Position numbers and translations under genes: made by a program. Positions 1-64,000 of a stretch of DNA of 64,000 bases are shown here, piece after piece. Within the stretch, counting starts at the first letter, position 1; each line of letters begins with the position of its first letter. Source of the DNA: Bradyrhizobium sp. CB1015. GTDB taxonomy: Bacteria > Pseudomonadota > Alphaproteobacteria > Rhizobiales > Xanthobacteraceae. The stretch covers positions 2,790,001-2,854,000 of the forward strand of contig NZ_CP104174.1 in NCBI RefSeq assembly GCF_025200925.1, given 5' to 3'. The notes below the pieces were generated by a model. It saw nothing but the letters and a program-made list of their open reading frames with translations, was not told where the DNA came from and did no database searches.

Positions 1-100
1 CCCGCGAAAGCGGGGAATCCAGTACGCCGCAGCCTCTCGGCTCAATCATGACCGCCTCTGGAATACTGGATCGCCCGGTCAAGCCGGGCGATGACAGCGG
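1..100. repeat. REP-like inverted repeat, cut by the window edge
   Basis: Non-coding stretch ahead of sseA. It holds the arms AATCCAGTA (16-24) and TACTGGAT (64-71), followed by a hairpin with a 7-bp stem CGCCCGG/CCGGGCG (72-90). It starts with another small hairpin, CCCGC/GCGGG. This resembles the short dispersed repeats elsewhere in the window. The left end lies outside the window. Confidence 0.6.
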
Positions 101-148
101 AGTCTGATGCGCACTGCTTCAACTTCGGAACGACAAGAAAGATATCGC

Positions 149-1000
149 ATGACTACCGACCCCCTCGTCTCCACCGAATGGCTCGCCGCTCACATCGGCG
201 ATGCCAACGTCAAGATCCTCGACGCCAGCTTCAAGCTGCCGGGCGTGCTGCCGCTGCCGAAGGACGATTACCTCGCCGCGCATCTGCCGGGCGCCATGTT
301 CTTCGACGTCGATGCGGTGTCGGATCATTCCAACCCGCTGCCGCACATGTTTCCGAGCGCGGAGCAGTTCGGCCGCGACGTCGGCAATCTCGGCATCGGA
401 AATAGCGACACCGTCGTGCTCTACGATGCCGGCGGCTGGGTCGCGGCGCCTCGTGCCTGGTGGATGTTCCTGTCCTACGGCCACAGCAACGTGCGCATCC
501 TCAATGGCGGTTTGAAGAAATGGCGCACTGAGGGGCGCGCGACCGAGAGCGGCGAGGTCAAGCCGAAGCCGGCGACGTTCACGGCGAGCTATGATGCCAA
601 CCGCGTGCGCAGCATGCAGCAGCTGATCGCCAACCTCGAAAGCCGCAAGGAGCAGGTGATCGACGCGCGTGCTGCCGATCGGTTCGAAGGCCGCGCGCCC
701 GAGCCGCGTCCGGGCATCCGCTCCGGCCACATCCCCGGCGCCCGCAACGTGCCCTACAATCTGCTGTTCGATGCCGCGACCGGCGAGATGAAGCCGCCCG
801 ACGAGCTCCGCGCCGCCTTCACGAATGCCGGCGTCAAGCTGGATGCGCCGATCGTGACGAGCTGCGGCTCCGGCGTCTCCGCCGGCGTGCTGACCCTCGC
901 GCTCTACCGCCTCGGCATCACCGACACCGCGCTCTATGACGGCTCGTGGTCGGAATGGGGCCAGGCCGGCGGCCCGGCCATCGCGACCGGCCCGGCGTGA
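149..1000 (+). CDS. sseA: 3-mercaptopyruvate sulfurtransferase (rhodanese family)
   Basis: Two-rhodanese-domain sulfurtransferase that moves sulfane sulfur from 3-mercaptopyruvate to thiol or cyanide acceptors in the cytoplasm. The 283-residue length is normal for the family. The N-terminal inactive domain carries the HLPGA(M/R)F-type motif. The C-terminal domain has the active loop CGSGVSAG with nucleophile Cys239, which matches the mercaptopyruvate-type loop (CGxGVxA) better than the thiosulfate type (CRxG). The ATG at 149 is preferred over an in-frame start at 107 because the protein then begins with the family-typical 'DPLVSTEWLA'. It stands alone, with a convergent neighbour downstream. 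Confidence 0.93.
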   Translation: MTTDPLVSTEWLAAHIGDANVKILDASFKLPGVLPLPKDDYLAAHLPGAMFFDVDAVSDHSNPLPHMFPSAEQFGRDVGNLGIGNSDTVVLYDAGGWVAAPRAWWMFLSYGHSNVRILNGGLKKWRTEGRATESGEVKPKPATFTASYDANRVRSMQQLIANLESRKEQVIDARAADRFEGRAPEPRPGIRSGHIPGARNVPYNLLFDAATGEMKPPDELRAAFTNAGVKLDAPIVTSCGSGVSAGVLTLALYRLGITDTALYDGSWSEWGQAGGPAIATGPA

Positions 1001-1018
1001 GGTTGTCGGAGTGGAGAG

Positions 1019-1780
1019 TCAGCGCGTGCGTGCGGTCGTTGTTGTCGCGAAAGCCGGCTGTTGCTGACCGAACGGATCGAGCTGCTGCTGCAGCTGCTGA
1101 GGCGGCGGACGACGCACCACGCGCTGGCGCTTCTTGGCCTTGGCCTTGCGCTTGGTCGCCTTGCTGTCCGACTTGGTGCTCTCGGCCTTGACCTTCGCCG
1201 GCGCATCGTTCGCGACCGTGGCAGCATTCAGCGCGGCGAGCCTTGCCGAGGCGACATCGATCGCAGCGGCTGCGAGGGCGGCGGTGGGGTCAACAGGCGC
1301 CGGCTCGCTGGCGGTTGCGGTAGGCTGGGCCTCGGGGATCGCGGCCGTGGTGTCGGCGGCGGTCAGCGTATCGGTGGAAGCCGGTGCTGCGGCTGCCACG
1401 GTTGGTTCGGGCTTGGTTGGCTCGATGGCCGGCACTTCCGCCGGGGGCGCGGCGGCCTCGGGCTGACCGTCGGTCTCGGTCGCCAGTGCGGCAACCTGTT
1501 CGGGCTCGCTCAGGGGCAGAGCGATGGTCGGCACCTGGTCGCGGAGCGATGGCGTGGTCTCGGCGGGCGGCTCCGGCTCGGCCCGCAGCACCGCGAGCAC
1601 CGGCTGGGCCGGCTCGGGCGCTTGCGCAAACACCTGCTCCTGCGGGCCGTTCCGCCAGCCGGGGTTGCTGACATATTGCTGGTGGGTCGCCCGCAGCAGC
1701 GCGGCGGTCCCTAGGCCGAACACCAGGATGGAGGTTGACAGCAGGATCGCGGCAAACAGGAAGCGAAAGCCGGGAAGCAT
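1019..1780 (-). CDS. Hypothetical one-TM protein with Ala/Pro/Glu-rich linker and basic C-terminus
   Basis: About 253 residues. A single hydrophobic segment near the N-terminus (FLFAAILLSTSILVFGLG) is followed by a long Ala/Pro/Glu-rich low-complexity stretch. A basic patch (KRKAKAKKRQRVVRR) and a Gln-rich end complete it. This suggests an inner-membrane anchor with a flexible periplasmic tail. No enzymatic motif is visible. The start at 1780 places the TM at the N-terminus; the frame stays open to 1927, which would add 49 residues. Converges with sseA, 18 bases apart. Function unknown. Confidence 0.7.
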   Translation of the reverse strand: MLPGFRFLFAAILLSTSILVFGLGTAALLRATHQQYVSNPGWRNGPQEQVFAQAPEPAQPVLAVLRAEPEPPAETTPSLRDQVPTIALPLSEPEQVAALATETDGQPEAAAPPAEVPAIEPTKPEPTVAAAAPASTDTLTAADTTAAIPEAQPTATASEPAPVDPTAALAAAAIDVASARLAALNAATVANDAPAKVKAESTKSDSKATKRKAKAKKRQRVVRRPPPQQLQQQLDPFGQQQPAFATTTTARTR

Positions 1781-2144
1781 CGAGCGGTTGCGAATTTCCG
1801 CCCCGGCGGCGGAGTGGCCGGGGCCCAAGAGCCATCTGAACGCGGTGACGGTACTGCTTGCCGCGTTCGCCACGCGGGACCGGAGCTCAAAAAGGTGGCG
1901 AATCAGGCTGATTCGACCATATCGCAAGGCTTCCGCATCGTTCCGTTAAAATCGCGGCCCAACATCGCGGCAATTGATGGCGCGATACGATTTCAGCCCC
2001 GTGATGCAACGGGGCAACGGTAGTCTTGCGGATCACAAAACGGCAAGTCCGGCCCAAATAAGCCTGATATGTCTTGAATGTGCCGCTATCTTCCGTCATC
2101 TGGCCGTTAACGGTCCGATCGGGCTTGGGGACTATACAAGAGCG

Positions 2145-3344
2145 ATGATGATCAAACACTTTCTGACGATATGCGCTGCCGCAACAGTCGCTGCGGCGGG
2201 AACCTCGCTCGCTCAGGCTCAGAGCTATCCGGTCCAGCAGGCCCCAAGCTATGGCGCACCGACCGAATATCGGCCCGGTGACCGAGTGCCGAATTTCGAC
2301 GCGCTCGACGAAGACGACGACGCGATGCCGCGTGCCTCGCTGCCGCCGCCCGGTCCGGCCGACGATCCGCGCTACGGCCGTCCGATGGGCGCGCCTCCGG
2401 TCTATTCGGCCGCCCCGCCGCAGGGCCCGGTGATGTCGCCGGATGATCCGCGTTACGGTCGCCCGGCTGGCGCCGCGCCGGTCTATTCGGCAGCGCCGCA
2501 GGGCCCCGTGATGTCGCCCGACGATCCCCGCTATGGCCGGCCCGCCGGTCCGCCGGCGGTGATCTACGCCGACCGTCCGGCTCAGCAGCCGCCCGCCAAT
2601 GATGGCCTGCGTCCGCCCGAGGCTGTGGGCGGTCCCGCCGCGACCGGGACGGTCCAGGCCGGACAGCCGCCCGTCGGCGCCGATGGCCGGCCGATGACGC
2701 TGGCCGCGCTGCCGCCCGAGGAGCAGCCCGATGCTGCGCCGGTGCAGCTGCCGCCGAACCTGCGCCGCCAGGAGGTCGCGTTCCAGACCAAGGAGCCGCC
2801 CGGCACGCTCGTGGTCGATACGCCCAACACCTACCTCTATTACGTGCTCGGAGGCGGCCGCGCGATCCGCTACGGCGTCCGCGTCGGACGCGACGGTTTC
2901 ACCTGGACCGGCGTGCAGAAGATCACCCGCAAGGCCGAGTGGCCGGATTGGCATCCGCCGACCGAGATGATCGAGCGTCAGCCCTATCTGCCGCGCTTCA
3001 TGGCCGGCGGCCCGGGCAATCCGCTCGGCGCCCGCGCGATGTATCTCGGCTCGACCGTCTACCGCATCCACGGCACCAACCAGCCCTCGACCATCGGCAA
3101 GTTCGTCTCGTCGGGCTGCATCGGCATGCTGAACGAGGACGTCTCCGACCTGTTCGATCGCGTCAAGGTTGGCACCCGCGTTGTCGTGATGCCGGGTGGT
3201 CCGCCGCCGGGAACGGCGACGGCTTCCGCGGCGCCGACGCAGAGCGCTACCGGGCCGGCTCCGATGTCCGCCCAGGCGGGCCCGGTCCCGGGGACGCAGC
3301 CCACTGTCGTGCCGCCGCTGCCCGCGCCGGTCACCGTGCGCTGA
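2145..3344 (+). CDS. L,D-transpeptidase (YkuD domain) with repeat-containing linker
   Basis: Secreted peptidoglycan L,D-transpeptidase of about 399 residues, predicted to make 3-3 cross-links or attach proteins to the wall. A signal peptide (MMIKHFLTICAAATVAAAGTSLAQA) is followed by a Pro-rich linker holding three copies of a unit beginning DDPRYGRP. The YkuD domain follows, with the HGTN and SSGC catalytic motifs. The residue after Cys-Ile is Gly (SSGCIGM) where the paralogue at 42.2-42.9 kb and most family members have Arg. The start at 2145/2148 is chosen because it opens directly with the signal peptide; the frame runs back to 1974. A hairpin follows the stop. Confidence 0.9.
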   Translation: MMIKHFLTICAAATVAAAGTSLAQAQSYPVQQAPSYGAPTEYRPGDRVPNFDALDEDDDAMPRASLPPPGPADDPRYGRPMGAPPVYSAAPPQGPVMSPDDPRYGRPAGAAPVYSAAPQGPVMSPDDPRYGRPAGPPAVIYADRPAQQPPANDGLRPPEAVGGPAATGTVQAGQPPVGADGRPMTLAALPPEEQPDAAPVQLPPNLRRQEVAFQTKEPPGTLVVDTPNTYLYYVLGGGRAIRYGVRVGRDGFTWTGVQKITRKAEWPDWHPPTEMIERQPYLPRFMAGGPGNPLGARAMYLGSTVYRIHGTNQPSTIGKFVSSGCIGMLNEDVSDLFDRVKVGTRVVVMPGGPPPGTATASAAPTQSATGPAPMSAQAGPVPGTQPTVVPPLPAPVTVR

Positions 3345-3370
3345 GCGCCTCAACATCAACGAGATTGCGA

Positions 3371-3393
3371 AGGGCGTGCCGTCGGCACGCCCT
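3371..3393. terminator. Hairpin between convergent genes, probable terminator
   Basis: Perfect stem AGGGCGTGCC / GGCACGCCCT with loop GTC, lying between the convergent stops of the L,D-transpeptidase and the hydroxyacid dehydrogenase. The T-run is short on the plus side (TCGTCGTTT). Confidence 0.6.
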
Positions 3394-3400
3394 CGTCGTT

Positions 3401-4363
3401 TCAGGCCAGCCTGCGCGGCAGCTCACCGCCTTTGGTGAAGGCGTCGATCGCCTCGACCATCTGGCCGTAATGGATGCGCAGACCGTCCGTGGTGGCGTAG
3501 CCCAGATGCGGCGTCAGCACGACATTGTCGAGCTTGCGGAGGGGATGGTCGACCGGCAGCGGCTCGACCGAGAACACGTCTAGGCCTGCACCTGCGATCT
3601 TGCGCTGCTGCAAAGCTTCCAGCAGCGCCTGCTCATCCACGATCGGCCCGCGCGCGGTGTTGACCAGGAAGGCCGTCGGCTTCATCTGCGCAAGATCCGC
3701 GCGGCTGACGAGGCCACGCGAGCGCTCGCTCAGCACCACGTGGATTGTGACGATGTCGGCCTTGGCAAACAGCTCCTCCTTGCTGGCGTAGCCGACGCCG
3801 ACAGAAGCGCACTTCTCCGGCGTCAGGTTCGGGCTCCAGGCGATCACGTTCATGCCGAACGCCTTCGCAATGCCCGCCATCTTGCTGCCGAGCTTGCCGA
3901 GCCCGACGATGCCGAGCGTCAGACCGTCGATCTCGACGCCAGCAAAGGTCTGCCAGGATTCGCCCGCATGCATCCGTGCGTTCTCGCGGCCGATGCCGCG
4001 GGTCAATTCCAGGATCAGGCCCATCGTGAGCGGCGCCGTCGGATCGCGGGAATATTGCGTGCCGGCGATGGCGATGCCGCGCGCTTTCGCGGCCTCGATG
4101 TCGATGGCGGCGTTGCGCATGCCCGACGTCAGCAGCAGCTTCAGCTTCGGCAGGCGATCGAGCAGGCTCTTGGGAAACGCCGTGCGCTCACGCATCGCGC
4201 AGATGATCTCGAAGGCGGTGAGCGCGCTGGCTGCGGCCTGCTCGGAGGTGAAGGGATGGCTGAACACGGTGACGTCGACGCGGTCCGACAGTTTCGGCCA
4301 GTCGGCGACGTCGAGGGCGAGGTTGAAATAGTCGTCGAGGATTGCGCAGCGCAGCCGGCTCAT
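3401..4363 (-). CDS. D-2-hydroxyacid dehydrogenase family protein
   Basis: NAD(P)-dependent D-2-hydroxyacid dehydrogenase, 320 residues, typical family size. The Rossmann fingerprint GLGKLG lies in the middle (LGIVGLGKLGSKMAGIAKAFGM). The family motif NTARGPIVDEQAL carries the catalytic Arg, and TPHLGYAT near the end carries the catalytic His. The exact substrate cannot be read from the sequence; serA, glyoxylate/hydroxypyruvate reductase and lactate dehydrogenase share these motifs. The protein lacks a C-terminal ACT domain, which argues against a regulated SerA. Stands alone. Confidence 0.88.
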   Translation of the reverse strand: MSRLRCAILDDYFNLALDVADWPKLSDRVDVTVFSHPFTSEQAAASALTAFEIICAMRERTAFPKSLLDRLPKLKLLLTSGMRNAAIDIEAAKARGIAIAGTQYSRDPTAPLTMGLILELTRGIGRENARMHAGESWQTFAGVEIDGLTLGIVGLGKLGSKMAGIAKAFGMNVIAWSPNLTPEKCASVGVGYASKEELFAKADIVTIHVVLSERSRGLVSRADLAQMKPTAFLVNTARGPIVDEQALLEALQQRKIAGAGLDVFSVEPLPVDHPLRKLDNVVLTPHLGYATTDGLRIHYGQMVEAIDAFTKGGELPRRLA

Positions 4364-4490
4364 CAGCGTTCATCCATGGCGAGAGGTGAGGGCACCGGGC
4401 GGGCGCCGTCGTCGGAACCTGGCCATGGTTGCGCGCAATCGCGCCATCGCGCAAGCAGCCTGCGTCTTCAAAAGCCCGATAGGAGATCGC

Positions 4491-4706
4491 TCAGACGTCG
4501 CGGGGCTTCAAGCGGAACGGCGCATCCATGCCGTGCTTGGCGCGCCAGGCGGGGCCGGGGCCGCGCATGTAGTGCAGCTCGGGCCGGTAAGGATTGAAGG
4601 CGGTGGCGAAGAAGCGCTTCCAGAAGGCCTTGATCTCCGAGGCGAACCCGAAAGTGCGCCCGGCTCCTGCCGGAACGGGAAGAGAATGGGTCTCGATCAG
4701 AGCCAT
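4491..4706 (-). CDS. Small conserved-looking hypothetical protein (71 aa)
   Basis: A 71-residue ORF starting MALIETHSLPVPAGAG and ending KPRDV. It contains the aromatic-rich segment FWKRFFATAFNPYRPELHYM. The coding frame has normal third-position GC bias and no other credible gene covers it. No signal peptide or TM segment is evident. It is divergent from ettA. Function unknown. The call rests on coding character and on a vague recollection of similar small ORFs in Bradyrhizobium. Confidence 0.55.
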   Translation of the reverse strand: MALIETHSLPVPAGAGRTFGFASEIKAFWKRFFATAFNPYRPELHYMRGPGPAWRAKHGMDAPFRLKPRDV

Positions 4707-4940
4707 GATGCGGCCTCGCTGTGCTCCCCGTTCGTTCTGAGCGGGTGGCGCTGTTTCCGCGCGAAACCGAGCTTTGGCCTGCTTTATTAAAAAATGGTTT
4801 CAATTGTCCGAATCTGGGTCCGGATGGTGTCCGTCCCGTATTCATCCGTGGTGAACGGACGGAAAACGTTGCCCTTTGAGGGCGGTATCGTTACATCGGC
4901 GGCAAGCAAATTTCCTCAAATCGAAGGTTTCACGGGACCG

Positions 4941-6590
<1,650 letters not shown>

Positions 6591-6597
6591 TGGCTGC

Positions 6598-7824
6598 ATG
6601 ATGCGGCGGGCGCTCATCGCTGCGGTGATCGTCATCGCCTGCGGTTGGTCGCCCGTCCGTGCTGCCGACGCCGCCTTCACACAGTTCATCGCCTCGCTGT
6701 GGCCGGAAGCCCAACAGGCCGGCGTCTCGCGCGCAACGTTCGACGAGCAGACACGCGGGCTCGATCCCGATTACAAGCTGCCCGACCTGATCCTGCCGGG
6801 GCGGCCGGCGACCGGTGCGCCGTCGCAGGCCGAGTTCGTGCAGGTGCCGGCCGATTACGTCAAGGAAGCATCGATCGCGCGGCTTGCCGGCGAGGGCCAG
6901 CGGCTGCTGCAGAAATATCGCACGGCGCTGACCGAGATCGAGAAGAGCTCCGGCGTGCCGGCAACAATGATGCTTGCGATCTGGGGCCGCGAGACCGATT
7001 ACGGCCGCTACACGCTGCCCTATGATCTGGTGCGTGTGCTGGGGACGCAGGCCTATGTCGGGCGGCGCAAGGATCAGTATCGCAACGAGTTCATCCTCGC
7101 GCTGAAGATCCTCGGCGAAGGCGTGGTGACGCGCAAGGACATGCGCTCGTCCTGGGCGGGTGCCACCGGGCTCACGCAATTCCTGCCGTCCGAATATTAC
7201 AAGCATGGCGTCGATTTCGACGGCGACGGCCGCATCGACATCTGGCACTCGGTGCCGGATGCGCTGGCCTCGGCCGCGCAGCAGCTCGTCAACAAGGGCT
7301 GGCAGAGCGGCCTGCGCTGGGCCTACGAGGTGCAGGCGCCGGCGAAGGTCGATTGCACGACAGGCGTGCCGGAGGTGACGAAGCCGATCGGCCAATGGCT
7401 GCGCGAGGGTTTTGTCCCGGTGCGCGGCCAAAAGCTCAGCGCGGCCGAGCAGGCGCAGCCGGCCTCGCTGCTCCAGCCCGAAGGCATCTACGGCCCGTCG
7501 TTCCTGACCACGAAGAACTACTTCGTCATCAAGGAATACAATTTCTCCGATCTCTACGTGCTGTTCGTCGGCCATCTCAGCGACCGCATGACGAGCCCGC
7601 TGCCCTTCGCAACGCCCTGGTCGGCTTCGAAGCAGCTGCGCACCAAGGACGTCGAGACCATGCAGCGCGGGCTGACGCGCATCGGACTCTACAAGGACAA
7701 GATCGACGGCAAGGCCGGCATGCAGACGCGCGCCGCGCTCGGCGCCTATCAGAAATCGGCAGGACTCAAGGTCGATTGCTGGCCGAGTGAAGAGGTGCTG
7801 CGCGCGATCCAGGCGGCGCGATAG
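6598..7824 (+). CDS. Lytic murein transglycosylase, MltB family, with peptidoglycan-binding domain
   Basis: Periplasmic enzyme that cleaves glycan strands to 1,6-anhydro-MurNAc products. The 408 residues start with a signal peptide (MMRRALIAAVIVIACGWSPVRA). The SLT_2/MltB catalytic domain has Glu132 in IWGRETDYGRY and the motif GATGLTQFLPS. The C-terminus (VETMQRGLTRIGLYKD to the end) is a PG_binding_1-type domain. The signal peptide lacks a lipobox, so it is probably soluble periplasmic rather than a lipoprotein like E. coli MltB. Likely follows ettA on one transcript; a strong hairpin terminator lies just after the stop. Confidence 0.92.
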   Translation: MMRRALIAAVIVIACGWSPVRAADAAFTQFIASLWPEAQQAGVSRATFDEQTRGLDPDYKLPDLILPGRPATGAPSQAEFVQVPADYVKEASIARLAGEGQRLLQKYRTALTEIEKSSGVPATMMLAIWGRETDYGRYTLPYDLVRVLGTQAYVGRRKDQYRNEFILALKILGEGVVTRKDMRSSWAGATGLTQFLPSEYYKHGVDFDGDGRIDIWHSVPDALASAAQQLVNKGWQSGLRWAYEVQAPAKVDCTTGVPEVTKPIGQWLREGFVPVRGQKLSAAEQAQPASLLQPEGIYGPSFLTTKNYFVIKEYNFSDLYVLFVGHLSDRMTSPLPFATPWSASKQLRTKDVETMQRGLTRIGLYKDKIDGKAGMQTRAALGAYQKSAGLKVDCWPSEEVLRAIQAAR

Positions 7825-7839
7825 CGCATGAGCAAAGAA

Positions 7840-7870
7840 AAAGCCCGGCCGAGGTGCTCGGCCGGGCTTT
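7840..7870. terminator. Bidirectional intrinsic terminator
   Basis: 14-bp perfect stem AAAGCCCGGCCGAG / CTCGGCCGGGCTTT with a 3-base loop. It serves both the transglycosylase gene (plus) and the small secreted gene ending at 7905 (minus); the A/T ends of the stem supply a U-tract in both directions. Confidence 0.85.
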
Positions 7871-7904
7871 CGATCGCCGCGCTCATGAGCGCGTTGCGAT
7901 CAGA

Positions 7905-8186
7905 TCAGTAGCAGACGCGAACCGGGCGGCTGACCCAGCCGTAGCCGTCCCAATAGCGCTCACGACGCCAATAGCAGGGCGCGGGCGGCGGGGGCTCGGC
8001 AACGTAAACGGGGCCGCCATAGGCCGGACGGCTCGAGGCGATCGCGCCGCCGACGATGGCGCCGCCGATCAGGCCGGCTGCGATACCGGCGCCGACGCCG
8101 TCATGGGCCTTCGCGGACGGAGCGGCGGTCACCAGCGAACCGGCGACCGTCGCAACCGTGAGGGCGGCAACTAAAGTCTTGTTCAT
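7905..8186 (-). CDS. Small secreted glycine-zipper-like protein (93 aa)
   Basis: Signal peptide MNKTLVAALTVATVAGSLVTAAPSAKA, then a Gly/Ala-rich segment (GAGIAAGLIGGAIVGGAIAS) resembling a glycine zipper. The tail is short and aromatic, PCYWRRERYWDGYGWVSRPVRVCY. It is a paralogue of the next gene (8398-8718), sharing GLIGGAIVGGA and the W-DGY-W-R-VRVC ending. Both face the same way and were probably duplicated. The two C-terminal cysteines could form a disulfide. No known function; probably envelope-associated. Confidence 0.75.
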   Translation of the reverse strand: MNKTLVAALTVATVAGSLVTAAPSAKAHDGVGAGIAAGLIGGAIVGGAIASSRPAYGGPVYVAEPPPPAPCYWRRERYWDGYGWVSRPVRVCY

Positions 8187-8397
8187 GCTCTTGGCTCTCC
8201 TGGGAGATGGGTTCCTCCTGTTAGAGGCGCCCGGGTTTCAAAGGTTCACGCACACTCTGATGGAATTGGCCTTGCAGCTAGGAAGCGCGCAAATGGTCAA
8301 TCCACGGTAAACGCACACGGAGCTGTGACGAGAAAAAGCGGTCTTTTTCAGGCCCTGAGATGAATGGCACATCCGTAGTCAACCGGCTTGGCGTGCC

Positions 8398-8718
8398 TCA
8401 GCCGCAGACTCGGACGCGACGGACGCGCCAGGCATAGCCATCCCAGAAGCGCTGCTTCTGCCAGACGCAGCCGCCGTAATAGTCGTCGGCAACATAGCCC
8501 GGGCCGGGGGCGTAGTAGCGCGGCGGGTAGTAGCCCGGCCCATAGTAGCCATAGCCGGGTCCGTAATAATACGGAGAGGCCAATGCGCCGCCGACAATGG
8601 CGCCGCCGATGATGCCGGCCGCCACGCCTGCCGCGACCCCGCGCTGGGCATGGGCCGGCGTTCCGGCCATCAGGGCCAGGGTGGCGACGGCAATGATCGC
8701 CAGGAGCGACTTCTTCAT
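8398..8718 (-). CDS. Small secreted glycine-zipper / Tyr-Gly-Pro-rich protein (106 aa)
   Basis: Signal peptide MKKSLLAIIAVATLALMAGTPAHA, glycine-zipper-like segment GVAAGIIGGAIVGGALAS, then a Tyr/Gly/Pro-rich stretch (YYYGPGYGYYGPGYYPPRYY). It ends like its neighbour in WDGYAWRVRRVRVCG with a conserved Cys pair. The frame is open far upstream (to 9183) but the signal peptide fixes the start at 8718. Paralogue of the gene at 7905-8186. Function unknown; likely periplasmic or outer-membrane associated. Confidence 0.75.
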   Translation of the reverse strand: MKKSLLAIIAVATLALMAGTPAHAQRGVAAGVAAGIIGGAIVGGALASPYYYGPGYGYYGPGYYPPRYYAPGPGYVADDYYGGCVWQKQRFWDGYAWRVRRVRVCG

Positions 8719-8847
8719 TGGCTTGACCTTATCAGATGAACACGCGGGAACCCTTTGGGCCGCAAGGTTCCATATTTCGCTTGAATGATCAATGAACGCC
8801 GCCTTTGCCCGAGACGACCAATTGGTATGGGCCCCCACCGGGAGACG

Positions 8848-9156
8848 ATGATGGGCAACGCGATGGTCAATGCCTTGATTGCGGCCGGGATCGTTTTCGC
8901 GATCGGCTACGGCTGGATCGCACATCTCCAGAACCGCGCACGGCGCTCCCGCGCCACCGCCGGCAGCGACGGAGGGAGTAGCGGGGACAACAGCTATTCC
9001 GGGACGAGTGACGGCTTCTCGCTGGGAAGCTGGTTTTCCGGCGGCAGTTCGGGGAGCTCGACTGATGGCGGCAGCTGTTCGGGCAGTGATAGCGGCAGCA
9101 GCGGCGGCGACTGCGGAGGCGGTGGTGACGGCGGAGGAGGCGGTGGCGGCGACTAG
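8848..9156 (+). CDS. Small one-TM protein with Gly/Ser-rich tail ending in polyglycine
   Basis: About 102 residues. The start at 8848 has a GGGAGA ribosome-binding site 4-9 bases upstream. The N-terminus is hydrophobic (MVNALIAAGIVFAIGYGWIAHL), followed by a basic patch (NRARRSR), which implies N-out/C-in or secretion. The rest is Gly/Ser-rich with several Cys (SCSGSDSGSSGGDC) and a terminal run of glycines before Asp. No function can be assigned. Confidence 0.6.
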   Translation: MMGNAMVNALIAAGIVFAIGYGWIAHLQNRARRSRATAGSDGGSSGDNSYSGTSDGFSLGSWFSGGSSGSSTDGGSCSGSDSGSSGGDCGGGGDGGGGGGGD

Positions 9157-9191
9157 TCCGGCCACAATCTTGATCCAGCGCAACAGCTTAT

Positions 9192-9208
9192 TTTAGAGCC
9201 GTTCTAGG
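9192..9208 (+). promoter_or_regulatory. Imperfect Irr-type iron control element upstream of bfd
   Basis: TTTAGAGCCGTTCTAGG matches the ICE consensus TTTAGAA-N3-TTCTAAA at 11 of 14 informative positions. It lies about 110 bases before the bfd start, next to the perfect box in front of bfr. It probably lets Irr, the heme-responsive Fur-family regulator, control bfd. Confidence 0.5.
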
Positions 9209-9317
9209 CTTTGATCAGGCCAGTTTGGAATAGCTTCAAATACCTATTTTTCCTTTTGCATCCGGCCGGCCTGTTAAATATCGATGATGGCGCATCACCG
9301 AAGGGCCTGCTGCTTCC

Positions 9318-9590
9318 ATGATCGTTTGTTCCTGTAACGTGCTGAGCGATGACGACATCCGCGCCGCCGTCGCCGAGTCCGACGATGCCGTGCGCCATGC
9401 CAAGCAGGTCTATGGGTGTCTCGGCTGCAGCGCCGAATGCGGCCGCTGCGCACGGACGATCAAGACCATCATCGACGAAGCGCTCGGCCCCTGCGCGCAG
9501 TCCTGCTGCGCTGGCTGTCCGCATAGTCACACCGTGGCCGCCAACGACGAGACCGCCGAGCCCGCCGAGTTTGCTCTCGCGGCCTGCTGA
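9318..9590 (+). CDS. bfd: Bacterioferritin-associated ferredoxin Bfd, with Cys-rich C-terminal extension
   Basis: Small [2Fe-2S] ferredoxin that reduces the heme of bacterioferritin to release stored iron. The 90 residues begin MIVCSCN (Cys4, Cys6). A second pair lies in CGRC (Cys41, Cys44), the BFD-like Fer2 arrangement. It is longer than E. coli Bfd (64 aa): after the domain comes a Cys-rich stretch, CAQSCCAGCPHSH, and an acidic end. Extra cysteines Cys34 and Cys37 are also present. It sits immediately upstream of bfr, on the same strand, and both genes have Irr-type boxes. Confidence 0.92.
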   Translation: MIVCSCNVLSDDDIRAAVAESDDAVRHAKQVYGCLGCSAECGRCARTIKTIIDEALGPCAQSCCAGCPHSHTVAANDETAEPAEFALAAC

Positions 9591-9663
9591 AAACTTCCGC
9601 AATCCCGGCTGAGCTTTTCCCCGGCTGTGTTCCCGTAGCCGGTTGCCCTCGTTCGCAAAGTGA

Positions 9664-9680
9664 TTTAGAAGCATTCTAAA
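9664..9680 (+). promoter_or_regulatory. Perfect Irr iron control element (ICE) in front of bfr
   Basis: TTTAGAAGCATTCTAAA is a perfect 7-3-7 inverted repeat identical to the Bradyrhizobium ICE consensus. It ends 43 bases before the bacterioferritin start codon, a position suited to repression. Established knowledge: Irr represses iron-storage genes when iron is scarce in this group. Confidence 0.88.
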
Positions 9681-9723
9681 CTCGGTTTAGGACCGATTTG
9701 GACTGCAAGAGCTGGAGTGAACC

Positions 9724-10212
9724 ATGCAGGGCGACGCAAAGGTCATCGAATATCTCAACAAGGCGCTGCGTCATGAGCTGACTGCGATCAACCAGTACTG
9801 GCTGCATTATCGCTTCCTCGACAATTGGGGCCTGTTGGACATGGCCAAGGTCTGGCGCAAGGAGTCCATCGAGGAGATGGAGCACGCCGACAAGCTCACC
9901 GAGCGTATCCTGTTCTTCGACGGTTTTCCGAACATGCAGGTGCTCGACCCCCTGCGCATCGGGCAGAACGTCAAGGAGATCATTGAGTGCGATCTCGCCG
10001 CCGAGATGAGCGCGCGGGCGCTCTATCAGGAAGCGGCGACCTACTGCCACAGCGTCAAGGACTATGTCACACGCGACCTGTTCGAGAAGCTGATGAGCGA
10101 CGAGGAGCACCACATCGACTTCCTCGAAACCCAGCTCGATTTGATCGGCCGCATCGGCCTCGAGCTCTACACCCAGAAGCATGTCGGCGGGCTCGAGGGC
10201 GACGGGCACTAA
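9724..10212 (+). CDS. bfr: Bacterioferritin
   Basis: Heme-containing 24-mer iron-storage ferritin, 162 residues. All diiron ferroxidase ligands are present: Glu18, Glu51, His54, Glu94, Glu127 and His130. The heme axial ligand Met52 is also present (EEMEH). It should therefore both oxidise and store iron and accept electrons from the neighbouring Bfd. A GGAG ribosome-binding site lies about 10 bases before the ATG. A perfect Irr box precedes the gene. Downstream is a REP-like repeat, not an obvious terminator. Confidence 0.97.
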
Positions 10213-10236
10213 GCCTCGCGTCAGCCACACACCCGG

Positions 10237-10383
10237 TGTCATCCCGGCGAGAGCAGGGATCCATAACCACAGGAAGCGATTGTGGCGCGCAGCTGGTAAC
10301 TCCGAGTCTTCGCCAAACCACCCCCTGTGGGTATGGGTCCCGGATGTGCGCCCCGCTTCGCTGCGCTTGTCCGGGACGACACC
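10237..10383. repeat. REP-like inverted repeat
   Basis: Imperfect palindrome filling the gap after bfr: arms GGGATCCATAACCACAGG and CCTGTGGGTATGGGTCCC pair at 16 of 18 positions. The outer ends are GTCATCCCGG and CCGGGACGAC. Same style as other dispersed repeats here. Confidence 0.7.
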
Positions 10384-10401
10384 GTGATTGCAGCGCCCCA
10401 G

Positions 10402-11003
10402 CTACAGCTGCGTCTTGTAGAGCTCTTCCACGGTCTCCTGGCTCGCCGGCTCGCCGAGGCCGGTCTGGTCGTGAATGACCGTGACGATGCTCGGCATCAC
10501 CGAGCGCTGCACCTTGTCCGACGACCACAGCTTCGAGCGCATCAGCGCCTTGCCGCAGTGGAAATAGACTTCGCTGACCGCGACGTTCAGCACCGCGCGC
10601 GGCGGCTTGCCGAATTCGACCATCGAGGCAAGCAGATCCGGGTCGGCCGACAGCGTGCCGCGTCCGCCGACGCGCAGCGTCTCGTCGATGCCGGGAACGA
10701 AGAACAGCAACTGCACGAAGCCTGAGCCTTCGACCACGTTGCGAAACTGTCGATGCGGTTGTTGCCGGAGCGGTCGGGCATCAGCAGCTGGTTGGGGCCG
10801 GCGACGCGGACGAAGCCGGTGCCGCCGCCGCGCGGCGAAGCGTCGACGCTGCCGTCCGCGCCCGATGTCGCGAGCACGCAGAACGGCGACATCTCGATGA
10901 ATTTCTTCGCATGCGCATCGATCGCGGGACGCGCTTTCGCGATCACGCGCGGGCTCGGCTTGGCATAGATGGTGGCGAGGTCTTCGGCGCTAAGATCGGT
11001 CAA
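10402..11003 (-). pseudogene. Pyridoxamine 5'-phosphate oxidase family protein, frameshifted
   Basis: FMN-binding split-barrel (PPOX-type) protein broken into two frames. The N-terminal part runs from 11003 (MTDLSAEDLATIYAKPSPRV) to about 10745, ending SGNNRIDSF. The C-terminal part continues in another frame as RNVVEGSGFVQLLFFVPG and ends at 10402 (EELYKTQL). The junction reads AGTTTCGC at about 10743-10752; one extra T would give D-S-F-R-N-V-V and one continuous protein of about 200 residues. The site is a T-run, so this may be a sequencing error rather than a real lesion. Family members are usually annotated as PPOX-type oxidoreductases of unknown substrate. Confidence 0.8.
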
Positions 11004-11080
11004 CGGCGTGCCTCCGCTTCAGCTTGGCTCCAAGCTACCCGATCGGGCCGTCTCCAGCCAAAGGAATTCATCAAGACGCG

Positions 11081-11434
11081 CTACACCGCATCCGCCGGCA
11101 CGAAGCAGCTGATGATGATGGCGCCGCGGTGGTGAACGTACCACACCACGGCCTGGCCGACCGGATTGCCCTGGTCGCGGATGATGGCGCGTTCGGGCAC
11201 TTCCATCCATTGCCCTTCGATCGGCACCCAATAGCTGCCCGCGCGCACGTCGTAGTCGGTGCGATGGCCGTCGGAGATGTCGCAGCAGGGCACGCCGTTC
11301 GGCGCGATCACGCTCTTGAACCAGGCGCGGATGTCGGGCGGTACGTGATCGTATTGCCCGTTGTCGAACGCGAACGCAGCGCTCGTCAGCGCCGTCATCG
11401 CGATCAGCCAAACGCATAGTGCGAGCCTTCGCAT
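11081..11434 (-). CDS. Secreted hypothetical protein (117 aa)
   Basis: Signal peptide MRRLALCVWLIAMTALTSAAFA, then a small mature domain with the motifs GVPCCDISDGHRTDYDVR and WYVHHRGAIIISCFVP. Three cysteines, an adjacent pair plus one near the end, suggest a disulfide and periplasmic location. I recognise similar small proteins as conserved hypotheticals in Bradyrhizobium but know no function. Stands alone between the PPOX-type gene and the MmcQ/YjbR gene, all on the minus strand. Confidence 0.75.
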   Translation of the reverse strand: MRRLALCVWLIAMTALTSAAFAFDNGQYDHVPPDIRAWFKSVIAPNGVPCCDISDGHRTDYDVRAGSYWVPIEGQWMEVPERAIIRDQGNPVGQAVVWYVHHRGAIIISCFVPADAV

Positions 11435-11559
11435 GCGATCCTCCGCCGCATTCGATTCGTATCGTTGATGCGATTAAGCCCGAGCTGTCAGCGCATTGCA
11501 TGCTCAAATAATATGCGCGCGAGAGGCGCGGCGCATGATGCATTGCGGCATGATCTTCG

Positions 11560-11901
11560 CTATGGCGTCTCGATCGAGGCGAGCAGCGATTTTGGCGCGA
11601 CATTGCGCCAGGCCATATCGAGCGCGCTTCGGAGCGTTACCTGATCGACCTTCGCCAGCTTCACATTCGTGCTGCCGTTCTTGCCCCAGGCGCCGGGCAC
11701 GGGGCGAAACATCGCCGGCTCCGCATCGATGAGCATGGCCTGCTGGTCCGGCGTCAGCTTCACCATACCCCATGTGTCATCGGGGTAGCCCATCGTCGCG
11801 AACACGCGCTTGCCGACGCGGAAGTCGGCATGGCCGTGATGCGCGCCCTCGATAACACCGGGAAGCGCGAGTGCCGCCTTACGAAAGCGGGCTTTCGACA
11901 T
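11560..11901 (-). CDS. MmcQ/YjbR family protein
   Basis: 113 residues matching the MmcQ/YjbR fold (CyaY-like): opening FRKAALALPGVIEGAHHGHADFRVGKRVFA, then GMVKLTPDQQAMLI, and ending in a conserved ALDMAWRNVAPKSL helix. The family is often called DNA-binding from structural resemblance, but its role is unproven. It is followed upstream, on the same strand, by the alpha/beta hydrolase gene, 18 bases away, so the two may be co-transcribed. Confidence 0.85.
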   Translation of the reverse strand: MSKARFRKAALALPGVIEGAHHGHADFRVGKRVFATMGYPDDTWGMVKLTPDQQAMLIDAEPAMFRPVPGAWGKNGSTNVKLAKVDQVTLRSALDMAWRNVAPKSLLASIETP

Positions 11902-11919
11902 ATCGTCTTGCTGCTGGTG

Positions 11920-12981
11920 CTACATCGACCGCTGCGGCGCGGTCTGTAGCAATTGCCTGACCTGCTCGCTGTAGAACTTTGCATTGCCGGTGGTGCCGTG
12001 GCCGCGCGTCTCGGTGCTCGCAGGGATCAGATAGAGGCGGCCGTTCTTGACGCGCTTCATGGCAGCGTCCGTGAGGCCGGTCTCGGGCGGGTTGCGCTCG
12101 TCGTCGGCGGAATTGATCAGCAGCAACGAGGCCTCGATCGCCTCCAGCTTCTCGCTCGCATTGTAGTCGTGCGAGGATTCCCATTGATAGACGAAGTCAT
12201 TGGCGTCCGTCGTGATCGGCATCGCGAGCCGCTCGTCGACGATCTTGTCGGCCTTGGCCGCGGTCGGCGCCTGCGATTGATAGGCGAGCGTCCCGCCGAT
12301 GCTGGCGATGCCGTAGGCGGTGATGGCATATTTCATCATGCGCGGCTGGCCGGTGTAATTGCCGCCATTGTAGTCGGGATCGCTGCGGATGGTATCGAGC
12401 ATGATCCGCCGCAGCATCCAGTTGCGCGAGGCCATCTCGGTCGGTTGCGAGGCCATCGGGATCAGCGCGTCCATCGCCTTCGGATATTTCTCGCCCCACA
12501 GCCAGGTGTGCATGCCGCCCATCGAATTGCCGATCACGAGCCGCAGATGCTTGACCCCGAGGCCTTCCGTCACCAGGCGATATTGCGCCTCGACCATGTC
12601 CTCGTAGTTGTATTTCGGAAAGCTCGTCTTCATGCCGTCGGAGGGCTTCGACGATTTGCCGTGGCCGATATTGTCGGGAATGATGATGTAATATTTGGCG
12701 GCGTCGAGCGGCTGCCCCGGGCCGAACAGCTCGCCGGCAAAGGAAGGCGTCAACATGCTCGCGCCCGACCCGCCTGTTCCGTGCAGCACCAGCACGGGCT
12801 GGCCCGAGGGCTCGCCGACCGTGGTGTAGTGCAGCTTCAGTTCCGGCATGGTCTCGCCGGTGTGGAACTTGAAATCTCGGGCGATCCAGTCGCCCTGCTT
12901 CGGTGGCGGATAGTCGGCTGCCCATCCTGACGTCGAGATCGATAGCAGGATGACCGACAGCGCCACGCAAGAAGCTCTCAT
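11920..12981 (-). CDS. Secreted alpha/beta hydrolase (homoserine acetyltransferase-like)
   Basis: 353 residues with signal peptide MRASCVALSVILLSISTSGWA. The alpha/beta hydrolase core has LVLHGTGGSG (oxyanion region) and the nucleophile elbow GNSMGG with Ser153. The C-terminal His is probably in the ETRGHGTTG segment. The layout resembles homoserine O-acetyltransferase-like hydrolases, but export to the periplasm argues against a biosynthetic acyltransferase. More likely an esterase or thioesterase of unknown substrate. Precedes the MmcQ/YjbR gene. Confidence 0.85.
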   Translation of the reverse strand: MRASCVALSVILLSISTSGWAADYPPPKQGDWIARDFKFHTGETMPELKLHYTTVGEPSGQPVLVLHGTGGSGASMLTPSFAGELFGPGQPLDAAKYYIIIPDNIGHGKSSKPSDGMKTSFPKYNYEDMVEAQYRLVTEGLGVKHLRLVIGNSMGGMHTWLWGEKYPKAMDALIPMASQPTEMASRNWMLRRIMLDTIRSDPDYNGGNYTGQPRMMKYAITAYGIASIGGTLAYQSQAPTAAKADKIVDERLAMPITTDANDFVYQWESSHDYNASEKLEAIEASLLLINSADDERNPPETGLTDAAMKRVKNGRLYLIPASTETRGHGTTGNAKFYSEQVRQLLQTAPQRSM

Positions 12982-13106
12982 GTTCCTCTCCCCGTGCGGC
13001 TCGTGTCTGCCGGCCGCTTTGCGGCGGAACCTAGCACAAATGCGGGAAGGATGTAGGATTTCCCCTCAGCCAACCGTCCTCGAGGGAATATCCGGAGAAA
13101 GTGTGC

Positions 13107-13376
13107 ATGTGCCGCAACATCAAGACGCTGTTCAACTTCGAGCCGCCGGCGACGGAGGATGAGATCCACGCCAGCGCGCTGCAATTCGTGCGAAAGCTGT
13201 CGGGTTTCAACAAGCCGTCGCAGGCCAACGAGGCGGCGTTCGAGCGTGCGGTGGCCGAGGTCTCCGAGGCCGCGCGAAAGCTCCTGACTTCGCTGCATAC
13301 AAACGCGCCGGCGCGCGACCGCGAGGTTGAGGCGGAAAAGGCGAAAGAGCGCTCGCGGCTGCGCTTCGGTACGTGA
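13107..13376 (+). CDS. DUF2277 family protein
   Basis: Small protein of about 89 residues with the DUF2277 hallmark MCRNIKTLFNFEPPATEDE and, later, RKLSGFNKPSQANE. The C-terminus is charged (EKAKERSRLRFG). The ATG at 13107 has GGAGA 10 bases upstream; an in-frame GTG at 13101 is the alternative. Members are cytoplasmic and of unknown function. The stop overlaps the start of a longer frame that contains the next small gene. Confidence 0.88.
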   Translation: MCRNIKTLFNFEPPATEDEIHASALQFVRKLSGFNKPSQANEAAFERAVAEVSEAARKLLTSLHTNAPARDREVEAEKAKERSRLRFGT

Positions 13377-13468
13377 GCTCAGGAGGGTGCTCCGTGATCT
13401 GGCTCACGGTATCTGCTGCCTCGCCTTGCGATGATGGCGGCCGGGGTTTTGATCGCCCGGAGCACGAC

Positions 13469-13684
13469 ATGAGCCGCCCCCTTCTTCCCTTGAAAGCAGG
13501 TGCCATCGTCTTCACGCTGCTGTGGACCGCGTGGATGATGTGGTGGAGCGGTTCGTTCTCGAGCGCGAATGTGATCATCCTCGCCCTGTGCGGCGCTGCG
13601 GTCGGCTATCTCTGGTATCGCGCCATGCGCTGGCAGTTCGAGCGCATGGGCATGCTGCCGCGGCGTGAGGATCAACCCAAATAG
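13469..13684 (+). CDS. Small two-TM membrane protein (71 aa)
   Basis: MSRPLLPLKAG followed by two hydrophobic helices (AIVFTLLWTAWMMWWSG and ANVIILALCGAAVGYLWY) and a basic C-terminus (RRREDQPK-like). The predicted product is an inner-membrane hairpin protein. The open frame continues upstream to 13373 but without a membrane-protein character. Converges with the collagen-like gene, 9 bases between stops. Function unknown. Confidence 0.65.
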   Translation: MSRPLLPLKAGAIVFTLLWTAWMMWWSGSFSSANVIILALCGAAVGYLWYRAMRWQFERMGMLPRREDQPK

Positions 13685-13693
13685 ACTGGTCGG

Positions 13694-14191
13694 CTATTCC
13701 TTGTGGCCGTGCTTCTTCTTTTTCTTTTTCTTCTTGTGATCGTCGCCGTCATCGCCCGCGTCATCGACGATTGCCTCGTCGGTCTCCTGGACGGCGGCTT
13801 CGAGCGCTTCGCGCTCGGCGGCTTCGCGCTCGCGCTGGCGGCGCCGTTCGTCCCAGGCGTCGAAGAGCTGGTCGAGCCACGGCAGCACCTGCTCGATCGA
13901 CGGCAATTGGCCGGGCGGACCCGGCTCGCCGCGCGGGCCTTGCGGCCCCGCCGGTCCCGGCGCGCCGGCTGGCCCACGCGGACCGGCTTCGCCCTGCTTG
14001 CCTTGCGGACCAGGCTTGCCGGGCGGTCCGGCCTTTCCGACCGGGCCCGGCTTGCCCTGCGGCCCGGGCTTGCCGCGCGCGCCGTCGAGGCCGCGCCGGC
14101 CCGGATGACCTTGTGGCCCCGGCCGTCCCGGCTCGCCTTGCCGCCCACGAGGACCCTGAGGCCCCGGCCGTCGTCCCTGGTCGTCTGCCAC
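13694..14191 (-). CDS. Collagen-like protein with 28 uninterrupted Gly-X-Y triplets
   Basis: 165 residues in three parts. A short N-terminus (MADDQGRRP) is followed by Gly-X-Y repeats without a break from residue 10 to 93, rich in GPQ, GKP, GPP and GEP triplets. Next comes an amphipathic charged helix ([18 protein letters not shown], then Arg/Glu-rich), which could be a trimerisation segment. An acidic patch and a tail of eight consecutive Lys before HGHKE end the protein. No signal peptide or TM is visible. Bacterial collagen-like proteins form stable triple helices without hydroxyproline. Role here unknown. The repetitive frame is real: the opposite-strand frames lack any such order. Confidence 0.85.
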
Positions 14192-14272
14192 GCCATCGCT
14201 CCCTTCACCTGGAGCAAGCTACTTAGCGGCGTTTGACGACAGCAGCAATTCTGCGCGCGCATCGTGCCGGGC

Positions 14273-14286
14273 TTGATCAACATCAA
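14273..14286 (+). promoter_or_regulatory. FixK/FNR-type box
   Basis: TTGATCAACATCAA is a perfect TTGAT-N4-ATCAA dyad, the FixK2/FNR recognition pattern. Its centre is about 64 bases before the ATG at 14344. With the usual -40 spacing, transcription would start about 23 bases before that codon. It predicts induction under low oxygen. Confidence 0.6.
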
Positions 14287-14343
14287 TCGGCGGGGCGAGC
14301 GGCCATGTCATCGATCGCGCGCGGCCATACCGAGGAGCGAGCG

Positions 14344-14586
14344 ATGCGCGCAGCGTGGACGATTTTCTGCCTGTTCGCCGGCATTCTCGTGGCTTCTCTC
14401 GGCCTTGATCACCTGCTGGTGCCCGACATCGTCCCGGTCGCATTCGCTGATGAGCCGCAACCGCTATGGGCTGTCATGACGGCCTTCCTGCTCCGCGCCA
14501 TCGAGCTGATCGCCGCCTCGGTCGCGATGATCGCGCTTGCGGTCATCGCCGGCGGACTGATCCAGCGGCGCGTCCTCGCGCGCTAG
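14344..14586 (+). CDS. Small two-TM membrane protein, probably microaerobically induced
   Basis: 80 residues: MRAAWTIFCLFAGILVASLGLDHLL (first helix), a short loop (VPDIVPVAFADEPQPL), then AVMTAFLLRAIELIAASVAMIALAVIAGGLI (second helix) and a basic end. A GAGGAGCGA ribosome-binding site precedes the ATG at 14344; the frame is open back to 14233 but the FixK-type box lies inside that extension, which supports the later start. Its stop overlaps the stop of the convergent Fis-type gene by four bases. Function unknown. Confidence 0.7.
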   Translation: MRAAWTIFCLFAGILVASLGLDHLLVPDIVPVAFADEPQPLWAVMTAFLLRAIELIAASVAMIALAVIAGGLIQRRVLAR

Positions 14587-14831
14587 TCTTGATAGGCAGG
14601 CACGTCGATGCCGGAAGCGGCGTAGAGCCTGATCTTGTTGCGCAGCGTGCGCACCGAAAGGCCGAGCACGCGCGAGGCGCGCGTGCGGTTGCCGTCGCAG
14701 CGCGCCAGCGTCTGGAGCACGAGCTCACGCTCGACCTCGTCGACCGTGGCGCCGATCAGAAGCGGAACGATCTGGTTTGGAGCAAGGAATTGTGCGTCCG
14801 GCTCGGACGTGGCGACATGAACAGTGGTCAT
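14583..14831 (-). CDS. Stand-alone Fis-type helix-turn-helix protein (82 aa)
   Basis: The C-terminal half is a Fis/NtrC-type HTH: VDEVERELVLQTLARCDGNRTRASRVLGLSVRTLRNKI. The N-terminal 35 residues are short and lack a receiver or AAA+ domain. The start at 14831 is set by GGGAGG 7 bases upstream. This could be a small DNA-bending or regulatory protein like Fis, or a relic of an enhancer-binding regulator. FlbD-type flagellar regulators end in a similar helix. Convergent and overlapping with the small membrane protein gene. Confidence 0.8.
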   Translation of the reverse strand: MTTVHVATSEPDAQFLAPNQIVPLLIGATVDEVERELVLQTLARCDGNRTRASRVLGLSVRTLRNKIRLYAASGIDVPAYQD

Positions 14832-15011
14832 CAACACACCTCCCGATCAACGCCCGCTTCCATCGTCGGAAGCGGATCGAGAACCAACGACCCCCAAGCC
14901 GTGAATCTACGGTGGGCGGCTTTGGTTAATGAAGGGTTAATTGCGGGGTGCTGCACCGAATTGATCTTGAGAATGCCCAGATGCCGCCGCGATTGGTGAG
15001 TGACGGGCCCC

Positions 15012-15383
15012 TCACACCGTCCGGTCGCCGCCGTCCACCATCACGATGGTTCCGGTGACATAGGCCGACAGATCGGAGGCGAGGAACACCGCGGGGCCGA
15101 CGATATCCTCGGGCTTGCCGGTGCGCGCCAGCGGGGGTGTGGTCGATGAAGGCCTGCACCAGCGCAGGATTGGTCGCGCGCACATTGGCGTTGAGGTTGG
15201 TCTCGATGAAGCCGGGGCCGATCGCGTTGAGGCGCACGCCTTCGTTGCCGAGCTCGACCGCGAGCGCCTTGGTGAAGCCGAGCACGCCGTGTTTCGAAGT
15301 GGTGTAGGCCGCCGAGCTCGGCGTGCGCGGATGCACGAAGGACTGGATCGAGCCGATATTGACGATGCGGGCATATTCCTCCC
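15012..15383 (-). pseudogene. SDR-family dehydrogenase remnant (C-terminal half, frameshifted)
   Basis: Only the second half of a short-chain dehydrogenase is present: EEYARIVNIGSIQSF, then the catalytic YTTSKHG, GPGFIETNLN, and after a frame change LARTGKPEDIVGPAVFLASDLSAYVTG and GG near the end. The N-terminal Rossmann half is missing. The frameshift is at about 15130-15136, where the minus strand reads ACCCCCGCTGG; one C fewer restores H-T-P-L-A-R-T-G. The truncation makes this a genuine remnant even if the frameshift is a sequencing error. Confidence 0.85.
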
Positions 15384-15388
15384 GTTTT

Positions 15389-15410
15389 CGTTTCGAAGTT
15401 TCACGAAACG
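15389..15410. repeat. Inverted repeat at the truncated end of the SDR remnant
   Basis: CGTTTCG and CGAAACG, 8 bases apart, form a perfect 7-bp inverted repeat between the SDR remnant and the J-domain gene. It may be an operator or promoter element of the J-domain gene, or mark the deletion junction. Confidence 0.4.
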
Positions 15411-15480
15411 CTAACTCGATATTAAGGGGTCGGAAACGGCGGCCTTGGCATACTGATCTTGATTGCTAAACCTTGCGCGC

Positions 15481-15966
15481 ATGATGGAACGGCTCGACTC
15501 CTGGAAACTCGCTCTGGAACGCCTGCGGTCGGTGCAATCGCCGGATTGGGCCGAGGCCGGCCGGCTCGTGGCCGAGATCGCGCGGATGAGCAGCGATGTC
15601 ACGCTGCGTCAGGCCGCCGAGCAGGCGCTGCCGGTGCTGCGCCAGGCCGTCGACAATGACGATCACAGCGTGATGCTGGCGGCGCAGCGTCGTCTCGGTG
15701 TGGTGCTCGAGGTCGTGCACGATCTGACCGCGCCGCGCTTCGGCCGCCGCAACGCCGCGCCAAAGAAGCTCTCCAGCGAGGATCGCGCCCGCAAGGTGCT
15801 CGGGCTGCCGCTCGCCGTGCAGCTCACCTGCGAGGATATCAACCAGGCCTATCGCCGCGCCGCCAAGGGCCTGCATCCCGACCAGGGCGGCAGCGCCGAA
15901 GCCTTCATCGACCTCGCCGCCGCGCGCGACATCCTGATTCATCCCGGCGCGCACAAGGACGCGTGA
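15481..15966 (+). CDS. J-domain (DnaJ-like) protein
   Basis: About 161 residues. The N-terminal two thirds are helical and charged (MMERLDSWKLALERLRSV, LRQAAEQALPVLRQAV) without a recognised domain. The C-terminus is a J-domain core: RKVLGLPLAVQLTCEDINQAYRRAAKGLHPDQGG with the essential HPD motif, then FIDLAAARDIL. A J-domain at the C-terminus with no Gly/Phe or zinc region is a class III arrangement, implying a specialised DnaK partner. The start is one of two adjacent ATGs at 15481/15484; a TTG at 15463 is less likely. Confidence 0.82.
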   Translation: MMERLDSWKLALERLRSVQSPDWAEAGRLVAEIARMSSDVTLRQAAEQALPVLRQAVDNDDHSVMLAAQRRLGVVLEVVHDLTAPRFGRRNAAPKKLSSEDRARKVLGLPLAVQLTCEDINQAYRRAAKGLHPDQGGSAEAFIDLAAARDILIHPGAHKDA

Positions 15967-16004
15967 AGCCGCCACGGCCCGCGTTCACGCAGGCACAAAA
16001 ACAA

Positions 16005-16034
16005 CCGGGCAAGGACGCTGGCGTCCTTGCCCGG
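16005..16034. terminator. Bidirectional intrinsic terminator
   Basis: Stem CCGGGCAAGGACGC / GCGTCCTTGCCCGG (14 bp) with a two-base loop, between the convergent J-domain gene and the small secreted gene ending at 16058. Confidence 0.8.
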
Positions 16035-16057
16035 CTCTTCGTCCGCCGATCGAAACT

Positions 16058-16309
16058 TTACCAGGTGCAGCTACCGCTCTTGAGCGCGGCGTCCTTCACC
16101 GCGAGCGCGTCGAGGAAGGTCGGCACGCTGGCGCTGGCGCGGTGATAGCCGGCCGGCCACGGCGTGGTCGGAATGCTCTCGTCCCAGATCTGGCAGAAGC
16201 CGGTGTCCTGCCAGCGGATCAGATGATAGCTGGCTTCGGCAGGGCTAGCTGCAACGAACGCAGTGACGGCAAGGACCGCGGCAGCGCACAGCATGGAAAT
16301 ACGACGCAT
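16058..16309 (-). CDS. Small secreted protein with RWQDTGFCQIW motif (83 aa)
   Basis: Signal peptide MRRISMLCAAAVLAVTAFVAASPAEA followed by a 57-residue mature domain, YHLIRWQDTGFCQIWDESIP, ending GSCTW. It is a paralogue of the gene at 16549-16809 (RWDNTGICQVWNE), sharing two Cys that probably form a disulfide. It begins at MRRIS although the frame is open to 16399. Function unknown; periplasmic. Confidence 0.78.
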   Translation of the reverse strand: MRRISMLCAAAVLAVTAFVAASPAEASYHLIRWQDTGFCQIWDESIPTTPWPAGYHRASASVPTFLDALAVKDAALKSGSCTW

Positions 16310-16496
16310 GATCAGCTCCTCAAATGAATGATGTGATGCGCCTCCCGACAATGACGGGGAGGGGTGGTGCGGGACGCTCTTGGCATGCGCCCCGGACAAG
16401 ATGTGAGTAGTTCCACCGGCCGCCGAGGTTCAACGAATGTGCGCGGGACACGCGCGATTTCGGCCGGGAAATGCTTCAGGGCAGCGCAAAGGAAAA

Positions 16497-16522
16497 GGGC
16501 GGATCGCTCGCGCGACCCGCCC
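16497..16522 (-). terminator. Intrinsic terminator of the small secreted gene
   Basis: On the minus strand the stem GGGCGG-GTCG-C / G-CGAT-CCGCCC is followed by CTTTTCC. It lies 27 bases past the stop of the gene that ends at 16549, the right place and orientation. Confidence 0.65.
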
Positions 16523-16548
16523 ATCAAACGCGATCTCTCGCGTAGAGC

Positions 16549-16809
16549 TCAGAGCGTGCACTTCCGCTCGGCGCGCATCTTGATCTGCAGGTCCGAGGCC
16601 TGCTGGAAGGTCGGGAGCGGCTTGCTGACGGCCTTGTAGGTCGAGGCCCCGAGCTGGAACGGCTTGTACTGCAGGTCCTCGTTCCAGACCTGGCAGATGC
16701 CGGTATTGTCCCAGCGGATCACGTAATAGCCGACCTTCGCGGAGGCGGGCACGGCGAACACGGAACTGGCGATGCCGGCAACGGCACAGAGCGCGAGAAG
16801 GCGACGCAT
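16549..16809 (-). CDS. Small secreted protein with RWDNTGICQVW motif (86 aa)
   Basis: Signal peptide MRRLLALCAVAGIASSVFAVPASA, then KVGYYVIRWDNTGICQVWNEDL and an end AERKCTL. Same architecture and the same two Cys as the neighbouring 83-residue paralogue, in tandem on the same strand. The duplication predates divergence, since identity is largely limited to the signal peptide and the RW-TG-CQ-W core. Function unknown; periplasmic. Confidence 0.78.
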   Translation of the reverse strand: MRRLLALCAVAGIASSVFAVPASAKVGYYVIRWDNTGICQVWNEDLQYKPFQLGASTYKAVSKPLPTFQQASDLQIKMRAERKCTL

Positions 16810-16965
16810 GAAGTATCTCCTTGGGGACATGGGACCGAAAAAATTCGTGCGGTAAAAGCAGGCCCTTTGCAAGCGGGGGAGCCGCCATTCACGGACATGT
16901 CAGCTGGCCCCAAAGCATTTGGTTTGGCTGCGTGCCCGATAGGCCACACGCAGCTTAGCTGGCGC

Positions 16966-17349
16966 TTATTTGGCCAGCGAGGCGATCGCCTCGATCTCGA
17001 TCAGCATCTTCGGATCGGGCAGCGCCTGCACCACGCAGGTGGTGCGCGCCGGGTACGGCGGCGGGCCGAAGGCGCCGGCATAGAGCGCATTCATGGCGGC
17101 AACGTTGGAGGCGCGGGTCAGGAGCACGTTGACCTTGACGAGATCGTGCATGCCGGCGCCGGCCTCGCTCAGCACGCGCTTGATGTTGACGACGACATTG
17201 GCGAACTGCGCCTCGAAGCCATCGGGCAGCGCGCCTGATGCGTCGAAGCCGGGAATGCCGGAGACGAACAGGAGGTCGTCAACCCGCGTCGCAAAGGACA
17301 GCGGCGGCGCCTTGATGTGCGGCGGGGGCGCGAAATGGTGGATGGGCAT
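16966..17349 (-). CDS. RidA family protein (reactive imine deaminase-like)
   Basis: 127 residues, the normal length of the YjgF/YER057c/UK114 family, which hydrolyses 2-aminoacrylate and related imines. The key motifs are SGIPGFDASG, VKVNVLL and YPARTTCVV with the substrate-binding Arg102, and the conserved IEIEAIA with Glu120. The start at 17349 (MPIHHFAPPP) is chosen over the long upstream extension. The substrate may be something other than aminoacrylate. A repeat-containing intergenic region of about 425 bases follows upstream. Confidence 0.88.
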   Translation of the reverse strand: MPIHHFAPPPHIKAPPLSFATRVDDLLFVSGIPGFDASGALPDGFEAQFANVVVNIKRVLSEAGAGMHDLVKVNVLLTRASNVAAMNALYAGAFGPPPYPARTTCVVQALPDPKMLIEIEAIASLAK

Positions 17350-17577
17350 GGGATCACCTCGGGACGGGGCGGAGGGGTGAGCGTAGCGGCAGGCCGGGGC
17401 TGCTCCAAACAAAAAGTGCGAAAACAACCCCATGCACAGTAGGGATGCTGCGGAGATCGTTAGGATTTTTGGAAATTCGAGTTCGGAGAAGTGATGGCTT
17501 GCTCCGTCGGGCAAGACAGGGGCATTATGGCATGATGGCGATGGTGGTTTTCGCCTCTCCCCCGAGGCCATTGACCC

Positions 17578-17666
17578 CGTCATTGCGAGGAGCTCTTGCG
17601 ACGAAGCAATCCAGGCTGGCTCCGCGGCGAAGATTCTGGATTGCTTCGCTGCGCTCGCAATGACGG
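17578..17666. repeat. REP-like element with 12-bp terminal inverted repeat
   Basis: Starts CGTCATTGCGAG and ends CTCGCAATGACG, a perfect 12-bp terminal inverted repeat. A second inner pair is AGCAATCCAG / CTGGATTGCT. A related copy is at 31176-31295. The rest of the 17350-17774 gap shows no gene. Confidence 0.75.
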
Positions 17667-17774
17667 AGAATCCGAGCGCACAGCCGCGCCCCATCATGTT
17701 GCCGCCGCGATCGATCGGATAGATTCGCTCTGTCTGATTCGCTTCCCCCTAAAAAGCAGCCCCCGGAGTCTCCC

Positions 17775-18209
17775 ATGAAGCTCGCATCCATCCTCCGCGC
17801 CGCGTGCCTCGCCATTGCCGCTCTGGCCGGCCTCTCGACGAGCGCTCGCGCCGACAGCGGCTTCGTGACGCTGACGATCTACAAGGCCGGCTGGATCATC
17901 GGCGGTTCGGGCGGCTCCGGCGTGCTGAACTTCCGCGGCCGCACTTACGCCCTCTCCACCGGCGGCCTCGACTACGGCCTGGTGTTCGGCGGATCCAAGA
18001 CCGTGCTGCGCGGCCGCGTCTCCAACATCAATCGCCCCTCCGACGTTGCCGGCGTCTACGGCGCCGCCGGTGCGGGCCTCGCGGTCGGCGCCGGCGCCCG
18101 CGCCATCGTGCTGACCAACCAGAAGGGCGCGGTGCTGGAGCTGACCGGCACGCAGGTCGGGTTGATGGCGAATGCGGATCTCAGCGGGCTTGCGATCACG
18201 ATGCGGTAA
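17775..18209 (+). CDS. Secreted Gly-rich hypothetical protein (144 aa), EipA/Ysc84-like in character
   Basis: Signal peptide MKLASILRAACLAIAALAGLSTSARA, then a domain of Gly-rich beta strands: GWIIGGSGGSGVLNFRGRTYAL, GLDYGLVFGGSKTVLRGR, DVAGVYGAAGAGLAVGAGARAI and GAVLELTGTQVGLM. The pattern recalls DUF1134/EipA or Ysc84-type envelope proteins, but I cannot confirm either assignment. It is likely periplasmic. It is flanked by two repeat elements. An ATG preceded by GTCTCCC has no strong ribosome-binding site. Confidence 0.7.
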   Translation: MKLASILRAACLAIAALAGLSTSARADSGFVTLTIYKAGWIIGGSGGSGVLNFRGRTYALSTGGLDYGLVFGGSKTVLRGRVSNINRPSDVAGVYGAAGAGLAVGAGARAIVLTNQKGAVLELTGTQVGLMANADLSGLAITMR

Positions 18210-18221
18210 CGCGAGGTGCCT

Positions 18222-18280
18222 TAGGGTGGGTTAGCACTGCGGATGCGCGAAGCGAATCCGCGGAGCGTAAGCCACCCTAC
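18222..18280. repeat. Short inverted repeat overlapping the GST stop codon
   Basis: Ends TAGGGTGG and CCACCCTA form an inverted repeat, with GCGAATCCGC-type arms inside. The element reaches into the GST gene and supplies its TAG stop (18277-18279). Confidence 0.55.
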
Positions 18281-18972
18281 GATGTCTCGACCATCGCATG
18301 CACCCGCTCGCAATGCGCGACGAGGTTTGCGTGCGAATCGACGAAGGCCTTCAGCGGCGTCGGGATCGGAAAGTAATGGATGTTGGCGATGAAGCCGTAG
18401 ATGCCGGCATCAACGCTCCTCGGCGCCGCGCCGTGCACGAAGCCTTGCGCCGGCACGATGTCCGCCAGCACCTGCAAGTCGGCGAGCCCCCGCGCGTAGG
18501 CCTGCTCGGGCGTGTAGCGGCCGATGCCCTGGAAGTGATAGCGCTGCGCGTTGTAGGCCTTGGCCTTCTCGAAACCGGCCGCATCGATCTGCGGATGTTG
18601 CGCGATGAAGGCGTCGCGGAAGGCGGGATAGAAGCGCTCGTCCTTCCAGCGCGAATAGGACATCACCCAGTAGAGATCGTCCAGCATGCGCGTCACGAAG
18701 TGGTCGGTGCGGCGCTGCTCCGACGACAAGCCGGCATCGATCGTCAGGCGATATTTCGCGATCGCATGCGCGATGATGGTCTCGCTGTCGCCAATGATCT
18801 CGCCGTCGTCGGCGACGTAAGGCAGCTGGCCGCGCGGCGCGGCGGAGGCATCGAACACGTGCTCATGCACGAACGGCACGCCCGCGAGCTTGAGAAAGGC
18901 GTAAACCTTGAGGCCGTAGCCGTTGTTGTCGGCGACACCGAAGAGTTCTGGGTAGGAGTAAAGCGTCAGCAT
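18277..18972 (-). CDS. Glutathione S-transferase family protein
   Basis: 231 residues. The N-terminal thioredoxin-like half starts MLTLYSYPELFGVADNNGYGLKVYAFLKLAGVPF and has GQLPYVADDGEIIGDSETI with the conserved Pro and the glutathione-binding Asp-Ser-Glu-like segment. An all-helical C-terminal half follows (LDDLYWVMSYSRW, VDAGIYGF). The layout resembles the metaxin/Tom37-like GST subgroup more than classical detoxifying GSTs. The substrate is unknown. A hypothetical protein gene lies 12 bases upstream on the same strand. Confidence 0.85.
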   Translation of the reverse strand: MLTLYSYPELFGVADNNGYGLKVYAFLKLAGVPFVHEHVFDASAAPRGQLPYVADDGEIIGDSETIIAHAIAKYRLTIDAGLSSEQRRTDHFVTRMLDDLYWVMSYSRWKDERFYPAFRDAFIAQHPQIDAAGFEKAKAYNAQRYHFQGIGRYTPEQAYARGLADLQVLADIVPAQGFVHGAAPRSVDAGIYGFIANIHYFPIPTPLKAFVDSHANLVAHCERVHAMVETS

Positions 18973-18983
18973 CGTTGCGCCCC

Positions 18984-19376
18984 TTAGCGGGTTGGTTCCT
19001 TGGCGCGCGTCTCGGTCGTAACCGCTTGCGCAGGCTTGCTGGCGCGGATCATCAGGAACGATCCGGTATAGCCCGACACGTGCCAGCGCCCGTCGATCTC
19101 GGTCGCATCGGCGTTCACCGTGCCGTCATAGGTGACACGGTCGTAGCCGAAGCCGGGCGGGTCGTAGCGCTTGACGAACGAGACCGCGCTACCGGAGCGA
19201 TGACCCGCAATCCAGGAATTGTGTGTGCTCAGCGGGCAGTCCGGCATCATGCAGGGCTCGGTGATGCTCCCGCCGAGCGCGCCCCCGGTCTCCACCAGGG
19301 TCGCCGTGAACGTGATCATTCCGACGCCCGGCTGGATGTAGCTGCCGTCCCAGACGCCGGTCAGATTATCGCTCAT
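18984..19376 (-). CDS. Conserved-looking hypothetical protein (130 aa)
   Basis: MSDNLTGVWDGSYIQPG opens a beta-rich protein with alternating motifs (VGMITFTATLVETGGALGG, FGYDRVTYDGTVN, EIDGRWHVSGYTGSFLM). The pattern resembles a small beta-barrel or lipocalin-like fold. No signal peptide or TM. CMMPDCPLS carries two Cys. It precedes the GST gene with a 12-base gap and probably shares its transcript. Function unknown. Confidence 0.72.
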   Translation of the reverse strand: MSDNLTGVWDGSYIQPGVGMITFTATLVETGGALGGSITEPCMMPDCPLSTHNSWIAGHRSGSAVSFVKRYDPPGFGYDRVTYDGTVNADATEIDGRWHVSGYTGSFLMIRASKPAQAVTTETRAKEPTR

Positions 19377-19476
19377 TGCGGTGGTGTCCTGGGCTTGGTA
19401 TCGGGGACGTCCACCTCAAGTCGTATCGCCGCAGCCGCAGGCTTGCAACCGCCCGCGGGCTGATATCGGTGGTAGC

Positions 19477-19616
19477 GTGCCCCGGACGCAGTGCAGCGCG
19501 CCCCTGGCGATGCGAAGCATCGTCCAGTGCGGCGTGATGCGCTGCAGAGCCGGGGCCCATGACGACCGTGCCGAAGCTTCTGGGTCCCGGGTCTGCGCTA
19601 CGCTTGCCCGGGACAC
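19477..19616. repeat. REP-like inverted repeat (GTGCCCCGG / CCGGGACAC ends)
   Basis: Long imperfect palindrome between the hypothetical gene and mug. Inner segments include GCAGAGCCGGGGCCC and GGGTCCCGGGTCTGCG. A clearly related copy lies at 26433-26571. Confidence 0.7.
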
Positions 19617-19645
19617 GAGAGCAGATGCAATCCGGCAGGAGCCGT

Positions 19646-20158
19646 TCAGCGTGCGCGACCAATCCACGCCGCCAGCTCGCGCCAGGGCTCCAGCGCCCAA
19701 CTGCCTGACGCAGCCCCGGAGGGCGACGGCAGCACGAATATCTCCGGCCCGCTCTCCTCGCGCACCTGCCGCCCCAGCGCAATCGCTGCCGACGGCCTGC
19801 CGTAAAACAGGCTCGCCGCCTTCTTGCTCGTGAACGCAATCGTGTGCGGCCGATACTTGTCCATCTTCGCCCTGAACCCCGGCACGTCGATCGTCTCCGC
19901 CGCGATCTGGTGATCCATCCCGGCGCCGGTCTTGCAGAGATCGGTGAAGCCGATCCCGAGTTCGATCAGGCTTGCGAACTCGCTCGGCTGATAGCGCCGC
20001 GGCGTGATCCCGGCCTCGTGGATCGCGCGCCAGAAGCGGTTGCCGGGATGGGCGTAATAGTGCCCGAGTGCGGCCGAGCGGGTCGAGGCGGCGGTGCCGA
20101 CAAAGACGAGGCGGAGCTTCGGGCGGAGCTGGTCGGGGAGGCGGTGAGTTGCATCCAA
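19646..20158 (-). CDS. mug: Mismatch-specific (G/U, G/T) DNA glycosylase
   Basis: Uracil-DNA-glycosylase superfamily, 170 residues. It has FVGTAASTRSAALGHYYAHPGNRFWRAIHEAG with the HPGNRFW substrate-binding signature, GIGFTDLCKTGAG, and near the end VLPSPSGAASG (the Ser-Pro-Ser-Gly loop). It removes uracil or thymine from mispairs. It appears to start with TTG (MDATHRLPDQ), since no in-frame ATG precedes the conserved region. It is the intact copy of a tandem duplication and sits 21 bases downstream of the toxin gene. Confidence 0.9.
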   Translation of the reverse strand: MDATHRLPDQLRPKLRLVFVGTAASTRSAALGHYYAHPGNRFWRAIHEAGITPRRYQPSEFASLIELGIGFTDLCKTGAGMDHQIAAETIDVPGFRAKMDKYRPHTIAFTSKKAASLFYGRPSAAIALGRQVREESGPEIFVLPSPSGAASGSWALEPWRELAAWIGRAR

Positions 20159-20179
20159 GTCAATCGTCCGTGGCTACGC

Positions 20180-20473
20180 TTACTCGTCCTTCTTGCGGGC
20201 TTCGCGGCCGTGCCATATCCGCGTGATCAGGATGTTTTGCGTTTCCGCCAAGACGGCATACCGCACGATGTAGCCGGACGCGCCAAAGCGAACCACGATC
20301 TGGCGGAGCTCGGCGTCTTCGGTCTGCATGCCCAGGTTGGGAAACTCCTCCAACTGTTCGATCGCCCGCCAGATCGAAGCGAGCGCGCGTTGCGCGGCGG
20401 CCGGGCTGTGTTGATCGAGAAAAAGCCGCAGTCGCTCGACGTCCTCGACAGCGTCGGGCGAAAGCAGGATCAT
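20180..20473 (-). CDS. RelE/ParE-family toxin of a type II toxin-antitoxin pair
   Basis: 97 residues with ParE/RelE features: MILLSPDAVEDVERLRLFL, AQRALASIWRAIEQLEEFPNLGM, then GASGYIVRYAVLAETQNILITRIWHGREAR, the typical terminal strands and basic end. The gene overlaps the antitoxin stop by four bases (ATGA), as normal for such pairs. ParE members poison gyrase and RelE members cleave mRNA; the sequence alone does not decide, though the R-W-H-GRE end is ParE-like. Confidence 0.9.
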   Translation of the reverse strand: MILLSPDAVEDVERLRLFLDQHSPAAAQRALASIWRAIEQLEEFPNLGMQTEDAELRQIVVRFGASGYIVRYAVLAETQNILITRIWHGREARKKDE

Positions 20474-20757
20474 CCAATCTTGCGCGCCACCGGCCGCGGC
20501 AGCTCCTTCGCCGAGCCCCAGCTCGCGACCCAGTCCTTCACCTCATTGAGCGGCACGGCGGCGCCGCTCTTGCGGAAATCATCCAGCCGCAGGCGATCCT
20601 CGGCGATGTCGGGGCCGGAGATATCGACCACGGAATCGAGCAGCGCCACGGCCTCCGCGAGCACAGCGGCGACATCCTGCCCGCGCTCGTCGGCCATCTC
20701 GCGCAAACGCGCGTCGGTTTCGGCGTCGATGTCCAGCGTGCGGCGAATGATGTTCAT
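20470..20757 (-). CDS. Ribbon-helix-helix antitoxin
   Basis: 95 residues: MNIIRRTLDIDAETDARLREMADERGQDVAAVLAEAVALL is a short N-terminal strand plus helices, as in CopG/ParD antitoxins that bind their own promoter. The C-terminal half (DDFRKSGAAVPLNEVKDWVASWG) should wrap the toxin. It ends LPRPVARKIG. The start at 20757 excludes an extension to 20808. Remains of a second antitoxin lie upstream at 21137-21169. Confidence 0.88.
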   Translation of the reverse strand: MNIIRRTLDIDAETDARLREMADERGQDVAAVLAEAVALLDSVVDISGPDIAEDRLRLDDFRKSGAAVPLNEVKDWVASWGSAKELPRPVARKIG

Positions 20758-20798
20758 ATCATTAGGATAAGCGCGGAGCGTGATTTTGTCGAGGCGCC

Positions 20799-21029
20799 CG
20801 TCTTGCAAAGATCGGTGAAGCCGATCCCGAGCGCGATCAGCGCGGCGAACTCGGTTGGCTGACAGCGCCGCGGCGTGATCCAGGCCTCATGGACCGCGCG
20901 CCAGAAGCGGTTGCCGGGATGGGCGTAGTAGTGCCCGAGCTCGGCCGAGCGCGTCGAGGCGGCGGTGCCGACGAAGACGAGGCGGAGGTTGGGGCGGAGT
21001 TGGTCGGGGAGGCGGTGGGTGTCAGCCAA
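20799..21029 (-). pseudogene. Truncated second copy of mug (N-terminal part only)
   Basis: Starts TTG-ADTHRLPDQLRPNLRLVFVGTAASTRSAELGHYYAHPGNRFWRAVHEAW and runs to GIGFTDLCKTGA, where homology to the intact mug stops. By eye the two copies agree at roughly 90% of positions over about 230 bases, including the leader around TCAATCGTCCGT. The catalytic C-terminal loop is missing, so it is non-functional. Confidence 0.88.
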
Positions 21030-21048
21030 GTCAATCGTCCGTCGCGTC

Positions 21049-21133
21049 GTAGCCCGCATGGAGCGAAGCGCAATGCGGGAGCCGGTTCGAAGGAAAAGTG
21101 GTCCCGGATTGCGCTTCGCTCCATCCGGGCTAC
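21049..21133. repeat. REP-like inverted repeat in place of the lost toxin
   Basis: Ends GTAGCCCGCATGGAGCGAAGC and GCTTCGCTCCATCCGGGCTAC are near-perfect inverted repeats. It sits where the toxin gene of the decayed duplicate should be, between the antitoxin remnant and the mug fragment. Confidence 0.75.
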
Positions 21134-21136
21134 GGA

Positions 21137-21169
21137 TCATCCGATTCTGCGCGCCACCGGTCGCGGCAG
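21137..21169 (-). pseudogene. C-terminal remnant of a second antitoxin gene
   Basis: On the minus strand the bases read LPRPVARRIG then TGA, matching the end of the intact antitoxin (LPRPVARKIG) with one change. Upstream of this the match ends. Between here and the thi terminator, an open frame on the plus strand (to 21276) encodes YPEDLGTAIWFYWKSRIAF, possibly the end of another lost gene. Confidence 0.7.
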
Positions 21170-21356
21170 CCTATCCCGAGGATCTAGGCACGGCGATCTG
21201 GTTCTACTGGAAGTCGCGGATTGCATTCCCCTGTCTGCAGGTCATCTGGCAGGAGGTCAATCGGCGCTTCCCTTAGGAAGCGGAATGCTTGCCCGCGGTC
21301 AAAGAGGACCAGCCGTTATTGAAGAAAACGATTTCTTGAAGCGATGCTTCCGAGAA

Positions 21357-21382
21357 AAGGCCGGGCAATTTGCCCGGCTTTC
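21357..21382 (-). terminator. Intrinsic terminator of the thi operon
   Basis: On the minus strand AAGCCGGGCA-AAT-TGCCCGGCCTT is followed by a short T-run (TTTTC). It lies about 45 bases past the thiC stop, the last gene of the operon. Confidence 0.85.
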
Positions 21383-21427
21383 ATGTTTGGATAGATGCCC
21401 AGGTGAGCTTGGTAAGCAGGAGGATGC

Positions 21428-23338
<1,911 letters not shown>

Positions 23339-23364
23339 TTAATTCTGGTGTGCGGTGTTCGATC

Positions 23365-23467
23365 TCGTCATCCTGAGGTGCTCGCAGAGCGAGCCTCGAA
23401 GGATGAACGAGCCGGGCCGTCGCCCTTCGAGGGCCGCTGAAGAAGCGGCCACCTCAGGGTGACGGAA
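23365..23467. repeat. Dispersed two-hairpin repeat (family A) inside the thi operon
   Basis: Starts CGTCATCCTGAGGTGCTCGC and continues CTCGAAGGATGAACG, then an inverted second half ending CCACCTCAGGGTGACGG. It belongs to the same family as the composites at 33.5, 36.0, 41.1, 41.5 and 53.5 kb (CCTCAGGATGAGG / CTCGAAGGATG). Lies between thiC and thiE. Confidence 0.7.
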
Positions 23468-23487
23468 TGAACAGGGGCGGACATGCA

Positions 23488-24096
23488 TCATGCAACCTCC
23501 GCTGACTGGCCAAGCCATTGCCGCACGCGGGCGTCGGGGTCGGGGTTCTGGGTGACGTCGGACACGACCGCAATCGAATCCGCGCCTGCGGCAAAGATCT
23601 CCGCGGCGTGCTCGAACTTGATGCCGCCGATGGCGACCAGCGGGATGGTGCCGATGCGCTGCTTCCATTCGGTGATCTTCGGAATGCCCTGCGGCTCGAA
23701 GCGCATCGATTTGAGCGTGGTGAAGAAGATCGGGCCGAGCGCGACATAGTCCGGCTTGGCTTCGAGCGCGGTTGCAAGCTCGTCGTCGTCATGGGTGGAG
23801 ATGCCGAGGGAGAGGCCGGCCTCGCGGATCGCCTTGAGGTCGGCCTCGGCCAGGTCCTCCTGGCCGAGATGCAGATATTTCGCACCCGCAACGATCGCGG
23901 CGCGCCAATAATCGTTCACCACCAGCTTGGTTTGCGAGTCCTTGGTAATGGCGAGCGCGTCGGTGACGATCTGCAGCGCGTCGGCGTCGTTCAGCTCTTT
24001 TGCGCGCAGCTGGATGGTGCCGACGCCGAGCTTGGTCAGGCGTTCGACCCAGGCGAGGCTGTCGACGACGGGATAGAAGCGATCAGGATACGGCAT
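23488..24096 (-). CDS. thiE: Thiamine phosphate synthase
   Basis: Couples HMP-pyrophosphate to thiazole phosphate to make thiamine phosphate. About 202 residues with the TIM-barrel markers [10 protein letters not shown] (pyrophosphate-binding Arg-Lys), [24 protein letters not shown] and [25 protein letters not shown]. The start [11 protein letters not shown] at 24096 is preferred; the frame also opens at 24114. It overlaps the thiG stop by 14 bases, so translation is probably coupled. Confidence 0.95.
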
Positions 24097-24865
24097 GCCA
24101 GAACGGGGTCCCAACGACAGGGGTGGAGGGCGAGGCGAAGTCGCGGGCGTTCATCAGCCCGGCCTCGTAAGCGGTGCGGCCGGCATCACAGCCCAAGCGG
24201 AAGGCGTTCGCCATCGCGACGGGATCGGCGGCTTTGGCGATGGCGGTGTTGAGCAGCACGGCGTCATAGCCGAGCTCCAGCGCCTGCGCGGCGTGAGAGG
24301 GCGCGCCGAGGCCAGCGTCGACCACCAGCGTGATGTCGGGCAGCCGCTCGCGCAGGAGCTTCAGGGCATCGCGGTTGGTGATGCCCTTAGCGCTGCCGAT
24401 CGGCGCGGCCCACGGCATCACCACCTTGCACCCGGCATCGACCAGGCGGCTCGCGACCGAGAGATCCTCGGTGCAATAGGGGAACACCTCAAAGCCGTCC
24501 TTGATCAGGATGGTTGCGGCTTCGACCAGGCCGACGACATCGGGCTGCAGCGTGTCGTTGTCGGCGATGACCTCGAGCTTGATCCAGGAGGTAGCGAACA
24601 ATTCGCGCGCGAGCTTTGCCGTCGTCACCGCCTCGCGCACGGTGCGGCAACCGGCGGTGTTCGGCAGCACGGTGACCTCGAGCTCGCGGATCAGCTTCCA
24701 GAACGCGTCCCCGGTCTTGCCGCCGGCGGATTCGCGCCGCAGCGACACCGTGACGATGTTGGCACCGGAGGCGCGGATCGCGCCTTGCATGATCGCAGGC
24801 GAGGGATAGAGCGCGCTGCCGATCAGGAGGCGGGAGGCGAAGGTTTTGCCGTAGAAGGTCACCAT
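24083..24865 (-). CDS. thiG: Thiazole synthase
   Basis: Forms the thiazole of thiamine from DXP, dehydroglycine and sulfur from ThiS thiocarboxylate. 260 residues, (beta/alpha)8 barrel: [18 protein letters not shown], the catalytic-lysine strand [21 protein letters not shown] and [30 protein letters not shown]. The start at 24865 (MVTFYGKTF) is used; the frame extends ten codons further. Overlaps thiE. A family A repeat lies between it and thiS. Confidence 0.96.
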
Positions 24866-24900
24866 GGTTTCAATTTCCTCACAGGCGACTTGCACAGACC

Positions 24901-25024
24901 ATGATCCTGAGGTGCGCGCACTTGCGCGCCTCGAAGGATGACAGCGCCGCTTGCGGCCATCCTTCGAGGCGAGCCGAAGGCGGCTCGCCAGCGACGAGCG
25001 CCATGCGCTCGCGCGGGGATGACG
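24901..25024. repeat. Dispersed repeat (family A variant) between thiG and thiS
   Basis: Two inverted halves: ATGATCCTGAGGTGCGCGCA ... GCGCCTCGAAGGATGACAG, then CCATCCTTCGAGGCGAGCCG ... GGGGATGACGG. Within the thi operon transcript, so its hairpins would be transcribed. Confidence 0.7.
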
Positions 25025-25049
25025 GCGGAGTTTGTGGCAGCATTCATCC

Positions 25050-25247
25050 TCACCCTCCCTGCCGCGGCGTGATGATCTCGATCTCGTCGCCGGCCTTCAA
25101 GCTGGTCTCGGCCCAGCGGCTTTTCGGCACGACGTCGTAGTTGAGCGCGATGGCGAAATGGCTGCCTTCGTAGTCGAGCTCGGCGAGCAGCGCCTCGACG
25201 CTGGCCGCGCTGACCTCGCGCGGCTCGCCGTTTATGATCACAAGCAT
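25050..25247 (-). CDS. thiS: Sulfur carrier protein ThiS
   Basis: 65-residue ubiquitin-like carrier: [29 protein letters not shown], ending [11 protein letters not shown]. The terminal Gly-Gly is adenylated and thiocarboxylated to deliver sulfur to ThiG. Lies 7 bases downstream of thiO, on the same transcript. Confidence 0.95.
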
Positions 25248-25254
25248 TGGACGA

Positions 25255-26265
25255 TCACGCGCATTGCATCACCTCGTTGTCGATCTGGCCGCGCTGGACA
25301 TAAGCGAGCGTCAGCTCGGCGAGCGCGGGGGCGATCAGGAAGCCGTGGCGGTAGAGGCCGTTGACGCTGATCTTGCCGCCGCGAATGCCGATGCGCGGCA
25401 AATTGTCGGGAAAAGCGGGCCGAAGCCCTGAGCCGAACTCGAGGATGCGGGCTTCGCCGAACGCCGGATGCACCGTATAGGCCGCGCCCAAAAGCTCCAG
25501 CGCCGAGCGCACGCTGACGCCGGTGTCTTCCGCCTCGATCGAGGTCGCGCCCAGCATGAACAGGCCGTTCTCGCGCGGGATCACGTAGAGCGGCCAGCGC
25601 GGATGGATCAGCCGCACCGGGCGCGCCAACTGCACCTCACAGGTCTCGATCAGGATCATTTCGCCCTTGACGCCGCGAAGCTCGCTCTGTTCGTCGCGGG
25701 CACTGATGCCGCGGCAATCGATCACGATGCCGTCGAGATCATTTGCCGTGACGTTGCTGCAGAACTTGATGGTGCCGCCTGCTGCCTTGATGCGCTCGTG
25801 CAGCTGCGGCAGCACGCGGCGCGGCTCGACATGGCCCTCGGCGGGGAAGAACAGCGCGTCGCGGAAGCGGCCCTCCAGCGACGGCTCCAGCGCGGCAAGG
25901 CCGGCGGCATCGAGCCGGCGGTGGTCCTCGGTCATGCGCGCGAAGCGCTCGAAATCGTTGCGCTCACGCGGATGGGCGACGACGAGCGAGCCGTTGAACG
26001 GCGTATCCGGCAGCTCGCGCCGCCAGAGGTCGAGCGAGCGCAGGCCCAGGCGGCTGATGATGGGTTCGGCGATTTCGGCCTCGCAATAGGGCGCGAGCAT
26101 GCCGCCGGCCCAATGGCTGGTGGCATCCGTCATCGCCTCGTCACCACGCTCGTGCAAGGTGACGGCGTGGCCGGCCTGTGCGAACAGCAGGGCCTGCCAA
26201 GCGCCCGCGATGCCTGCGCCGATGATGGAAACCGGTGAATCCGGTCGCTTGGTGGTCTGCAACAT
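25255..26265 (-). CDS. thiO: Glycine oxidase ThiO
   Basis: FAD enzyme that oxidises glycine to dehydroglycine (iminoacetate), the aerobic route for thiazole synthesis. 336 residues with the dinucleotide-binding motif SIIGAGIAGAWQALLFAQAGH, GGMLAPYCEAEI, a mid DAO domain, and the C-terminal YRHGFLIAPALAELTLAYV. Choosing ThiO rather than ThiH means oxygen-dependent thiazole formation. First gene of the operon, directly after the TPP riboswitch. Confidence 0.94.
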   Translation of the reverse strand: MLQTTKRPDSPVSIIGAGIAGAWQALLFAQAGHAVTLHERGDEAMTDATSHWAGGMLAPYCEAEIAEPIISRLGLRSLDLWRRELPDTPFNGSLVVAHPRERNDFERFARMTEDHRRLDAAGLAALEPSLEGRFRDALFFPAEGHVEPRRVLPQLHERIKAAGGTIKFCSNVTANDLDGIVIDCRGISARDEQSELRGVKGEMILIETCEVQLARPVRLIHPRWPLYVIPRENGLFMLGATSIEAEDTGVSVRSALELLGAAYTVHPAFGEARILEFGSGLRPAFPDNLPRIGIRGGKISVNGLYRHGFLIAPALAELTLAYVQRGQIDNEVMQCA

Positions 26266-26273
26266 CCCTGTCC

Positions 26274-26372
26274 CTTCGCCGGCATGACCCGGATCAGGTT
26301 CAAAGGGTCACCGCGGTCCTGGGCCGAATTGCCCATTTAGCGGTATCTCAGCTCCTCCTCGGAGCACCCCTC
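26274..26372 (-). ncRNA. TPP riboswitch (THI element)
   Basis: Read on the minus strand, the leader contains CTGAGATACCG (conserved CUGAGA of the P2/P3 junction) and TGAACCTGATCCGGGTCATG, then GCCGGCGAAGGGA, all hallmarks of the thi-box. It ends about 9 bases before the thiO start. TPP binding should lower expression of thiOSGEC, by translational or transcriptional control. Confidence 0.95.
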
Positions 26373-26432
26373 GGAACGGTGGCAATGTATGCCAGCGGGA
26401 CGGGGTGGTCAACGCGTGTTGCCGGGAACCCG

Positions 26433-26571
26433 ACCGTGCCCCGGACGCGATGCAGCGCGCCGCCTCTTGGCGGCGTGATGCTTCGCAGAGCCGGGGCCCA
26501 TGTTTGCGGAGGGCTGGGTCCCGGCTCTGCGCCGCAACGCTCACGCGTTGCGACTTGTCCGGGACACGAAA
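26433..26571. repeat. REP-like inverted repeat (GTGCCCCGG / CCGGGACAC ends)
   Basis: Near copy of the element at 19477-19616: CCGTGCCCCGGACGCGATGC at one end, then GCAGAGCCGGGGCCCATG and GGGTCCCGGCTCTGCG as inner arms, and TTGTCCGGGACACG at the other end. Fills the gap between the thi riboswitch region and the SLT gene. Confidence 0.72.
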
Positions 26572-26572
26572 A

Positions 26573-27118
26573 CTACTTCAGGGCCTGCGCCCGCGCGTTG
26601 CGGACGCGCTGGGCCAGCTTCCGGTGCGTCGGCGCGCCGAACATCGGCTGCGGATTGCCGTTCGGCTCGAGCCAAGGCTGACCCATGGTCTCGCCCGCAT
26701 TCGCGACCTGCATGGCCTCCTGCCGCTGGCGCTTTGCAGCGTAGTAATAGCCGCCCGCGAAATAACGCACGGCTCTCGCGTGATCGCCATTGGCGGCGCG
26801 ATAGGCGCCGGCGAGGTACTTCACGGCGTAGGTGAGGTTGGTGTTGGGATCGCGCAGGCCCGCGGCATCGCCGGTGTAGCCGACGCCACGGGCGGTCGCG
26901 AGCTTGATCTGCATCAGCCCGATGGTGCCGCCGCGACCGACGAGGTGCGGCTGATAGCGGCTTTCGCGCATGATGACGCGATGCACCAACGCCTCCGGCA
27001 CGCCGTTGGCGCGGGCATGGGCGGCAACCATCTCGGCGTATTCGGCTTCGCCGGCGAAAGCGGCCTGCGGCAACGTCAATCCGGCCGCAAGCAGTGCGAC
27101 AACGCGTAAGATTTTCAT
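26573..27118 (-). CDS. Lytic transglycosylase domain protein (SLT)
   Basis: 181 residues. Signal peptide MKILRVVALLAAGLTLPQAAFA is followed by a short SLT/lysozyme-like domain: VIMRESRYQPHLVGRGGTIGLMQI (catalytic Glu in the ESRYQP motif and the conserved GLMQI), and AVRYFAGGYYYAAKR. It lacks additional domains. Small secreted SLTs of this kind open the wall locally for secretion or flagellar systems, but nothing nearby indicates a partner. The start at 27118 follows the signal peptide; an upstream extension to 27199 is unlikely. Confidence 0.86.
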   Translation of the reverse strand: MKILRVVALLAAGLTLPQAAFAGEAEYAEMVAAHARANGVPEALVHRVIMRESRYQPHLVGRGGTIGLMQIKLATARGVGYTGDAAGLRDPNTNLTYAVKYLAGAYRAANGDHARAVRYFAGGYYYAAKRQRQEAMQVANAGETMGQPWLEPNGNPQPMFGAPTHRKLAQRVRNARAQALK

Positions 27119-27344
27119 CGAAATATTCCTCGGCAGAACGGACCCGCACCCCAGCGCGTTAGGCCGTGGGAACACGGCGATGATGTGGCGAAATGTCACC
27201 AGCGACGATTTTCGCCGGCTCGTCGCTTTTACGACTTAAACCTGCGTTAAGCTCGAGGTTGGTGGAGCGTGCGACAGCGGGTCTGTCCATATCGCGCATT
27301 CACCCAACAATCGCTACTCAAAAACGGCACTCGGGAGGACGTCC

Positions 27345-27545
27345 ATGAACCCGGCAGACATCGACGACATTCCCAAGCAGAACCCTTGTGCACAATGTGG
27401 CGCACCGATCCCGTTCCCTGACTGGATCGAGCCGGGCGAAGGCCGCGTCTCCTATCTCTGGACCTGCCACGCCTGCAACTATCGTTTCGAGGCGGTGGCG
27501 ATCTTCCCGCACGAGGCCATCGAGCACCCGCCGCTCGCGGCTTGA
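27345..27545 (+). CDS. Small zinc-ribbon-like protein (66 aa)
   Basis: MNPADIDDIPKQNPCAQCGAPIPFPDWIEPG then YLWTCHACNYRFEAVAIF. Two CxxC pairs (CAQC, CHAC) about 30 residues apart form a zinc-ribbon pattern. An ATG with GGGAGG about 8 bases upstream gives a strong start. Stands alone and converges with the histidine kinase gene, one base between stops. Probably a small zinc protein of unknown role. Confidence 0.78.
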   Translation: MNPADIDDIPKQNPCAQCGAPIPFPDWIEPGEGRVSYLWTCHACNYRFEAVAIFPHEAIEHPPLAA

Positions 27546-27546
27546 T

Positions 27547-28881
27547 TCAAGCGGCGAGGCGCGGCGCCTGCGCGACCGGCAATTGCATCCGCACGATCAG
27601 GCCATGCGGCGTGCGGTCGTGCAGCGAGAGCTCGCCGCCGTGGGCGAGCGCGATCGCTCGCGCGATCGACAGGCCGAGCCCGAAGCCGATGGACTCGTCC
27701 ATGGTGCGCGCGTCGTCGCCGCGCACGAACGGCTCCAGCATTTCCTGCTTGCGCGCATCCGAAATGCCGGGGCCGTCGTCCTCGACGTCGATGACGAGCC
27801 TGGTTTCCGAGACGTCGAGGCGGATCGTTACCTCGGCGCCGAAGCGCACCGCGTTCTCGACCAGGTTGGTGACGCCGCGATGCAGATCGTCGGGCCGCGC
27901 GGCGGCGGTCGCGGACGCCGGCCCGACATAGTGCACGACATGGCCCATGTCGCCGAACTGATCGGCGACGAGCTGCAGCGTGCTGGCGATGTCGACCAGC
28001 GTCACCGCCTCGACCTTGCGGTCGTCGCGCAGCAGCGACAGCACCGATTCCAGCATCGCGCGCATCTGGTCGAGATCCATCAGCATGCGCTTGCGGTTGC
28101 CCTCGTCCTCGATGAACTCGGCGCGCAGGCGCAGCCGCGTGATCGGCGTTCGCAAATCGTGGCTGATCGCGGCCAGCATCCGCGTGCGATCCGACATCAG
28201 CCGCGCGATCCGCTCGTGCATGCGGTTGAGCGCGCGCGCCACCGCGCGGATCTCCTCCGGGCCGCGCTCGGGCAGCGGCTCGGCGGTGCCGTCGAGGCTG
28301 AAATTCTCCGCCGCCTCGGCGAAGGACGACAGCGGCCTCGTCAGCGCGCCCGCCGCCCACAGGCCGAGCACGGTGACGCAGAAGAACGCGCTCATCAGCG
28401 CCATCAGCCAGGGCGCGCCCCAGAACCACGGCCGCGGGCCGCCATCGACATGACCCGCGATCACGGTGCCGTCGGGCAATTGCACGCCGATACGGGGCTC
28501 GATGCCGCCTGAAGCCAGCAGTCCGGTCTTGTAGGCGCGGCCGAGATGGCGGTGCATCGCGCGCAGATGCAGGCTGTCGCTCTCCGCGAGATTTGCCGTG
28601 CCGGGCGCCAGCATCTCGATGCCGAGGCCGGGGAAGGCGCGCGCGAGATCGGTGACGAGGTGCGGACGCTCGCTCGCCTCCGCCGCGCCGAGCAGCAGCG
28701 CGGCATCGGCCAGTTGATGCGCCCGGTCCGGCGACGCATCCGGGCGGTCCGGCCGGCTGATCAGGAAGGCCGTGGTGACGGCGAGATGAAGCGCCACTGT
28801 CGAGGCCAGCACCAGCGCGGCAATCTGCCCGCCGATGCCCTTGAGGTGGAAGAACGAGAACGGCTTCATCGTCGTCCCCAT
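27547..28881 (-). CDS. Sensor histidine kinase (HAMP, EnvZ-like)
   Basis: 444-residue inner-membrane kinase. TM1 (IAALVLASTVALHLAVTTAFLI) and TM2 (WLMALMSAFFCVTVLGLWAAGAL) enclose a periplasmic sensing region of about 110 residues. HAMP then leads to the H-box with His241 (AAISHDLRTPITRL). The catalytic ATPase has the N-box LVENAVRFG, G1 DDGPGIS and G2 GFGLGLSIARAIALAHGGEL. Its ATG overlaps the response-regulator stop by one base (TGATG), so the pair is translationally coupled. Ligand unknown. Confidence 0.93.
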   Translation of the reverse strand: MGTTMKPFSFFHLKGIGGQIAALVLASTVALHLAVTTAFLISRPDRPDASPDRAHQLADAALLLGAAEASERPHLVTDLARAFPGLGIEMLAPGTANLAESDSLHLRAMHRHLGRAYKTGLLASGGIEPRIGVQLPDGTVIAGHVDGGPRPWFWGAPWLMALMSAFFCVTVLGLWAAGALTRPLSSFAEAAENFSLDGTAEPLPERGPEEIRAVARALNRMHERIARLMSDRTRMLAAISHDLRTPITRLRLRAEFIEDEGNRKRMLMDLDQMRAMLESVLSLLRDDRKVEAVTLVDIASTLQLVADQFGDMGHVVHYVGPASATAAARPDDLHRGVTNLVENAVRFGAEVTIRLDVSETRLVIDVEDDGPGISDARKQEMLEPFVRGDDARTMDESIGFGLGLSIARAIALAHGGELSLHDRTPHGLIVRMQLPVAQAPRLAA

Positions 28882-29636
28882 CAGCTGCTCAGGGGCACAG
28901 CGACCGCCTCGGTGCTTGCGACTTCAGTCCTTGGTGTGAACAGGTAGCCGCCGGAGCGCACCGTCTTGATCAGGGTGGGATCGGCCGGATTGGGCTCGAT
29001 CTTGCGGCGGATGCGGCTGACCAGCACGTCGATGGAGCGCTCGAACGAGCCGGTGTTGCGCCCTTGCGTGAGGTCGAGCAGGCTGTCGCGCGACAGCACG
29101 CGGCCGGGCCGCTCGCAGAACGTGCGCAGCAGGTCGAACTCGGCGCTGGTCACCGCGACGCGCGCGCCTTCGGGATTGCGGAGCTCGCGCAGGCGCAGAT
29201 CGATGCGCCAGCCTTCGAAGGTGAGCGTGGAGGCACCTTCGACCGAGCTTGCCGCCTGCGCCGCCGCCTGGCGGCGCAGCACCGCGTTGATGCGGGCGAG
29301 CAACTCGCGGGGGTTGAACGGCTTCGGCAGATAATCGTCCGCGCCCATCTCGAGGCCGACGATGCGGTCGACGTCCTCGCCGCGCGCGGTCAGCATGATG
29401 ATCGGCGTCTGCTTTTCGGCGCGCACCTTGCGGCACAGGGTGAGGCCGTCCTCGCCGGGCAGCATGACGTCGAGGATGATGAGGTCGACGCGGTGATCGG
29501 CCATGGCGCGCGACATCTCGCGGCCGTCGGCGACGGCAGTGACGTTGCAGGCGTTGTTGCGCAGGTATTTCGCAATCAGCGTCCGGGTCTCGCGGTCGTC
29601 CTCGACGACCAGGATGTTGGGATTGGGAACGGCCAT
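28881..29636 (-). CDS. OmpR-family response regulator
   Basis: 251 residues. Receiver domain: acidic pocket VEDD, phosphoacceptor Asp56 (ILDVMLPGEDG) and Lys105 (DYLPKPF). The C-terminal winged-helix DNA-binding domain ends in RSIDVLVSRIRRKIEPNPADPTLIKTVRSGGYLFTP. The frame is open to 30254, but MAVPNPNILVVEDD at 29636 is the true start. Partner of the downstream histidine kinase. It resembles OmpR of the alphaproteobacterial FeuP/ChvI-like group, without a firm assignment. Confidence 0.94.
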   Translation of the reverse strand: MAVPNPNILVVEDDRETRTLIAKYLRNNACNVTAVADGREMSRAMADHRVDLIILDVMLPGEDGLTLCRKVRAEKQTPIIMLTARGEDVDRIVGLEMGADDYLPKPFNPRELLARINAVLRRQAAAQAASSVEGASTLTFEGWRIDLRLRELRNPEGARVAVTSAEFDLLRTFCERPGRVLSRDSLLDLTQGRNTGSFERSIDVLVSRIRRKIEPNPADPTLIKTVRSGGYLFTPRTEVASTEAVAVPLSS

Positions 29637-29816
29637 GCGCTTTGTTTGTCCAAAATTCGGGCCAAATGGCGAAGATTTTTGTTTCGGATTGTTTCTGGCC
29701 GGCTGCCCGCAACGGACGGCAATCGAGCGGGCATGGAGCGGCAAGATCTCGTTAAGCGCGTCAACCCTACCGTGGCGCCGTTCGCCACGAAACCCGCAAG
29801 AACCCACGGAGCCATC

Positions 29817-30357
29817 ATGACCTCGATTTCGGCGGCCTCCGCCGGCAGTCATCAATCGCTGCTGCAGCGGCTGCAGCAGCAATTGCAATCGCAAGTTTCC
29901 GCCGGCGCGATCTCGTCGTCGGATCAGTCCGCGCTGTCGACGGCGCTGACCGACATCGATAAGGCGCTCCAGCAGAGCCGGACGAGCGACCAGTCGAGCG
30001 GCACGCGTCCATCCAAGGAGGCGATGCAGTCGAAGCTCGACGACCTCATCTCGAAGGAAGTCTCGAACGGGACGCTGACCTCCGAGCAGGCCGAGGAGCT
30101 GAAAAGCGTGTTTCAGTCCACCTTCGCGAGCGGTCCCGACGGCCGCGGGCGATCCGTCGCCGGACGACAATTCGTCGGATTCGTCGACGACCGACTCGTC
30201 CGGCAGCGCGTCGGCCGACGCGACAACCAAGGATATCCTCCAGCAATTCCTCAAGGCGCTCCAGCAATCGCAATCGTCGGCATCCTCCTATGGTGCCAAT
30301 GGCAGCTCAACCGGCAATTCGAGCCTCTCCGCACTTCTGATCGATTACAAGAGCTGA
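29817..30357 (+). pseudogene. Ser/Gln-rich hypothetical protein, frameshifted
   Basis: Starts MTSISAASAGSHQSLLQRLQQQ and reads QAEELKSVFQSTFASGPDGRG. At about 30143-30147 (CGCGGGCG) the reading frame must move by one base: with one G fewer it continues DPSPDDNSSDSSTTDSSGS, then TKDILQQFLKALQQSQS and ends LSALLIDYKS at the TGA at 30355. This would give about 179 residues, low complexity, helical and Ser-rich, without a signal peptide. The lesion sits in a G-run, so sequencing error is possible. Function unknown; the EF-hand-like or secreted possibilities are unsupported. Confidence 0.78.
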
Positions 30358-30570
30358 CTTCGGCGACGCCAGGCCGGCGCGGTCCTCGCCGCGATCAAGC
30401 TCCACCAGGGTGAGCGTCGGCGGGGAACAGTGCATCGCAAAATGTTCCGGAGTCACGCAGGAACCGTAGGAACGGTTCGCGCATGGCGCGACGAAATTGC
30501 GGCACGCACGGAACTGTGCTTGCTCAACGCTGTTTTCTCCGCACGAGTTTCTTTGAAGGAGAGGACCACA

Positions 30571-31101
30571 ATGTTGATGAAATCGATCGTCACCGGCCTC
30601 GCCGGTACCGCGCTGCTTGCGACCGTCGCATTCGCGCAAACGCCGCCCGCGACCACCGACAAGGCGGCCCCTGCGGCCACCGCCACGACGACGAGCGCGC
30701 ACGATCAGTGGCGCATCTCGAAAATGTCGGGCGTGAAGGTGTATAACGAGGCCAACGAGAACATCGGCTCGATCAACGACCTCTTGATGGACAAGAGCGG
30801 TAACGTCAAGATCGCCGTGATCGGCGTCGGCGGCTTCCTCGGCATGGGCGAGCACCTAGTTGCGGTGCCCTACGAGAAGCTGAAGTTCGTCAACGAGCCC
30901 GTCGCCTACAGCGGCACGGCGGCCACCAACCCGCCCGGCCGGCCGGCCTCGACCACGACGACTGGCGCAGCGACCGGAACCGACAGGCCCGCCGCGACCG
31001 CGACGACGTCGTCCTCGTCGAAGTGGTACCCGGATCACGCGGTGTTCAACGCGAGCAAGGACGAGCTGAAGAACATGCCCGAGTTCAAGTACTCGGAGTA
31101 A
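30571..31101 (+). CDS. Secreted PRC-barrel domain protein
   Basis: 176 residues. Signal peptide MLMKSIVTGLAGTALLATVAFA, a Thr/Ala-rich linker, then a PRC-barrel: WRISKMSGVKVYNEANENIGSINDLLMDKSGNVKIAVIGVGGFLGMGEHLVAVPYEKLKFV. A Thr/Ala-rich segment and DHAVFNASKDELKNMPEFKYSE close it. PRC-barrel proteins of this class sit in the periplasm and are often stress-linked. A GAAGGAGAGG ribosome-binding site precedes the ATG at 30571; the frame extends upstream to 30430 without support. Confidence 0.87.
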   Translation: MLMKSIVTGLAGTALLATVAFAQTPPATTDKAAPAATATTTSAHDQWRISKMSGVKVYNEANENIGSINDLLMDKSGNVKIAVIGVGGFLGMGEHLVAVPYEKLKFVNEPVAYSGTAATNPPGRPASTTTTGAATGTDRPAATATTSSSSKWYPDHAVFNASKDELKNMPEFKYSE

Positions 31102-31175
31102 CACGGCTCGCGTAATTGCCTGAACGAAGCGCGCCTGGTTTTCACCGGGCGCGCTGTCGTGTCTTCGTCTTTCCG

Positions 31176-31295
31176 CGTCATTGCGAGGAGCTCTTGCGAC
31201 GAAGCAATCCGGAGCTATCTCCGCGGATGCCTTTCTGGTTTGCTTCCGCCTTCGCCGAGGCTTCGGCGGACCAGTCGCTGCGCTCGCCATGACGG
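31176..31295. repeat. REP-like element, copy of the 17.6 kb repeat
   Basis: Opens CGTCATTGCGAGGAGCTCTT, as at 17578, and ends CTCGCCATGACGG. The inner part has diverged. Lies between the PRC-barrel gene and the convergent ABC permease gene. Confidence 0.7.
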
Positions 31296-31311
31296 AAATT
31301 TGCGCCGGCAA

Positions 31312-32139
31312 TCAGCCTCCGCCCTTGAGCCGTTCATTGCGCCGGCGCAGGGCTTCGAGGGTGGCAAGCAGGATGACCGAGATTGTGGTCAAAATCACCG
31401 CCGCTGCCGTGATGGTGGGGCTGATGTTCTCGCGGATGCCGCTGAACATCTCGCGCGGCAGGGTGCGCTGCTCGGGACCCGCCATGAACAGCACGATCAC
31501 CACCTCGTCGAAGCTGGTCGCGAAGGCGAACAGCGCACCTGAGGCGAGGCCGGGCAGGATCAGCGGCAGGATCACGCGACAGAATGCTTGAAGCGGCGAG
31601 GCGCCGAGTGAGGCGGCGGCGCGTGCCAGATTGGTGTCGAAGCTCTGCAGCGTCGCACCCACCGTGATCACCACGAAGGGTGTCGCCAGCGCGGTGTGAG
31701 CCAGGATCAGCCCGAGATAGCTGGCGGTAAGGCCAATCGGCGCGAAGAAGAAGTACAGGCCGACCGCGGTGATGACCCCGGGCACGACCACCGGCGACAG
31801 CACGAAGGCCAGCACGAGCGGCTTGAACCGGCTCTTCCACTGCGCCAGCCCCAGCGCGGCCATCGTGCCGAGGACCATGGACAACAGCGTCGAGGCGACG
31901 CCGATGATCATGCTGTTCTTGAGCGAGTTCATCCAGCGCGGCGAATTGATGAAGTCGTCGTACCAACGCAAGGAAAGGCCCGGCAGCGGATAGGTGAGGT
32001 ACGAGCCCGAGCTGAACGACAGCGGCATGATCGCAAGGATCGGCGCGATCAGGAAGATGAACACCAGCGTGGAGACAACGATGGTCGCGGTCCACGCGAT
32101 GCGCTGGCTGGGCGTGCGCAAGGAGGAATTGTCGCTCAA
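31312..32139 (-). CDS. ABC transporter permease (PotC-like)
   Basis: About 275 residues, six TM helices, with a BPD_transp_1 EAA loop (ASLGASPLQAFCRVILPLILPG). It is the PotC-type inner-membrane subunit of a polyamine-type importer. The best start is the TTG at 32139, which overlaps the preceding permease stop (TTGA) after a good GGGAGG; the frame extends to 32250 but would overlap the upstream gene by 115 bases. Last gene of the importer operon. Confidence 0.88.
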   Translation of the reverse strand: MSDNSSLRTPSQRIAWTATIVVSTLVFIFLIAPILAIMPLSFSSGSYLTYPLPGLSLRWYDDFINSPRWMNSLKNSMIIGVASTLLSMVLGTMAALGLAQWKSRFKPLVLAFVLSPVVVPGVITAVGLYFFFAPIGLTASYLGLILAHTALATPFVVITVGATLQSFDTNLARAAASLGASPLQAFCRVILPLILPGLASGALFAFATSFDEVVIVLFMAGPEQRTLPREMFSGIRENISPTITAAAVILTTISVILLATLEALRRRNERLKGGG

Positions 32140-33398
32140 TTCTTCATTCCTCCCGTGACCTGCTGGCCCTGCACCAGCTTGCCGTAGACGAGAGCGAGCA
32201 GAACGGTGGCCAGCAGCAGCACCGCGCCCAGCGCCGAAGCAAGGCCCCAATTGGCCGTCTCGGTCGTGTAGAGCGCGATGAAGTAGCTGATCATCTGGTC
32301 GGCGGCGCCGCCGACGAGGGCCGGGGTGATGTAGTAGCCGAGCGCCAGGATGAAGACGAGCAGGCTTCCCGCGCCGATGCCGGGCAGGGTCTGCGGCAGG
32401 TAGATCCGCAGGAAGGCGGTGAGGGGTGGCGCACCGAGCGAGGCGGCGGCACGCATGTAAGCAGGCGAGATCGCCTTCATGCTGCTGTACAGCGGCAGGA
32501 TCATGAAAGGCAGCAGAACGTGGGTCATGGCGACGCAGACGCCGAAGCGGTTGTAGATCAGGCGGAGCGGCTCGTCGATGATGCCAAGCCAGTGCAGGCT
32601 GTCGTTGACGACGCCCTTGCTCTGCAACAGGACGATCCAGGCGCAGGTGCGAACCAGGAGCGACGTCCAGAACGGCAGCAGCACGAAGATCATCAGCAAG
32701 TTCGACCGGCCAGGTGGCAGCGTCGCCAAGAGGTAAGCGACCGGGAAACCGAGGATCAGGCAGAGGGCCGTGACACCGAGGCTGATGAGGAAGGTGCGGA
32801 CGAAAATGTCGCGGTAGATGGCCTGATCCGGTGAGGCGGCGACGATCGCACCGTCCGCGTTTCGCGTCAGGTCGAGCGCGGCGAGCAGGTAGAAGCCGGT
32901 GATCGGGCCGCTCGCGTCCTTGATCGTGGTCCAGGTGGCGCGTTCGCGCCAGGCGGGGTTGATCTTGCCCAGCGTCTCCTTGGCCGCACCAGGCTCCGGC
33001 ATGGCCTTCAGGTTGCGCGCCGTGCTGGTCAGGATGGTGCGGAAGCCGTTGAGCGCGTAATTGAGCCGCTTGGCCGCAATCGCGATGGTGCCGGCGGCGC
33101 GCGCCGCCAGGATGTCGCTTGCCAGCGCCGCATAGGCCTTTTCATCCGGCAGGTCCTTGCCGTCCCAGCTGGCAAGAGCAGCTGTTGTTTGCGGCAGGAC
33201 CTGACGCACCTCCCAGTCCTCGACCGAGCGCCACAGCATGCCGGCGATGGGACCTGCGAAGGTGAAGAGCAGAAACAGCAGAAGCGGCAGGACCAGCGCC
33301 AATGCCTTGACCTGGCGTGTCCGCTCAGCGCGCCTCAATCGGCGCTTGAGCGGGATCTCGGTCGATGCAGTGGCGCCGGTTGGGGACGCTGCCGTCAT
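32136..33398 (-). CDS. ABC transporter permease (PotB-like)
   Basis: 420 residues, longer than E. coli PotB (about 275) because of a roughly 130-residue soluble insert between TM1 (ALALVLPLLLFLLFTFAG) and TM2 (RTFLISLGVTALCLILGFPVAYLLATL). The EAA loop is AASLGAPPLTAFLRIYLPQTLPGIGAG. The insert is helical (DEKAYAALASDILAARAAG) and probably periplasmic. Long PotB-like permeases like this occur in rhizobia. A family A repeat lies upstream between it and the binding-protein gene. Confidence 0.88.
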   Translation of the reverse strand: MTAASPTGATASTEIPLKRRLRRAERTRQVKALALVLPLLLFLLFTFAGPIAGMLWRSVEDWEVRQVLPQTTAALASWDGKDLPDEKAYAALASDILAARAAGTIAIAAKRLNYALNGFRTILTSTARNLKAMPEPGAAKETLGKINPAWRERATWTTIKDASGPITGFYLLAALDLTRNADGAIVAASPDQAIYRDIFVRTFLISLGVTALCLILGFPVAYLLATLPPGRSNLLMIFVLLPFWTSLLVRTCAWIVLLQSKGVVNDSLHWLGIIDEPLRLIYNRFGVCVAMTHVLLPFMILPLYSSMKAISPAYMRAAASLGAPPLTAFLRIYLPQTLPGIGAGSLLVFILALGYYITPALVGGAADQMISYFIALYTTETANWGLASALGAVLLLATVLLALVYGKLVQGQQVTGGMKN

Positions 33399-33452
33399 GG
33401 CATGAGCCTCTTTGGCCGGACGTGCATTTCAGCTTGGGAACAGTCTGAGCAA

Positions 33453-33589
33453 GCGCCTCGTCCTTCGAGACGACCGCTTCGCGGTCTCCTCAGGATGAGG
33501 CTTATCGACAGCCGTGCCTGTGAAACACTCGCCTCGCACTCCGTCCTCATCCTGAGGAGCCCGCCGAAGGCGGGCGTCTCGAAGGATGG
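33453..33589. repeat. Dispersed two-hairpin repeat (family A) inside the importer operon
   Basis: CGCCTCGTCCTTCGAGACG ... CTCCTCAGGATGAGG, a spacer, then GTCCTCATCCTGAGGAGCCC ... GGGCGTCTCGAAGGATG. Same order and orientation as the copies that flank the GIY-YIG gene (41062-41200, 41489-41645). Confidence 0.82.
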
Positions 33590-33639
33590 CCGCAACGTCA
33601 CTGCGTTCAATGCGCGCCGCACGTCGGTCGAGTCGCGAT

Positions 33640-34689
33640 CTATTTCGCGGCCCATTTGTTGAAGCGCTCGGTCAGGCGGTCGATGTTCTCGAGCCAGAAG
33701 GCAACGTTGATCTCGACCGCGTTCTTGATGTTGTCAGGCGCGGTCGGCAGGTCCTTCAGGACGGCGGGCGCGAGCCGGCCGGCGGCGTCCTTGTTCGAAG
33801 TGCCGTAAGCAATGTTCTCCGACAGCTTGGACTGGTTCTCCGCCTTGCCGACGAAGTCCAGGAACTTGTAGGCCGCGTCCTTGTTCGGGCTCCCCTTCAG
33901 GATGACCCAGCTGTCGAGCGTGAACAGCGCGCCGTCCCACACCATGCCAAAGTTCTTCTTCTCGTTCTTGTTCGCGGTGTCGATGCGGCCATTGTAGACC
34001 GAGGTCATCGCCACCTCGCCGGAGGCGAGCAATTGCGGCGGCTGCGCGCCGGCCTTCCACCAGACGAGGTCGCCCTTGATCGTGTCGAGCTTCTTGAAGG
34101 CGCGCTCGATGCCTTCGTCGGTCGCCAGCACCTTGTAGACGTCCTTCGGCGCGACGCCGTCGGCCATGAGGGCGATCTCCAGCGTGGTCTTCGGACCCTG
34201 ACGCAGGGCGCGCTTGCCCGGAATCTTCTTGGTGTCGAAGAAATCGGCCCAGCCTTTCGGGGCCTCCTTCAGCTTGTCCTTGTCGTAGCCGAGCACGAAA
34301 TCGTAGAGGATGGCGCCGACGCCGCAAGGATTGACCGCCGGCGGGATATAGGCTGCCTCGCCGCCGATCTTGGAATAGTCGAGCTTCTCGAACAGGCCTT
34401 CCTCGCAGCCGACCGCGAGCTCGTCGCTCTCGACCTGGACGACGTCCCAGGTGGCGGCACCGCCCTGGACCTTGGCGCGCAACACGCCGACGCCGCCGTC
34501 CCAGGATTCGTCGTTCATCGCGATGCCTGAAGCTTTCTTGAACGGCTCGAAATAGACCTTCTTCTGGGCCTCCTGATACGCGCCGCCCCACGAGACGACG
34601 GTGAGGTCACGCGCCTCTGCGACATTGGCCAGCGCAGCACTGGCGCCCAGTGCCGCGGCGAAACCCAGAGCAATCTTGCGCTTCAGCAT
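33640..34689 (-). CDS. ABC transporter substrate-binding protein (PotD-like)
   Basis: 349 residues. Signal peptide MLKRKIALGFAAALGASAALANVAEA, then a periplasmic binding protein of the spermidine/putrescine class: LTVVSWGGAYQEAQKKVYF, TWDVVQVES, GWADFFDTKKIPGKRAL, and SVYNGRIDTANK. Likely binds a polyamine or related cation; the residue set does not distinguish among them. Its operon order is ATPase, binding protein, permease, permease. Confidence 0.88.
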   Translation of the reverse strand: MLKRKIALGFAAALGASAALANVAEARDLTVVSWGGAYQEAQKKVYFEPFKKASGIAMNDESWDGGVGVLRAKVQGGAATWDVVQVESDELAVGCEEGLFEKLDYSKIGGEAAYIPPAVNPCGVGAILYDFVLGYDKDKLKEAPKGWADFFDTKKIPGKRALRQGPKTTLEIALMADGVAPKDVYKVLATDEGIERAFKKLDTIKGDLVWWKAGAQPPQLLASGEVAMTSVYNGRIDTANKNEKKNFGMVWDGALFTLDSWVILKGSPNKDAAYKFLDFVGKAENQSKLSENIAYGTSNKDAAGRLAPAVLKDLPTAPDNIKNAVEINVAFWLENIDRLTERFNKWAAK

Positions 34690-34754
34690 GGTCTTCGTTC
34701 CTTCTTCATGTGAGTTGCGGTGACATCGATTGTTTCGGCTTCGCCGCCGGTAGA

Positions 34755-35924
34755 TCAGACGGGATCGAGGGCGAGGCAGTCCTCCGGGCGGAAGGTGATG
34801 AACACGCTTTCGCCAGGTCTTAGGCTGCCAGGTCTTAGGCTGCCAAGTCCTGGGCTGCCAAGTCCTGGGCTGCCATGTCTCAGGCTGTCATGCGCTCCCG
34901 GCTGAAGCTTGACCATGAACTCGGCGTTGCCGGCGACGTCGAGCACGGCCAGCGCGTGGTCGCCGAGATAGATGGTGTTCTGGACCGTCGCCGGCAGCCG
35001 GTTCGGTCCCTCACTGGAATTGCCATTGGCGATGATTGCGACACGCTCCGGCCGCACCGACAGGGAGGTCGATGCGCCCGCGCCTGACACGTTGACCGCC
35101 CGTGCTGTCACGGTGCCGCCACCGGCCAGCGCGACGCTGCAATAGTCCTTGTCGATCGTCTCGACGGTGCCCGCCAGCACATTGTTCTCGCCGATGAAGT
35201 GCGCAACGAAGCTGTTCACCGGATGCTCGTACAGCGCGTCGGGCCGGTCGATCTGCTGCACGATGCCGTCGTTGAAGACGGCGATGCGGTCCGACATGGT
35301 GAGCGCTTCGCTCTGGTCGTGGGTGACGTAGACGATCGTGATGCCCATCGTCTCGTGCAGCTGCTTGATCTCCAGCTGCATCTGCTCCCGCAGGCGCTTG
35401 TCCAGCGCGCCCAGGGGCTCGTCCATCAGCACGAGCTGCGGATTGAAGACCAGTGCGCGGGCCAGCGCCACGCGCTGCTGCTGACCGCCGGACAGCTGCC
35501 CGGGCCGCCGGTGCGCTAGGCTTTCCATCTTGATCATGCGCAGCGCCGCGTTGACGCGCTCCTGCGTTTCCGCCTTGCTCGACTTGCGAACCGACAGCGG
35601 GAAGGCGATGTTTTCCGCGATCGTCAGGTGCGGAAACAGCGCGTAGTTCTGGAACACCATGCCGATGTCGCGCCTGTGCGGCGGCACGTTCTTGATCGGC
35701 CGGTCCGCGAGGTAGATCTCGCCATGGGTCGGCACCTCGAAGCCGGCCAGCATCATCAGCGTCGTCGTCTTGCCCGAGCCCGACGGGCCGAGCAGGGTGA
35801 CGAACTCGCCCTTCCTGATGTCGAGATCGAGGTTCTTCACCACGAGATGCTCGCCATCATAGGTCTTCTGAATGCCGGAAAAACGCACCAGCGCCGGCGC
35901 AGGTGTGACCATGCCGGCTTCCAT
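34755..35924 (-). CDS. ABC transporter ATP-binding protein (PotA-like) with an internal minisatellite
   Basis: 389 residues. Walker A GPSGSGKTT, Q-loop VFQNYALFPHLT, signature LSGGQQQRVALARAL, Walker B LVLMDEPLGALD and H-loop THDQSEALTMSD are all present. The C-terminal TOBE domain contains an in-frame five-unit repeat of five residues (variants of S-P-G-L-G, S-L-R-P-G). The start at 35924 (MEAGMVTPAPALVRF) is chosen; the frame runs back to 36062 through a repeat element. First gene of the importer operon. Confidence 0.92.
   Translation of the reverse strand: MEAGMVTPAPALVRFSGIQKTYDGEHLVVKNLDLDIRKGEFVTLLGPSGSGKTTTLMMLAGFEVPTHGEIYLADRPIKNVPPHRRDIGMVFQNYALFPHLTIAENIAFPLSVRKSSKAETQERVNAALRMIKMESLAHRRPGQLSGGQQQRVALARALVFNPQLVLMDEPLGALDKRLREQMQLEIKQLHETMGITIVYVTHDQSEALTMSDRIAVFNDGIVQQIDRPDALYEHPVNSFVAHFIGENNVLAGTVETIDKDYCSVALAGGGTVTARAVNVSGAGASTSLSVRPERVAIIANGNSSEGPNRLPATVQNTIYLGDHALAVLDVAGNAEFMVKLQPGAHDSLRHGSPGLGSPGLGSLRPGSLRPGESVFITFRPEDCLALDPV
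34813..34887. repeat. 15-bp tandem repeat, five copies, in the PotA-like gene
   Basis: Units on the plus strand begin CCAGGTCTTAGGCTG (twice exact), then CCAAGTCCTGGGCTG (twice exact), then CCATGTCTCAGGCTG. Each unit is 15 bases, so copy-number change keeps the frame. Lies in the C-terminal TOBE region. Confidence 0.9.
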
Positions 35925-36025
35925 GTTGTCCTCGCGGTGTCCCCTACAATGCCGTGCGAGATTAGCATCCTGCAGCGAGAATGCCAGCGGCGCAAGCGAC
36001 GAGGACGTGTGCGGGTCCGTTGAGT

Positions 36026-36234
36026 AGGGACGATCGCTTATGAAAGCTTTCCCTGCGGCCATCCTTCGAGACGCCCACCTTGGGCGGGCTCCTCAAGGAT
36101 GAGGATGGAGTGCGTGGCTGCAGTTTCAAAGGGCACTGACGCCGAATAGCCTCATTCTGAGGTGGCGCGCAAGCGCCGTCTCGAAGGACGAGGCGTGCGC
36201 GCAGGCCGCGCAACAAGTCAAATGTGATAACCCT
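36026..36234. mobile_element. MITE-like composite repeat (full-length family A, degraded ends)
   Basis: Aligns end to end with the element at 53461-53667: AGGG-TATGAAAGC-TTTCCC at one end, then CATCCTTCGAGACGCCC ... CTCCTCAAGGATGAG, CTCATTCTGAGG ... GTCTCGAAGGACGAGGCG, and ACAAGTCAAATGTGATAACCC at the other. The terminal inverted repeat is decayed here. Most of the 35925-36251 gap is this element. Confidence 0.72.
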
Positions 36235-36251
36235 GCGGTGAGTGGGACGCG

Positions 36252-37817
36252 CTACATCCCCGACAGCTTCGTCACGAATACGTTCAACGAGCCGCCGGCT
36301 TCCGCGACCACGCGCAGGGTCTTGGAGTCGAAGGCGATGTCGGCGAGAGTCAGGCTGTCGATCCTGGCCTCGACCTTGAGGCCGTCCTCGCTCTTCTGGT
36401 AGTCGGCGATCGCGGCCGCGATCTTCTCGCGGGCGTTCGCGGCGATCGGCTTCAGATCGAGGGTTGCCTTCTGCAGCAGCGCCTGCTGCATCTGCGGCAC
36501 CACCGCGCGGGCGGCGGCACCCAGAAGGCCGAACGCGGCCTCGGATTCCACGGCGAGCTGGATATCGGTGAGCCGCAGCGTCTGCTGCGCCTGGTCGAGC
36601 ACCGGCCGGCCCCAGATGTGCACATTCGCCTCGGCGCCGAGGCCGAACCAGCTCTTCTCCTTGGCGCGCACCAGAAGCGAGATCAGCAGCCGGTCGCCCG
36701 AGGGGATGACGTTGGCGCTCTTGACGGTGACGTCGACCGGGCCCGAGCCGTCCTCGGGATAGGTGCGGCCGACCATCTGTGCCGCGATCAGCTTGTTGAT
36801 CTCGGTGAAGGGCACGTCGATCGGCACGCCGATGTTCACGCCGGTGCCGGTCGGCGGCACGATGGAGATCTTGTCGGGGAACGGGCAGTCGGGCTTGGTC
36901 GGCGTCGAGGTCACGCGTGTCTCGGCTTCGAGGCCGAGCAGCAAGGTCACGGCCTGCGCATCGACGCGCGGCTGCGCCGCGATCGCGCGCACCGGCTTCA
37001 TCTCGAGCCAGAGCGGCGGCAGCGCCGCCGAGGCGCTGGATCCCTGCAGCGGGATCGAGCGGCAGGCCTTGATCCATTGCGCTTTCGCATTCTCGCGCAG
37101 ACTGGGATCGTTGCGGATGCGCTCGGAGACGGCGTTGATCTGCTCGCCGACGGTCTTGTCGATCAGCGGTTTCACCTGCGCGGGCACGTTGACCTTGGCG
37201 CCGGCGACGTTGAGGTTGGTGTCGCCGAGATTGACCTGGGCGCCGAGATTGGGCTCCAGATGCCAGGCGGCGGCGAGCTTCGGGCGCGAGGTGACGACGA
37301 CGTTGCCCTTGATCTCCGCGCTCGCGTTCAGGTTCTTGATGTTGACCGCGCCGATCCGTTTTGCGGCGTCACCGCCGAGGACGCTGCCGAGCGCGTCGCC
37401 AAGCGCGCCCGTGGCCTTCGACGACAGCGAGCCCGTCACGTTGAGCTTGCCGGTGAGCGGCGTCGAGATCGTCAGCACGTCCTTGTCGCCGTTTGCCGCC
37501 ATCGGGCCGCGAACGGCGGACCAGCCGATATCGGCGTTCTCCAGGATCTGCGAGATCGGGTTGTCGGCCTTCCCGGCGAAATTGCGCGGTGCGGCCTTCT
37601 CGGCCTGCTCGCGGATCGCCGACAGCGCGATGGCGACCGGCGCGATCACGATGGAGCTCTTCGAGGCCGGCGGCAGCGGCGGCAGCTGCGCGACCGGCGG
37701 CGCCGAATTCGTCGCGCGCGGCGACATCAAGTCCATCGCCTTCAGGCTGATGAAGAACGACGCCGCGAGCACCGCGACGCCGATCAGGATAGTCTTCAGA
37801 TTCCACGTCAGACGCAT
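36252..37817 (-). CDS. DUF4403 family protein
   Basis: 521 residues. A TM anchor at the N-terminus (TILIGVAVLAASFFISLKAMDL) is followed by a large periplasmic domain rich in beta strands, matching DUF4403: ALSAIREQAEKAAPRNFAG, LTGKLNVTGSLSSK, AAWHLEPNLGAQVNL, KPLIDKTVGEQINAV, and QTLRLTDIQLAVES. Family members are predicted lipid-binding or tubular periplasmic proteins with no proven role. The start at 37817 (MRLTWN) is used. It stands alone. Confidence 0.86.
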   Translation of the reverse strand: MRLTWNLKTILIGVAVLAASFFISLKAMDLMSPRATNSAPPVAQLPPLPPASKSSIVIAPVAIALSAIREQAEKAAPRNFAGKADNPISQILENADIGWSAVRGPMAANGDKDVLTISTPLTGKLNVTGSLSSKATGALGDALGSVLGGDAAKRIGAVNIKNLNASAEIKGNVVVTSRPKLAAAWHLEPNLGAQVNLGDTNLNVAGAKVNVPAQVKPLIDKTVGEQINAVSERIRNDPSLRENAKAQWIKACRSIPLQGSSASAALPPLWLEMKPVRAIAAQPRVDAQAVTLLLGLEAETRVTSTPTKPDCPFPDKISIVPPTGTGVNIGVPIDVPFTEINKLIAAQMVGRTYPEDGSGPVDVTVKSANVIPSGDRLLISLLVRAKEKSWFGLGAEANVHIWGRPVLDQAQQTLRLTDIQLAVESEAAFGLLGAAARAVVPQMQQALLQKATLDLKPIAANAREKIAAAIADYQKSEDGLKVEARIDSLTLADIAFDSKTLRVVAEAGGSLNVFVTKLSGM

Positions 37818-37947
37818 CAATCCCCCAAGCCGCCCGGGCGGGGATTCTACAGGGCGGGCGAGGAGGGCGCTAGAGCGCACCGGTGGGGTGGAATTGCGGC
37901 GAATGGGTTAACGGTCGCTAACGCGCCGTTGCCGCGTTTCGCGGCGG

Positions 37948-38586
37948 CTAGCCGTGCCGCGGACGGCGGACTGCTCTCACTTTGCCGCGATCTCCGCCAC
38001 CGCAGTAGAAGCGGTCACCGCCATCGGACTCGAGACCCGAGACCATGGTGCCGGCGGGCATGTCGAGCTGCTCCAGCACCTCGCCCGTATCGGGATCGAC
38101 GCGCCTGATGTCGCTGTCCTCGCCCTCCCAGGTGCCATGCCAGAGCTCGCCGTCGACCCAGGTGACGCCGGTGACGAAGCGCTTGCTCTCGATGGTGCGG
38201 AGGATCTTCCCCGTTTCGGGATCGACCTGATGGATCTTGCGCTCGCGATATTGTCCGACCCAGAGCGAGCCCTCGGCCCAGGCGAGGCCGGAATCGCCAC
38301 CGCCGCCGGGGGCCGGAATGGTGCCGAGCACCTTGCCCGAGGCGGCATCGATCTTCTGGATGCGGTCCTCGGCGATCTGGAACAGGTGCCGTCCGTCGAA
38401 CGCCGTCCCCGCATGCGCGGCGACGTCGATGGAGCGCGCGATCTTGCCGTCGGCCGGATCGACCGCGTTCAACTTGTCGCCGGATGCGAACCAGACATGC
38501 GTGCCGTCATAGGTGACGCCATGCACGGCGTCGACGCCCGGAAAAGGCCCATACTCCGTGACGATCTCGGCGGCTGAACGTTTCAT
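37948..38586 (-). CDS. Beta-propeller protein (SMP-30/PQQ-repeat-like)
   Basis: 212 residues of repeating propeller blades: GTHVWFASGDKLNAVDPADGKI, GRHLFQIAEDRIQKIDAASGKV, GSLWVGQYRERKIHQVDPETGKI and GELWHGTWEGEDSDIRRVDPDTGEV. Each blade ends V/I-D-P/A-x-x-G-K/E. It lacks a signal peptide. The family includes lactonases and cyclotransferase-like proteins, but no catalytic residues stand out. It lies directly downstream of the regulator gene and may share its transcript; the divergent DUF899 gene completes a small cluster. Confidence 0.82.
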   Translation of the reverse strand: MKRSAAEIVTEYGPFPGVDAVHGVTYDGTHVWFASGDKLNAVDPADGKIARSIDVAAHAGTAFDGRHLFQIAEDRIQKIDAASGKVLGTIPAPGGGGDSGLAWAEGSLWVGQYRERKIHQVDPETGKILRTIESKRFVTGVTWVDGELWHGTWEGEDSDIRRVDPDTGEVLEQLDMPAGTMVSGLESDGGDRFYCGGGDRGKVRAVRRPRHG

Positions 38587-38615
38587 GTGCTCGATCCCTG
38601 TGCTTAACGCGCATC

Positions 38616-39836
38616 CTACGTCTTCAGGAGCGGCGTGGGGAGTAACAAGCCTGTCGGGAAACCCGGAACGGGCGGCGTCATCCAGCGGCGTGCCCGTCCG
38701 TGTCCGAACGACTGCACCTTGCCCGACCGTGCCAGCTCTTCGAGCGCGCGCTGCACGGTGCGCGGGCTGATCCTAAGCGCAAGTGCGAGTGCCGAGCTCG
38801 ACCATGGCTCGCCGTCGGCGAGAAAGGCGAGGACCGCGGCGTGCTTTTCCTCATTGGGCCGCGCCAGCACGAGGACGTCGCGCGTCTTCCGTGGCACCAG
38901 CACGAAGCCCTGCTTCGTCGCGCTGATGTCGGCCAGCGGCGCGAGCTGGGTGCGGAGCCGTCCGATCTCGACGCGCAAGCGCGCGCGGTGCGATTCGTCG
39001 GCGTGCCTGGCTTGAAAGGCGCCCGAGATCAGCGTCTCGCGCGAGACATCCGCAGGCCATGCCTGCGCCAGGAGACGCGCGAGCGCGAACAGCACGGGGC
39101 GCGTTCCGAGCGACACCGCGACGGCTTGCCTGCGCACGACGTGATGGAAGGTGTCGACGACGAGCGCCGTCGAGGTCGCCAGCCGTTCGACCTCTCCCAG
39201 CAACAACGGATGTTCGCTGCCGCGCGCGATCAGGCGCGCCGCCGGCGTGTCGAGGATCAGGTTCGCGCTGTCGACCTCGGCCACGAGCGCCGGGATGTTG
39301 GCAAGGCGCGCCGCGCGAGCTGCGCGGCTGAGCGCCGTGCGCGCGTCTTTCGTTTTGAGCCGCCTGATGGCGATGCCGGCGAGCACGAGCTCGCGGACGA
39401 CTTGGGACGCGGGCGGGAGCATCGCAGGGCGGACGCCGGCGAGCGTGCGCTCGGCCTCGTCGGGGCGACCGACCAGAAGCAGGCGGCGCGCCTCGATATG
39501 GCCTGCATGGGCGGCATTGACGAGATCGCCGTGCTTTTCGAGCGTCGCGCGTGCCGCCGCGAGCGTCTTCACCGGCCAGTTCAGATCGCGCGAGACCAGC
39601 GCGATCTCGGCTTCGGCCACCAGGCACCTTGCGCGTGCCGCCGCCTCGCGCGGACCGAAGGCGCGCGCGGCGGTGCGCAGCAGCGACTTGGCCTTGGCGA
39701 GATCGCCGAGCTGCGCCATCGCGATGCCGCGTAGCGCCAGCGACGGCGCATCGTTGCGCAGCGCGACGCGGTTCAGGGCACCGAGCGGATCGCCGGCTTC
39801 GAGCGCGCGCGCAGCGGCAGTGATCAGCGACTCCAT
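38616..39836 (-). CDS. Helix-turn-helix regulator with TPR-like N-terminus
   Basis: 406 residues. The N-terminal two thirds are helical repeats (DPLGALNRVAL, AMAQLGDLAKAKSLLRTAARAFG, EARRLLLVGRPDEAERTLAGV), TPR- or BTAD-like. A winged-helix segment follows (ADESHRARLRVEIGRLRTQLAPLADI), then a C-terminal HTH: LALALRISPRTVQRALEELARSGKVQSFGHGRARRWM. It is probably a regulator whose target is the divergent DUF899 gene. The start is MESLITAAARAL at 39836. The beta-propeller gene lies 29 bases beyond its stop. Confidence 0.82.
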   Translation of the reverse strand: MESLITAAARALEAGDPLGALNRVALRNDAPSLALRGIAMAQLGDLAKAKSLLRTAARAFGPREAAARARCLVAEAEIALVSRDLNWPVKTLAAARATLEKHGDLVNAAHAGHIEARRLLLVGRPDEAERTLAGVRPAMLPPASQVVRELVLAGIAIRRLKTKDARTALSRAARAARLANIPALVAEVDSANLILDTPAARLIARGSEHPLLLGEVERLATSTALVVDTFHHVVRRQAVAVSLGTRPVLFALARLLAQAWPADVSRETLISGAFQARHADESHRARLRVEIGRLRTQLAPLADISATKQGFVLVPRKTRDVLVLARPNEEKHAAVLAFLADGEPWSSSALALALRISPRTVQRALEELARSGKVQSFGHGRARRWMTPPVPGFPTGLLLPTPLLKT

Positions 39837-39979
39837 GTCAATCCCGCCACACTTGTTACTCCCACCGCGCGGCCGCTTGGTGCCAGAAATCGTGGACGGC
39901 CGATGCGAGGCGGGCGGTTCCGCCTCCGGCATGGCGGGGCGCGGAACGGCGGCCGCGGCAAGAAACTTGGAGAGAGATC

Positions 39980-40771
39980 ATGACATCGACTGAAAACGTA
40001 AGGACCAACGGACAGACCGCCATGCAGACCCCACCGGTGGTGTCGCCGCAGGACTGGGAGGCGGCCCGTCTGCAACTGCTCGTGAAGGAAAAGGCGCATA
40101 CCCGTGCCCGCGACGCCCTGGCGGCCGAGCGGCGCCGCATGCCGTGGATGGCTGTCGACAAAACCTATGCGTTCGAGGGGCCTGGCGGCAAGGTCAGTTT
40201 GGCTGATCTGTTCCAGGGCCGGCGGCAGTTGATCGTGTATCGCGCCTTCTTCGAGCCCGGCGTGTTCGGCTGGCCCGATCATGCCTGCCGCGGCTGCTCC
40301 ATGGTGGCCGACCAGGTCGCCCATGTCTCGCACTTGAATGCCCGCGATACGACGTTGGTGTTCGCCTCGCGTGCGCCGCAAGCCGACATCGTCAGGCTGA
40401 AAAAGCGGATGGGCTGGACCATGCCGTGGGTCACCATCACCGACAGCTTCGATGCCGATTTCGGCGTGGACGAATGGCACGGCACCAACGTGTTCTACCG
40501 TGACGGGACGCGCATCTTCCGCACCTATTTCGTCAAGAGCCGCGGCGACGAGCAGATGGGCGGCACCTGGAACTATCTCGACATCACCCCGCTCGGCCGG
40601 CAGGAAGTGTGGGAGGACTCGCCGGAAGGCTATCCGCAGACCCCGACCTACAAATGGTGGAACTGGCACGACAGCTACACGGACGGTGCGGCGCCCGACA
40701 AGCGATGGGTGGAGGTCTCGGACGCCGGCGAGAAAGTCTTCCGCGAGGAGGCCGCGGGAGAACGGCAATGA
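39980..40771 (+). CDS. DUF899 family thioredoxin-like protein
   Basis: 263 residues, DUF899 architecture: MPWMAVDKTYAFEGPGGKVSLADLF, the core YRAFFEPGVFGWPDHACRGCSMVADQ with a CxxC-like CRGC motif, then WVTITDSFDADF and ITPLGRQEVWEDSPEGYP. The fold is thioredoxin-like; the two cysteines suggest redox activity. No signal peptide, so probably cytoplasmic. It is divergent from the HTH regulator gene (143 bases apart) and overlaps the next gene by four bases, an operon of two. Confidence 0.9.
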   Translation: MTSTENVRTNGQTAMQTPPVVSPQDWEAARLQLLVKEKAHTRARDALAAERRRMPWMAVDKTYAFEGPGGKVSLADLFQGRRQLIVYRAFFEPGVFGWPDHACRGCSMVADQVAHVSHLNARDTTLVFASRAPQADIVRLKKRMGWTMPWVTITDSFDADFGVDEWHGTNVFYRDGTRIFRTYFVKSRGDEQMGGTWNYLDITPLGRQEVWEDSPEGYPQTPTYKWWNWHDSYTDGAAPDKRWVEVSDAGEKVFREEAAGERQ

Positions 40772-41046
40772 CCGCTCCGGTCAGCGCTGCCCCCAGCGTC
40801 AGCCCCGACGCGGTGGCGGCCGCGCGCCACCTCGCCAGATGGCTGGGGCTGGCGGCCACACCGACCTTCGCCATCATGGCCGCGCTGACGGCCATGCTCG
40901 GCGGTGGGCCGGCGGACATGCTGTGCGGCGCCGGGCAGGGCTCTCTGCTCGGCGGGATGGTGCCGATGTATCTCTTGATGAGCGCGTTTCATGCATCGGC
41001 GTGGCTGAGGTTGATGGCGGAGCGGCGGGGCGCGGTCAGCCGGTAA
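40768..41046 (+). CDS. Small two-TM membrane protein, partner of DUF899
   Basis: 92 residues: two hydrophobic helices (WLGLAATPTFAIMAALTAML and LLGGMVPMYLLMSAFHASAW) with basic flanks. It starts at 40768 by ATGA overlap with the DUF899 stop, implying coupled translation and a related role. Function unknown. Confidence 0.75.
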   Translation: MTAPVSAAPSVSPDAVAAARHLARWLGLAATPTFAIMAALTAMLGGGPADMLCGAGQGSLLGGMVPMYLLMSAFHASAWLRLMAERRGAVSR

Positions 41047-41061
41047 GCGCTCCGCCGGTGT

Positions 41062-41200
41062 GAACGCCTCGTCCTTCGAGACGGCGCTTACGCGCCTCCT
41101 CAGGATGAGGCTAATCGACACCGGAGCGGGGGTTAGAGAGCTGCCCCGCACTCAGTCCTCATCCTGAGGGCCCGCCGGAGGCGGGCGTCTCGAAGGATGA
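41062..41200. repeat. Family A repeat, left copy flanking the GIY-YIG gene
   Basis: GAACGCCTCGTCCTTCGAGA ... GCGCCTCCTCAGGATGAGGC, spacer, then CAGTCCTCATCCTGAGGG ... GCGGGCGTCTCGAAGGATG. Two hairpins in tandem. It overlaps the 3' end of the GIY-YIG frame. Confidence 0.85.
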
Positions 41201-41485
41201 TGTGATCCGCGCTTTGCCAACACATGCAGCTCGGCAAAATCGCCGAGCATGAAGGCTTCTTGGCGCGGCTCCATTCTTGAGTTTGCGCTCGCACTCGATT
41301 GCATCGGTGATGCGGTCGAACCATTGCGAGAATATCAACGTCACGGGGCGACGCGACTTGGTGTAGCCCTCGAACGTGCCAGCGTTGTGTTGCGCGATCC
41401 TGATCTCGAGCTCGGTGCGGGTCGTGCCGATGTAGTAGCTGCCGTCCGCGCATTGGAGAATGTAGAGGTACGCGCCGTCTGTCAT
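41159..41485 (-). pseudogene. GIY-YIG nuclease domain protein, doubly frameshifted, between two repeats
   Basis: The UvrC-like N-domain reads AYLYILQCADGSYYIGTTRTELEIRIAQHNAG and DAIECERKLK, with the GIY-YIG signature split as LYILQ/YYIGT. The frame then departs from the family. Two one-base deletions about 18 bases apart, near 41272-41275 and 41253-41256, restore a WSRAKK-type segment and then AFMLGDFAELHVLAKRG. It starts three bases from repeat copy 41489-41645 and ends inside copy 41062-41200. It may be a small homing-type or repair nuclease. The open frame gives 108 residues as written. Confidence 0.75.
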
Positions 41486-41488
41486 CGT

Positions 41489-41645
41489 GAACGCCTCGTC
41501 CTTCGAGACGCGCGCAAGGGCGCGCTCCTCAGGATGAGGCTAACTGGCAGCCGAGACCTAGCGCAAGTACCGCGGACAAATTGCGACCCGCGCACACTCA
41601 GTCCTCATCCTGAGGGCCCGCCGCAGGCGGGCGTCTCGAAGGATG
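41489..41645. repeat. Family A repeat, right copy flanking the GIY-YIG gene
   Basis: GAACGCCTCGTCCTTCGAGA ... CGCGCTCCTCAGGATGAGGC, spacer, then CAGTCCTCATCCTGAGGG ... GCGGGCGTCTCGAAGGATG. Same orientation as the left copy (41062), that is, a direct repeat. Its left border is three bases from the GIY-YIG start codon. Confidence 0.85.
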
Positions 41646-41694
41646 CGCCACAATCGCCGATGCCAAACGAGGGCGGTTCGGCATCACCGGGTCT

Positions 41695-42111
41695 TCACTG
41701 CGGCGCCGCCTGAAGATAAGCAACGATCTTGCCCGCTTCCTCCGCCGAGATGCCGCCATAGGGCTGCATCTTGTGGCCGGACACGACCTCGTCCGGCTTG
41801 ACCATGAAGCGGGTGAGCTTGTCCTGGTCCCAGACGAAGCCGGCGTCCTTCATCGACGAGGAATAATTGTAGTCCGGCAGCGAGCCGGCCTTGCGTCCGA
41901 CGATCCTGTTGAGGTTGGGACCGAGGCGATTGTCGCCTTCCTTCATGGAATGGCAGGTGCGGCAGGAATTGTTGAAGGCCTGCTGGCCGGTGTCGTCATG
42001 CGCGGGTTGCTGCGCGAGCGAGCAGGGCGCGGACACGAGCAGCGTCAGTGCTCCGGCGCCGGCGAGGGCGTGCAGCCATGGGCTTGGCGAGGGGGGCCTT
42101 CGTGATCGCAT
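41695..42111 (-). CDS. Cytochrome c (class I, monoheme)
   Basis: 138 residues. A signal peptide-like start (MRSRRPPSP...GALTLLVSAPCSLA) leads to a c-type cytochrome domain: heme-binding CRTCH with Cys50, Cys53 and axial His54, and the sixth ligand Met115 in SGHKMQPYGG. It resembles small cytochrome c553/c2-type electron carriers of alphaproteobacteria. Periplasmic; redox partner unknown. The signal peptide has two Arg before the hydrophobic core. Confidence 0.9.
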   Translation of the reverse strand: MRSRRPPSPSPWLHALAGAGALTLLVSAPCSLAQQPAHDDTGQQAFNNSCRTCHSMKEGDNRLGPNLNRIVGRKAGSLPDYNYSSSMKDAGFVWDQDKLTRFMVKPDEVVSGHKMQPYGGISAEEAGKIVAYLQAAPQ

Positions 42112-42170
42112 TTGCGCCCTCCATCGGGATCGCGCCACAGCAGGCGCAACGGGGATGTCGAGGCAAACGA

Positions 42171-42200
42171 AAACGGCCCCGGCGGGTTCCGGGGCCGTTT
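42171..42200. terminator. Intrinsic terminator
   Basis: Stem AAACGGCCCCGG / CCGGGGCCGTTT, loop CGGGTT. Lies just beyond the 3' end of the L,D-transpeptidase gene (ending 42222) on the minus strand, between it and the cytochrome c gene. Confidence 0.8.
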
Positions 42201-42221
42201 GCGTCACGATGTCCTGTCGCT

Positions 42222-42944
42222 TCAGCGGCTCGCGGCGCCGAGGTCCGCACGGCGCTCGGTCATCGGCAGCACGATCACCCTGGTGCCGACGTTGACGCGG
42301 GAATAGAGGTCGGTGACGTCCTCGTTGGTCATGCGGATGCAGCCGGAGGAGACGCGCTTGCCGATGGTTTCGGGGGCGTTGGTGCCATGGATGCGGTAGA
42401 TGGTGCCGCCGAGATACATCGCACGGGCCCCCAACGGATTGCCGGGGCCGCCGGCCATGTGGCGCGGCAGATAGGGCTGGCGGGCGATCATCTCCGGGGG
42501 CGGCGTCCAGGCCGGCCACTCGGCCTTGCGGCTCACCGACTGGATGCCTGACCAGGTGAAGCCGTCGCGGCCGACGCCGATGCCGTAGCGCAGCGCCTGG
42601 CCGCCTCCGAGCACGTAATAGAGATAGGTGTTGGGCGTATCGATGATGATCGTGCCCGGCGCCTCGCGCGTCGCGTAAGAAACGGTCTGGCGGCGGAAGC
42701 GGGCCGGCAGCTCAACGGCGTCCTGATCCTCGGGCTCGGTCTGGTAGGTCGGCGCCTGATAGGGCTGATACGGCTGATAGGGTTGCAGCGGCTGCGGCGC
42801 GGTCATCGGCGGCAGCGGCTGGAAGAACGGGAAGATCTGCACCGGCGCGGCCTTGGCTGCGCTAGCGAACGCGATTGCGGAGACCGCGACGGCACTGAGT
42901 GCAACGGCGCGCGAAAACGTCTTGAACGTGTCCAGATTGAACAT
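42222..42944 (-). CDS. L,D-transpeptidase (YkuD domain), second copy
   Basis: 240 residues. Signal peptide MFNLDTFKTFSRAVALSAVAVSAIAFASAAKA, a Pro/Gln-rich linker (QPYQPYQPYQ), then a YkuD domain: GTIIIDTPNTYLYYVLGGGQALRYGIGVGRDGFTW, HGTNAPETIGKRV and SSGCIRM with catalytic Cys and the usual Arg. It is closely similar to the domain of the gene at 2145-3344 (same PNTYLYYVLGGG and GRDGFTW segments), but has a short linker and the canonical Arg. Confidence 0.93.
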   Translation of the reverse strand: MFNLDTFKTFSRAVALSAVAVSAIAFASAAKAAPVQIFPFFQPLPPMTAPQPLQPYQPYQPYQAPTYQTEPEDQDAVELPARFRRQTVSYATREAPGTIIIDTPNTYLYYVLGGGQALRYGIGVGRDGFTWSGIQSVSRKAEWPAWTPPPEMIARQPYLPRHMAGGPGNPLGARAMYLGGTIYRIHGTNAPETIGKRVSSGCIRMTNEDVTDLYSRVNVGTRVIVLPMTERRADLGAASR

Positions 42945-43217
42945 GTGATCGCCCCTGTTTGCTCGGTGTTTTGCTCACCGCGGCACCATTGCGGTGCTCC
43001 GTTGCCTAAACTCCTAACGGCAAAACGTTTCGGGACATTTGCGCGGAAAACCGAAAACGGTTTCACGGCGGCAAGAATTGTTTCATGACAGTTTCGTGGC
43101 CCCGCGGGCCCGTTAACGAACAAAACAGCACGCCGACACTTCTGTGACGTCACACGCCTGAAATATCCTTCGTTGATGGTCGATGCCTGAGAATCATCAA
43201 ACTCTCGGGATTTTCCC

Positions 43218-44270
43218 ATGCGGGTATTAATTGCGACCGACGCCTGGCATCCGCAGGTCAACGGGGTGGTACGCACCCTGACCTCGCTGGCGAATGCGGC
43301 CAAGGCCCTCGACGTCGAGATCGACTTCCTCACGCCCGACGGCTTTCCGTCCTGGCCGCTGCCGACCTATCCGGGCCTGCGCTTTGCGCTGCCGAGCGGG
43401 AAGGAGATCGTGCGGCGGATCGAGAGGTGCGCGCCGGACGCGCTGCATATCGCAACCGAAGGCCCCATCGGCTGGGCGACGCGCGCCTATTGCCGCCGCA
43501 ACCGGCTCGCCTTCACCACCTCCTACACAACGCGCTTTCCGGAATACGTCTCGGTGCGGACCGGCATTCCCGCGAGCGTCGGTTATGCGGTGCTGCGCCA
43601 TTTCCACGATGCCGCCGCCATGACCATGGTGGCGACGCCCTCGCTGCGGCAGGAGCTGTCCGAGCGCGGCTTCAGGCGGCTCGGCTTCTGGACGCGCGGC
43701 GTCGACACCGAACTGTTTCATCCCGACGCTCCGGCACAGCTCGACCTGCCGCGCCCGATCTTCATGACGATGGGGCGCGTGGCGGTGGAGAAGAATCTCG
43801 AAGCGTTCCTCTCGCTCGACCTGCCCGGCACCAAGGTCGTCGTCGGCGACGGCCCGCAGAAGGCGGCGCTGGAGAAGAAATATGCGGACGCGGTCTTCCT
43901 CGGCGAGAAGAAGGGGGCGGATCTCACCGCGCACCTCGCTGCGGCCGACGTGTTCGTGTTTCCGAGCCTGACCGATACGTTCGGCGTGGTGCAGCTCGAG
44001 GCGCTCGCCTGCGGCACGCCGGTTGCGGCGTTTCCGGTGACTGGTCCGAAGGACGTCATTGCCGATCACCCGATCGGCGCGATCGACCACGATCTACGCA
44101 TCGCGTGCCTGCGCGCGCTCACGACGTCGCGCCAGACCTGCCGCAATTTCGCGCTGGAGCGCTCCTGGGAGAACAGCGCGCGCCAGTTCGTCGGCAATCT
44201 CACCTCACTGCAGCCCAGCCGCGTCCTGCGCGCCTCGCCTCGCATGGCGCGGCGGCCGGTGCGCGGTTGA
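43218..44270 (+). CDS. Glycosyltransferase, GT4 family
   Basis: 350 residues, GT-B fold. The N-terminal start MRVLIATDAWHPQVNGVVRTLTSL is typical of GT4 enzymes of the alpha-mannosyl/sulfoquinovosyl/diacylglycerol type. The C-terminal donor-binding motif is FVFPSLTDTFGVVQLEALACGTPVAAF with the E-x7-E-like pattern. Probably glycosylates a lipid or polysaccharide; a lipid role is suggested by pmtA, 36 bases downstream. No signal peptide or TM. The C-terminus is basic (ASPRMARRPVRG). Confidence 0.86.
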   Translation: MRVLIATDAWHPQVNGVVRTLTSLANAAKALDVEIDFLTPDGFPSWPLPTYPGLRFALPSGKEIVRRIERCAPDALHIATEGPIGWATRAYCRRNRLAFTTSYTTRFPEYVSVRTGIPASVGYAVLRHFHDAAAMTMVATPSLRQELSERGFRRLGFWTRGVDTELFHPDAPAQLDLPRPIFMTMGRVAVEKNLEAFLSLDLPGTKVVVGDGPQKAALEKKYADAVFLGEKKGADLTAHLAAADVFVFPSLTDTFGVVQLEALACGTPVAAFPVTGPKDVIADHPIGAIDHDLRIACLRALTTSRQTCRNFALERSWENSARQFVGNLTSLQPSRVLRASPRMARRPVRG

Positions 44271-44306
44271 TCGTCCATTCGAACCACAGCGAGAAGAACC
44301 TCATCG

Positions 44307-44996
44307 ATGGCTAAGATCATGAACCTTGACGGCACCCAGCAGCTCGACCTCACCCGCGGCACGGTCGAGCAGGCCTATGACCGCTGGGCGCCGGTCTACG
44401 ATCTCGTGTTCGGCGGCGTGTTCGCGAAAGGCCGGCAGGCCGCGATCGCGGCCACCAACAAGATCGGCGGCCGCGTGCTCGAGGTCGGCGTCGGCACCGG
44501 CATCTCGCTGCCGCTCTACGCGCCGAACCTGCGCATCTTCGGCACCGACATCTCGGAAGCGATGCTGGACAAGGCGCGCCGCCGCGTGAAGGAGCAGAAG
44601 CTGAAGAACGTCGAGGGCCTCGCGGTGATGGACGCCGAGAAGCTCGAATTTCCCGACAATTCCTTCGACGTCGTGATGGCGCAATACGTCGTCACCGCCG
44701 TGCCGAACCCGGAGAAGGCGCTCGACGAATTCGCCCGCGTGCTGCGTCCGGGCGGCGAATTGATCATCCTCACCCGCGTCAGCGCCGACACCGGCATGCG
44801 CCGCTTCATCGAGCAGAAGCTGCAGCCGGTGGTGCGTCCGCTCGGCTTCCGCACCGCCGAGTTCGCCTGGTCGCGTTACGCCAAATGGCTCGCCGGCGCG
44901 CACGGCATCGAGCTTGCCGAGCGCCGCTTGATTCCGCCGCTGGGGCACTTCTCGCTGGTGCGCTTCCGCAAGGTCGACGTCGCCAAGGCAGCTTGA
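44307..44996 (+). CDS. pmtA: Phospholipid N-methyltransferase PmtA-like
   Basis: SAM-dependent methyltransferase, 229 residues: GTVEQAYDRWAPVYDLVF, SAM motif I VLEVGVGTGISLPLY, DISEAMLDKA, and VVMAQYVVTAVPNP. PmtA of Bradyrhizobium and Agrobacterium converts phosphatidylethanolamine to its methylated forms and phosphatidylcholine, needed for normal symbiosis. It follows the glycosyltransferase with 36 bases between and probably forms an operon. The assignment rests on the N-terminal segment and length; broader methyltransferases look similar. Confidence 0.82.
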   Translation: MAKIMNLDGTQQLDLTRGTVEQAYDRWAPVYDLVFGGVFAKGRQAAIAATNKIGGRVLEVGVGTGISLPLYAPNLRIFGTDISEAMLDKARRRVKEQKLKNVEGLAVMDAEKLEFPDNSFDVVMAQYVVTAVPNPEKALDEFARVLRPGGELIILTRVSADTGMRRFIEQKLQPVVRPLGFRTAEFAWSRYAKWLAGAHGIELAERRLIPPLGHFSLVRFRKVDVAKAA

Positions 44997-45000
44997 CTGC

Positions 45001-45112
45001 CGCTCCTCATGGTGAGGAGGCGCATAGCGCCGTCTCGAACCATGAAGGCCTCGGTGCTGCAGCCGGGCCTTCATCCTTCGAGACGCGCGTTCCGCGCTCC
45101 TCAGGATGAGGA
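45001..45112. repeat. Dispersed repeat (family A variant)
   Basis: CTCCTCATGGTGAGGAGGCG ... CGTCTCGAACCATG, then CATCCTTCGAGACGCGCG ... GCTCCTCAGGATGAGGAG. Two hairpins in a modified order. Lies between pmtA and the Mpo1-like gene. Confidence 0.7.
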
Positions 45113-45232
45113 GAGAGAGTAAAGCGTGCGTCATCGCGCCGCTGCACATCGTCACATGACAAAATGATGATGTCACACGGCCTACATCGAATCTCTGTAA
45201 ATCCTGAACCCGAAAGCATTTTGGGGAAGAGC

Positions 45233-45892
45233 ATGATCAAGAATTATCTCGAGCAGCTGCGGATCCAGCGCTGGGACGACCATCGCTATTATCACCACAG
45301 CCGCATCAATCAGAGCCTGCACTTCGTCAGCGCGCTGAGCTTCCTGTTCGCCTATGTCTGGCTGTTCATCGATCCCGTCGTCTCCGCGCTGGTCGGCTGG
45401 CTGGTGTCGATGACCTCGCGCCAGGCCGGCCACTTCTTCTTCGAGCCGCACACCTACGATCACATCAACCAGGCGACGCACGAATACAAGGAAGAGATCA
45501 AGGTCGGCTACAATTTGCAGCGCAAGGTGGTGCTGATGGCGATCTGGGCGCTGTCGCCGCTGGTGCTGGTCGTCGACCCCACCCTGTTCGGCATCTTCAC
45601 GCCCTGGCAGAGCGCGACCGACTTCATGCGGCAGGTGGCGAAGATCTGGCTCGTGGTCGGCGGCGGCGGCCTGTTGTTCCGCACCGTGCACCTGTTCTTC
45701 ATCCGCGACGTCGAGACCGGCCTCGTCTGGATGACCAAGATCCTGACCGACCCGTTCCACGATCTGATGCTTTATCACAAGGCCCCGCTCGCACTGATGC
45801 GCGGCGAGCTGATGGATCCCGGCCTGCACCTCAACCCCGAGCACACGCTGGGCTTCATCGATGAGCCCGTGCTCGAAGAGCAGCACGCCTGA
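45233..45892 (+). CDS. Multi-pass membrane protein, Mpo1/DUF962-like
   Basis: About 219 residues. The segment QSLHFVSALSFLFAYVWLFIDPVVSALVGWLVSMTSRQAGHFFFEP resembles the DUF962 (Mpo1) family, in which His residues in membrane helices ligate iron for fatty acid alpha-oxidation in yeast. More TM segments follow (VLMAIWALSPLVLVV, IWLVVGGGGLLFRTV). The start at 45233 (MIKNYLEQLRIQRW) has GGGGAAGAG upstream. The similarity is limited, so the enzymatic role is uncertain. It may act on lipids alongside pmtA. Confidence 0.7.
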   Translation: MIKNYLEQLRIQRWDDHRYYHHSRINQSLHFVSALSFLFAYVWLFIDPVVSALVGWLVSMTSRQAGHFFFEPHTYDHINQATHEYKEEIKVGYNLQRKVVLMAIWALSPLVLVVDPTLFGIFTPWQSATDFMRQVAKIWLVVGGGGLLFRTVHLFFIRDVETGLVWMTKILTDPFHDLMLYHKAPLALMRGELMDPGLHLNPEHTLGFIDEPVLEEQHA

Positions 45893-45930
45893 GCGCTGCG
45901 CACGCGACACGCTCCGATGTCTGATGGCTA

Positions 45931-46128
45931 CGTCATGCCCGGGCTTGTCCCGGGCATCCACGTCTCTTCGCCTCTCCCCGCGCGCGGGGAGAGGCCGACG
46001 CGCGTAGCGCGGCGGGTGAGGGGGGCTCTCCGCGGGGGTGCTGCTCGCCGAATGCCCACCGACTGTCACCGCGCACGCGGAGATTCCCCCTCACCCCAAT
46101 CCTCTCCCCGCAGGCGGGGAGAGGGGGT
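45931..46128. repeat. Repeat cluster: GTCATGCCCGGGC element plus CTCTCCCC inverted repeat
   Basis: First part CGTCATGCCCGGGCTTGTCC ... GGGCATCCACG, as at 55227. Then CCTCTCCCCGCGCGCGGGGAG, and at the other end CCTCTCCCCGCAGGCGGGGAG, enclosing CCCCCTCACCCC-like arms. No gene in this gap. Confidence 0.7.
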
Positions 46129-46171
46129 GGAGAGTGCGGTGCTCGCGGCGCGACGCGCGTGTGGAAAGGCC

Positions 46172-47836
46172 TCAGCGCCCAAAGCGTTTGGCCAGCATCT
46201 CTTTCAAAATCTGCCGCTTGATCTGCTTGTTGGTGAGCGCGCCGTCGTGCCACCAGAAGCCGTCGGCCTTCATCTTCTGTGCGGCGCGGACGAAGCGGTC
46301 GGCGACTTCGGTGAAGTCGGCGTCGGTGTAGTTGAGGCTGAAGATCAGCCGGCCGGTGCCGACCCAGCTCAGCGCCAGGCCTTCGGCGCGCAGGTAATAT
46401 TGCAGCATCCAATTGTAGCGGGACGGCGTCGTGTATCTCACCGTCCAGATCGAGGAGAAGTTGGCGAAGCGCACCGGCAGGTCGGCATCCTGCATCATCT
46501 GGTTGAGCTTCTTCACGCGCCCGTTCCAGGTCTCCTCCAGCCCGTCATAGACGGCGCGGAAGTTCGGGCTGGCCAGGCGGCTCAGGAACTCGTCCATCGC
46601 GGTCATGACGTAGGGATGCGAGTTGAAGGTGCCGCGGGCGAAGCAGATGTCGGCGGGGCGGTCGTCGCGGAAGCGGCGCATCAATTCGCGCTTGCCGCAG
46701 ACCACGCCGACCGGCAGGCCGCCGGCGAGGCTCTTGCCGTAGGTCACCATGTCGGCCTTGACGCCGAAATATTCCTGGGCGCCGCCGGCGGCGAGACGGA
46801 AGCCGACGAACACCTCGTCGAAGATCAGGACGATGCCGCGTTGGTCGCAGACCTCGCGCAGCTTCTTGAGCCATTCGGTGTAGGCCGTGCGGTCAAAGCT
46901 TCCGCCGCGGGAGGAATCGACCAGCGAGGAATCGCCGGGCGCGTTGGCGTTGGGATGCAGGCCCTGCAGCGGGTTGACCAGCACGCAAGCGATGTCCTTG
47001 CGCGTCTTCAGCACGTGCAGCGTCTTCTCCGACATTTCGGCAAGGGTGTAGGTCTCGTGCGCAGGAATGGGATTGCCGACGCCCGGCTGCACGTCGCCCC
47101 ACCAGCCGTGATAGGCGCCGGCGAAACGGACCAGATGCGTGCGCTTGGTGTGGTAGCGCGCCAGCCGCACCGCCTGCATCACGGCCTCGGTGCCGGACAT
47201 ATGGAACGAGACCTCGTCGAGGCCGGAGATCTGGCAAAGCCGCTGCACGTTCTCGAGGATGACGGGATGGTAGGGGCCGAGCACCGGACCGAGCGCATGG
47301 GCGCGCTTTTCGGCGCCCTCGATGCACTCCTTGTAGAAATCGTTGCCGAAGATGTTGACGCCGTAGGACCCCGTGAGGTCGTAAGCAATGTTGCCGTCGA
47401 CGTCGGTGACGGTGACGCCGCGCGAGGATTCCATGAAGGTCGAGGTGCCCAGATGCTCGCGGACGAGGCGCGAGAACTGGAACGGCACGCGGTAGCTTTC
47501 GGTGAAGTTCAGGTCGGAGATCGTTTCCGCCGCTTCCTTGGTCATCGCGCGTCCCTTGGGGTAGCGCTCGGCGTAGAGCTTGGCGAGGCGGAAGAAGGCG
47601 TCCTTGCGCTGCGCTGCGATGTTCGCCGGCGCGCCGTCGCAGGCGAAGTACTGATCGCCCTCGAACTCGTAGAACGGCAGCAGCCGTGCCACCCGGCGCG
47701 ACATCTTGGAGTGCCCGGCGAGCGAGCGGTGCTTGGCGCGGGAGAGTTCGACCCGCGCCTTGATCTTCGGGAGGACGGCGGCAGCGGACGCTGCGGCGGC
47801 CACGGACATCGAGAGAATCGGGAGTGTCGTTTCCAT
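46172..47836 (-). CDS. Class III aminotransferase-fold PLP enzyme with N-terminal extension
   Basis: 554 residues. The PLP domain is GSA-aminomutase/class III type: FHMSGTEAVMQAVRLARYHTKR, IFDEVFVGFRLAAGG, and the Schiff-base Lys368 in VTYGKSLAGGLPVG. The first ~110 residues are an extension, beginning with a hydrophobic anchor (ILSMSVAAAASAAAVLPKI) then FYEFEGDQYFACDG. It is longer than hemL (about 430). Divergent from psd with 35 bases between starts, so both may share a control region. The substrate may be an amino-lipid or another amine. Confidence 0.85.
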   Translation of the reverse strand: METTLPILSMSVAAAASAAAVLPKIKARVELSRAKHRSLAGHSKMSRRVARLLPFYEFEGDQYFACDGAPANIAAQRKDAFFRLAKLYAERYPKGRAMTKEAAETISDLNFTESYRVPFQFSRLVREHLGTSTFMESSRGVTVTDVDGNIAYDLTGSYGVNIFGNDFYKECIEGAEKRAHALGPVLGPYHPVILENVQRLCQISGLDEVSFHMSGTEAVMQAVRLARYHTKRTHLVRFAGAYHGWWGDVQPGVGNPIPAHETYTLAEMSEKTLHVLKTRKDIACVLVNPLQGLHPNANAPGDSSLVDSSRGGSFDRTAYTEWLKKLREVCDQRGIVLIFDEVFVGFRLAAGGAQEYFGVKADMVTYGKSLAGGLPVGVVCGKRELMRRFRDDRPADICFARGTFNSHPYVMTAMDEFLSRLASPNFRAVYDGLEETWNGRVKKLNQMMQDADLPVRFANFSSIWTVRYTTPSRYNWMLQYYLRAEGLALSWVGTGRLIFSLNYTDADFTEVADRFVRAAQKMKADGFWWHDGALTNKQIKRQILKEMLAKRFGR

Positions 47837-47871
47837 GACAACAAGCGCTAAACCTGCGAGCTGACAGATTC

Positions 47872-48735
47872 ATGACAGTCAAAGCCCTCATCGCCTCTTT
47901 CACCCAGCAGGAAGACCTCAACTTCCTGTTGACCAATCGCATCCCGCGCGCGGCCCTCACGCGCTTCATGGGCTGGTTCTCCAAGATCGAGAATCCCCTG
48001 GTGCGGGACTTCTCGATAGCGTTGTGGAAGCTGTTCTCCGACCTCGACCTGTCCGAGGCGCGCAAGACGCATTTCAGGAGTCTGCACGACTGCTTCACCC
48101 GGGAGCTGAAGCCGGGCCTGCGGCCGTTCGATCCTGATCCCTCCATCATCGCCAGCCCGTCGGACGGCATCGTCGGTGCGCATGGGCGGATCGCCGACAC
48201 CGAGCTGTTCCAGGTCAAGGGCGCGCCCTATTCGCTGCTCGATCTCGTCGGCGATTCCGCGCTGGTCGAGCAGCACCGCAACGGCTCCTTCGTCACGCTG
48301 CGGCTGACCTCGAGCATGTATCACCGCTTCCACGCGCCCTATGATGCCCATATCGAACGCGTGACGCTGATTCATGGCGACGTCTGGAACGTCAACCCGA
48401 TCGCGCTCAAGCGCGTCGAGCGTCTGTTCTGCAAGAACGAGCGTGCGGTGATCCGGACGCACCTCTCGACCGGCGAAGCCGTGACGCTGGTGCCGGTTGC
48501 CGCGATCCTGGTCGCGAGCATACGGTTGCACTTCCTCGACATGGTGCTGAACGCGCAGACCCGCGGCCCGGTCAATTTTCCGTGCGACGTCAACGTGAGC
48601 AAAGGCGAGGAGCTCGGCTGGTTCGAGCATGGCTCGACCATCATCATCCTCGCGCCCGGCGATTTCTCCTTCTGCGACGGTATCGCCGAGGGCACGCGCA
48701 TTCGCGCCGGTCAAGCGCTGCTCAGAAGAAAGTAG
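47872..48735 (+). CDS. psd: Phosphatidylserine decarboxylase proenzyme
   Basis: Converts phosphatidylserine to phosphatidylethanolamine at the inner membrane. 287 residues, with MYHRFHAPYDAHIERV and WNVNP in the beta part. The self-cleavage site is in FEHGSTIIIL, where Ser255 becomes the pyruvoyl group. E. coli-type length and motif. Product feeds PmtA, encoded at 44.3 kb. A separate, short rhizobial Psd type exists elsewhere in many genomes, so this may be a second copy. Divergent from the aminotransferase gene. Confidence 0.92.
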   Translation: MTVKALIASFTQQEDLNFLLTNRIPRAALTRFMGWFSKIENPLVRDFSIALWKLFSDLDLSEARKTHFRSLHDCFTRELKPGLRPFDPDPSIIASPSDGIVGAHGRIADTELFQVKGAPYSLLDLVGDSALVEQHRNGSFVTLRLTSSMYHRFHAPYDAHIERVTLIHGDVWNVNPIALKRVERLFCKNERAVIRTHLSTGEAVTLVPVAAILVASIRLHFLDMVLNAQTRGPVNFPCDVNVSKGEELGWFEHGSTIIILAPGDFSFCDGIAEGTRIRAGQALLRRK

Positions 48736-48803
48736 CCTTCAATCCGCCGTCCCCGCCGCCTATATCGTCGGGCGGGGACGATTCGATCGATACGGATGTG
48801 ACG

Positions 48804-49367
48804 ATGGCGCGGGCGCCGGTCATGGCGGCGGGTGGTATTGTGCTGCGGCGCGGGCCGGTCCCGCTGGTTGCAGTCGTGCGCCAGCGCAAGCGCAACGAAT
48901 GGGTCCTGCCCAAGGGCAAGCTCGACGACGGCGAGACGCCGAGGGAAGCCGCGCTCCGCGAGGTGCTGGAGGAGACCGGCCATGACGTTGCCGTCCACGA
49001 ATTTCTGGGCACGCTCGTCTATCAGTCCGGCGGGCGCTCCAAGGTCGTGCATTTCTGGCGGATGGAGGCCGACGGCGGGCCGGTCCGCAAGCTGATGAAC
49101 GACATCAAGGCGGTCGACTGGCTGACGCTGGACGAGGCGGTGGGGCGTCTGTCGCGCGAATATGAGCGCGCGTTCCTGACTCAGATCGGACCGATCGCGC
49201 TCGCGGCGGCGGGGCTGGCGACATCGCCGGCGCAAGAGCCGACGCCGTCGAACGACGACGTTGATGCGGGATTGCAGACGTTGACACCGGCCGAGGCGGC
49301 CTCCGTCGACGAACTGCGGCACGGCCTGTTGCAGAAGGTGAAAGCCTGGCTGCGCGGCGAGGCGTGA
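48804..49367 (+). CDS. NUDIX hydrolase
   Basis: 187 residues. The Nudix box is complete: GKLDDGETPREAALREVLEETGHDV with the catalytic Glu pair. It is an intracellular pyrophosphohydrolase of the MutT/diadenosine-polyphosphate type; the substrate is open. The C-terminal extension (about 55 residues after the domain) contains low-complexity Ala/Pro and a helical end (HGLLQKVKAWLRG). Starts at ATG 48804, or GTG 48798 in frame. Lies 68 bases after psd. Confidence 0.88.
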   Translation: MARAPVMAAGGIVLRRGPVPLVAVVRQRKRNEWVLPKGKLDDGETPREAALREVLEETGHDVAVHEFLGTLVYQSGGRSKVVHFWRMEADGGPVRKLMNDIKAVDWLTLDEAVGRLSREYERAFLTQIGPIALAAAGLATSPAQEPTPSNDDVDAGLQTLTPAEAASVDELRHGLLQKVKAWLRGEA

Positions 49368-49375
49368 GGTCCGTT

Positions 49376-49577
49376 TACCTCTCCCCGCTCTTTGGCGGGA
49401 GAGGTCGGATCGCGCAAGCGATCCGGGTGAGGGGCTGGGCACACTGTTGCAAGAATGGAAGTCCATCCGACTCGCTCGATAACATTTGAGTTGAAGTGCT
49501 CCGCTTACAATTGAAATCGAGTTCGCGGAGGCAGCCCCTCACCCCAACCCTCTCCTCGTAAGAACGGGGCGAGGGAG
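49376..49577. repeat. CTCTCCCC-type inverted repeat
   Basis: CCTCTCCCCGC ... GCGGGAGAGG and, 130 bases on, CCCCTCACCCCAACCCTCTC ... GGGCGAGGGA form the same style of palindrome as the 45968-46128 element. Fills the gap between NUDIX and FecR-domain genes. Confidence 0.6.
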
Positions 49578-49607
49578 CGCACCGAGCGCGTTGACGTATG
49601 CTACACC

Positions 49608-51068
49608 TCACCGCCGTTCTTTCTCTTTCGGAGCGGGCGCCGGCTTGCGCGGCGCGGCGGGGAGGCGCGGCTGGAAGCCGCTGGGGCGCTGCATGCCTCG
49701 TTGCTGAGCCGCAGGCTGGCCCGGCTGCAGGCCGGTGCGCGGCAATGGCTGCTGCGGGGCTGCTTGCTGTGTCCCGCCCGGTTGCGGCGGCACGGCTCCT
49801 CTGGGCTGAATCTGTCCACCACGCGGCTGAATTTGCGGCGTGTTGCTGGGCGCCGTGCCCTGTCCGGCGCGCGGTGCGCCCGGACGGCCGGCACCTTGCT
49901 GCTGGCCGCGCTGCGGTTGCCCCTGTTGCCGCTGCCCTTGCCCCTGACCCGCGCGCTGGCCACCCGGCTGCACCGCGCCGCCGTGTTGTCCTTGTCCCTG
50001 CCGCTGCGGCGGCTGCACGCCTTGCTGTATTCCCTGCCGGCCCGGCGTGCCCGGCTGCTGCTGACCCGGACGGTTGTCCTGACGCGGCTGGCCATTCGGC
50101 CGTTGCGGCAATTGGCTCGGGGCGGTCGTCGGCCGCAATTGTTGCTGCTGCGGCGGTTGTGCCGGCCGCGGAATGCGGCTGAGCACCGTCGGATTGGCGC
50201 GACGGAAGTCGCGCTGCTCGATGACGATCTGCCGGCCTGCGGTCTGCGCCAGATGCACTTGGCCGACGAAGCCGCGGTCGCGCGCGATCTGCTGCGCGGG
50301 GATCGTGATCGGCACGGCCGCAAAGCGCATGCCGCCGGCCGTGGCTGCGCCCGGGCGGATCGCAAAGCCGCTCGCGGCTTGCGTCAGCGCGCCGAGCCGC
50401 GCGCCGCTGGAGCGGTCGTCGACCTCGATGTGGCCGACGCGGCCGTCGGCGTCGGGATAGAGCTTGACGTTGACGTTGCGCGCCCTGTTCGCCGCCGCCC
50501 CTTCGGGCACGTCGATGACCCCAGTGGTGCCGCGAATGCCGAGCGTTGCCGTCGGCGTCGTGATCTTCATGTCGCCCGTCTTCGCCACCGCGGCCGCCAC
50601 GAAGGCGACCGTGCCCTTGCCGACGTCGAAGATCGCCGAATTCTGCTTGCCGCCGTCGTCATAGACGTAATTGTCGATGGTGATCTTCGCGCTGGCCGAG
50701 AGATTGAATGTGGTGGCGTCGTTGAAGGTGATGCCGAGCGAGGAATTCGACGAGGTCTGCACGATGTCGTTGAGATAGATGTCGTCGCGTACGCGCAGCG
50801 GATAGGAATTCTTGTCGCGGATCACGGTCGCGATCCCCGTCACGGTCGCGACGTTGCCGATCGGCTCGATGGCTGTGGACTGTGCGTCTGCGGCCGGTGT
50901 CGGCGAGGCCGAGGGCGTCGGCGAGGGGACCGGCGTCGGCTCGGCTTGCGGCTGCGCCTGCGCAAGCTCGATTGTGTCGGACGCGCAAGCCACGCCGCCG
51001 CCTGCCAGCGGCAATGCCAGCAGCGCAAGCGCGAACACGAAGCGGCGCCAAGCCAGCATTGATGTCAC
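49608..51068 (-). CDS. FecR-domain protein with long Gln/Pro/Gly-rich tail
   Basis: 486 residues. Signal peptide MTSMLAWRRFVFALALLALPLAGGGVACA, a Pro/Thr linker, then a FecR domain: GVATVTGIATVIRDKNSYPLRV-like strands, DIYLNDIVQTSSNSSLGITF, TLGIRGTTGVIDV and IEVDDRSSGARLG. The C-terminal ~200 residues are Gln/Pro/Gly/Arg-rich (RPGQQQPGTPGRQGIQQG). In FecR-type sensors the domain lies in the periplasm and detects a signal; here no sigma factor is adjacent, so it may be structural. It is close to the DUF2147 pair. Confidence 0.86.
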   Translation of the reverse strand: MTSMLAWRRFVFALALLALPLAGGGVACASDTIELAQAQPQAEPTPVPSPTPSASPTPAADAQSTAIEPIGNVATVTGIATVIRDKNSYPLRVRDDIYLNDIVQTSSNSSLGITFNDATTFNLSASAKITIDNYVYDDGGKQNSAIFDVGKGTVAFVAAAVAKTGDMKITTPTATLGIRGTTGVIDVPEGAAANRARNVNVKLYPDADGRVGHIEVDDRSSGARLGALTQAASGFAIRPGAATAGGMRFAAVPITIPAQQIARDRGFVGQVHLAQTAGRQIVIEQRDFRRANPTVLSRIPRPAQPPQQQQLRPTTAPSQLPQRPNGQPRQDNRPGQQQPGTPGRQGIQQGVQPPQRQGQGQHGGAVQPGGQRAGQGQGQRQQGQPQRGQQQGAGRPGAPRAGQGTAPSNTPQIQPRGGQIQPRGAVPPQPGGTQQAAPQQPLPRTGLQPGQPAAQQRGMQRPSGFQPRLPAAPRKPAPAPKEKERR

Positions 51069-51183
51069 GAGGGTCCCGGTGAGAACGCGAGGTGAGATTG
51101 GTTGATATCAGCCGGAGGGACCTGAATGGCCGATGAACATATGTCGCAGGGGGAGGGATGAACGTTTAAGACGCACTCGCTCC

Positions 51184-51345
51184 CCTCATGGTGAGGAGCG
51201 CGCTCTTGCGCGCGTCTCGAATCATGCAGGCACGGCTCTCTTCACAGCGTCATGGCCGGGCTTGACCCGGCCATCCACGTCTTGCCTCTCGGCACGAAGA
51301 ACGTGGATGCCCGGGACAAGCCAGGTCAAGCCCGGCCATGACGAA
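51184..51345. repeat. Dispersed repeats in the 51.1-51.4 kb gap
   Basis: CCTCATGGTGAGGAGCGCGC ... GCGCGTCTCGAATCATG (family A half) then CATGGCCGGGCTTGACCCGG ... AGCCCGGCCATGACG with GTGGATGCCCGGGACAAGCC inside. No gene in the gap of about 310 bases. Confidence 0.65.
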
Positions 51346-51382
51346 GACTCCGCGATGTATCAGGGATGACGCGCTCCGCGCG

Positions 51383-52156
51383 TCAGCTCACGCGCTTCCA
51401 GGTCTGGCCGCCGCAGAACATGCCGCCGAAGGCGCAGCCCTGCACGCGCATCACGTTCGGACCTTTCATCGAGATCGTGGAGTCGTAATTGCGGCCGGAG
51501 TTGGGATCGCGGATGCGGCCGCTCCACTTCGATCCCTCGGGCTTCATGTTGATCAGGATGCGTTCGTTGGTCTTCTCGGCATAGCCGCAGAGATTGGCGC
51601 CACACGGCTCGACGCGGACATTGCCCTTGTTCTCTTCGGTCGCCCAGACGCCGATCGGCGAGTTCGCGGCCGGCGCGGCGGCCACCGGAGCCGGCGCAGG
51701 AGCCGCGGCGACGGGAGCGGGGGCAGGCGCAGCAAGAGGAGCAGGCTGCGAGCTGTCGAAGCCGACAGAAGGAGCGGCGGCAACGGTCGCTGGGGCAGCC
51801 GGTGCGGTCGCGGCTGGCGCTGCCGGCGCGGTTGCTTGCGCCGGCGCCTGCGGCACGGGCTGCTGCTGCACGGGAGCCGGCGTGGGCTGCGAGGTCGTGG
51901 GCGCCGGAGCCGGCGTGGTGTCGTCGTCATCGTCCTTAGAGCCGCCAAGGCCCTTGAGGTTGATGTTGTTCAGCTTGATCGGCTTATCCGACAGGCCAGG
52001 CGCGACGATGGTCACGCAATTGAGCGAAGCGCAATTGCGCGGGGTCTCGATGCGGATGTGCTGGCCCTCGATCTGGAACGAGATCGAATTGCCGGCATGC
52101 GCGGCGGCGGTCGACGCGAGGAAGAGGGCGGTGGCGGCGATGGAGAGCTTGCTCAT
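51383..52156 (-). CDS. Secreted DUF2147 family protein
   Basis: 257 residues. Signal peptide MSKLSIAATALFLASTAAAHA, a 'SFQIEGQHIRIETPRNCASLNC' head, an Ala/Pro-rich linker of about 90 residues, then the DUF2147 domain: SPIGVWATEENKGNVRVEPCGANLCGYAEK, ERILINMKPEGSKWSGRIRDPNSGRNYDS and GCAFGGMFCGGQTW. The Cys pairs suggest disulfides. Its divergent neighbour has the same head and domain. Role unknown; secreted. Confidence 0.88.
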   Translation of the reverse strand: MSKLSIAATALFLASTAAAHAGNSISFQIEGQHIRIETPRNCASLNCVTIVAPGLSDKPIKLNNINLKGLGGSKDDDDDTTPAPAPTTSQPTPAPVQQQPVPQAPAQATAPAAPAATAPAAPATVAAAPSVGFDSSQPAPLAAPAPAPVAAAPAPAPVAAAPAANSPIGVWATEENKGNVRVEPCGANLCGYAEKTNERILINMKPEGSKWSGRIRDPNSGRNYDSTISMKGPNVMRVQGCAFGGMFCGGQTWKRVS

Positions 52157-52351
52157 GACAACCTCCGAAAATTGCGTGGTCCTGACATGGACCGAAGTCG
52201 CTGGTGGATGAAGCGTGGTTCGACCCTATGCCGGGGCGGTCGGGCGTTCTGTGATGGGCATCACAGCGACCGGACGCCGCCTGGGTGATGCAGCGCACAT
52301 TCAGCCGCGCTAGCGCTGCGTAACGTCGTCGCGATACCGAGGGAGACGCAG

Positions 52352-53275
52352 ATGCAGCGGCTTGCGACCTGGCTTGCGACCTGGCTTGCCACCTGTCTTG
52401 GCACTTGTCTTGGCACATCGATCGCGCTGCTGGCGGTCGCGCCGACGGCGCAGGCCGGCTCCTACACGTTCTCGATCGGCGGCCACCGGTTCCACGTCGA
52501 GGCGCCGCGCAATTGCCGATCCGCGTCCTGTGTCACGGTGGCCTCCAAGCGCAGCCTTCGGCCGACGGACGACGTCGGCGCAGCATCGGCCTTGCAGCCG
52601 GCGCCCGCGCCGGTGGTCCAGGCACCTCAGCCGGCTTGTCCGGCGGCAGCGGTCAAGCCGCCACAAGCGGCTGCGGTCGTGCCGCCACCGGTTCCTCCCG
52701 TCCTTGCCGCGGCGACGTCGCAGCCCGTTGCACCGCCGCCGGCGCCAAGCTTGGAGATTTCGCGAATGGAGACGCTGAGCCCCGGTCCGCCGCGGATTGA
52801 TCTGGAGCGCAACGATCAGCCGAAGACCGCTGCGCTCGAACCGCCCCGCATCGAGCCGCCGGTCATCGTGCCCAGCGCCGAGATCAATCAGCCTACAATT
52901 GTGGGGCAGATCAGCGATGACGACCGCCATACCCCGCTCGGCGAATGGGAGAGCGCCGGCGCCAAGGGCACGGTCCGCATCGAGCGCTGTGGACCCGCAT
53001 TGTGCGGCTACGCTCTCAGTGAAGCATCCAGCCGGGGCGAGAGCGTGCTCGTCAACATGAAGCCGAAGAAGCACGATGTCTGGACCGGCAGCATCTACAG
53101 CCGCTCCAGCGGCAACACCTATTACGCGACGATGACGCTGAAGAGCTCCGGCAAGCTGCACGTCGAAGCCTGTGCGCTCGGCCGCTTCTGGTGCTCCGGC
53201 AATGACTGGACGCGGGTCGAGGCACCGCGGGAGGAGATCACCGCCTCGTCGCAGCCATCGCGCACGCGGTCGTAG
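52352..53275 (+). CDS. Secreted DUF2147 family protein with repeat-containing signal peptide
   Basis: 307 residues. The signal peptide consists of five four-residue units of the L-A-T-W type (LATWLATWLATCLGTCLGT) before a hydrophobic end (SIALLAVAPTAQA). The head SYTFSIGGHRFHVEAPRNCRSASCVT matches the neighbour's head. A Pro/Ala linker leads to the DUF2147 domain: PLGEWESAGAKGTVRIERCGPALCGYAL, VLVNMKPKKHDVWTGSIYSRSSGNTYY and ACALGRFWCSGNDW. Divergent from the paralogue at 51383-52156. Confidence 0.88.
   Translation: MQRLATWLATWLATCLGTCLGTSIALLAVAPTAQAGSYTFSIGGHRFHVEAPRNCRSASCVTVASKRSLRPTDDVGAASALQPAPAPVVQAPQPACPAAAVKPPQAAAVVPPPVPPVLAAATSQPVAPPPAPSLEISRMETLSPGPPRIDLERNDQPKTAALEPPRIEPPVIVPSAEINQPTIVGQISDDDRHTPLGEWESAGAKGTVRIERCGPALCGYALSEASSRGESVLVNMKPKKHDVWTGSIYSRSSGNTYYATMTLKSSGKLHVEACALGRFWCSGNDWTRVEAPREEITASSQPSRTRS
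52361..52420. repeat. 12-bp tandem repeat, five units, within a signal peptide
   Basis: CTTGCGACCTGG twice exact, then CTTGCCACCTGT, CTTGGCACTTGT and CTTGGCACATCG. Each unit encodes four residues, so unit gain or loss keeps the frame and changes the length of the hydrophobic segment. Confidence 0.85.
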
Positions 53276-53283
53276 TGTTTTTG

Positions 53284-53460
53284 TTACCCTGCCCTGGAGG
53301 GGTCCGGGACGAGCGAAGCTCGCCCGTGGTCGATCGCGCGCAGCGCGAGCGGGGTGGGGTGATCTCTCCTCTCGGGTACTGTCGGATGGGGAGAGACCGT
53401 CACCCCACCCCGTCTCACATTTCGCTCCGCTCAATGTGAGCCGACCCTCCCCTCCAGGGT
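53284..53460. repeat. Inverted-repeat element with CCCTGGAGGG/CCCTCCAGGG ends
   Basis: Starts ACCCTGCCCTGGAGGGG and ends CCCTCCCCTCCAGGGT; between lie GACGAGCGAAGCTCGCCC and GTCACCCCACCCCGTCTCAC arms. The 53276-53719 gap contains only this and the following MITE-like element. Confidence 0.7.
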
Positions 53461-53667
53461 AGGGCTATCGCATTTGAGAGCTTTTCCCTGCAGCCATCCT
53501 TCGAGACGCCCGCTTTGGGCGGGCTCCTCAGGATGAGGGCGGAGTGCGCGGCAGCAGTTTCAACGAACACTGACGCTGATTAGCCTCATCCTGAGGAGGC
53601 GCGTAAGCGCCGTCTCGAAGGACGAGGCGTGCGCGCAGGCCGCCGCCACAAGTCATATGCGATAGCC
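53461..53667. mobile_element. MITE-like element with near-perfect terminal inverted repeat (family A, full length)
   Basis: 207 bases. AGGGCTATCGCATTTGA at one end and TCATATGCGATAGCCCT at the other pair at 16 of 17 positions. The inside is the two-hairpin family A core in the orientation opposite to the copies at 33.5 and 41 kb. No coding capacity. A full-length but decayed relative is at 36026-36234. Confidence 0.8.
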
Positions 53668-53719
53668 CTGCCCTCCAGGGGAGGGTTAAGCGAACTGCCG
53701 TGTGATTGATCGATGCCGT

Positions 53720-53893
53720 CTAAATCATCCCGAGCACGATGGCGCCGACGAAGGCCATGGCGAGGTAGGCGGTGATCACGCTCAGTCTGCCGGCGAACGT
53801 CATGAGGTCGCTCCGCTGGTCGCGCGCTTTGCCGCGGCCGTCATGGTTAACAGAGAGTCTTCCACCGAAAAAGTAAGTCTTGCTGTCGCTCAT
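53720..53893 (-). CDS. Small one-TM protein (57 aa)
   Basis: MSDSKTYFFGGRLSVNHDGRGKARDQRSDLMTFAGRLSVITAYLAMAFVGAIVLGMI. A soluble charged head and a C-terminal TM helix make it a tail-anchored type. The internal RLSVN/RLSVI segments are similar, perhaps a small repeat. The start at 53893 is chosen over 53947 as upstream residues lack character. Function unknown. Confidence 0.5.
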   Translation of the reverse strand: MSDSKTYFFGGRLSVNHDGRGKARDQRSDLMTFAGRLSVITAYLAMAFVGAIVLGMI

Positions 53894-53989
53894 CGGCGGT
53901 GGCCGCGCGCGAGTGCACCCGGCATGGTTAAGGAAGGCTGAAATCAACGTGTTGAAGAGTCTTTAAGTAAATTCACCGAACGTGCGTGC

Positions 53990-55177
53990 ATGACGCGCGG
54001 AGTTCGTTTGTATCTCGTCGGCTCCATCGTCCTTGTTTCGCTAGCGGGTTGCGGCCGCGGCTTCTTCCAGGCCGAGCGCGAACCGTGGCGGGCCGAGGCG
54101 GAAGCCGCATGCCTGAAATCGGGCGCGGTCAAGGAAAGTGCGGACATCGTCCGCATCGACCCGATCTCCGGACCTGGCAGCTGCGGCGCCGAGTTTCCGC
54201 TCAAGGTCGCCGCCATCGGCGAAGCCTCCAGCACCTATGGCTTTGCCGACGAGTCGCTGCGCCCGCCCGGCAGCATCGGCAACCAGCCGCGTTGGCCGGT
54301 GCAGCCGCAGAGCCAGGGCTATCCGACATCATCCTATCCGCAGCGCCCGAACTATCCGGAGAGCGCGGTGCGCCAGCCCGCCGGCTATGGTGCATCGTCG
54401 GGGCCGATGTCGCTGAACGCACCCGGCGTGGCCGCGCAGGAGGACGAGATCGATCTGCCGCCCGAGGGCACCGATGCCGCGGGTGCGGCGCGCTACATGA
54501 ACGCACCGAGCTATCCGGCTCGTCCGGCGCCCTACTCGCAGGCGCCCGCACAGCAGCCGCTGCCGCGTCTTGGTCCCGCGCAGGGCAATCCCGTCACGAC
54601 CGTCGGTCCGGTCGCGATCAAGCCGACCGCGACGCTCGCCTGTCCGATCGTGTCCGAGCTCGACCGCTGGCTCGCCGACACGGTGCAGCCTTCGGCGATG
54701 CGCTGGTTCGGCGTGCGCGTCGCCGAGATCAAGCAGATCTCCGCCTATTCCTGCCGCGGCATGAACGGCAATCCGCACTCCCACATCTCCGAGCACGCCT
54801 TCGGCAATGCGCTCGACATTTCGGCCTTCGTGCTCGCCGACGGCCGCCGCGTCACCATCAAGGACGGCTGGCGCGGCATGCCGGAAGAGCAGGGATTCCT
54901 GCGCGACGTGCAGTCGGGTGCGTGCGCGCATTTCACCACCGTGCTGGCGCCGGGCTCGAACGTCTATCACTACGATCACATCCACGTCGATCTGATGCGC
55001 CGCGCCAGCCGCCGCCTGATCTGCCAGCCCGCCGCGGTGTCGGGCGAAGAAGTTGCCTCCCGCGCGCAATCGCGCAGACCCTATGCGAGTGCGCGCGAGC
55101 CGTCGGTGACCGGCTCGCTCGGTGCGCGCAGGAGCACGATGCACAAGCGGGAAGAGGACGAGTACGCCGACGATTAG
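53990..55177 (+). CDS. Extensin-like C-terminal domain lipoprotein
   Basis: 395 residues. A lipobox follows the hydrophobic start (LVGSIVLVSLAGC). A Pro/Gln-rich linker (PPGSIGNQPRWPVQPQSQGYPT) precedes the Extensin-like_C domain: ISAYSCRGMNGNPHSHISEHAFGNALDISAFVL and VYHYDHIHVDL. The H-x-H and H-x-x-x-H-like residues resemble zinc-dependent D-Ala-D-Ala peptidases. It is probably an outer-membrane-anchored peptidoglycan hydrolase. The basic end (RRSTMHKREEDEYADD) is unusual. Confidence 0.87.
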   Translation: MTRGVRLYLVGSIVLVSLAGCGRGFFQAEREPWRAEAEAACLKSGAVKESADIVRIDPISGPGSCGAEFPLKVAAIGEASSTYGFADESLRPPGSIGNQPRWPVQPQSQGYPTSSYPQRPNYPESAVRQPAGYGASSGPMSLNAPGVAAQEDEIDLPPEGTDAAGAARYMNAPSYPARPAPYSQAPAQQPLPRLGPAQGNPVTTVGPVAIKPTATLACPIVSELDRWLADTVQPSAMRWFGVRVAEIKQISAYSCRGMNGNPHSHISEHAFGNALDISAFVLADGRRVTIKDGWRGMPEEQGFLRDVQSGACAHFTTVLAPGSNVYHYDHIHVDLMRRASRRLICQPAAVSGEEVASRAQSRRPYASAREPSVTGSLGARRSTMHKREEDEYADD

Positions 55178-55226
55178 GGAGGCCCGTGCCGTCCCCAGCC
55201 ACTCGCATGTAGCAATCTAGAAGGTC

Positions 55227-55313
55227 GTCATGCCCGGGCTTGTCCCGGGCATCCACGTTCTTGGTGCCGCGGGCAAGGGCGTGGATGGCCGGGACAAGCC
55301 GGCCATGACGATG
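55227..55313. repeat. GTCATGCCCGGGC-type inverted repeat
   Basis: GTCATGCCCGGGCTTGTCCC ... GGCCGGGACAAGCCGGCCATGAC; the outer arms are an inverted repeat. Copy related to 45931-45962 and 51247-51345. Confidence 0.7.
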
Positions 55314-55358
55314 TGGAAGCTTCATCGGCCTAAGCGCCGGCATATGCGGGTCACGGAT

Positions 55359-55688
55359 CTACGCCAGCTTCGACGGTGCCAATCCCATGCAGCGCTGCAC
55401 TTCGCCCGGGACGTTGTAGGTGCGCATGATGTGGCGGCTGTCGCGCAAGCCGGACGCCTCGCGTTGCACCACGAACATCCAGAGCGCATGGCCGGCTTCC
55501 AGCACCAGCTTGCGCCTGGCCGGTTGCATCGCTTCCGGCACTTCGGACGCGGCGTGGGCGGCGTCGAACTCGCGCAAACGCGAGAGGCTCTGTTCGAGGG
55601 CGCGGCCCATCCGTCCAAGCGCCGAGGCCTGTTCCTGGACGATCTCGTAGTGGAGGATGTCGACCGGCGGGCGAAGATCACGAGACAT
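55359..55688 (-). CDS. Conserved-looking helical hypothetical (109 aa), DUF6665-like
   Basis: MSRDLRPPVDILHYEIVQEQASALGRMGRALEQSLSRLREFDAAHAASE is strongly helical, followed by ARRKLVLEAGHALWMFVVQREASGLRDSRHIMRTYNVPGEV. The pattern recalls DUF6665 proteins, which I am unsure of. No signal or TM. The start at 55688 precedes it; the frame is open to 55724. Lies downstream of the TetR gene on the same strand (43 bases), so it may be in its transcript. Function unknown. Confidence 0.68.
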   Translation of the reverse strand: MSRDLRPPVDILHYEIVQEQASALGRMGRALEQSLSRLREFDAAHAASEVPEAMQPARRKLVLEAGHALWMFVVQREASGLRDSRHIMRTYNVPGEVQRCMGLAPSKLA

Positions 55689-55731
55689 GGCCGCAATATA
55701 GTGCCGCCCGGCCCGCAGCCGCAACGCGCCA

Positions 55732-56367
55732 CTATCTCGCCTTGTACGCCGCCAGGAACATCCGCGTTGCGCTCTCGACCACCGCGCTCATGCGCTGTTC
55801 CGACGGCGCGGGCTCCGCCTGAAACACGAACGGCAGGAACAGCGAGGCCTTGCACAGTTCCATGAACTGCGAGGCTGCAAGATCGCAGTCGTCGATCGCG
55901 AGATCGCCCGATGCGACACGGGCCTTGAGATAAGAAGAGAGGCGGTTGATGCTCTTGTCCAGCACGCGCGCATAGTAACGCCGGCCGACATCCGGCATGC
56001 GCTCGGCGATCGCCATCACGGTGCGGATCGCCGATCCGCCGCCGGGCCGGCAGACCAGGTGAAGATAGGCGAGGCCGAACTCCTTCAGCGTGCTCTCGGC
56101 CTCGCGGTCGGGATCGAAGCTGAACACGACCTGGCCATGCTGGAGCGCCTCCTGCTCGAGGATGGCTTCGAACAGCGCGCATTTGTCGGCGAAGTAGACG
56201 TAGAGTGTGCCCTTGGAGACCTGCGCGGCGCGCGCGATCTCGCCCATGCTGGCGCCGTCGAAGCCCAGATCCATGAACACCTTGCGGGCACCGTCCAGGA
56301 TCTGGCGGCGCTTGGAATTGTCCTCGTCCTGGACGATGCGCAATTGTTCGCTGGCGGCTACAACCAT
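55732..56367 (-). CDS. TetR/AcrR family transcriptional regulator
   Basis: 211 residues. HTH: RRQILDGARKVFMDLGFDGASMGEIARAAQVSKGTLYVYFADKCALFEAIL is a clear TetR_N domain, followed by a ligand-binding helical C-terminal region. It is divergent from the EmrA-like gene, and a perfect palindromic operator lies between them, so it probably represses the efflux operon and itself. The inducer is unknown. Confidence 0.93.
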   Translation of the reverse strand: MVVAASEQLRIVQDEDNSKRRQILDGARKVFMDLGFDGASMGEIARAAQVSKGTLYVYFADKCALFEAILEQEALQHGQVVFSFDPDREAESTLKEFGLAYLHLVCRPGGGSAIRTVMAIAERMPDVGRRYYARVLDKSINRLSSYLKARVASGDLAIDDCDLAASQFMELCKASLFLPFVFQAEPAPSEQRMSAVVESATRMFLAAYKAR

Positions 56368-56463
56368 TGGTTTAGGGTCTCGGAAGGTTTTTGGATCGGG
56401 ATTAAGCCATGAAACGCCAATAAAGGATTCGCGGTAGTAAGGTCTGTCGGGAATAATCTGTAT

Positions 56464-56486
56464 ATTGACCGAACCGTTCGGTCAAT
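56464..56486. promoter_or_regulatory. Perfect palindromic TetR operator
   Basis: Two exact 11-bp half-sites (ATTGACCGAAC and its reverse complement) around a central C. The position, between the divergent TetR start (56367) and the efflux gene start (56558), and the CCGAACGGTTCGG-type core fit a TetR/AcrR site. Confidence 0.88.
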
Positions 56487-56557
56487 GATATTTGAGATCC
56501 GCGCGAGGAAACCGCAACTGCGGCCGCCCTCGGGTTGCACCTTTTGGGGAGGCCTTG

Positions 56558-57901
56558 ATGGCCATATCGAGAGACCAGACGGCTCGCGTCCTTCGCCAGG
56601 AAGCGGTGGAGGACCAGACGGGCGCTGGTGCTGCCTCCGAGACATCCGCACCCCCTGCCGACGCACCCCCTGCCGAGCAGCTGCGCGCTCACGTGGCCGA
56701 GGAAACGAAGCGTCCGACCCGCGAGGCGCCGGAGAAGCCGGTCGATAAGCCGGCCGCACCTGCGCCGGACGCCACCGCGCCCAAGTCCGGTGCGCCCAAG
56801 TCCGGTGCGCCCAAGTCCGGCAAGCGCAAATTCGTCCTGACCGGCGTCGGCCTCGCGCTGGCGCTCGCCGTTGCAGGCTATGCCGGCTATTACACGCTGG
56901 TCGGCCGCTTCTACACCTCGACCGACGACGCCTATGTTCGCGCCAACAACACCATGCTCGGCGCGCGCGTCGCCGGCCACATCTCCTCGATCCTGGCCGG
57001 CGACAACACGCCCGTCCGAGCCGGCGACATCGTCTTCCGCATCGACGATGGCGATTACAGAATCGCGGTCGAAGCCGCCGCGACCAAGATCGCGACCCAG
57101 CAGGCCACCATCGATCGCATCGGCCGCCAGGTCGCAGCTCTCGACAGCCAGGTCGCCCAGGCCAAGGCGCAGCTCGTCTCCGCCGAAGCGGGCCTCAAGC
57201 GCGCCGATCTCGATTATGAGCGCCAGCAGGCGCTGAGCAGCAAGGGCTTTGCCTCGCGCGCCACCTTCGAGAGCTCGGAAGCCGGCCGCGACCAGGGCGC
57301 CGCCGCGGTCAAGGCCGCGCGAGCCGCCTACGAGGTTGCCGTCAGCAATGTCGACGTCGCCAAGGCGCAGCAGGCCGAAGCGCAGGCCCAGCTCGCCGAG
57401 CTCAAGACCACGCTCGCCAAGGCCGAGCGCGACCTCGGCTTCACCGCGGTGCGCGCGCCGGTGAACGGCACGTTCTCGAACCGTCTGGTCAACACCGGCG
57501 ACTTCGTCGCGGTCGGCCAGCGCCTCGGCAACATCGTGCCGCTGGACGACGTCTATATCGACGCCAACTTCAAGGAGACGCAGCTCAAGCGCATCCGCCC
57601 CGGCCAGCCGGTGACGATCAAGGTCGATGCCTACGGCATGCGCAAGTTCTCCGGCGTCGTCGACAGCATCGCGGCAGGCGCGGGCTCGGTGTTCACGCTG
57701 CTGCCGCCCGACAACGCCACCGGCAATTTCACCAAGATCGTGCAGCGCGTGCCGGTCCGCATCCGCGTGCCCAAATCGGTGGCGAAGCAGAACCTGCTCC
57801 GCGCCGGCATGTCGGTCTACGCCACCGTCGACACCAACAAGGGCGCCGCCGACGCCGACAGCGAGGTCGATCTCGACGATCCCACGGTCCATCCGCAGTA
57901 G
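56558..57901 (+). CDS. HlyD/EmrA-like membrane fusion protein
   Basis: 447 residues. A long cytoplasmic N-terminal region (about 95 residues, Pro/Ala-rich, with a KSGAP-type repeat) precedes one TM (FVLTGVGLALALAVAGYAGYYTL). The biotinyl-lipoyl-like domain starts DDAYVRANNTMLGARVAGHISSI, then a coiled-coil hairpin (QVAALDSQVAQAKAQLV) and VRAPVNGTFSNRLVNTGDFVAVGQRLGNIV. It bridges the MFS pump to an outer-membrane channel. GGGGAGG precedes the ATG at 56558. Operon with the EmrB-like gene 26 bases downstream. Confidence 0.93.
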   Translation: MAISRDQTARVLRQEAVEDQTGAGAASETSAPPADAPPAEQLRAHVAEETKRPTREAPEKPVDKPAAPAPDATAPKSGAPKSGAPKSGKRKFVLTGVGLALALAVAGYAGYYTLVGRFYTSTDDAYVRANNTMLGARVAGHISSILAGDNTPVRAGDIVFRIDDGDYRIAVEAAATKIATQQATIDRIGRQVAALDSQVAQAKAQLVSAEAGLKRADLDYERQQALSSKGFASRATFESSEAGRDQGAAAVKAARAAYEVAVSNVDVAKAQQAEAQAQLAELKTTLAKAERDLGFTAVRAPVNGTFSNRLVNTGDFVAVGQRLGNIVPLDDVYIDANFKETQLKRIRPGQPVTIKVDAYGMRKFSGVVDSIAAGAGSVFTLLPPDNATGNFTKIVQRVPVRIRVPKSVAKQNLLRAGMSVYATVDTNKGAADADSEVDLDDPTVHPQ

Positions 57902-57927
57902 CCAACCCGAGCACTGCGAGATCGACG

Positions 57928-59514
57928 ATGGCCACCGCCACCACCGCTTCGCCCGACATGATGGCGGATCCCGCTTCGGAGCGCATTGCGCCGAAGCGGC
58001 TGTTTGCATTCATCATCATGGTGTTCGGGATGTTCATGTCGATCCTCGACATCCAGATCGTCTCGGCCTCCTTGAGCGAAATCCAGGCCGGGCTGTCGGC
58101 GAGCTCCAGCGAGGTCTCCTGGGTTCAGACCGCCTATCTGATCGCCGAGGTGATCGCGATCCCGCTGTCGGGATTCCTGTCGCGCGCCTTCGGTACGCGG
58201 CTGTTGTTCGCGATCTCGGCGGCCGGCTTCACCTTCTCGAGCCTGCTCTGCGGCTTCGCCACGACGATCGAGGAGATGATCCTCTGGCGCGCGCTGCAGG
58301 GCTTTCTCGGCGCCGGCATGATCCCGACGGTGTTCGCTTCGGCCTACACCGTCTTCCCGCGCACGAAATTCCACATTGTCGGACCCATCATCGGTCTCGT
58401 CGCGACGCTGGCCCCGACCGTTGGACCGACGGTCGGCGGCTACATCACCGATCTGATGTCGTGGAACTGGCTGTTCTTCATCAACGTCGTGCCCGGCATC
58501 GGCATTACATTGGGCGTGCTGGCGCTGGTCGATTTCGACGAGCCGCATTTCGAGCTGCTTGATCGCTTCGACTGGTGGGGCCTGCTGTTCATGGCCAGCT
58601 TTCTCGGCACGCTGGAATACGTGCTGGAGGAAGGCCCGCAATATCAATGGATGCAGGACACGTCGGTCGCGATCTGCGCCTGGATCTGCGCGATCTCGGC
58701 CATCGCCTTCTTCTGGCGCGTGTTCACGGCGGCCGAGCCGATCGTCAATCTGCGCACCTTCTCCGACCGCAATTTCGCCGTCGGATGCACGCTGCAATTC
58801 TGCATCGGCATCGGTCTCTACGGCCTGACCTACATCTATCCGCGCTATCTCGCCGAAGTGCGCGGCTACAGCGCGCTGATGATCGGCGATACCATGTTCG
58901 TCTCCGGCATCACCATGTTCCTGGTCGCGCCGCTGGTCGGCCGGCTCATGGCCAAGCTCGACCTGCGCTACATGATCGCGTTCGGCCTCGTCGTGTTCGC
59001 GATCGGCTCCTACCAGATGACCTGGATCACCCGCGATTACGACTTCTACGAGCTGCTGGTGCCGCAGATCCTGCGCGGCATCGGCATGATGTTCGCGATG
59101 GTCCCGACCAACAACGTCGCACTCGGCACGCTGGCACCTGACAAGGTGAAGAACGCGAGCGGCGTGTTCAACCTGATGCGCAATCTCGGCGGCGCGCTCG
59201 GCCTCGCCGTCATCAACACCGTGCTCAACGACCGCACCGACCTGCATATCACTCGTCTGCAGGAGCGCGTGACCTGGGGCAACGCGACCGCGACCGAAAC
59301 CCTGAGCATGTTCATGCAGAAATTTCAGGGGCTTGGCGATTCCACGCTGATGGCCATGAAGCAGCTTTCCCAGCTGGTTCATCGCCAGGCCGTGGTGATG
59401 AGCTTTGGCGATGCCTTCTTCATCCTGACGCTGTTCTATCTGGCCCTCAGCTTCCTGGTGGTGCTGCTGAAGAGGCCGCCGTCGCCGTTCGGCGCCGGCG
59501 GCGACGCGCACTAA
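57928..59514 (+). CDS. DHA2-family drug efflux MFS transporter (EmrB-like)
   Basis: 528 residues, about 14 TM helices. Signature segments: IMVFGMFMSILDIQIVSASLSEIQAGL (motif D1), VSWVQTAYLIAEVIAIPLSGFLSRAFGTRLLF (motif A) and GPTVGGYITDLMSWNWLFFINVVPGI (motif C). Pumps hydrophobic toxins by proton antiport through its EmrA-like partner; the TetR regulator and operator suggest induction by substrate. No TolC-like gene is in this window. Confidence 0.94.
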   Translation: MATATTASPDMMADPASERIAPKRLFAFIIMVFGMFMSILDIQIVSASLSEIQAGLSASSSEVSWVQTAYLIAEVIAIPLSGFLSRAFGTRLLFAISAAGFTFSSLLCGFATTIEEMILWRALQGFLGAGMIPTVFASAYTVFPRTKFHIVGPIIGLVATLAPTVGPTVGGYITDLMSWNWLFFINVVPGIGITLGVLALVDFDEPHFELLDRFDWWGLLFMASFLGTLEYVLEEGPQYQWMQDTSVAICAWICAISAIAFFWRVFTAAEPIVNLRTFSDRNFAVGCTLQFCIGIGLYGLTYIYPRYLAEVRGYSALMIGDTMFVSGITMFLVAPLVGRLMAKLDLRYMIAFGLVVFAIGSYQMTWITRDYDFYELLVPQILRGIGMMFAMVPTNNVALGTLAPDKVKNASGVFNLMRNLGGALGLAVINTVLNDRTDLHITRLQERVTWGNATATETLSMFMQKFQGLGDSTLMAMKQLSQLVHRQAVVMSFGDAFFILTLFYLALSFLVVLLKRPPSPFGAGGDAH

Positions 59515-59615
59515 TTTGCAACACTCGTGCGTGATCTCGCGCGAGGCCCGTTGCAATTCACGAGCGACACATCTATAAAGCGCACCTCATTCATTCGAAC
59601 CGGGGAGAGATTTGC

Positions 59616-59702
59616 ATGATTTCGTCGCAATCGCAGATCGTACGCCCGCGCTCGATGATGACCTCGATCACGTTCTGGCTCGGTATGTACGCGGCCTGCT
59701 AG
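59616..59702 (+). CDS. Possible 28-residue small ORF
   Basis: An ATG preceded by GGGGAGAGA with 5-6 bases spacing, one of the best ribosome-binding sites in the window, opens a frame of 28 codons ending in TAG. The peptide starts MISSQSQIVRPRSMM, and ends TSITFWLGMYAAC with a hydrophobic C-terminus. Immediately after it, inverted repeats CGATCGGG/CCCGATCG and GGCCAA/TTGGCC suggest RNA structure. It could be a leader peptide, a membrane-active microprotein or chance. It lies between the EmrB-like gene and the ABC exporter. Confidence 0.45.
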   Translation: MISSQSQIVRPRSMMTSITFWLGMYAAC

Positions 59703-59863
59703 AGGCCTCTTCCGCCAGCTTCGATCGGGCCAAGGTTTTGGCCAAGCGTCCCGATCGCTTCGTTTCCCAAGTCGAAATCAGTTTTAGGTGACGCCGTCCC
59801 GCCCTCGCGGCCGGCCTGCGTCCATCGATGGAGCCGGCCCGCGCGAAGCGGCCGGATGATGCC

Positions 59864-61663
59864 ATGACCGCTCTGTCCAAGAAGCCTGCGGCGATTCGCG
59901 TCGTGCTTTCCTTCGTGTTCAAGCACTGGCTGAAGCAGCCGGGGCGCGGCCTCGTCGTGGCCGGCGGCCTGCTCGGCGCAACCGCCGCCGATTTGTTCAT
60001 GCCGGTCTTCTCCGGACACCTGATCGACGCGCTGACCCGCGGTCCGTCCGACCCCGATGCGCGGCATGCGGCGCTGGTCGCGTTCGGCGCCATCGTGGCG
60101 CTGGGCGCGGCCTCGATGGTGCTGCGGCTCGCAGGATTGCAGGCGATCGTGCCGTTCACGCTGCAGATCATGTCCGAGGTCGCGCAGGAGGCGTTCACGC
60201 GCGTGCAGCGCCTCTCGACCGACTGGCACGCGAACTCCTTCGCCGGCTCCACGGTCCGCAAGATCAGCCGCGGCATGTGGGCGCTCGACCTGCTCAACGA
60301 CACGCTGCTGCTCGCGCTGTTGCCGTCGTTCGTCGTTCTGATCGGCTCGATGATCCTGCTCGGCGTGCACTGGGCCTCGCTCGGCGCGGTGATCGCGCTC
60401 GGCGCGCTGGCCTATGTCACGATGACGGTGCTGTTCTCGACCCGCTACGTCGCGCCGGCCGCGCGCGTCTCCAATGCCTGGGACACCAAGGTCGGCGGCA
60501 CGCTGGCGGATGCGCTGACCTGCAATGCGGTGGTGAAATCCTTCGGCGCGGAGCTGCGCGAGGACGCGCGGCTCGCCCGCGTCATCAACCGCTGGCGCAC
60601 GCGCGTGCGGCGGACCTGGTTTCGCTACAACCACACCGCCATGGCGCAGCTCACGCTGCTGCTGGCCTTGCGCGCCTCGGTGATCGGCGGCTCCGTTTTG
60701 CTGTGGGTCTCCGGCTACGCCTCGCCCGGCGACGTCACCTACGTGCTGACGAGCTACTACGTCATCCACGCCTATCTGCGCGACGTCGGCATGCACATCA
60801 ACAACCTCCAGCGCTCGGTCAACGACATGGAGGAGCTGGTGGCGATCCACGACGAGCCGATCGGCATTGCCGATGCGGCCCATGCGCAGCCGATCGCGAT
60901 CGAAGGCGGCGAGATCGTGTTCGACGATGTCACGTTCCAATACGGCGGACATCGCACGCCGCTCTATGACGGGCTGTCGCTGACGATCCGCGCCGGCGAG
61001 CGGGTCGGCCTCGTCGGCCGCTCCGGCTCCGGCAAGACCACCTTCGTCAAGCTGGTGCAGCGGCTCTACGACGTCACCGGCGGCCGGGTGCTGATCGACG
61101 GGCAGGACATCGCGCTCGCCACGCAGCAATCGCTGCGCAGCCAGATCGCGATCGTGCAGCAGGAGCCGATCCTGTTTCACCGCACGCTCGCCGAGAACAT
61201 CGCCTATGGCCGGCCCGGCGCCAGCTTAGAGGCGATCGAGCAGGCGGCGCGGCTTGCCAATGCGCACGACTTCATCCTGCGCCTGCCGAAGGGTTACGGC
61301 ACCCTGGTCGGCGAGCGCGGCGTGAAATTGTCGGGCGGCGAGCGGCAGCGCGTGGCGCTGGCGCGCGCCTTCCTGGCGGATGCTCCGGTGCTGATCCTGG
61401 ACGAGGCGACCTCGAGCCTCGATTCGGAATCGGAGGCGCTGATCCAGGAGGCGATGGAGCGGCTGATGAAGGGGCGCACGTCCATTGTGATCGCGCACCG
61501 GCTGTCGACGGTGAAGAGCCTCGATCGCATCCTGGTGTTCGATCGCGGCGAGATAGTCGAGCAAGGCACGCATGCTCTGCTCGCGGCCAAGCCGGGAGGC
61601 ATCTATCGCGGCCTGTTCGAGCGCCAGGTGGTGGAGCTCGGACGGATCGCAGCAGCGGAATGA
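59864..61663 (+). CDS. ABC exporter, fused permease/ATPase
   Basis: 599 residues, half-transporter type. The N-terminal six TM helices (KHWLKQPGRGLVVAGGLLGATAADLFMPVF, LPSFVVLIGSMILLGV, LLALRASVIGGSVLLWV) are followed by an ATPase: Walker A VGRSGSGKTT, signature LSGGERQRVALARA and Walker B VLILDEATSSLD. Likely exports a lipid or drug as a homodimer. Start at 59864 (MTALSKK) or 59828 is undecided; no strong ribosome-binding site is seen for either. A MATE gene follows 52 bases on. Confidence 0.9.
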   Translation: MTALSKKPAAIRVVLSFVFKHWLKQPGRGLVVAGGLLGATAADLFMPVFSGHLIDALTRGPSDPDARHAALVAFGAIVALGAASMVLRLAGLQAIVPFTLQIMSEVAQEAFTRVQRLSTDWHANSFAGSTVRKISRGMWALDLLNDTLLLALLPSFVVLIGSMILLGVHWASLGAVIALGALAYVTMTVLFSTRYVAPAARVSNAWDTKVGGTLADALTCNAVVKSFGAELREDARLARVINRWRTRVRRTWFRYNHTAMAQLTLLLALRASVIGGSVLLWVSGYASPGDVTYVLTSYYVIHAYLRDVGMHINNLQRSVNDMEELVAIHDEPIGIADAAHAQPIAIEGGEIVFDDVTFQYGGHRTPLYDGLSLTIRAGERVGLVGRSGSGKTTFVKLVQRLYDVTGGRVLIDGQDIALATQQSLRSQIAIVQQEPILFHRTLAENIAYGRPGASLEAIEQAARLANAHDFILRLPKGYGTLVGERGVKLSGGERQRVALARAFLADAPVLILDEATSSLDSESEALIQEAMERLMKGRTSIVIAHRLSTVKSLDRILVFDRGEIVEQGTHALLAAKPGGIYRGLFERQVVELGRIAAAE

Positions 61664-61715
61664 CGCGCGTCGCCGGTGGACGAAGGCCGGTCACGTCGCG
61701 TGAGGATGGAATGAC

Positions 61716-63122
61716 ATGAAAGACCTGACACACGGCTCCATCGTGAGACACATCCTGGCGATGGCGCCGCCCATCATGGTCGGCATGATCTCGATCATGA
61801 TCTGCCAGCTGGTCGATCTGTATTTCGTATCTGGCCTCGGCGATGCCGCGGTTGCCGGCGTCGCCGCGGCCGGCAATGCCGGCTTTCTCGTCAACGCCTT
61901 GATGCAGGTGCTCGGCGTCGGCACGGTGGCGCTGATCGCGCATGCCGTGGGACGCAAGGACCGGGCGGATGCCAACCTGATCTTCAACCAGGCGGTCGTG
62001 CTGTCGGTGCTGGCGGGCGTCTTGACCTTCGTGATCGGTGCGGCGCTGTCGCGCCCCTACATGCGCTCGGTCGCGCCCGACCAGGCCACTGTCGAGGCGG
62101 GGACCACCTATCTGTTGTGGTTCATGCCGGCGCTCGCGGTGGAGTTCGCCATGCAGGTGCTGGCTTCGGCGCTGCGTGCGACCGGGATCGTGCGCCCCGC
62201 AATGGTCGTGCGCGCGCTCGCAGTCGCCATCAACATCGCGCTGGCGCCGGTGCTGATCTCGGGCTGGGGCACGGGCTACGCGCTCGGCGTCGCCGGCGCG
62301 GGGCTGGCGAGCTCGCTGGCAGTCTTCATCGGCGTGCTGATGCTGCTGGTCTATTTCCTCAAGCTGGAGCGTTATGTCGCCTTTCATCCCGCGCAGTGGC
62401 GGCCGCGGCTTTCGCGGTGGAAGCGGATCCTCGGTGTCGGTCTGCCCGCCGGTGGCGAGTTCGTGATGGTCTTCATCATCATGGGGGTCGGCTTTTACGT
62501 GCTGGGCGGATTCGGCCCGGCGGCGCAGGCAGGATTTGGCATCGGAACGCGTCTCCTCGGCCTGATCCAGATGCCGGCGCTTGCCATCGCCCTTGCTGCA
62601 GGACCTATCGCCGGCCAGAATTTCGGTGCGGGCAACGGCGCGCGCGTGCGGGAGACCTTCGTCAAGGCGGCGCTGATCGCGACCGCCGTGATGATTGTTT
62701 TCCTGGTGCTCGCGCAACTCATGCCGGGTCTGTTGCTTGCGGGCTTCTCGCAGGACCAGGAGACGATGGCGGTTGCGTCGCTTTTTCTGCGCATCGTCTC
62801 GCTCAACATGGTGATGCAGGGACTGATCTTCACCTGCTCGAGCATGTTTCAGGGGCTTGGCAACACCAAGCCGGTGTTGTGGACCTCGGTCGTGCGGGTG
62901 CTCACCTATTCTCTGCCGTCGATCTGGCTCTCGACCTGGCCGGGCTTTCGAATGGAGCATGTCTGGTATTTGTCGCTTGCGACGGTCGCACTCCAGGCCG
63001 TCCTGAGCGTGTGGCTGCTGCGACGCGAGTTCAGGAAGCGCCTTACATTGCCACCTCAGGGGAGGGCTCCGGAGCAGGAGCGCCCCGAACCCGCTGCACC
63101 TCTCGTCCGCGAGCCTGCATAG
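61716..63122 (+). CDS. MATE family efflux transporter
   Basis: 468 residues, 12 TM helices in two repeats of six. The opening MKDLTHGSIVRHILAMAPPIMVGMISIMICQLVDLYFVSGLGDAAVAGVAAAGN and GGEFVMVFIIMGVGFYVLGGFGPAAQAGFGIGTRLLGLIQMPALAIALAAGPIAGQNFGAG mark the two halves. The C-terminus is soluble and acidic/basic. It exports cationic compounds by Na+ or H+ antiport. Co-oriented with the ABC exporter, 52 bases downstream, so possibly one operon. Confidence 0.93.
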   Translation: MKDLTHGSIVRHILAMAPPIMVGMISIMICQLVDLYFVSGLGDAAVAGVAAAGNAGFLVNALMQVLGVGTVALIAHAVGRKDRADANLIFNQAVVLSVLAGVLTFVIGAALSRPYMRSVAPDQATVEAGTTYLLWFMPALAVEFAMQVLASALRATGIVRPAMVVRALAVAINIALAPVLISGWGTGYALGVAGAGLASSLAVFIGVLMLLVYFLKLERYVAFHPAQWRPRLSRWKRILGVGLPAGGEFVMVFIIMGVGFYVLGGFGPAAQAGFGIGTRLLGLIQMPALAIALAAGPIAGQNFGAGNGARVRETFVKAALIATAVMIVFLVLAQLMPGLLLAGFSQDQETMAVASLFLRIVSLNMVMQGLIFTCSSMFQGLGNTKPVLWTSVVRVLTYSLPSIWLSTWPGFRMEHVWYLSLATVALQAVLSVWLLRREFRKRLTLPPQGRAPEQERPEPAAPLVREPA

Positions 63123-63186
63123 AGACAGCCTGTTATCCCCCCGGCGCCGGCCGGGGGCATGACGCACGCCGCGAAGAGGCGCAGAG

Positions 63187-63930
63187 CTAAAGCGCGCCGA
63201 TGCTGTTCCAGACGAGAGTGAGGCCCGACAGAAACAAGAGACCGAGCACGACATCGCCGAAATGCTTGTCGTTCAGTGCGTGATAGACGCGTGCACCGGC
63301 CCATGCGCCGATCAGCGTCCCGGGAAATGCAACGGCCGCGAGCCAGACCACCTTGAAGGCGACGAGGCCCGACGCCGTCTGCAGCAGCAGTGCGGTGGCC
63401 AGCACCGTGAAATTGAAGAGCTGGAAGATGCCGCGCCGCTCGTGCTTGTTCCAGCCGCGGATATTGGCCCACAGGATCGGCAGCGGTCCCGAGAGTCCGG
63501 CGAGGCCACCTAGAATGCCGCCGGCAAAGCCGACCGCGCCGTCGGCGACCCGGCCGCCGGCTTTGATCGCGAGCGGCCTCTTGTTGAGGTATAGTGCACT
63601 CGAGAAGATCAGAATCAATACGCCGACGCTCAGCTTGAACACTTTTGGATCGGCCGAGGCGACCAGCATGGTCCCGAGCGGCACGCCGAGCAGGCCGCCG
63701 ATCAGGAACGGCCAGACCAGCGAGAGGTTGAAGTTCTTCCACATCGAGGGCAGCGTCGAGGTCTGCGCGATCACCGAGCAGATCAGCACCAGGGGCACCG
63801 CGAGCGAGGGCGGCAGCACGTAGAGCCAGATGCCGAGCGCCATCAACGCCGTGCCGAACCCGGCCAGCCCAGAGACGAAGCCGCCGGCGAGCGCGCCGAG
63901 CAGCAGCAGGACGTAGGTGAGCGTTTCCAA
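63187..63930 (-). CDS. TauE/SafE family membrane permease
   Basis: About 247 residues, 7-8 TM helices: TYVLLLLGALAGGFVSGLAGFGTALMALGIWLYVLPP and GFAGGILGGLAGLSGPLPILWANIRGWNKHERRGIFQLFNF are the two TauE/SafE repeats. The family exports sulfite or related sulfur anions; the substrate here is not known. The TTG at 63930 has AAGGA upstream and starts right at the first helix; the ATG at 63990 adds a Cys-containing 20-residue leader and is the alternative. Convergent with the MATE gene. The window ends 10 bases after that ATG. Confidence 0.85.
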   Translation of the reverse strand: METLTYVLLLLGALAGGFVSGLAGFGTALMALGIWLYVLPPSLAVPLVLICSVIAQTSTLPSMWKNFNLSLVWPFLIGGLLGVPLGTMLVASADPKVFKLSVGVLILIFSSALYLNKRPLAIKAGGRVADGAVGFAGGILGGLAGLSGPLPILWANIRGWNKHERRGIFQLFNFTVLATALLLQTASGLVAFKVVWLAAVAFPGTLIGAWAGARVYHALNDKHFGDVVLGLLFLSGLTLVWNSIGAL

Positions 63931-64000
63931 CAGATTGTCCTTGTCGCAAGGGGCGATCCCGACCGGTCGATCGCACGGCTCGCATAACATGCCTGCCGCC

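Follow-up and report, generated by a model that had tools for sequence, protein, structure and literature searches.

Small GIY-YIG nuclease genes of Bradyrhizobium and other Pseudomonadota usually lie beside tagged palindromic repeats that vary with the nuclease clade

The stretch of Bradyrhizobium sp. CB1015 DNA analysed here (the window: 64,000 nt, G000:C1:2790001-2854000, from a genome of 8.41 Mb in one contig) carries a GIY-YIG nuclease gene with a composite repeat on either side (Table 1). The left composite consists of two hairpins, at approximately 41067-41113 and 41155-41203, in inverted orientation and separated by a spacer. That the same two-hairpin composite stands in the same orientation on both sides of the gene, as the original prediction had it, is confirmed by three blocks common to the left and right copies, of 51, 24 and 31 nt with identities of 98%, 100% and 84%, respectively. 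The placement of the frame was likewise as described: it adjoins the right copy, starting 2 bases from the common block, and terminates inside the left one. Residues 6-72 of the 108-residue ORF product match Pfam PF01541 at a score of 55.3 bits (cut-off 22.6). Relative to shuffled sequences, the single-strand fold z is -6.79 for the left composite (-3.84 and -4.16 for its two hairpins) and -5.90 for the right composite (41492-41641), with -2.58 for the hairpin 41600-41648. In the predicted composite fold the outer arms pair together and the inner arms pair together, a REPIN-like arrangement.

Table 1. Coordinates, within the window, of the nuclease locus and of further copies of its repeat family.
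Feature	Position	Strand	Remarks
Left composite	41060..41203	+	CCTC-tagged; 3' of the nuclease gene, overlapping the gene end
GIY-YIG nuclease gene	41159..41485	-	108-aa open frame; PF01541
Right composite	41487..41648	+	Oriented like the left one; directly 5' of the nuclease gene
DUF899 gene, left neighbour	39980..40771	+	278.6 bits; aids recognition of the orthologous site
ORF with cytochrome c domain, right neighbour	41695..42519	-	Orthologous-site marker
Full composite without nuclease gene	33459..33590	+	Site with or without composite in relatives
Full composite without nuclease gene	53495..53625	+	Repeat family copy
Single hairpin of the window repeat family	45072..45110	-	Motif match
Single hairpin of the window repeat family, GTC-tag variant	23367..23405	+	Motif match
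Degenerate composite	36060..36190	+	Repeat family copy

The repeat is enriched well beyond this locus. Allowing at most one mismatch, the window holds 11 matches to CTCATCCTGAG where 1.34 would be expected, a count reached in 0 of 100 shuffles. The earlier statement that at least five more copies occur in the window holds only with single hairpins and degenerate copies included, full composites numbering two; more arm-like motif matches lie near 24930-24968 and 30050. A hairpin pattern for the family returns 161 matches in the 8.41-Mb genome (84 + 77) and its reversed-pattern control none. Judged by eye among the matches listed, which reach to about 4.8 Mb, no site other than the GIY-YIG locus has two composites 150-1500 bases apart. 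As a separate observation, tandem mini-arrays that contain the REP, with hairpins evenly spaced by about 239, 261 and 192 bases, are seen at G135:C1:3648141-3649376 and 404743-405303, and at G022:C4:236710-237134.

In a protein tree for Bradyrhizobium, clades 2 and 3 are each set apart with full support; the window type, clade 1, does not emerge as a single clade, and two frameshifted rows sit on long branches. Five PF01541 matches occur in the source genome in all. There, a clade 2 gene (L003) has a related repeat on both sides, the flanks of a clade 3 gene (L002) carry another CGTC repeat, L004 is UvrC-like judging by its length, and L005 (G000:C1:273010-273168) is a short GIY-YIG frame that falls below our cut-off for a common flanking repeat; by eye, L005 adjoins a stretch resembling a tRNA as well as other palindromes. 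Among solved structures, the nearest in sequence are the UPF0213 GIY-YIG proteins 1zg2 and 1ywl, and neither PADLOC nor NCBIfam returned a match for three representatives (L041, L003, L002).

The predicted GIY-YIG frame stands as a PF01541 protein but not as an intact one. Two small deletions, amounting to a net loss of 5 bases, distinguish the window gene from its relatives, and its last third is scrambled, out of frame with respect to the others. About seven further genes among the 71 of clades 1 and 2 look broken: L037, L044, L053, L055, L064 and L101 are interrupted by stops or frameshifted and L105 looks shifted. Intact relatives encode proteins of approximately 93-114 aa, whose invariant columns in an alignment of 11 members include Y8, Y18, G20, R29, H33, E66 and K70, and their median dN/dS values of 0.076, 0.069 and 0.059 correspond to strong purifying selection. 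The paired system is real in the genus, and the window copy is probably a decayed member, probably no longer functional.

The association between gene and repeat was examined with a flank test in which no repeat is named: the left and right 450-base flanks of a gene are locally aligned with each other, and a score of at least 40 counts as positive. For the genus, 93 loci were collected and two truncated ones (L081, L100) dropped, and controls were positions shifted by 900 bases within the same loci. A repeat common to both flanks was found for 82 of 91 genes against 1 of 184 shifted controls. The expectation that genes of this type across Bradyrhizobium are usually flanked by a common repeat is thus borne out by the data, and the opposite possibility, that the repeat stands beside unrelated genes at the same rate, fails against those controls and against the 62 predicted genes of the window, of which 3 are positive, all at one unrelated duplication. 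The nine genus loci below the cut-off are L005, L058, L059, L060, L062, L063, L065, L069 and L086; seven of them belong to subclade 1b, where CCTC composites lie mostly on the 5' side only. A set of named records gave 31 positive loci out of 40, with no control of its own and with genomes that largely overlap the genus set.

Two observations made along the way concern other matters. At 19922-21140 of the window, direct 253-bp copies with 89% identity enclose two frames, one for a ParE-like toxin (20180-20473, PF05016) and one of 112 aa with no Pfam match. An ORF with a uracil-DNA-glycosylase domain is nearby, and the arrangement looks like a toxin-antitoxin module within a local duplication. 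The record JAUEPE010000005.1 (L334), titled Frankia sp. RB7, carries a Bradyrhizobium clade 1 gene, and its title is probably wrong.

Among close homologues from Pseudomonadota other than Bradyrhizobium, 62 of 83 were positive against 8 of 160 shifted controls, which are not clean, and the remaining 21 fell below the cut-off. This set began with 89 loci, from which four of the same genus were dropped and two truncated ones (L165, L208) were left unscored; some genomes contribute two or three loci, and 60 added loci were hand-picked from the matches listed, roughly best first. Weak homologues, classed as UPF0213/YhbQ-like by their weaker scores, gave 0 positives out of 30 against 1 of 59 controls; they come from 30 hand-picked genomes with one weak match each, other genomes than those of the close homologues. 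UPF0213 proteins have the same domain and a similar size, and it is the common flanking repeat that sets the close homologues of the window gene apart from them, although the lack of a dedicated repeat in UPF0213 is our own finding and not a published criterion. Counting perfect-stem hairpins with a CGTC, TGTC or CCTC tag near and far from the gene, a test that mostly misses the window's own repeat family with its interrupted stems, gave 89/132 near versus 13/48 far in the phylum set, 31/101 versus 5/48 in the genus set, 2/16 versus 1/14 in the named set and 1/6 versus 2/14 in the weak set. The earlier caveat that the association might be due to chance is ruled out by the genus and phylum counts of the flank test: the association of the GIY-YIG gene with the repeat is not fortuitous.

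The identity of the repeat follows the clade of the nuclease. Flanking hairpins carry the CCTC tag in 88 of 89 cases at clade 1 genes and the CGTC tag in 82 of 83 at clade 2 genes. With a strict hairpin pattern, the 34 clade 1 loci divide into 22 with hairpins on both flanks, 11 on one flank and 1 on none, and the 37 clade 2 loci into 22, 13 and 2, respectively. Eight genomes hold clades 1 and 2 together, and in all seven of those examined the only tag beside either gene is its own. Within clade 3 the pairing runs subclade by subclade, with CGTCATGGCCGGG, TGTCATCGCCCGG and CGTCATGCCCCGC repeats.

Repeat abundance is tag-specific as well. Across 146 genomes, and ignoring shared ancestry, the median number of CCTC hairpins per genome is 58 with clade 1 (33 genomes) and 17 without (p 4e-6), and is indifferent to clade 2 (23 with, 21 without, p 0.44). 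The median of CGTC hairpins in the same 146 genomes, shared ancestry again ignored, is 11 with clade 2 (35 genomes) and 2 without (p 1e-8), against 3 and 3 with and without clade 1 (p 0.19). Clade labels were assigned here from the match list by E-value, and broken full-length copies count as presence of a clade while partial clade 1 remnants do not. Exceptions are numerous: 53 genomes without clade 1 hold at least 20 CCTC hairpins, and clade 2 is absent from 10 of the 20 genomes with at least 20 CGTC hairpins.

Such repeat-rich genomes without the nuclease, together with the fact that most of the 161 copies in the source genome have no such gene near them (there are five PF01541 matches), would suit a simple alternative, in which REPs collect in intergenic space and the gene family merely tolerates or attracts their insertion. 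We consider this very unlikely given the flank sharing in genus and phylum, its absence from UPF0213-like genes of similar size (in other genomes), the match of tag to clade inside single genomes and the dependence of abundance on the tag.

The tags also place the repeats in a described class. CGTC-class REPs have the tag CGTC with variants CCTC and TGTC, form mostly head-to-head dimers and are found mostly in alpha-proteobacteria, Bradyrhizobium included, according to the available portion of PMC3733652, which also gives Bradyrhizobium CGTC-1 loops of other length and composition. With CCTC or CGTC at the hairpin end in the proportions given above, the window repeats are CGTC-class REPs as far as sequence can tell. 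The class is further characterised by a stem of 8-9 bp, a loop of 4-5 bp and a CCA tail; repeats of clade 3 combine a tag of this class with a CCA-like tail, and the window hairpins have longer, interrupted stems.

REPs of another tag are presumably served by RAYTs, and the comparison is instructive. In RAYT systems with GTAG REPs and REPINs, as presented in the accessible parts of PMC2817692, PMC3116915 and PMC3733652, the gene is flanked by its presumed target repeat family and the pairing is family-specific, which is the likeness; the difference is that the enzyme is a tyrosine transposase and the tag another one. A REPtron is a REP-flanked tyrosine transposase gene, and the partner here is a GIY-YIG protein. 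One could still imagine a RAYT-type transposase elsewhere in the genome that moves the repeats, the GIY-YIG gene having nothing to do with their spread, because the inverted two-hairpin composites resemble REPINs, which are thought to be served by RAYTs (PMC3116915, PMC2817692, in the parts available). We give this reading the least credence of all. The one Y1_Tnp match found in the genome is weak (24.7 bits), and CGTC-class repeats were reported in 2013 without association to transposase genes and, in the portion of PMC3733652 at hand, without any protein partner being named. That sole match, L156 (G000:C1:4537736-4538032), was considered as a partner and rejected, there being no CCTC or CGTC repeats in the 3.3 kb around it; by eye the palindrome beside it is another one, GTAGCCCGGATGG with its inverse.

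Orthologous sites were retrieved using part of the cytochrome c ORF (41695-42519) as query. Of 30 sites beside this gene, 10 are filled, meaning that both composites and a nuclease gene, whole or damaged, are present; a solo composite stands at 3, another 5 are damaged, partial or remnant sites (one of them where the contig ends), and the remaining 12 gave no motif match. Among the last, four lack the left neighbour within 1.5 kb and one retains, by eye, part of an arm. The solo composites look, by eye, like the left or the right copy, which is what a deletion between direct repeats would produce. When loci are clustered by their short distal flanks, with an outcome that depends on the settings, the 34 clade 1 loci fall into 3-5 contexts, with 20-23 loci at a single one, and the 37 clade 2 loci into 12-14.

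A clade 1 cassette is also found at ackA in G133 and G082, the only genomes that match across the cassette among the matches listed. None of 17 other ackA sites has a nuclease cassette, and their intergenic sequence is short or unrelated save in G086, which has family hairpins without the gene; the other 16 are free of the family motif. The composite at 33459-33590 was tried as a clean insertion with target duplication and discarded: G079, G080, G095 and G117 miss about 240-260 bases of the query, a gap that includes roughly 50-75 bases on each side of the composite, between flanks 92-98% identical. Empty and filled sites thus compared, as had been proposed, gave no target-site duplication and no clean insertion boundary, at that composite or at the ackA cassette.

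The coexistence of solo and filled composites at one orthologous site, the agreement of the nuclease with its flanking tag and the occurrence of one clade in several contexts invite a homing interpretation, GIY-YIG enzymes being generally known to include homing nucleases: the cassette would spread by cutting resident composites of its family, and repair would copy composite, gene and composite into the break. We find this improbable, if less so than the two alternatives above. Deletion between direct repeats explains the solo sites equally well, clade 1 sits mostly at one locus, and 16 of the 17 other sites of the ackA cassette are without the family motif. The gene of a homing endonuclease element splits its recognition site and has empty counterparts of that site; here solo and filled sites both occur, but the two flanking composites are complete.

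A closer precedent comes from Neisseria meningitidis, where Ssn proteins (Nat Commun 2025, by Chenal, Veyrier and others) are reportedly GIY-YIG nucleases that cut single-stranded DNA at the NTS repeat, and many homologues with matching sequences are said to be part of the same report. By description, the likeness consists in a small stand-alone GIY-YIG protein joined to a dispersed, multi-copy palindromic repeat; particular to the present case are the REPIN-like two-hairpin composites, the CCTC and CGTC tags and the position of the gene between direct copies. The original prediction had regarded a repeat plus endonuclease system as unfamiliar, but Ssn/NTS is reportedly of the same kind. The Bradyrhizobium host, unlike Neisseria, is not known to be naturally competent. 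Some loci of the phylum set are flanked by GTCATTCCCGCG(C/A)AGGCGGGAATCCA, which we take to resemble dRS3. As Neisseria CGTC-1 repeats are equated with dRS3 in the available part of PMC3733652, the link to Ssn is a natural one. Within the literature as far as its text was available, no paper was found that joins GIY-YIG genes with CGTC-class repeats, and the accessible text of the GIY-YIG superfamily paper PMC1564403 makes no mention of palindromes, flanking or Bradyrhizobium.

We conclude, with a probability of roughly three in four, that these genes encode small, free-standing GIY-YIG nucleases of one family, each paired as cognate enzyme with one CGTC-class REP family, in the manner of Ssn/NTS. 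Usually the gene lies within or beside copies of one REP family, the family varies with the nuclease clade, and each tag varies in abundance with its own clade. Mechanistically, the nuclease would recognise the four-base tag, CCTC in the case of the window clade and CGTC in that of clade 2, together with the hairpin, and nick it when the DNA is single-stranded, at replication forks or during uptake or conjugation. Nicking and repair may sustain the repeat family and may occasionally move composites or the whole cassette, and recombination between the direct composites could remove the gene and leave a solo copy, much like a solo LTR. Cleavage and mobilisation by the nuclease are here what we infer from sequence comparison. 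It had been suggested that the nuclease maintains or mobilises the repeats: the clade-specific link and the tracking of abundance fit maintenance, but mobilisation fares less well, as neither boundary nor duplication was found, many repeat-rich genomes lack the gene and clade 1 is mostly confined to one locus.

It is conceivable, though we would not favour it, that the pair serves mainly as a filter of incoming single-stranded DNA, during uptake or conjugation, kept by selection on gene exchange rather than on the spread of the repeats; this role would be compatible with the nuclease-REP pairing itself. Ssn/NTS is said to modulate natural transformation in Neisseria, and the purifying selection on the nuclease agrees with such a function, against which stands the lack of a PADLOC match for the three representatives.

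To the kind of system represented by Ssn/NTS, the nuclease-REP pairing contributes a tag code, the distinction of cassette and solo states, and counts across the phylum. A broader reading, which we put forward tentatively and as rather less probable than its contrary, would make the CGTC-class REPs of Pseudomonadota the dependent partners of one nuclease family, whose clades read the tag as a code (CC versus CG in its first two bases, in Bradyrhizobium) and whose cassette is mobile and collapsible to solo composites. If true, the RAYT-REPIN system would have a counterpart built on a GIY-YIG enzyme. CGTC-class REPs, present in many alpha-proteobacteria, have been described without an associated transposase, and a GIY-YIG partner is what we find beside them here. 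With this pairing, natural combinations of enzyme and target are many; they include two related clades that differ in the tag of their targets and occur together in eight genomes, so that tag recognition, repeat upkeep and repeat spread become directly testable. More generally, sequence-specific nucleases could be sought through the repeats that adjoin their genes.
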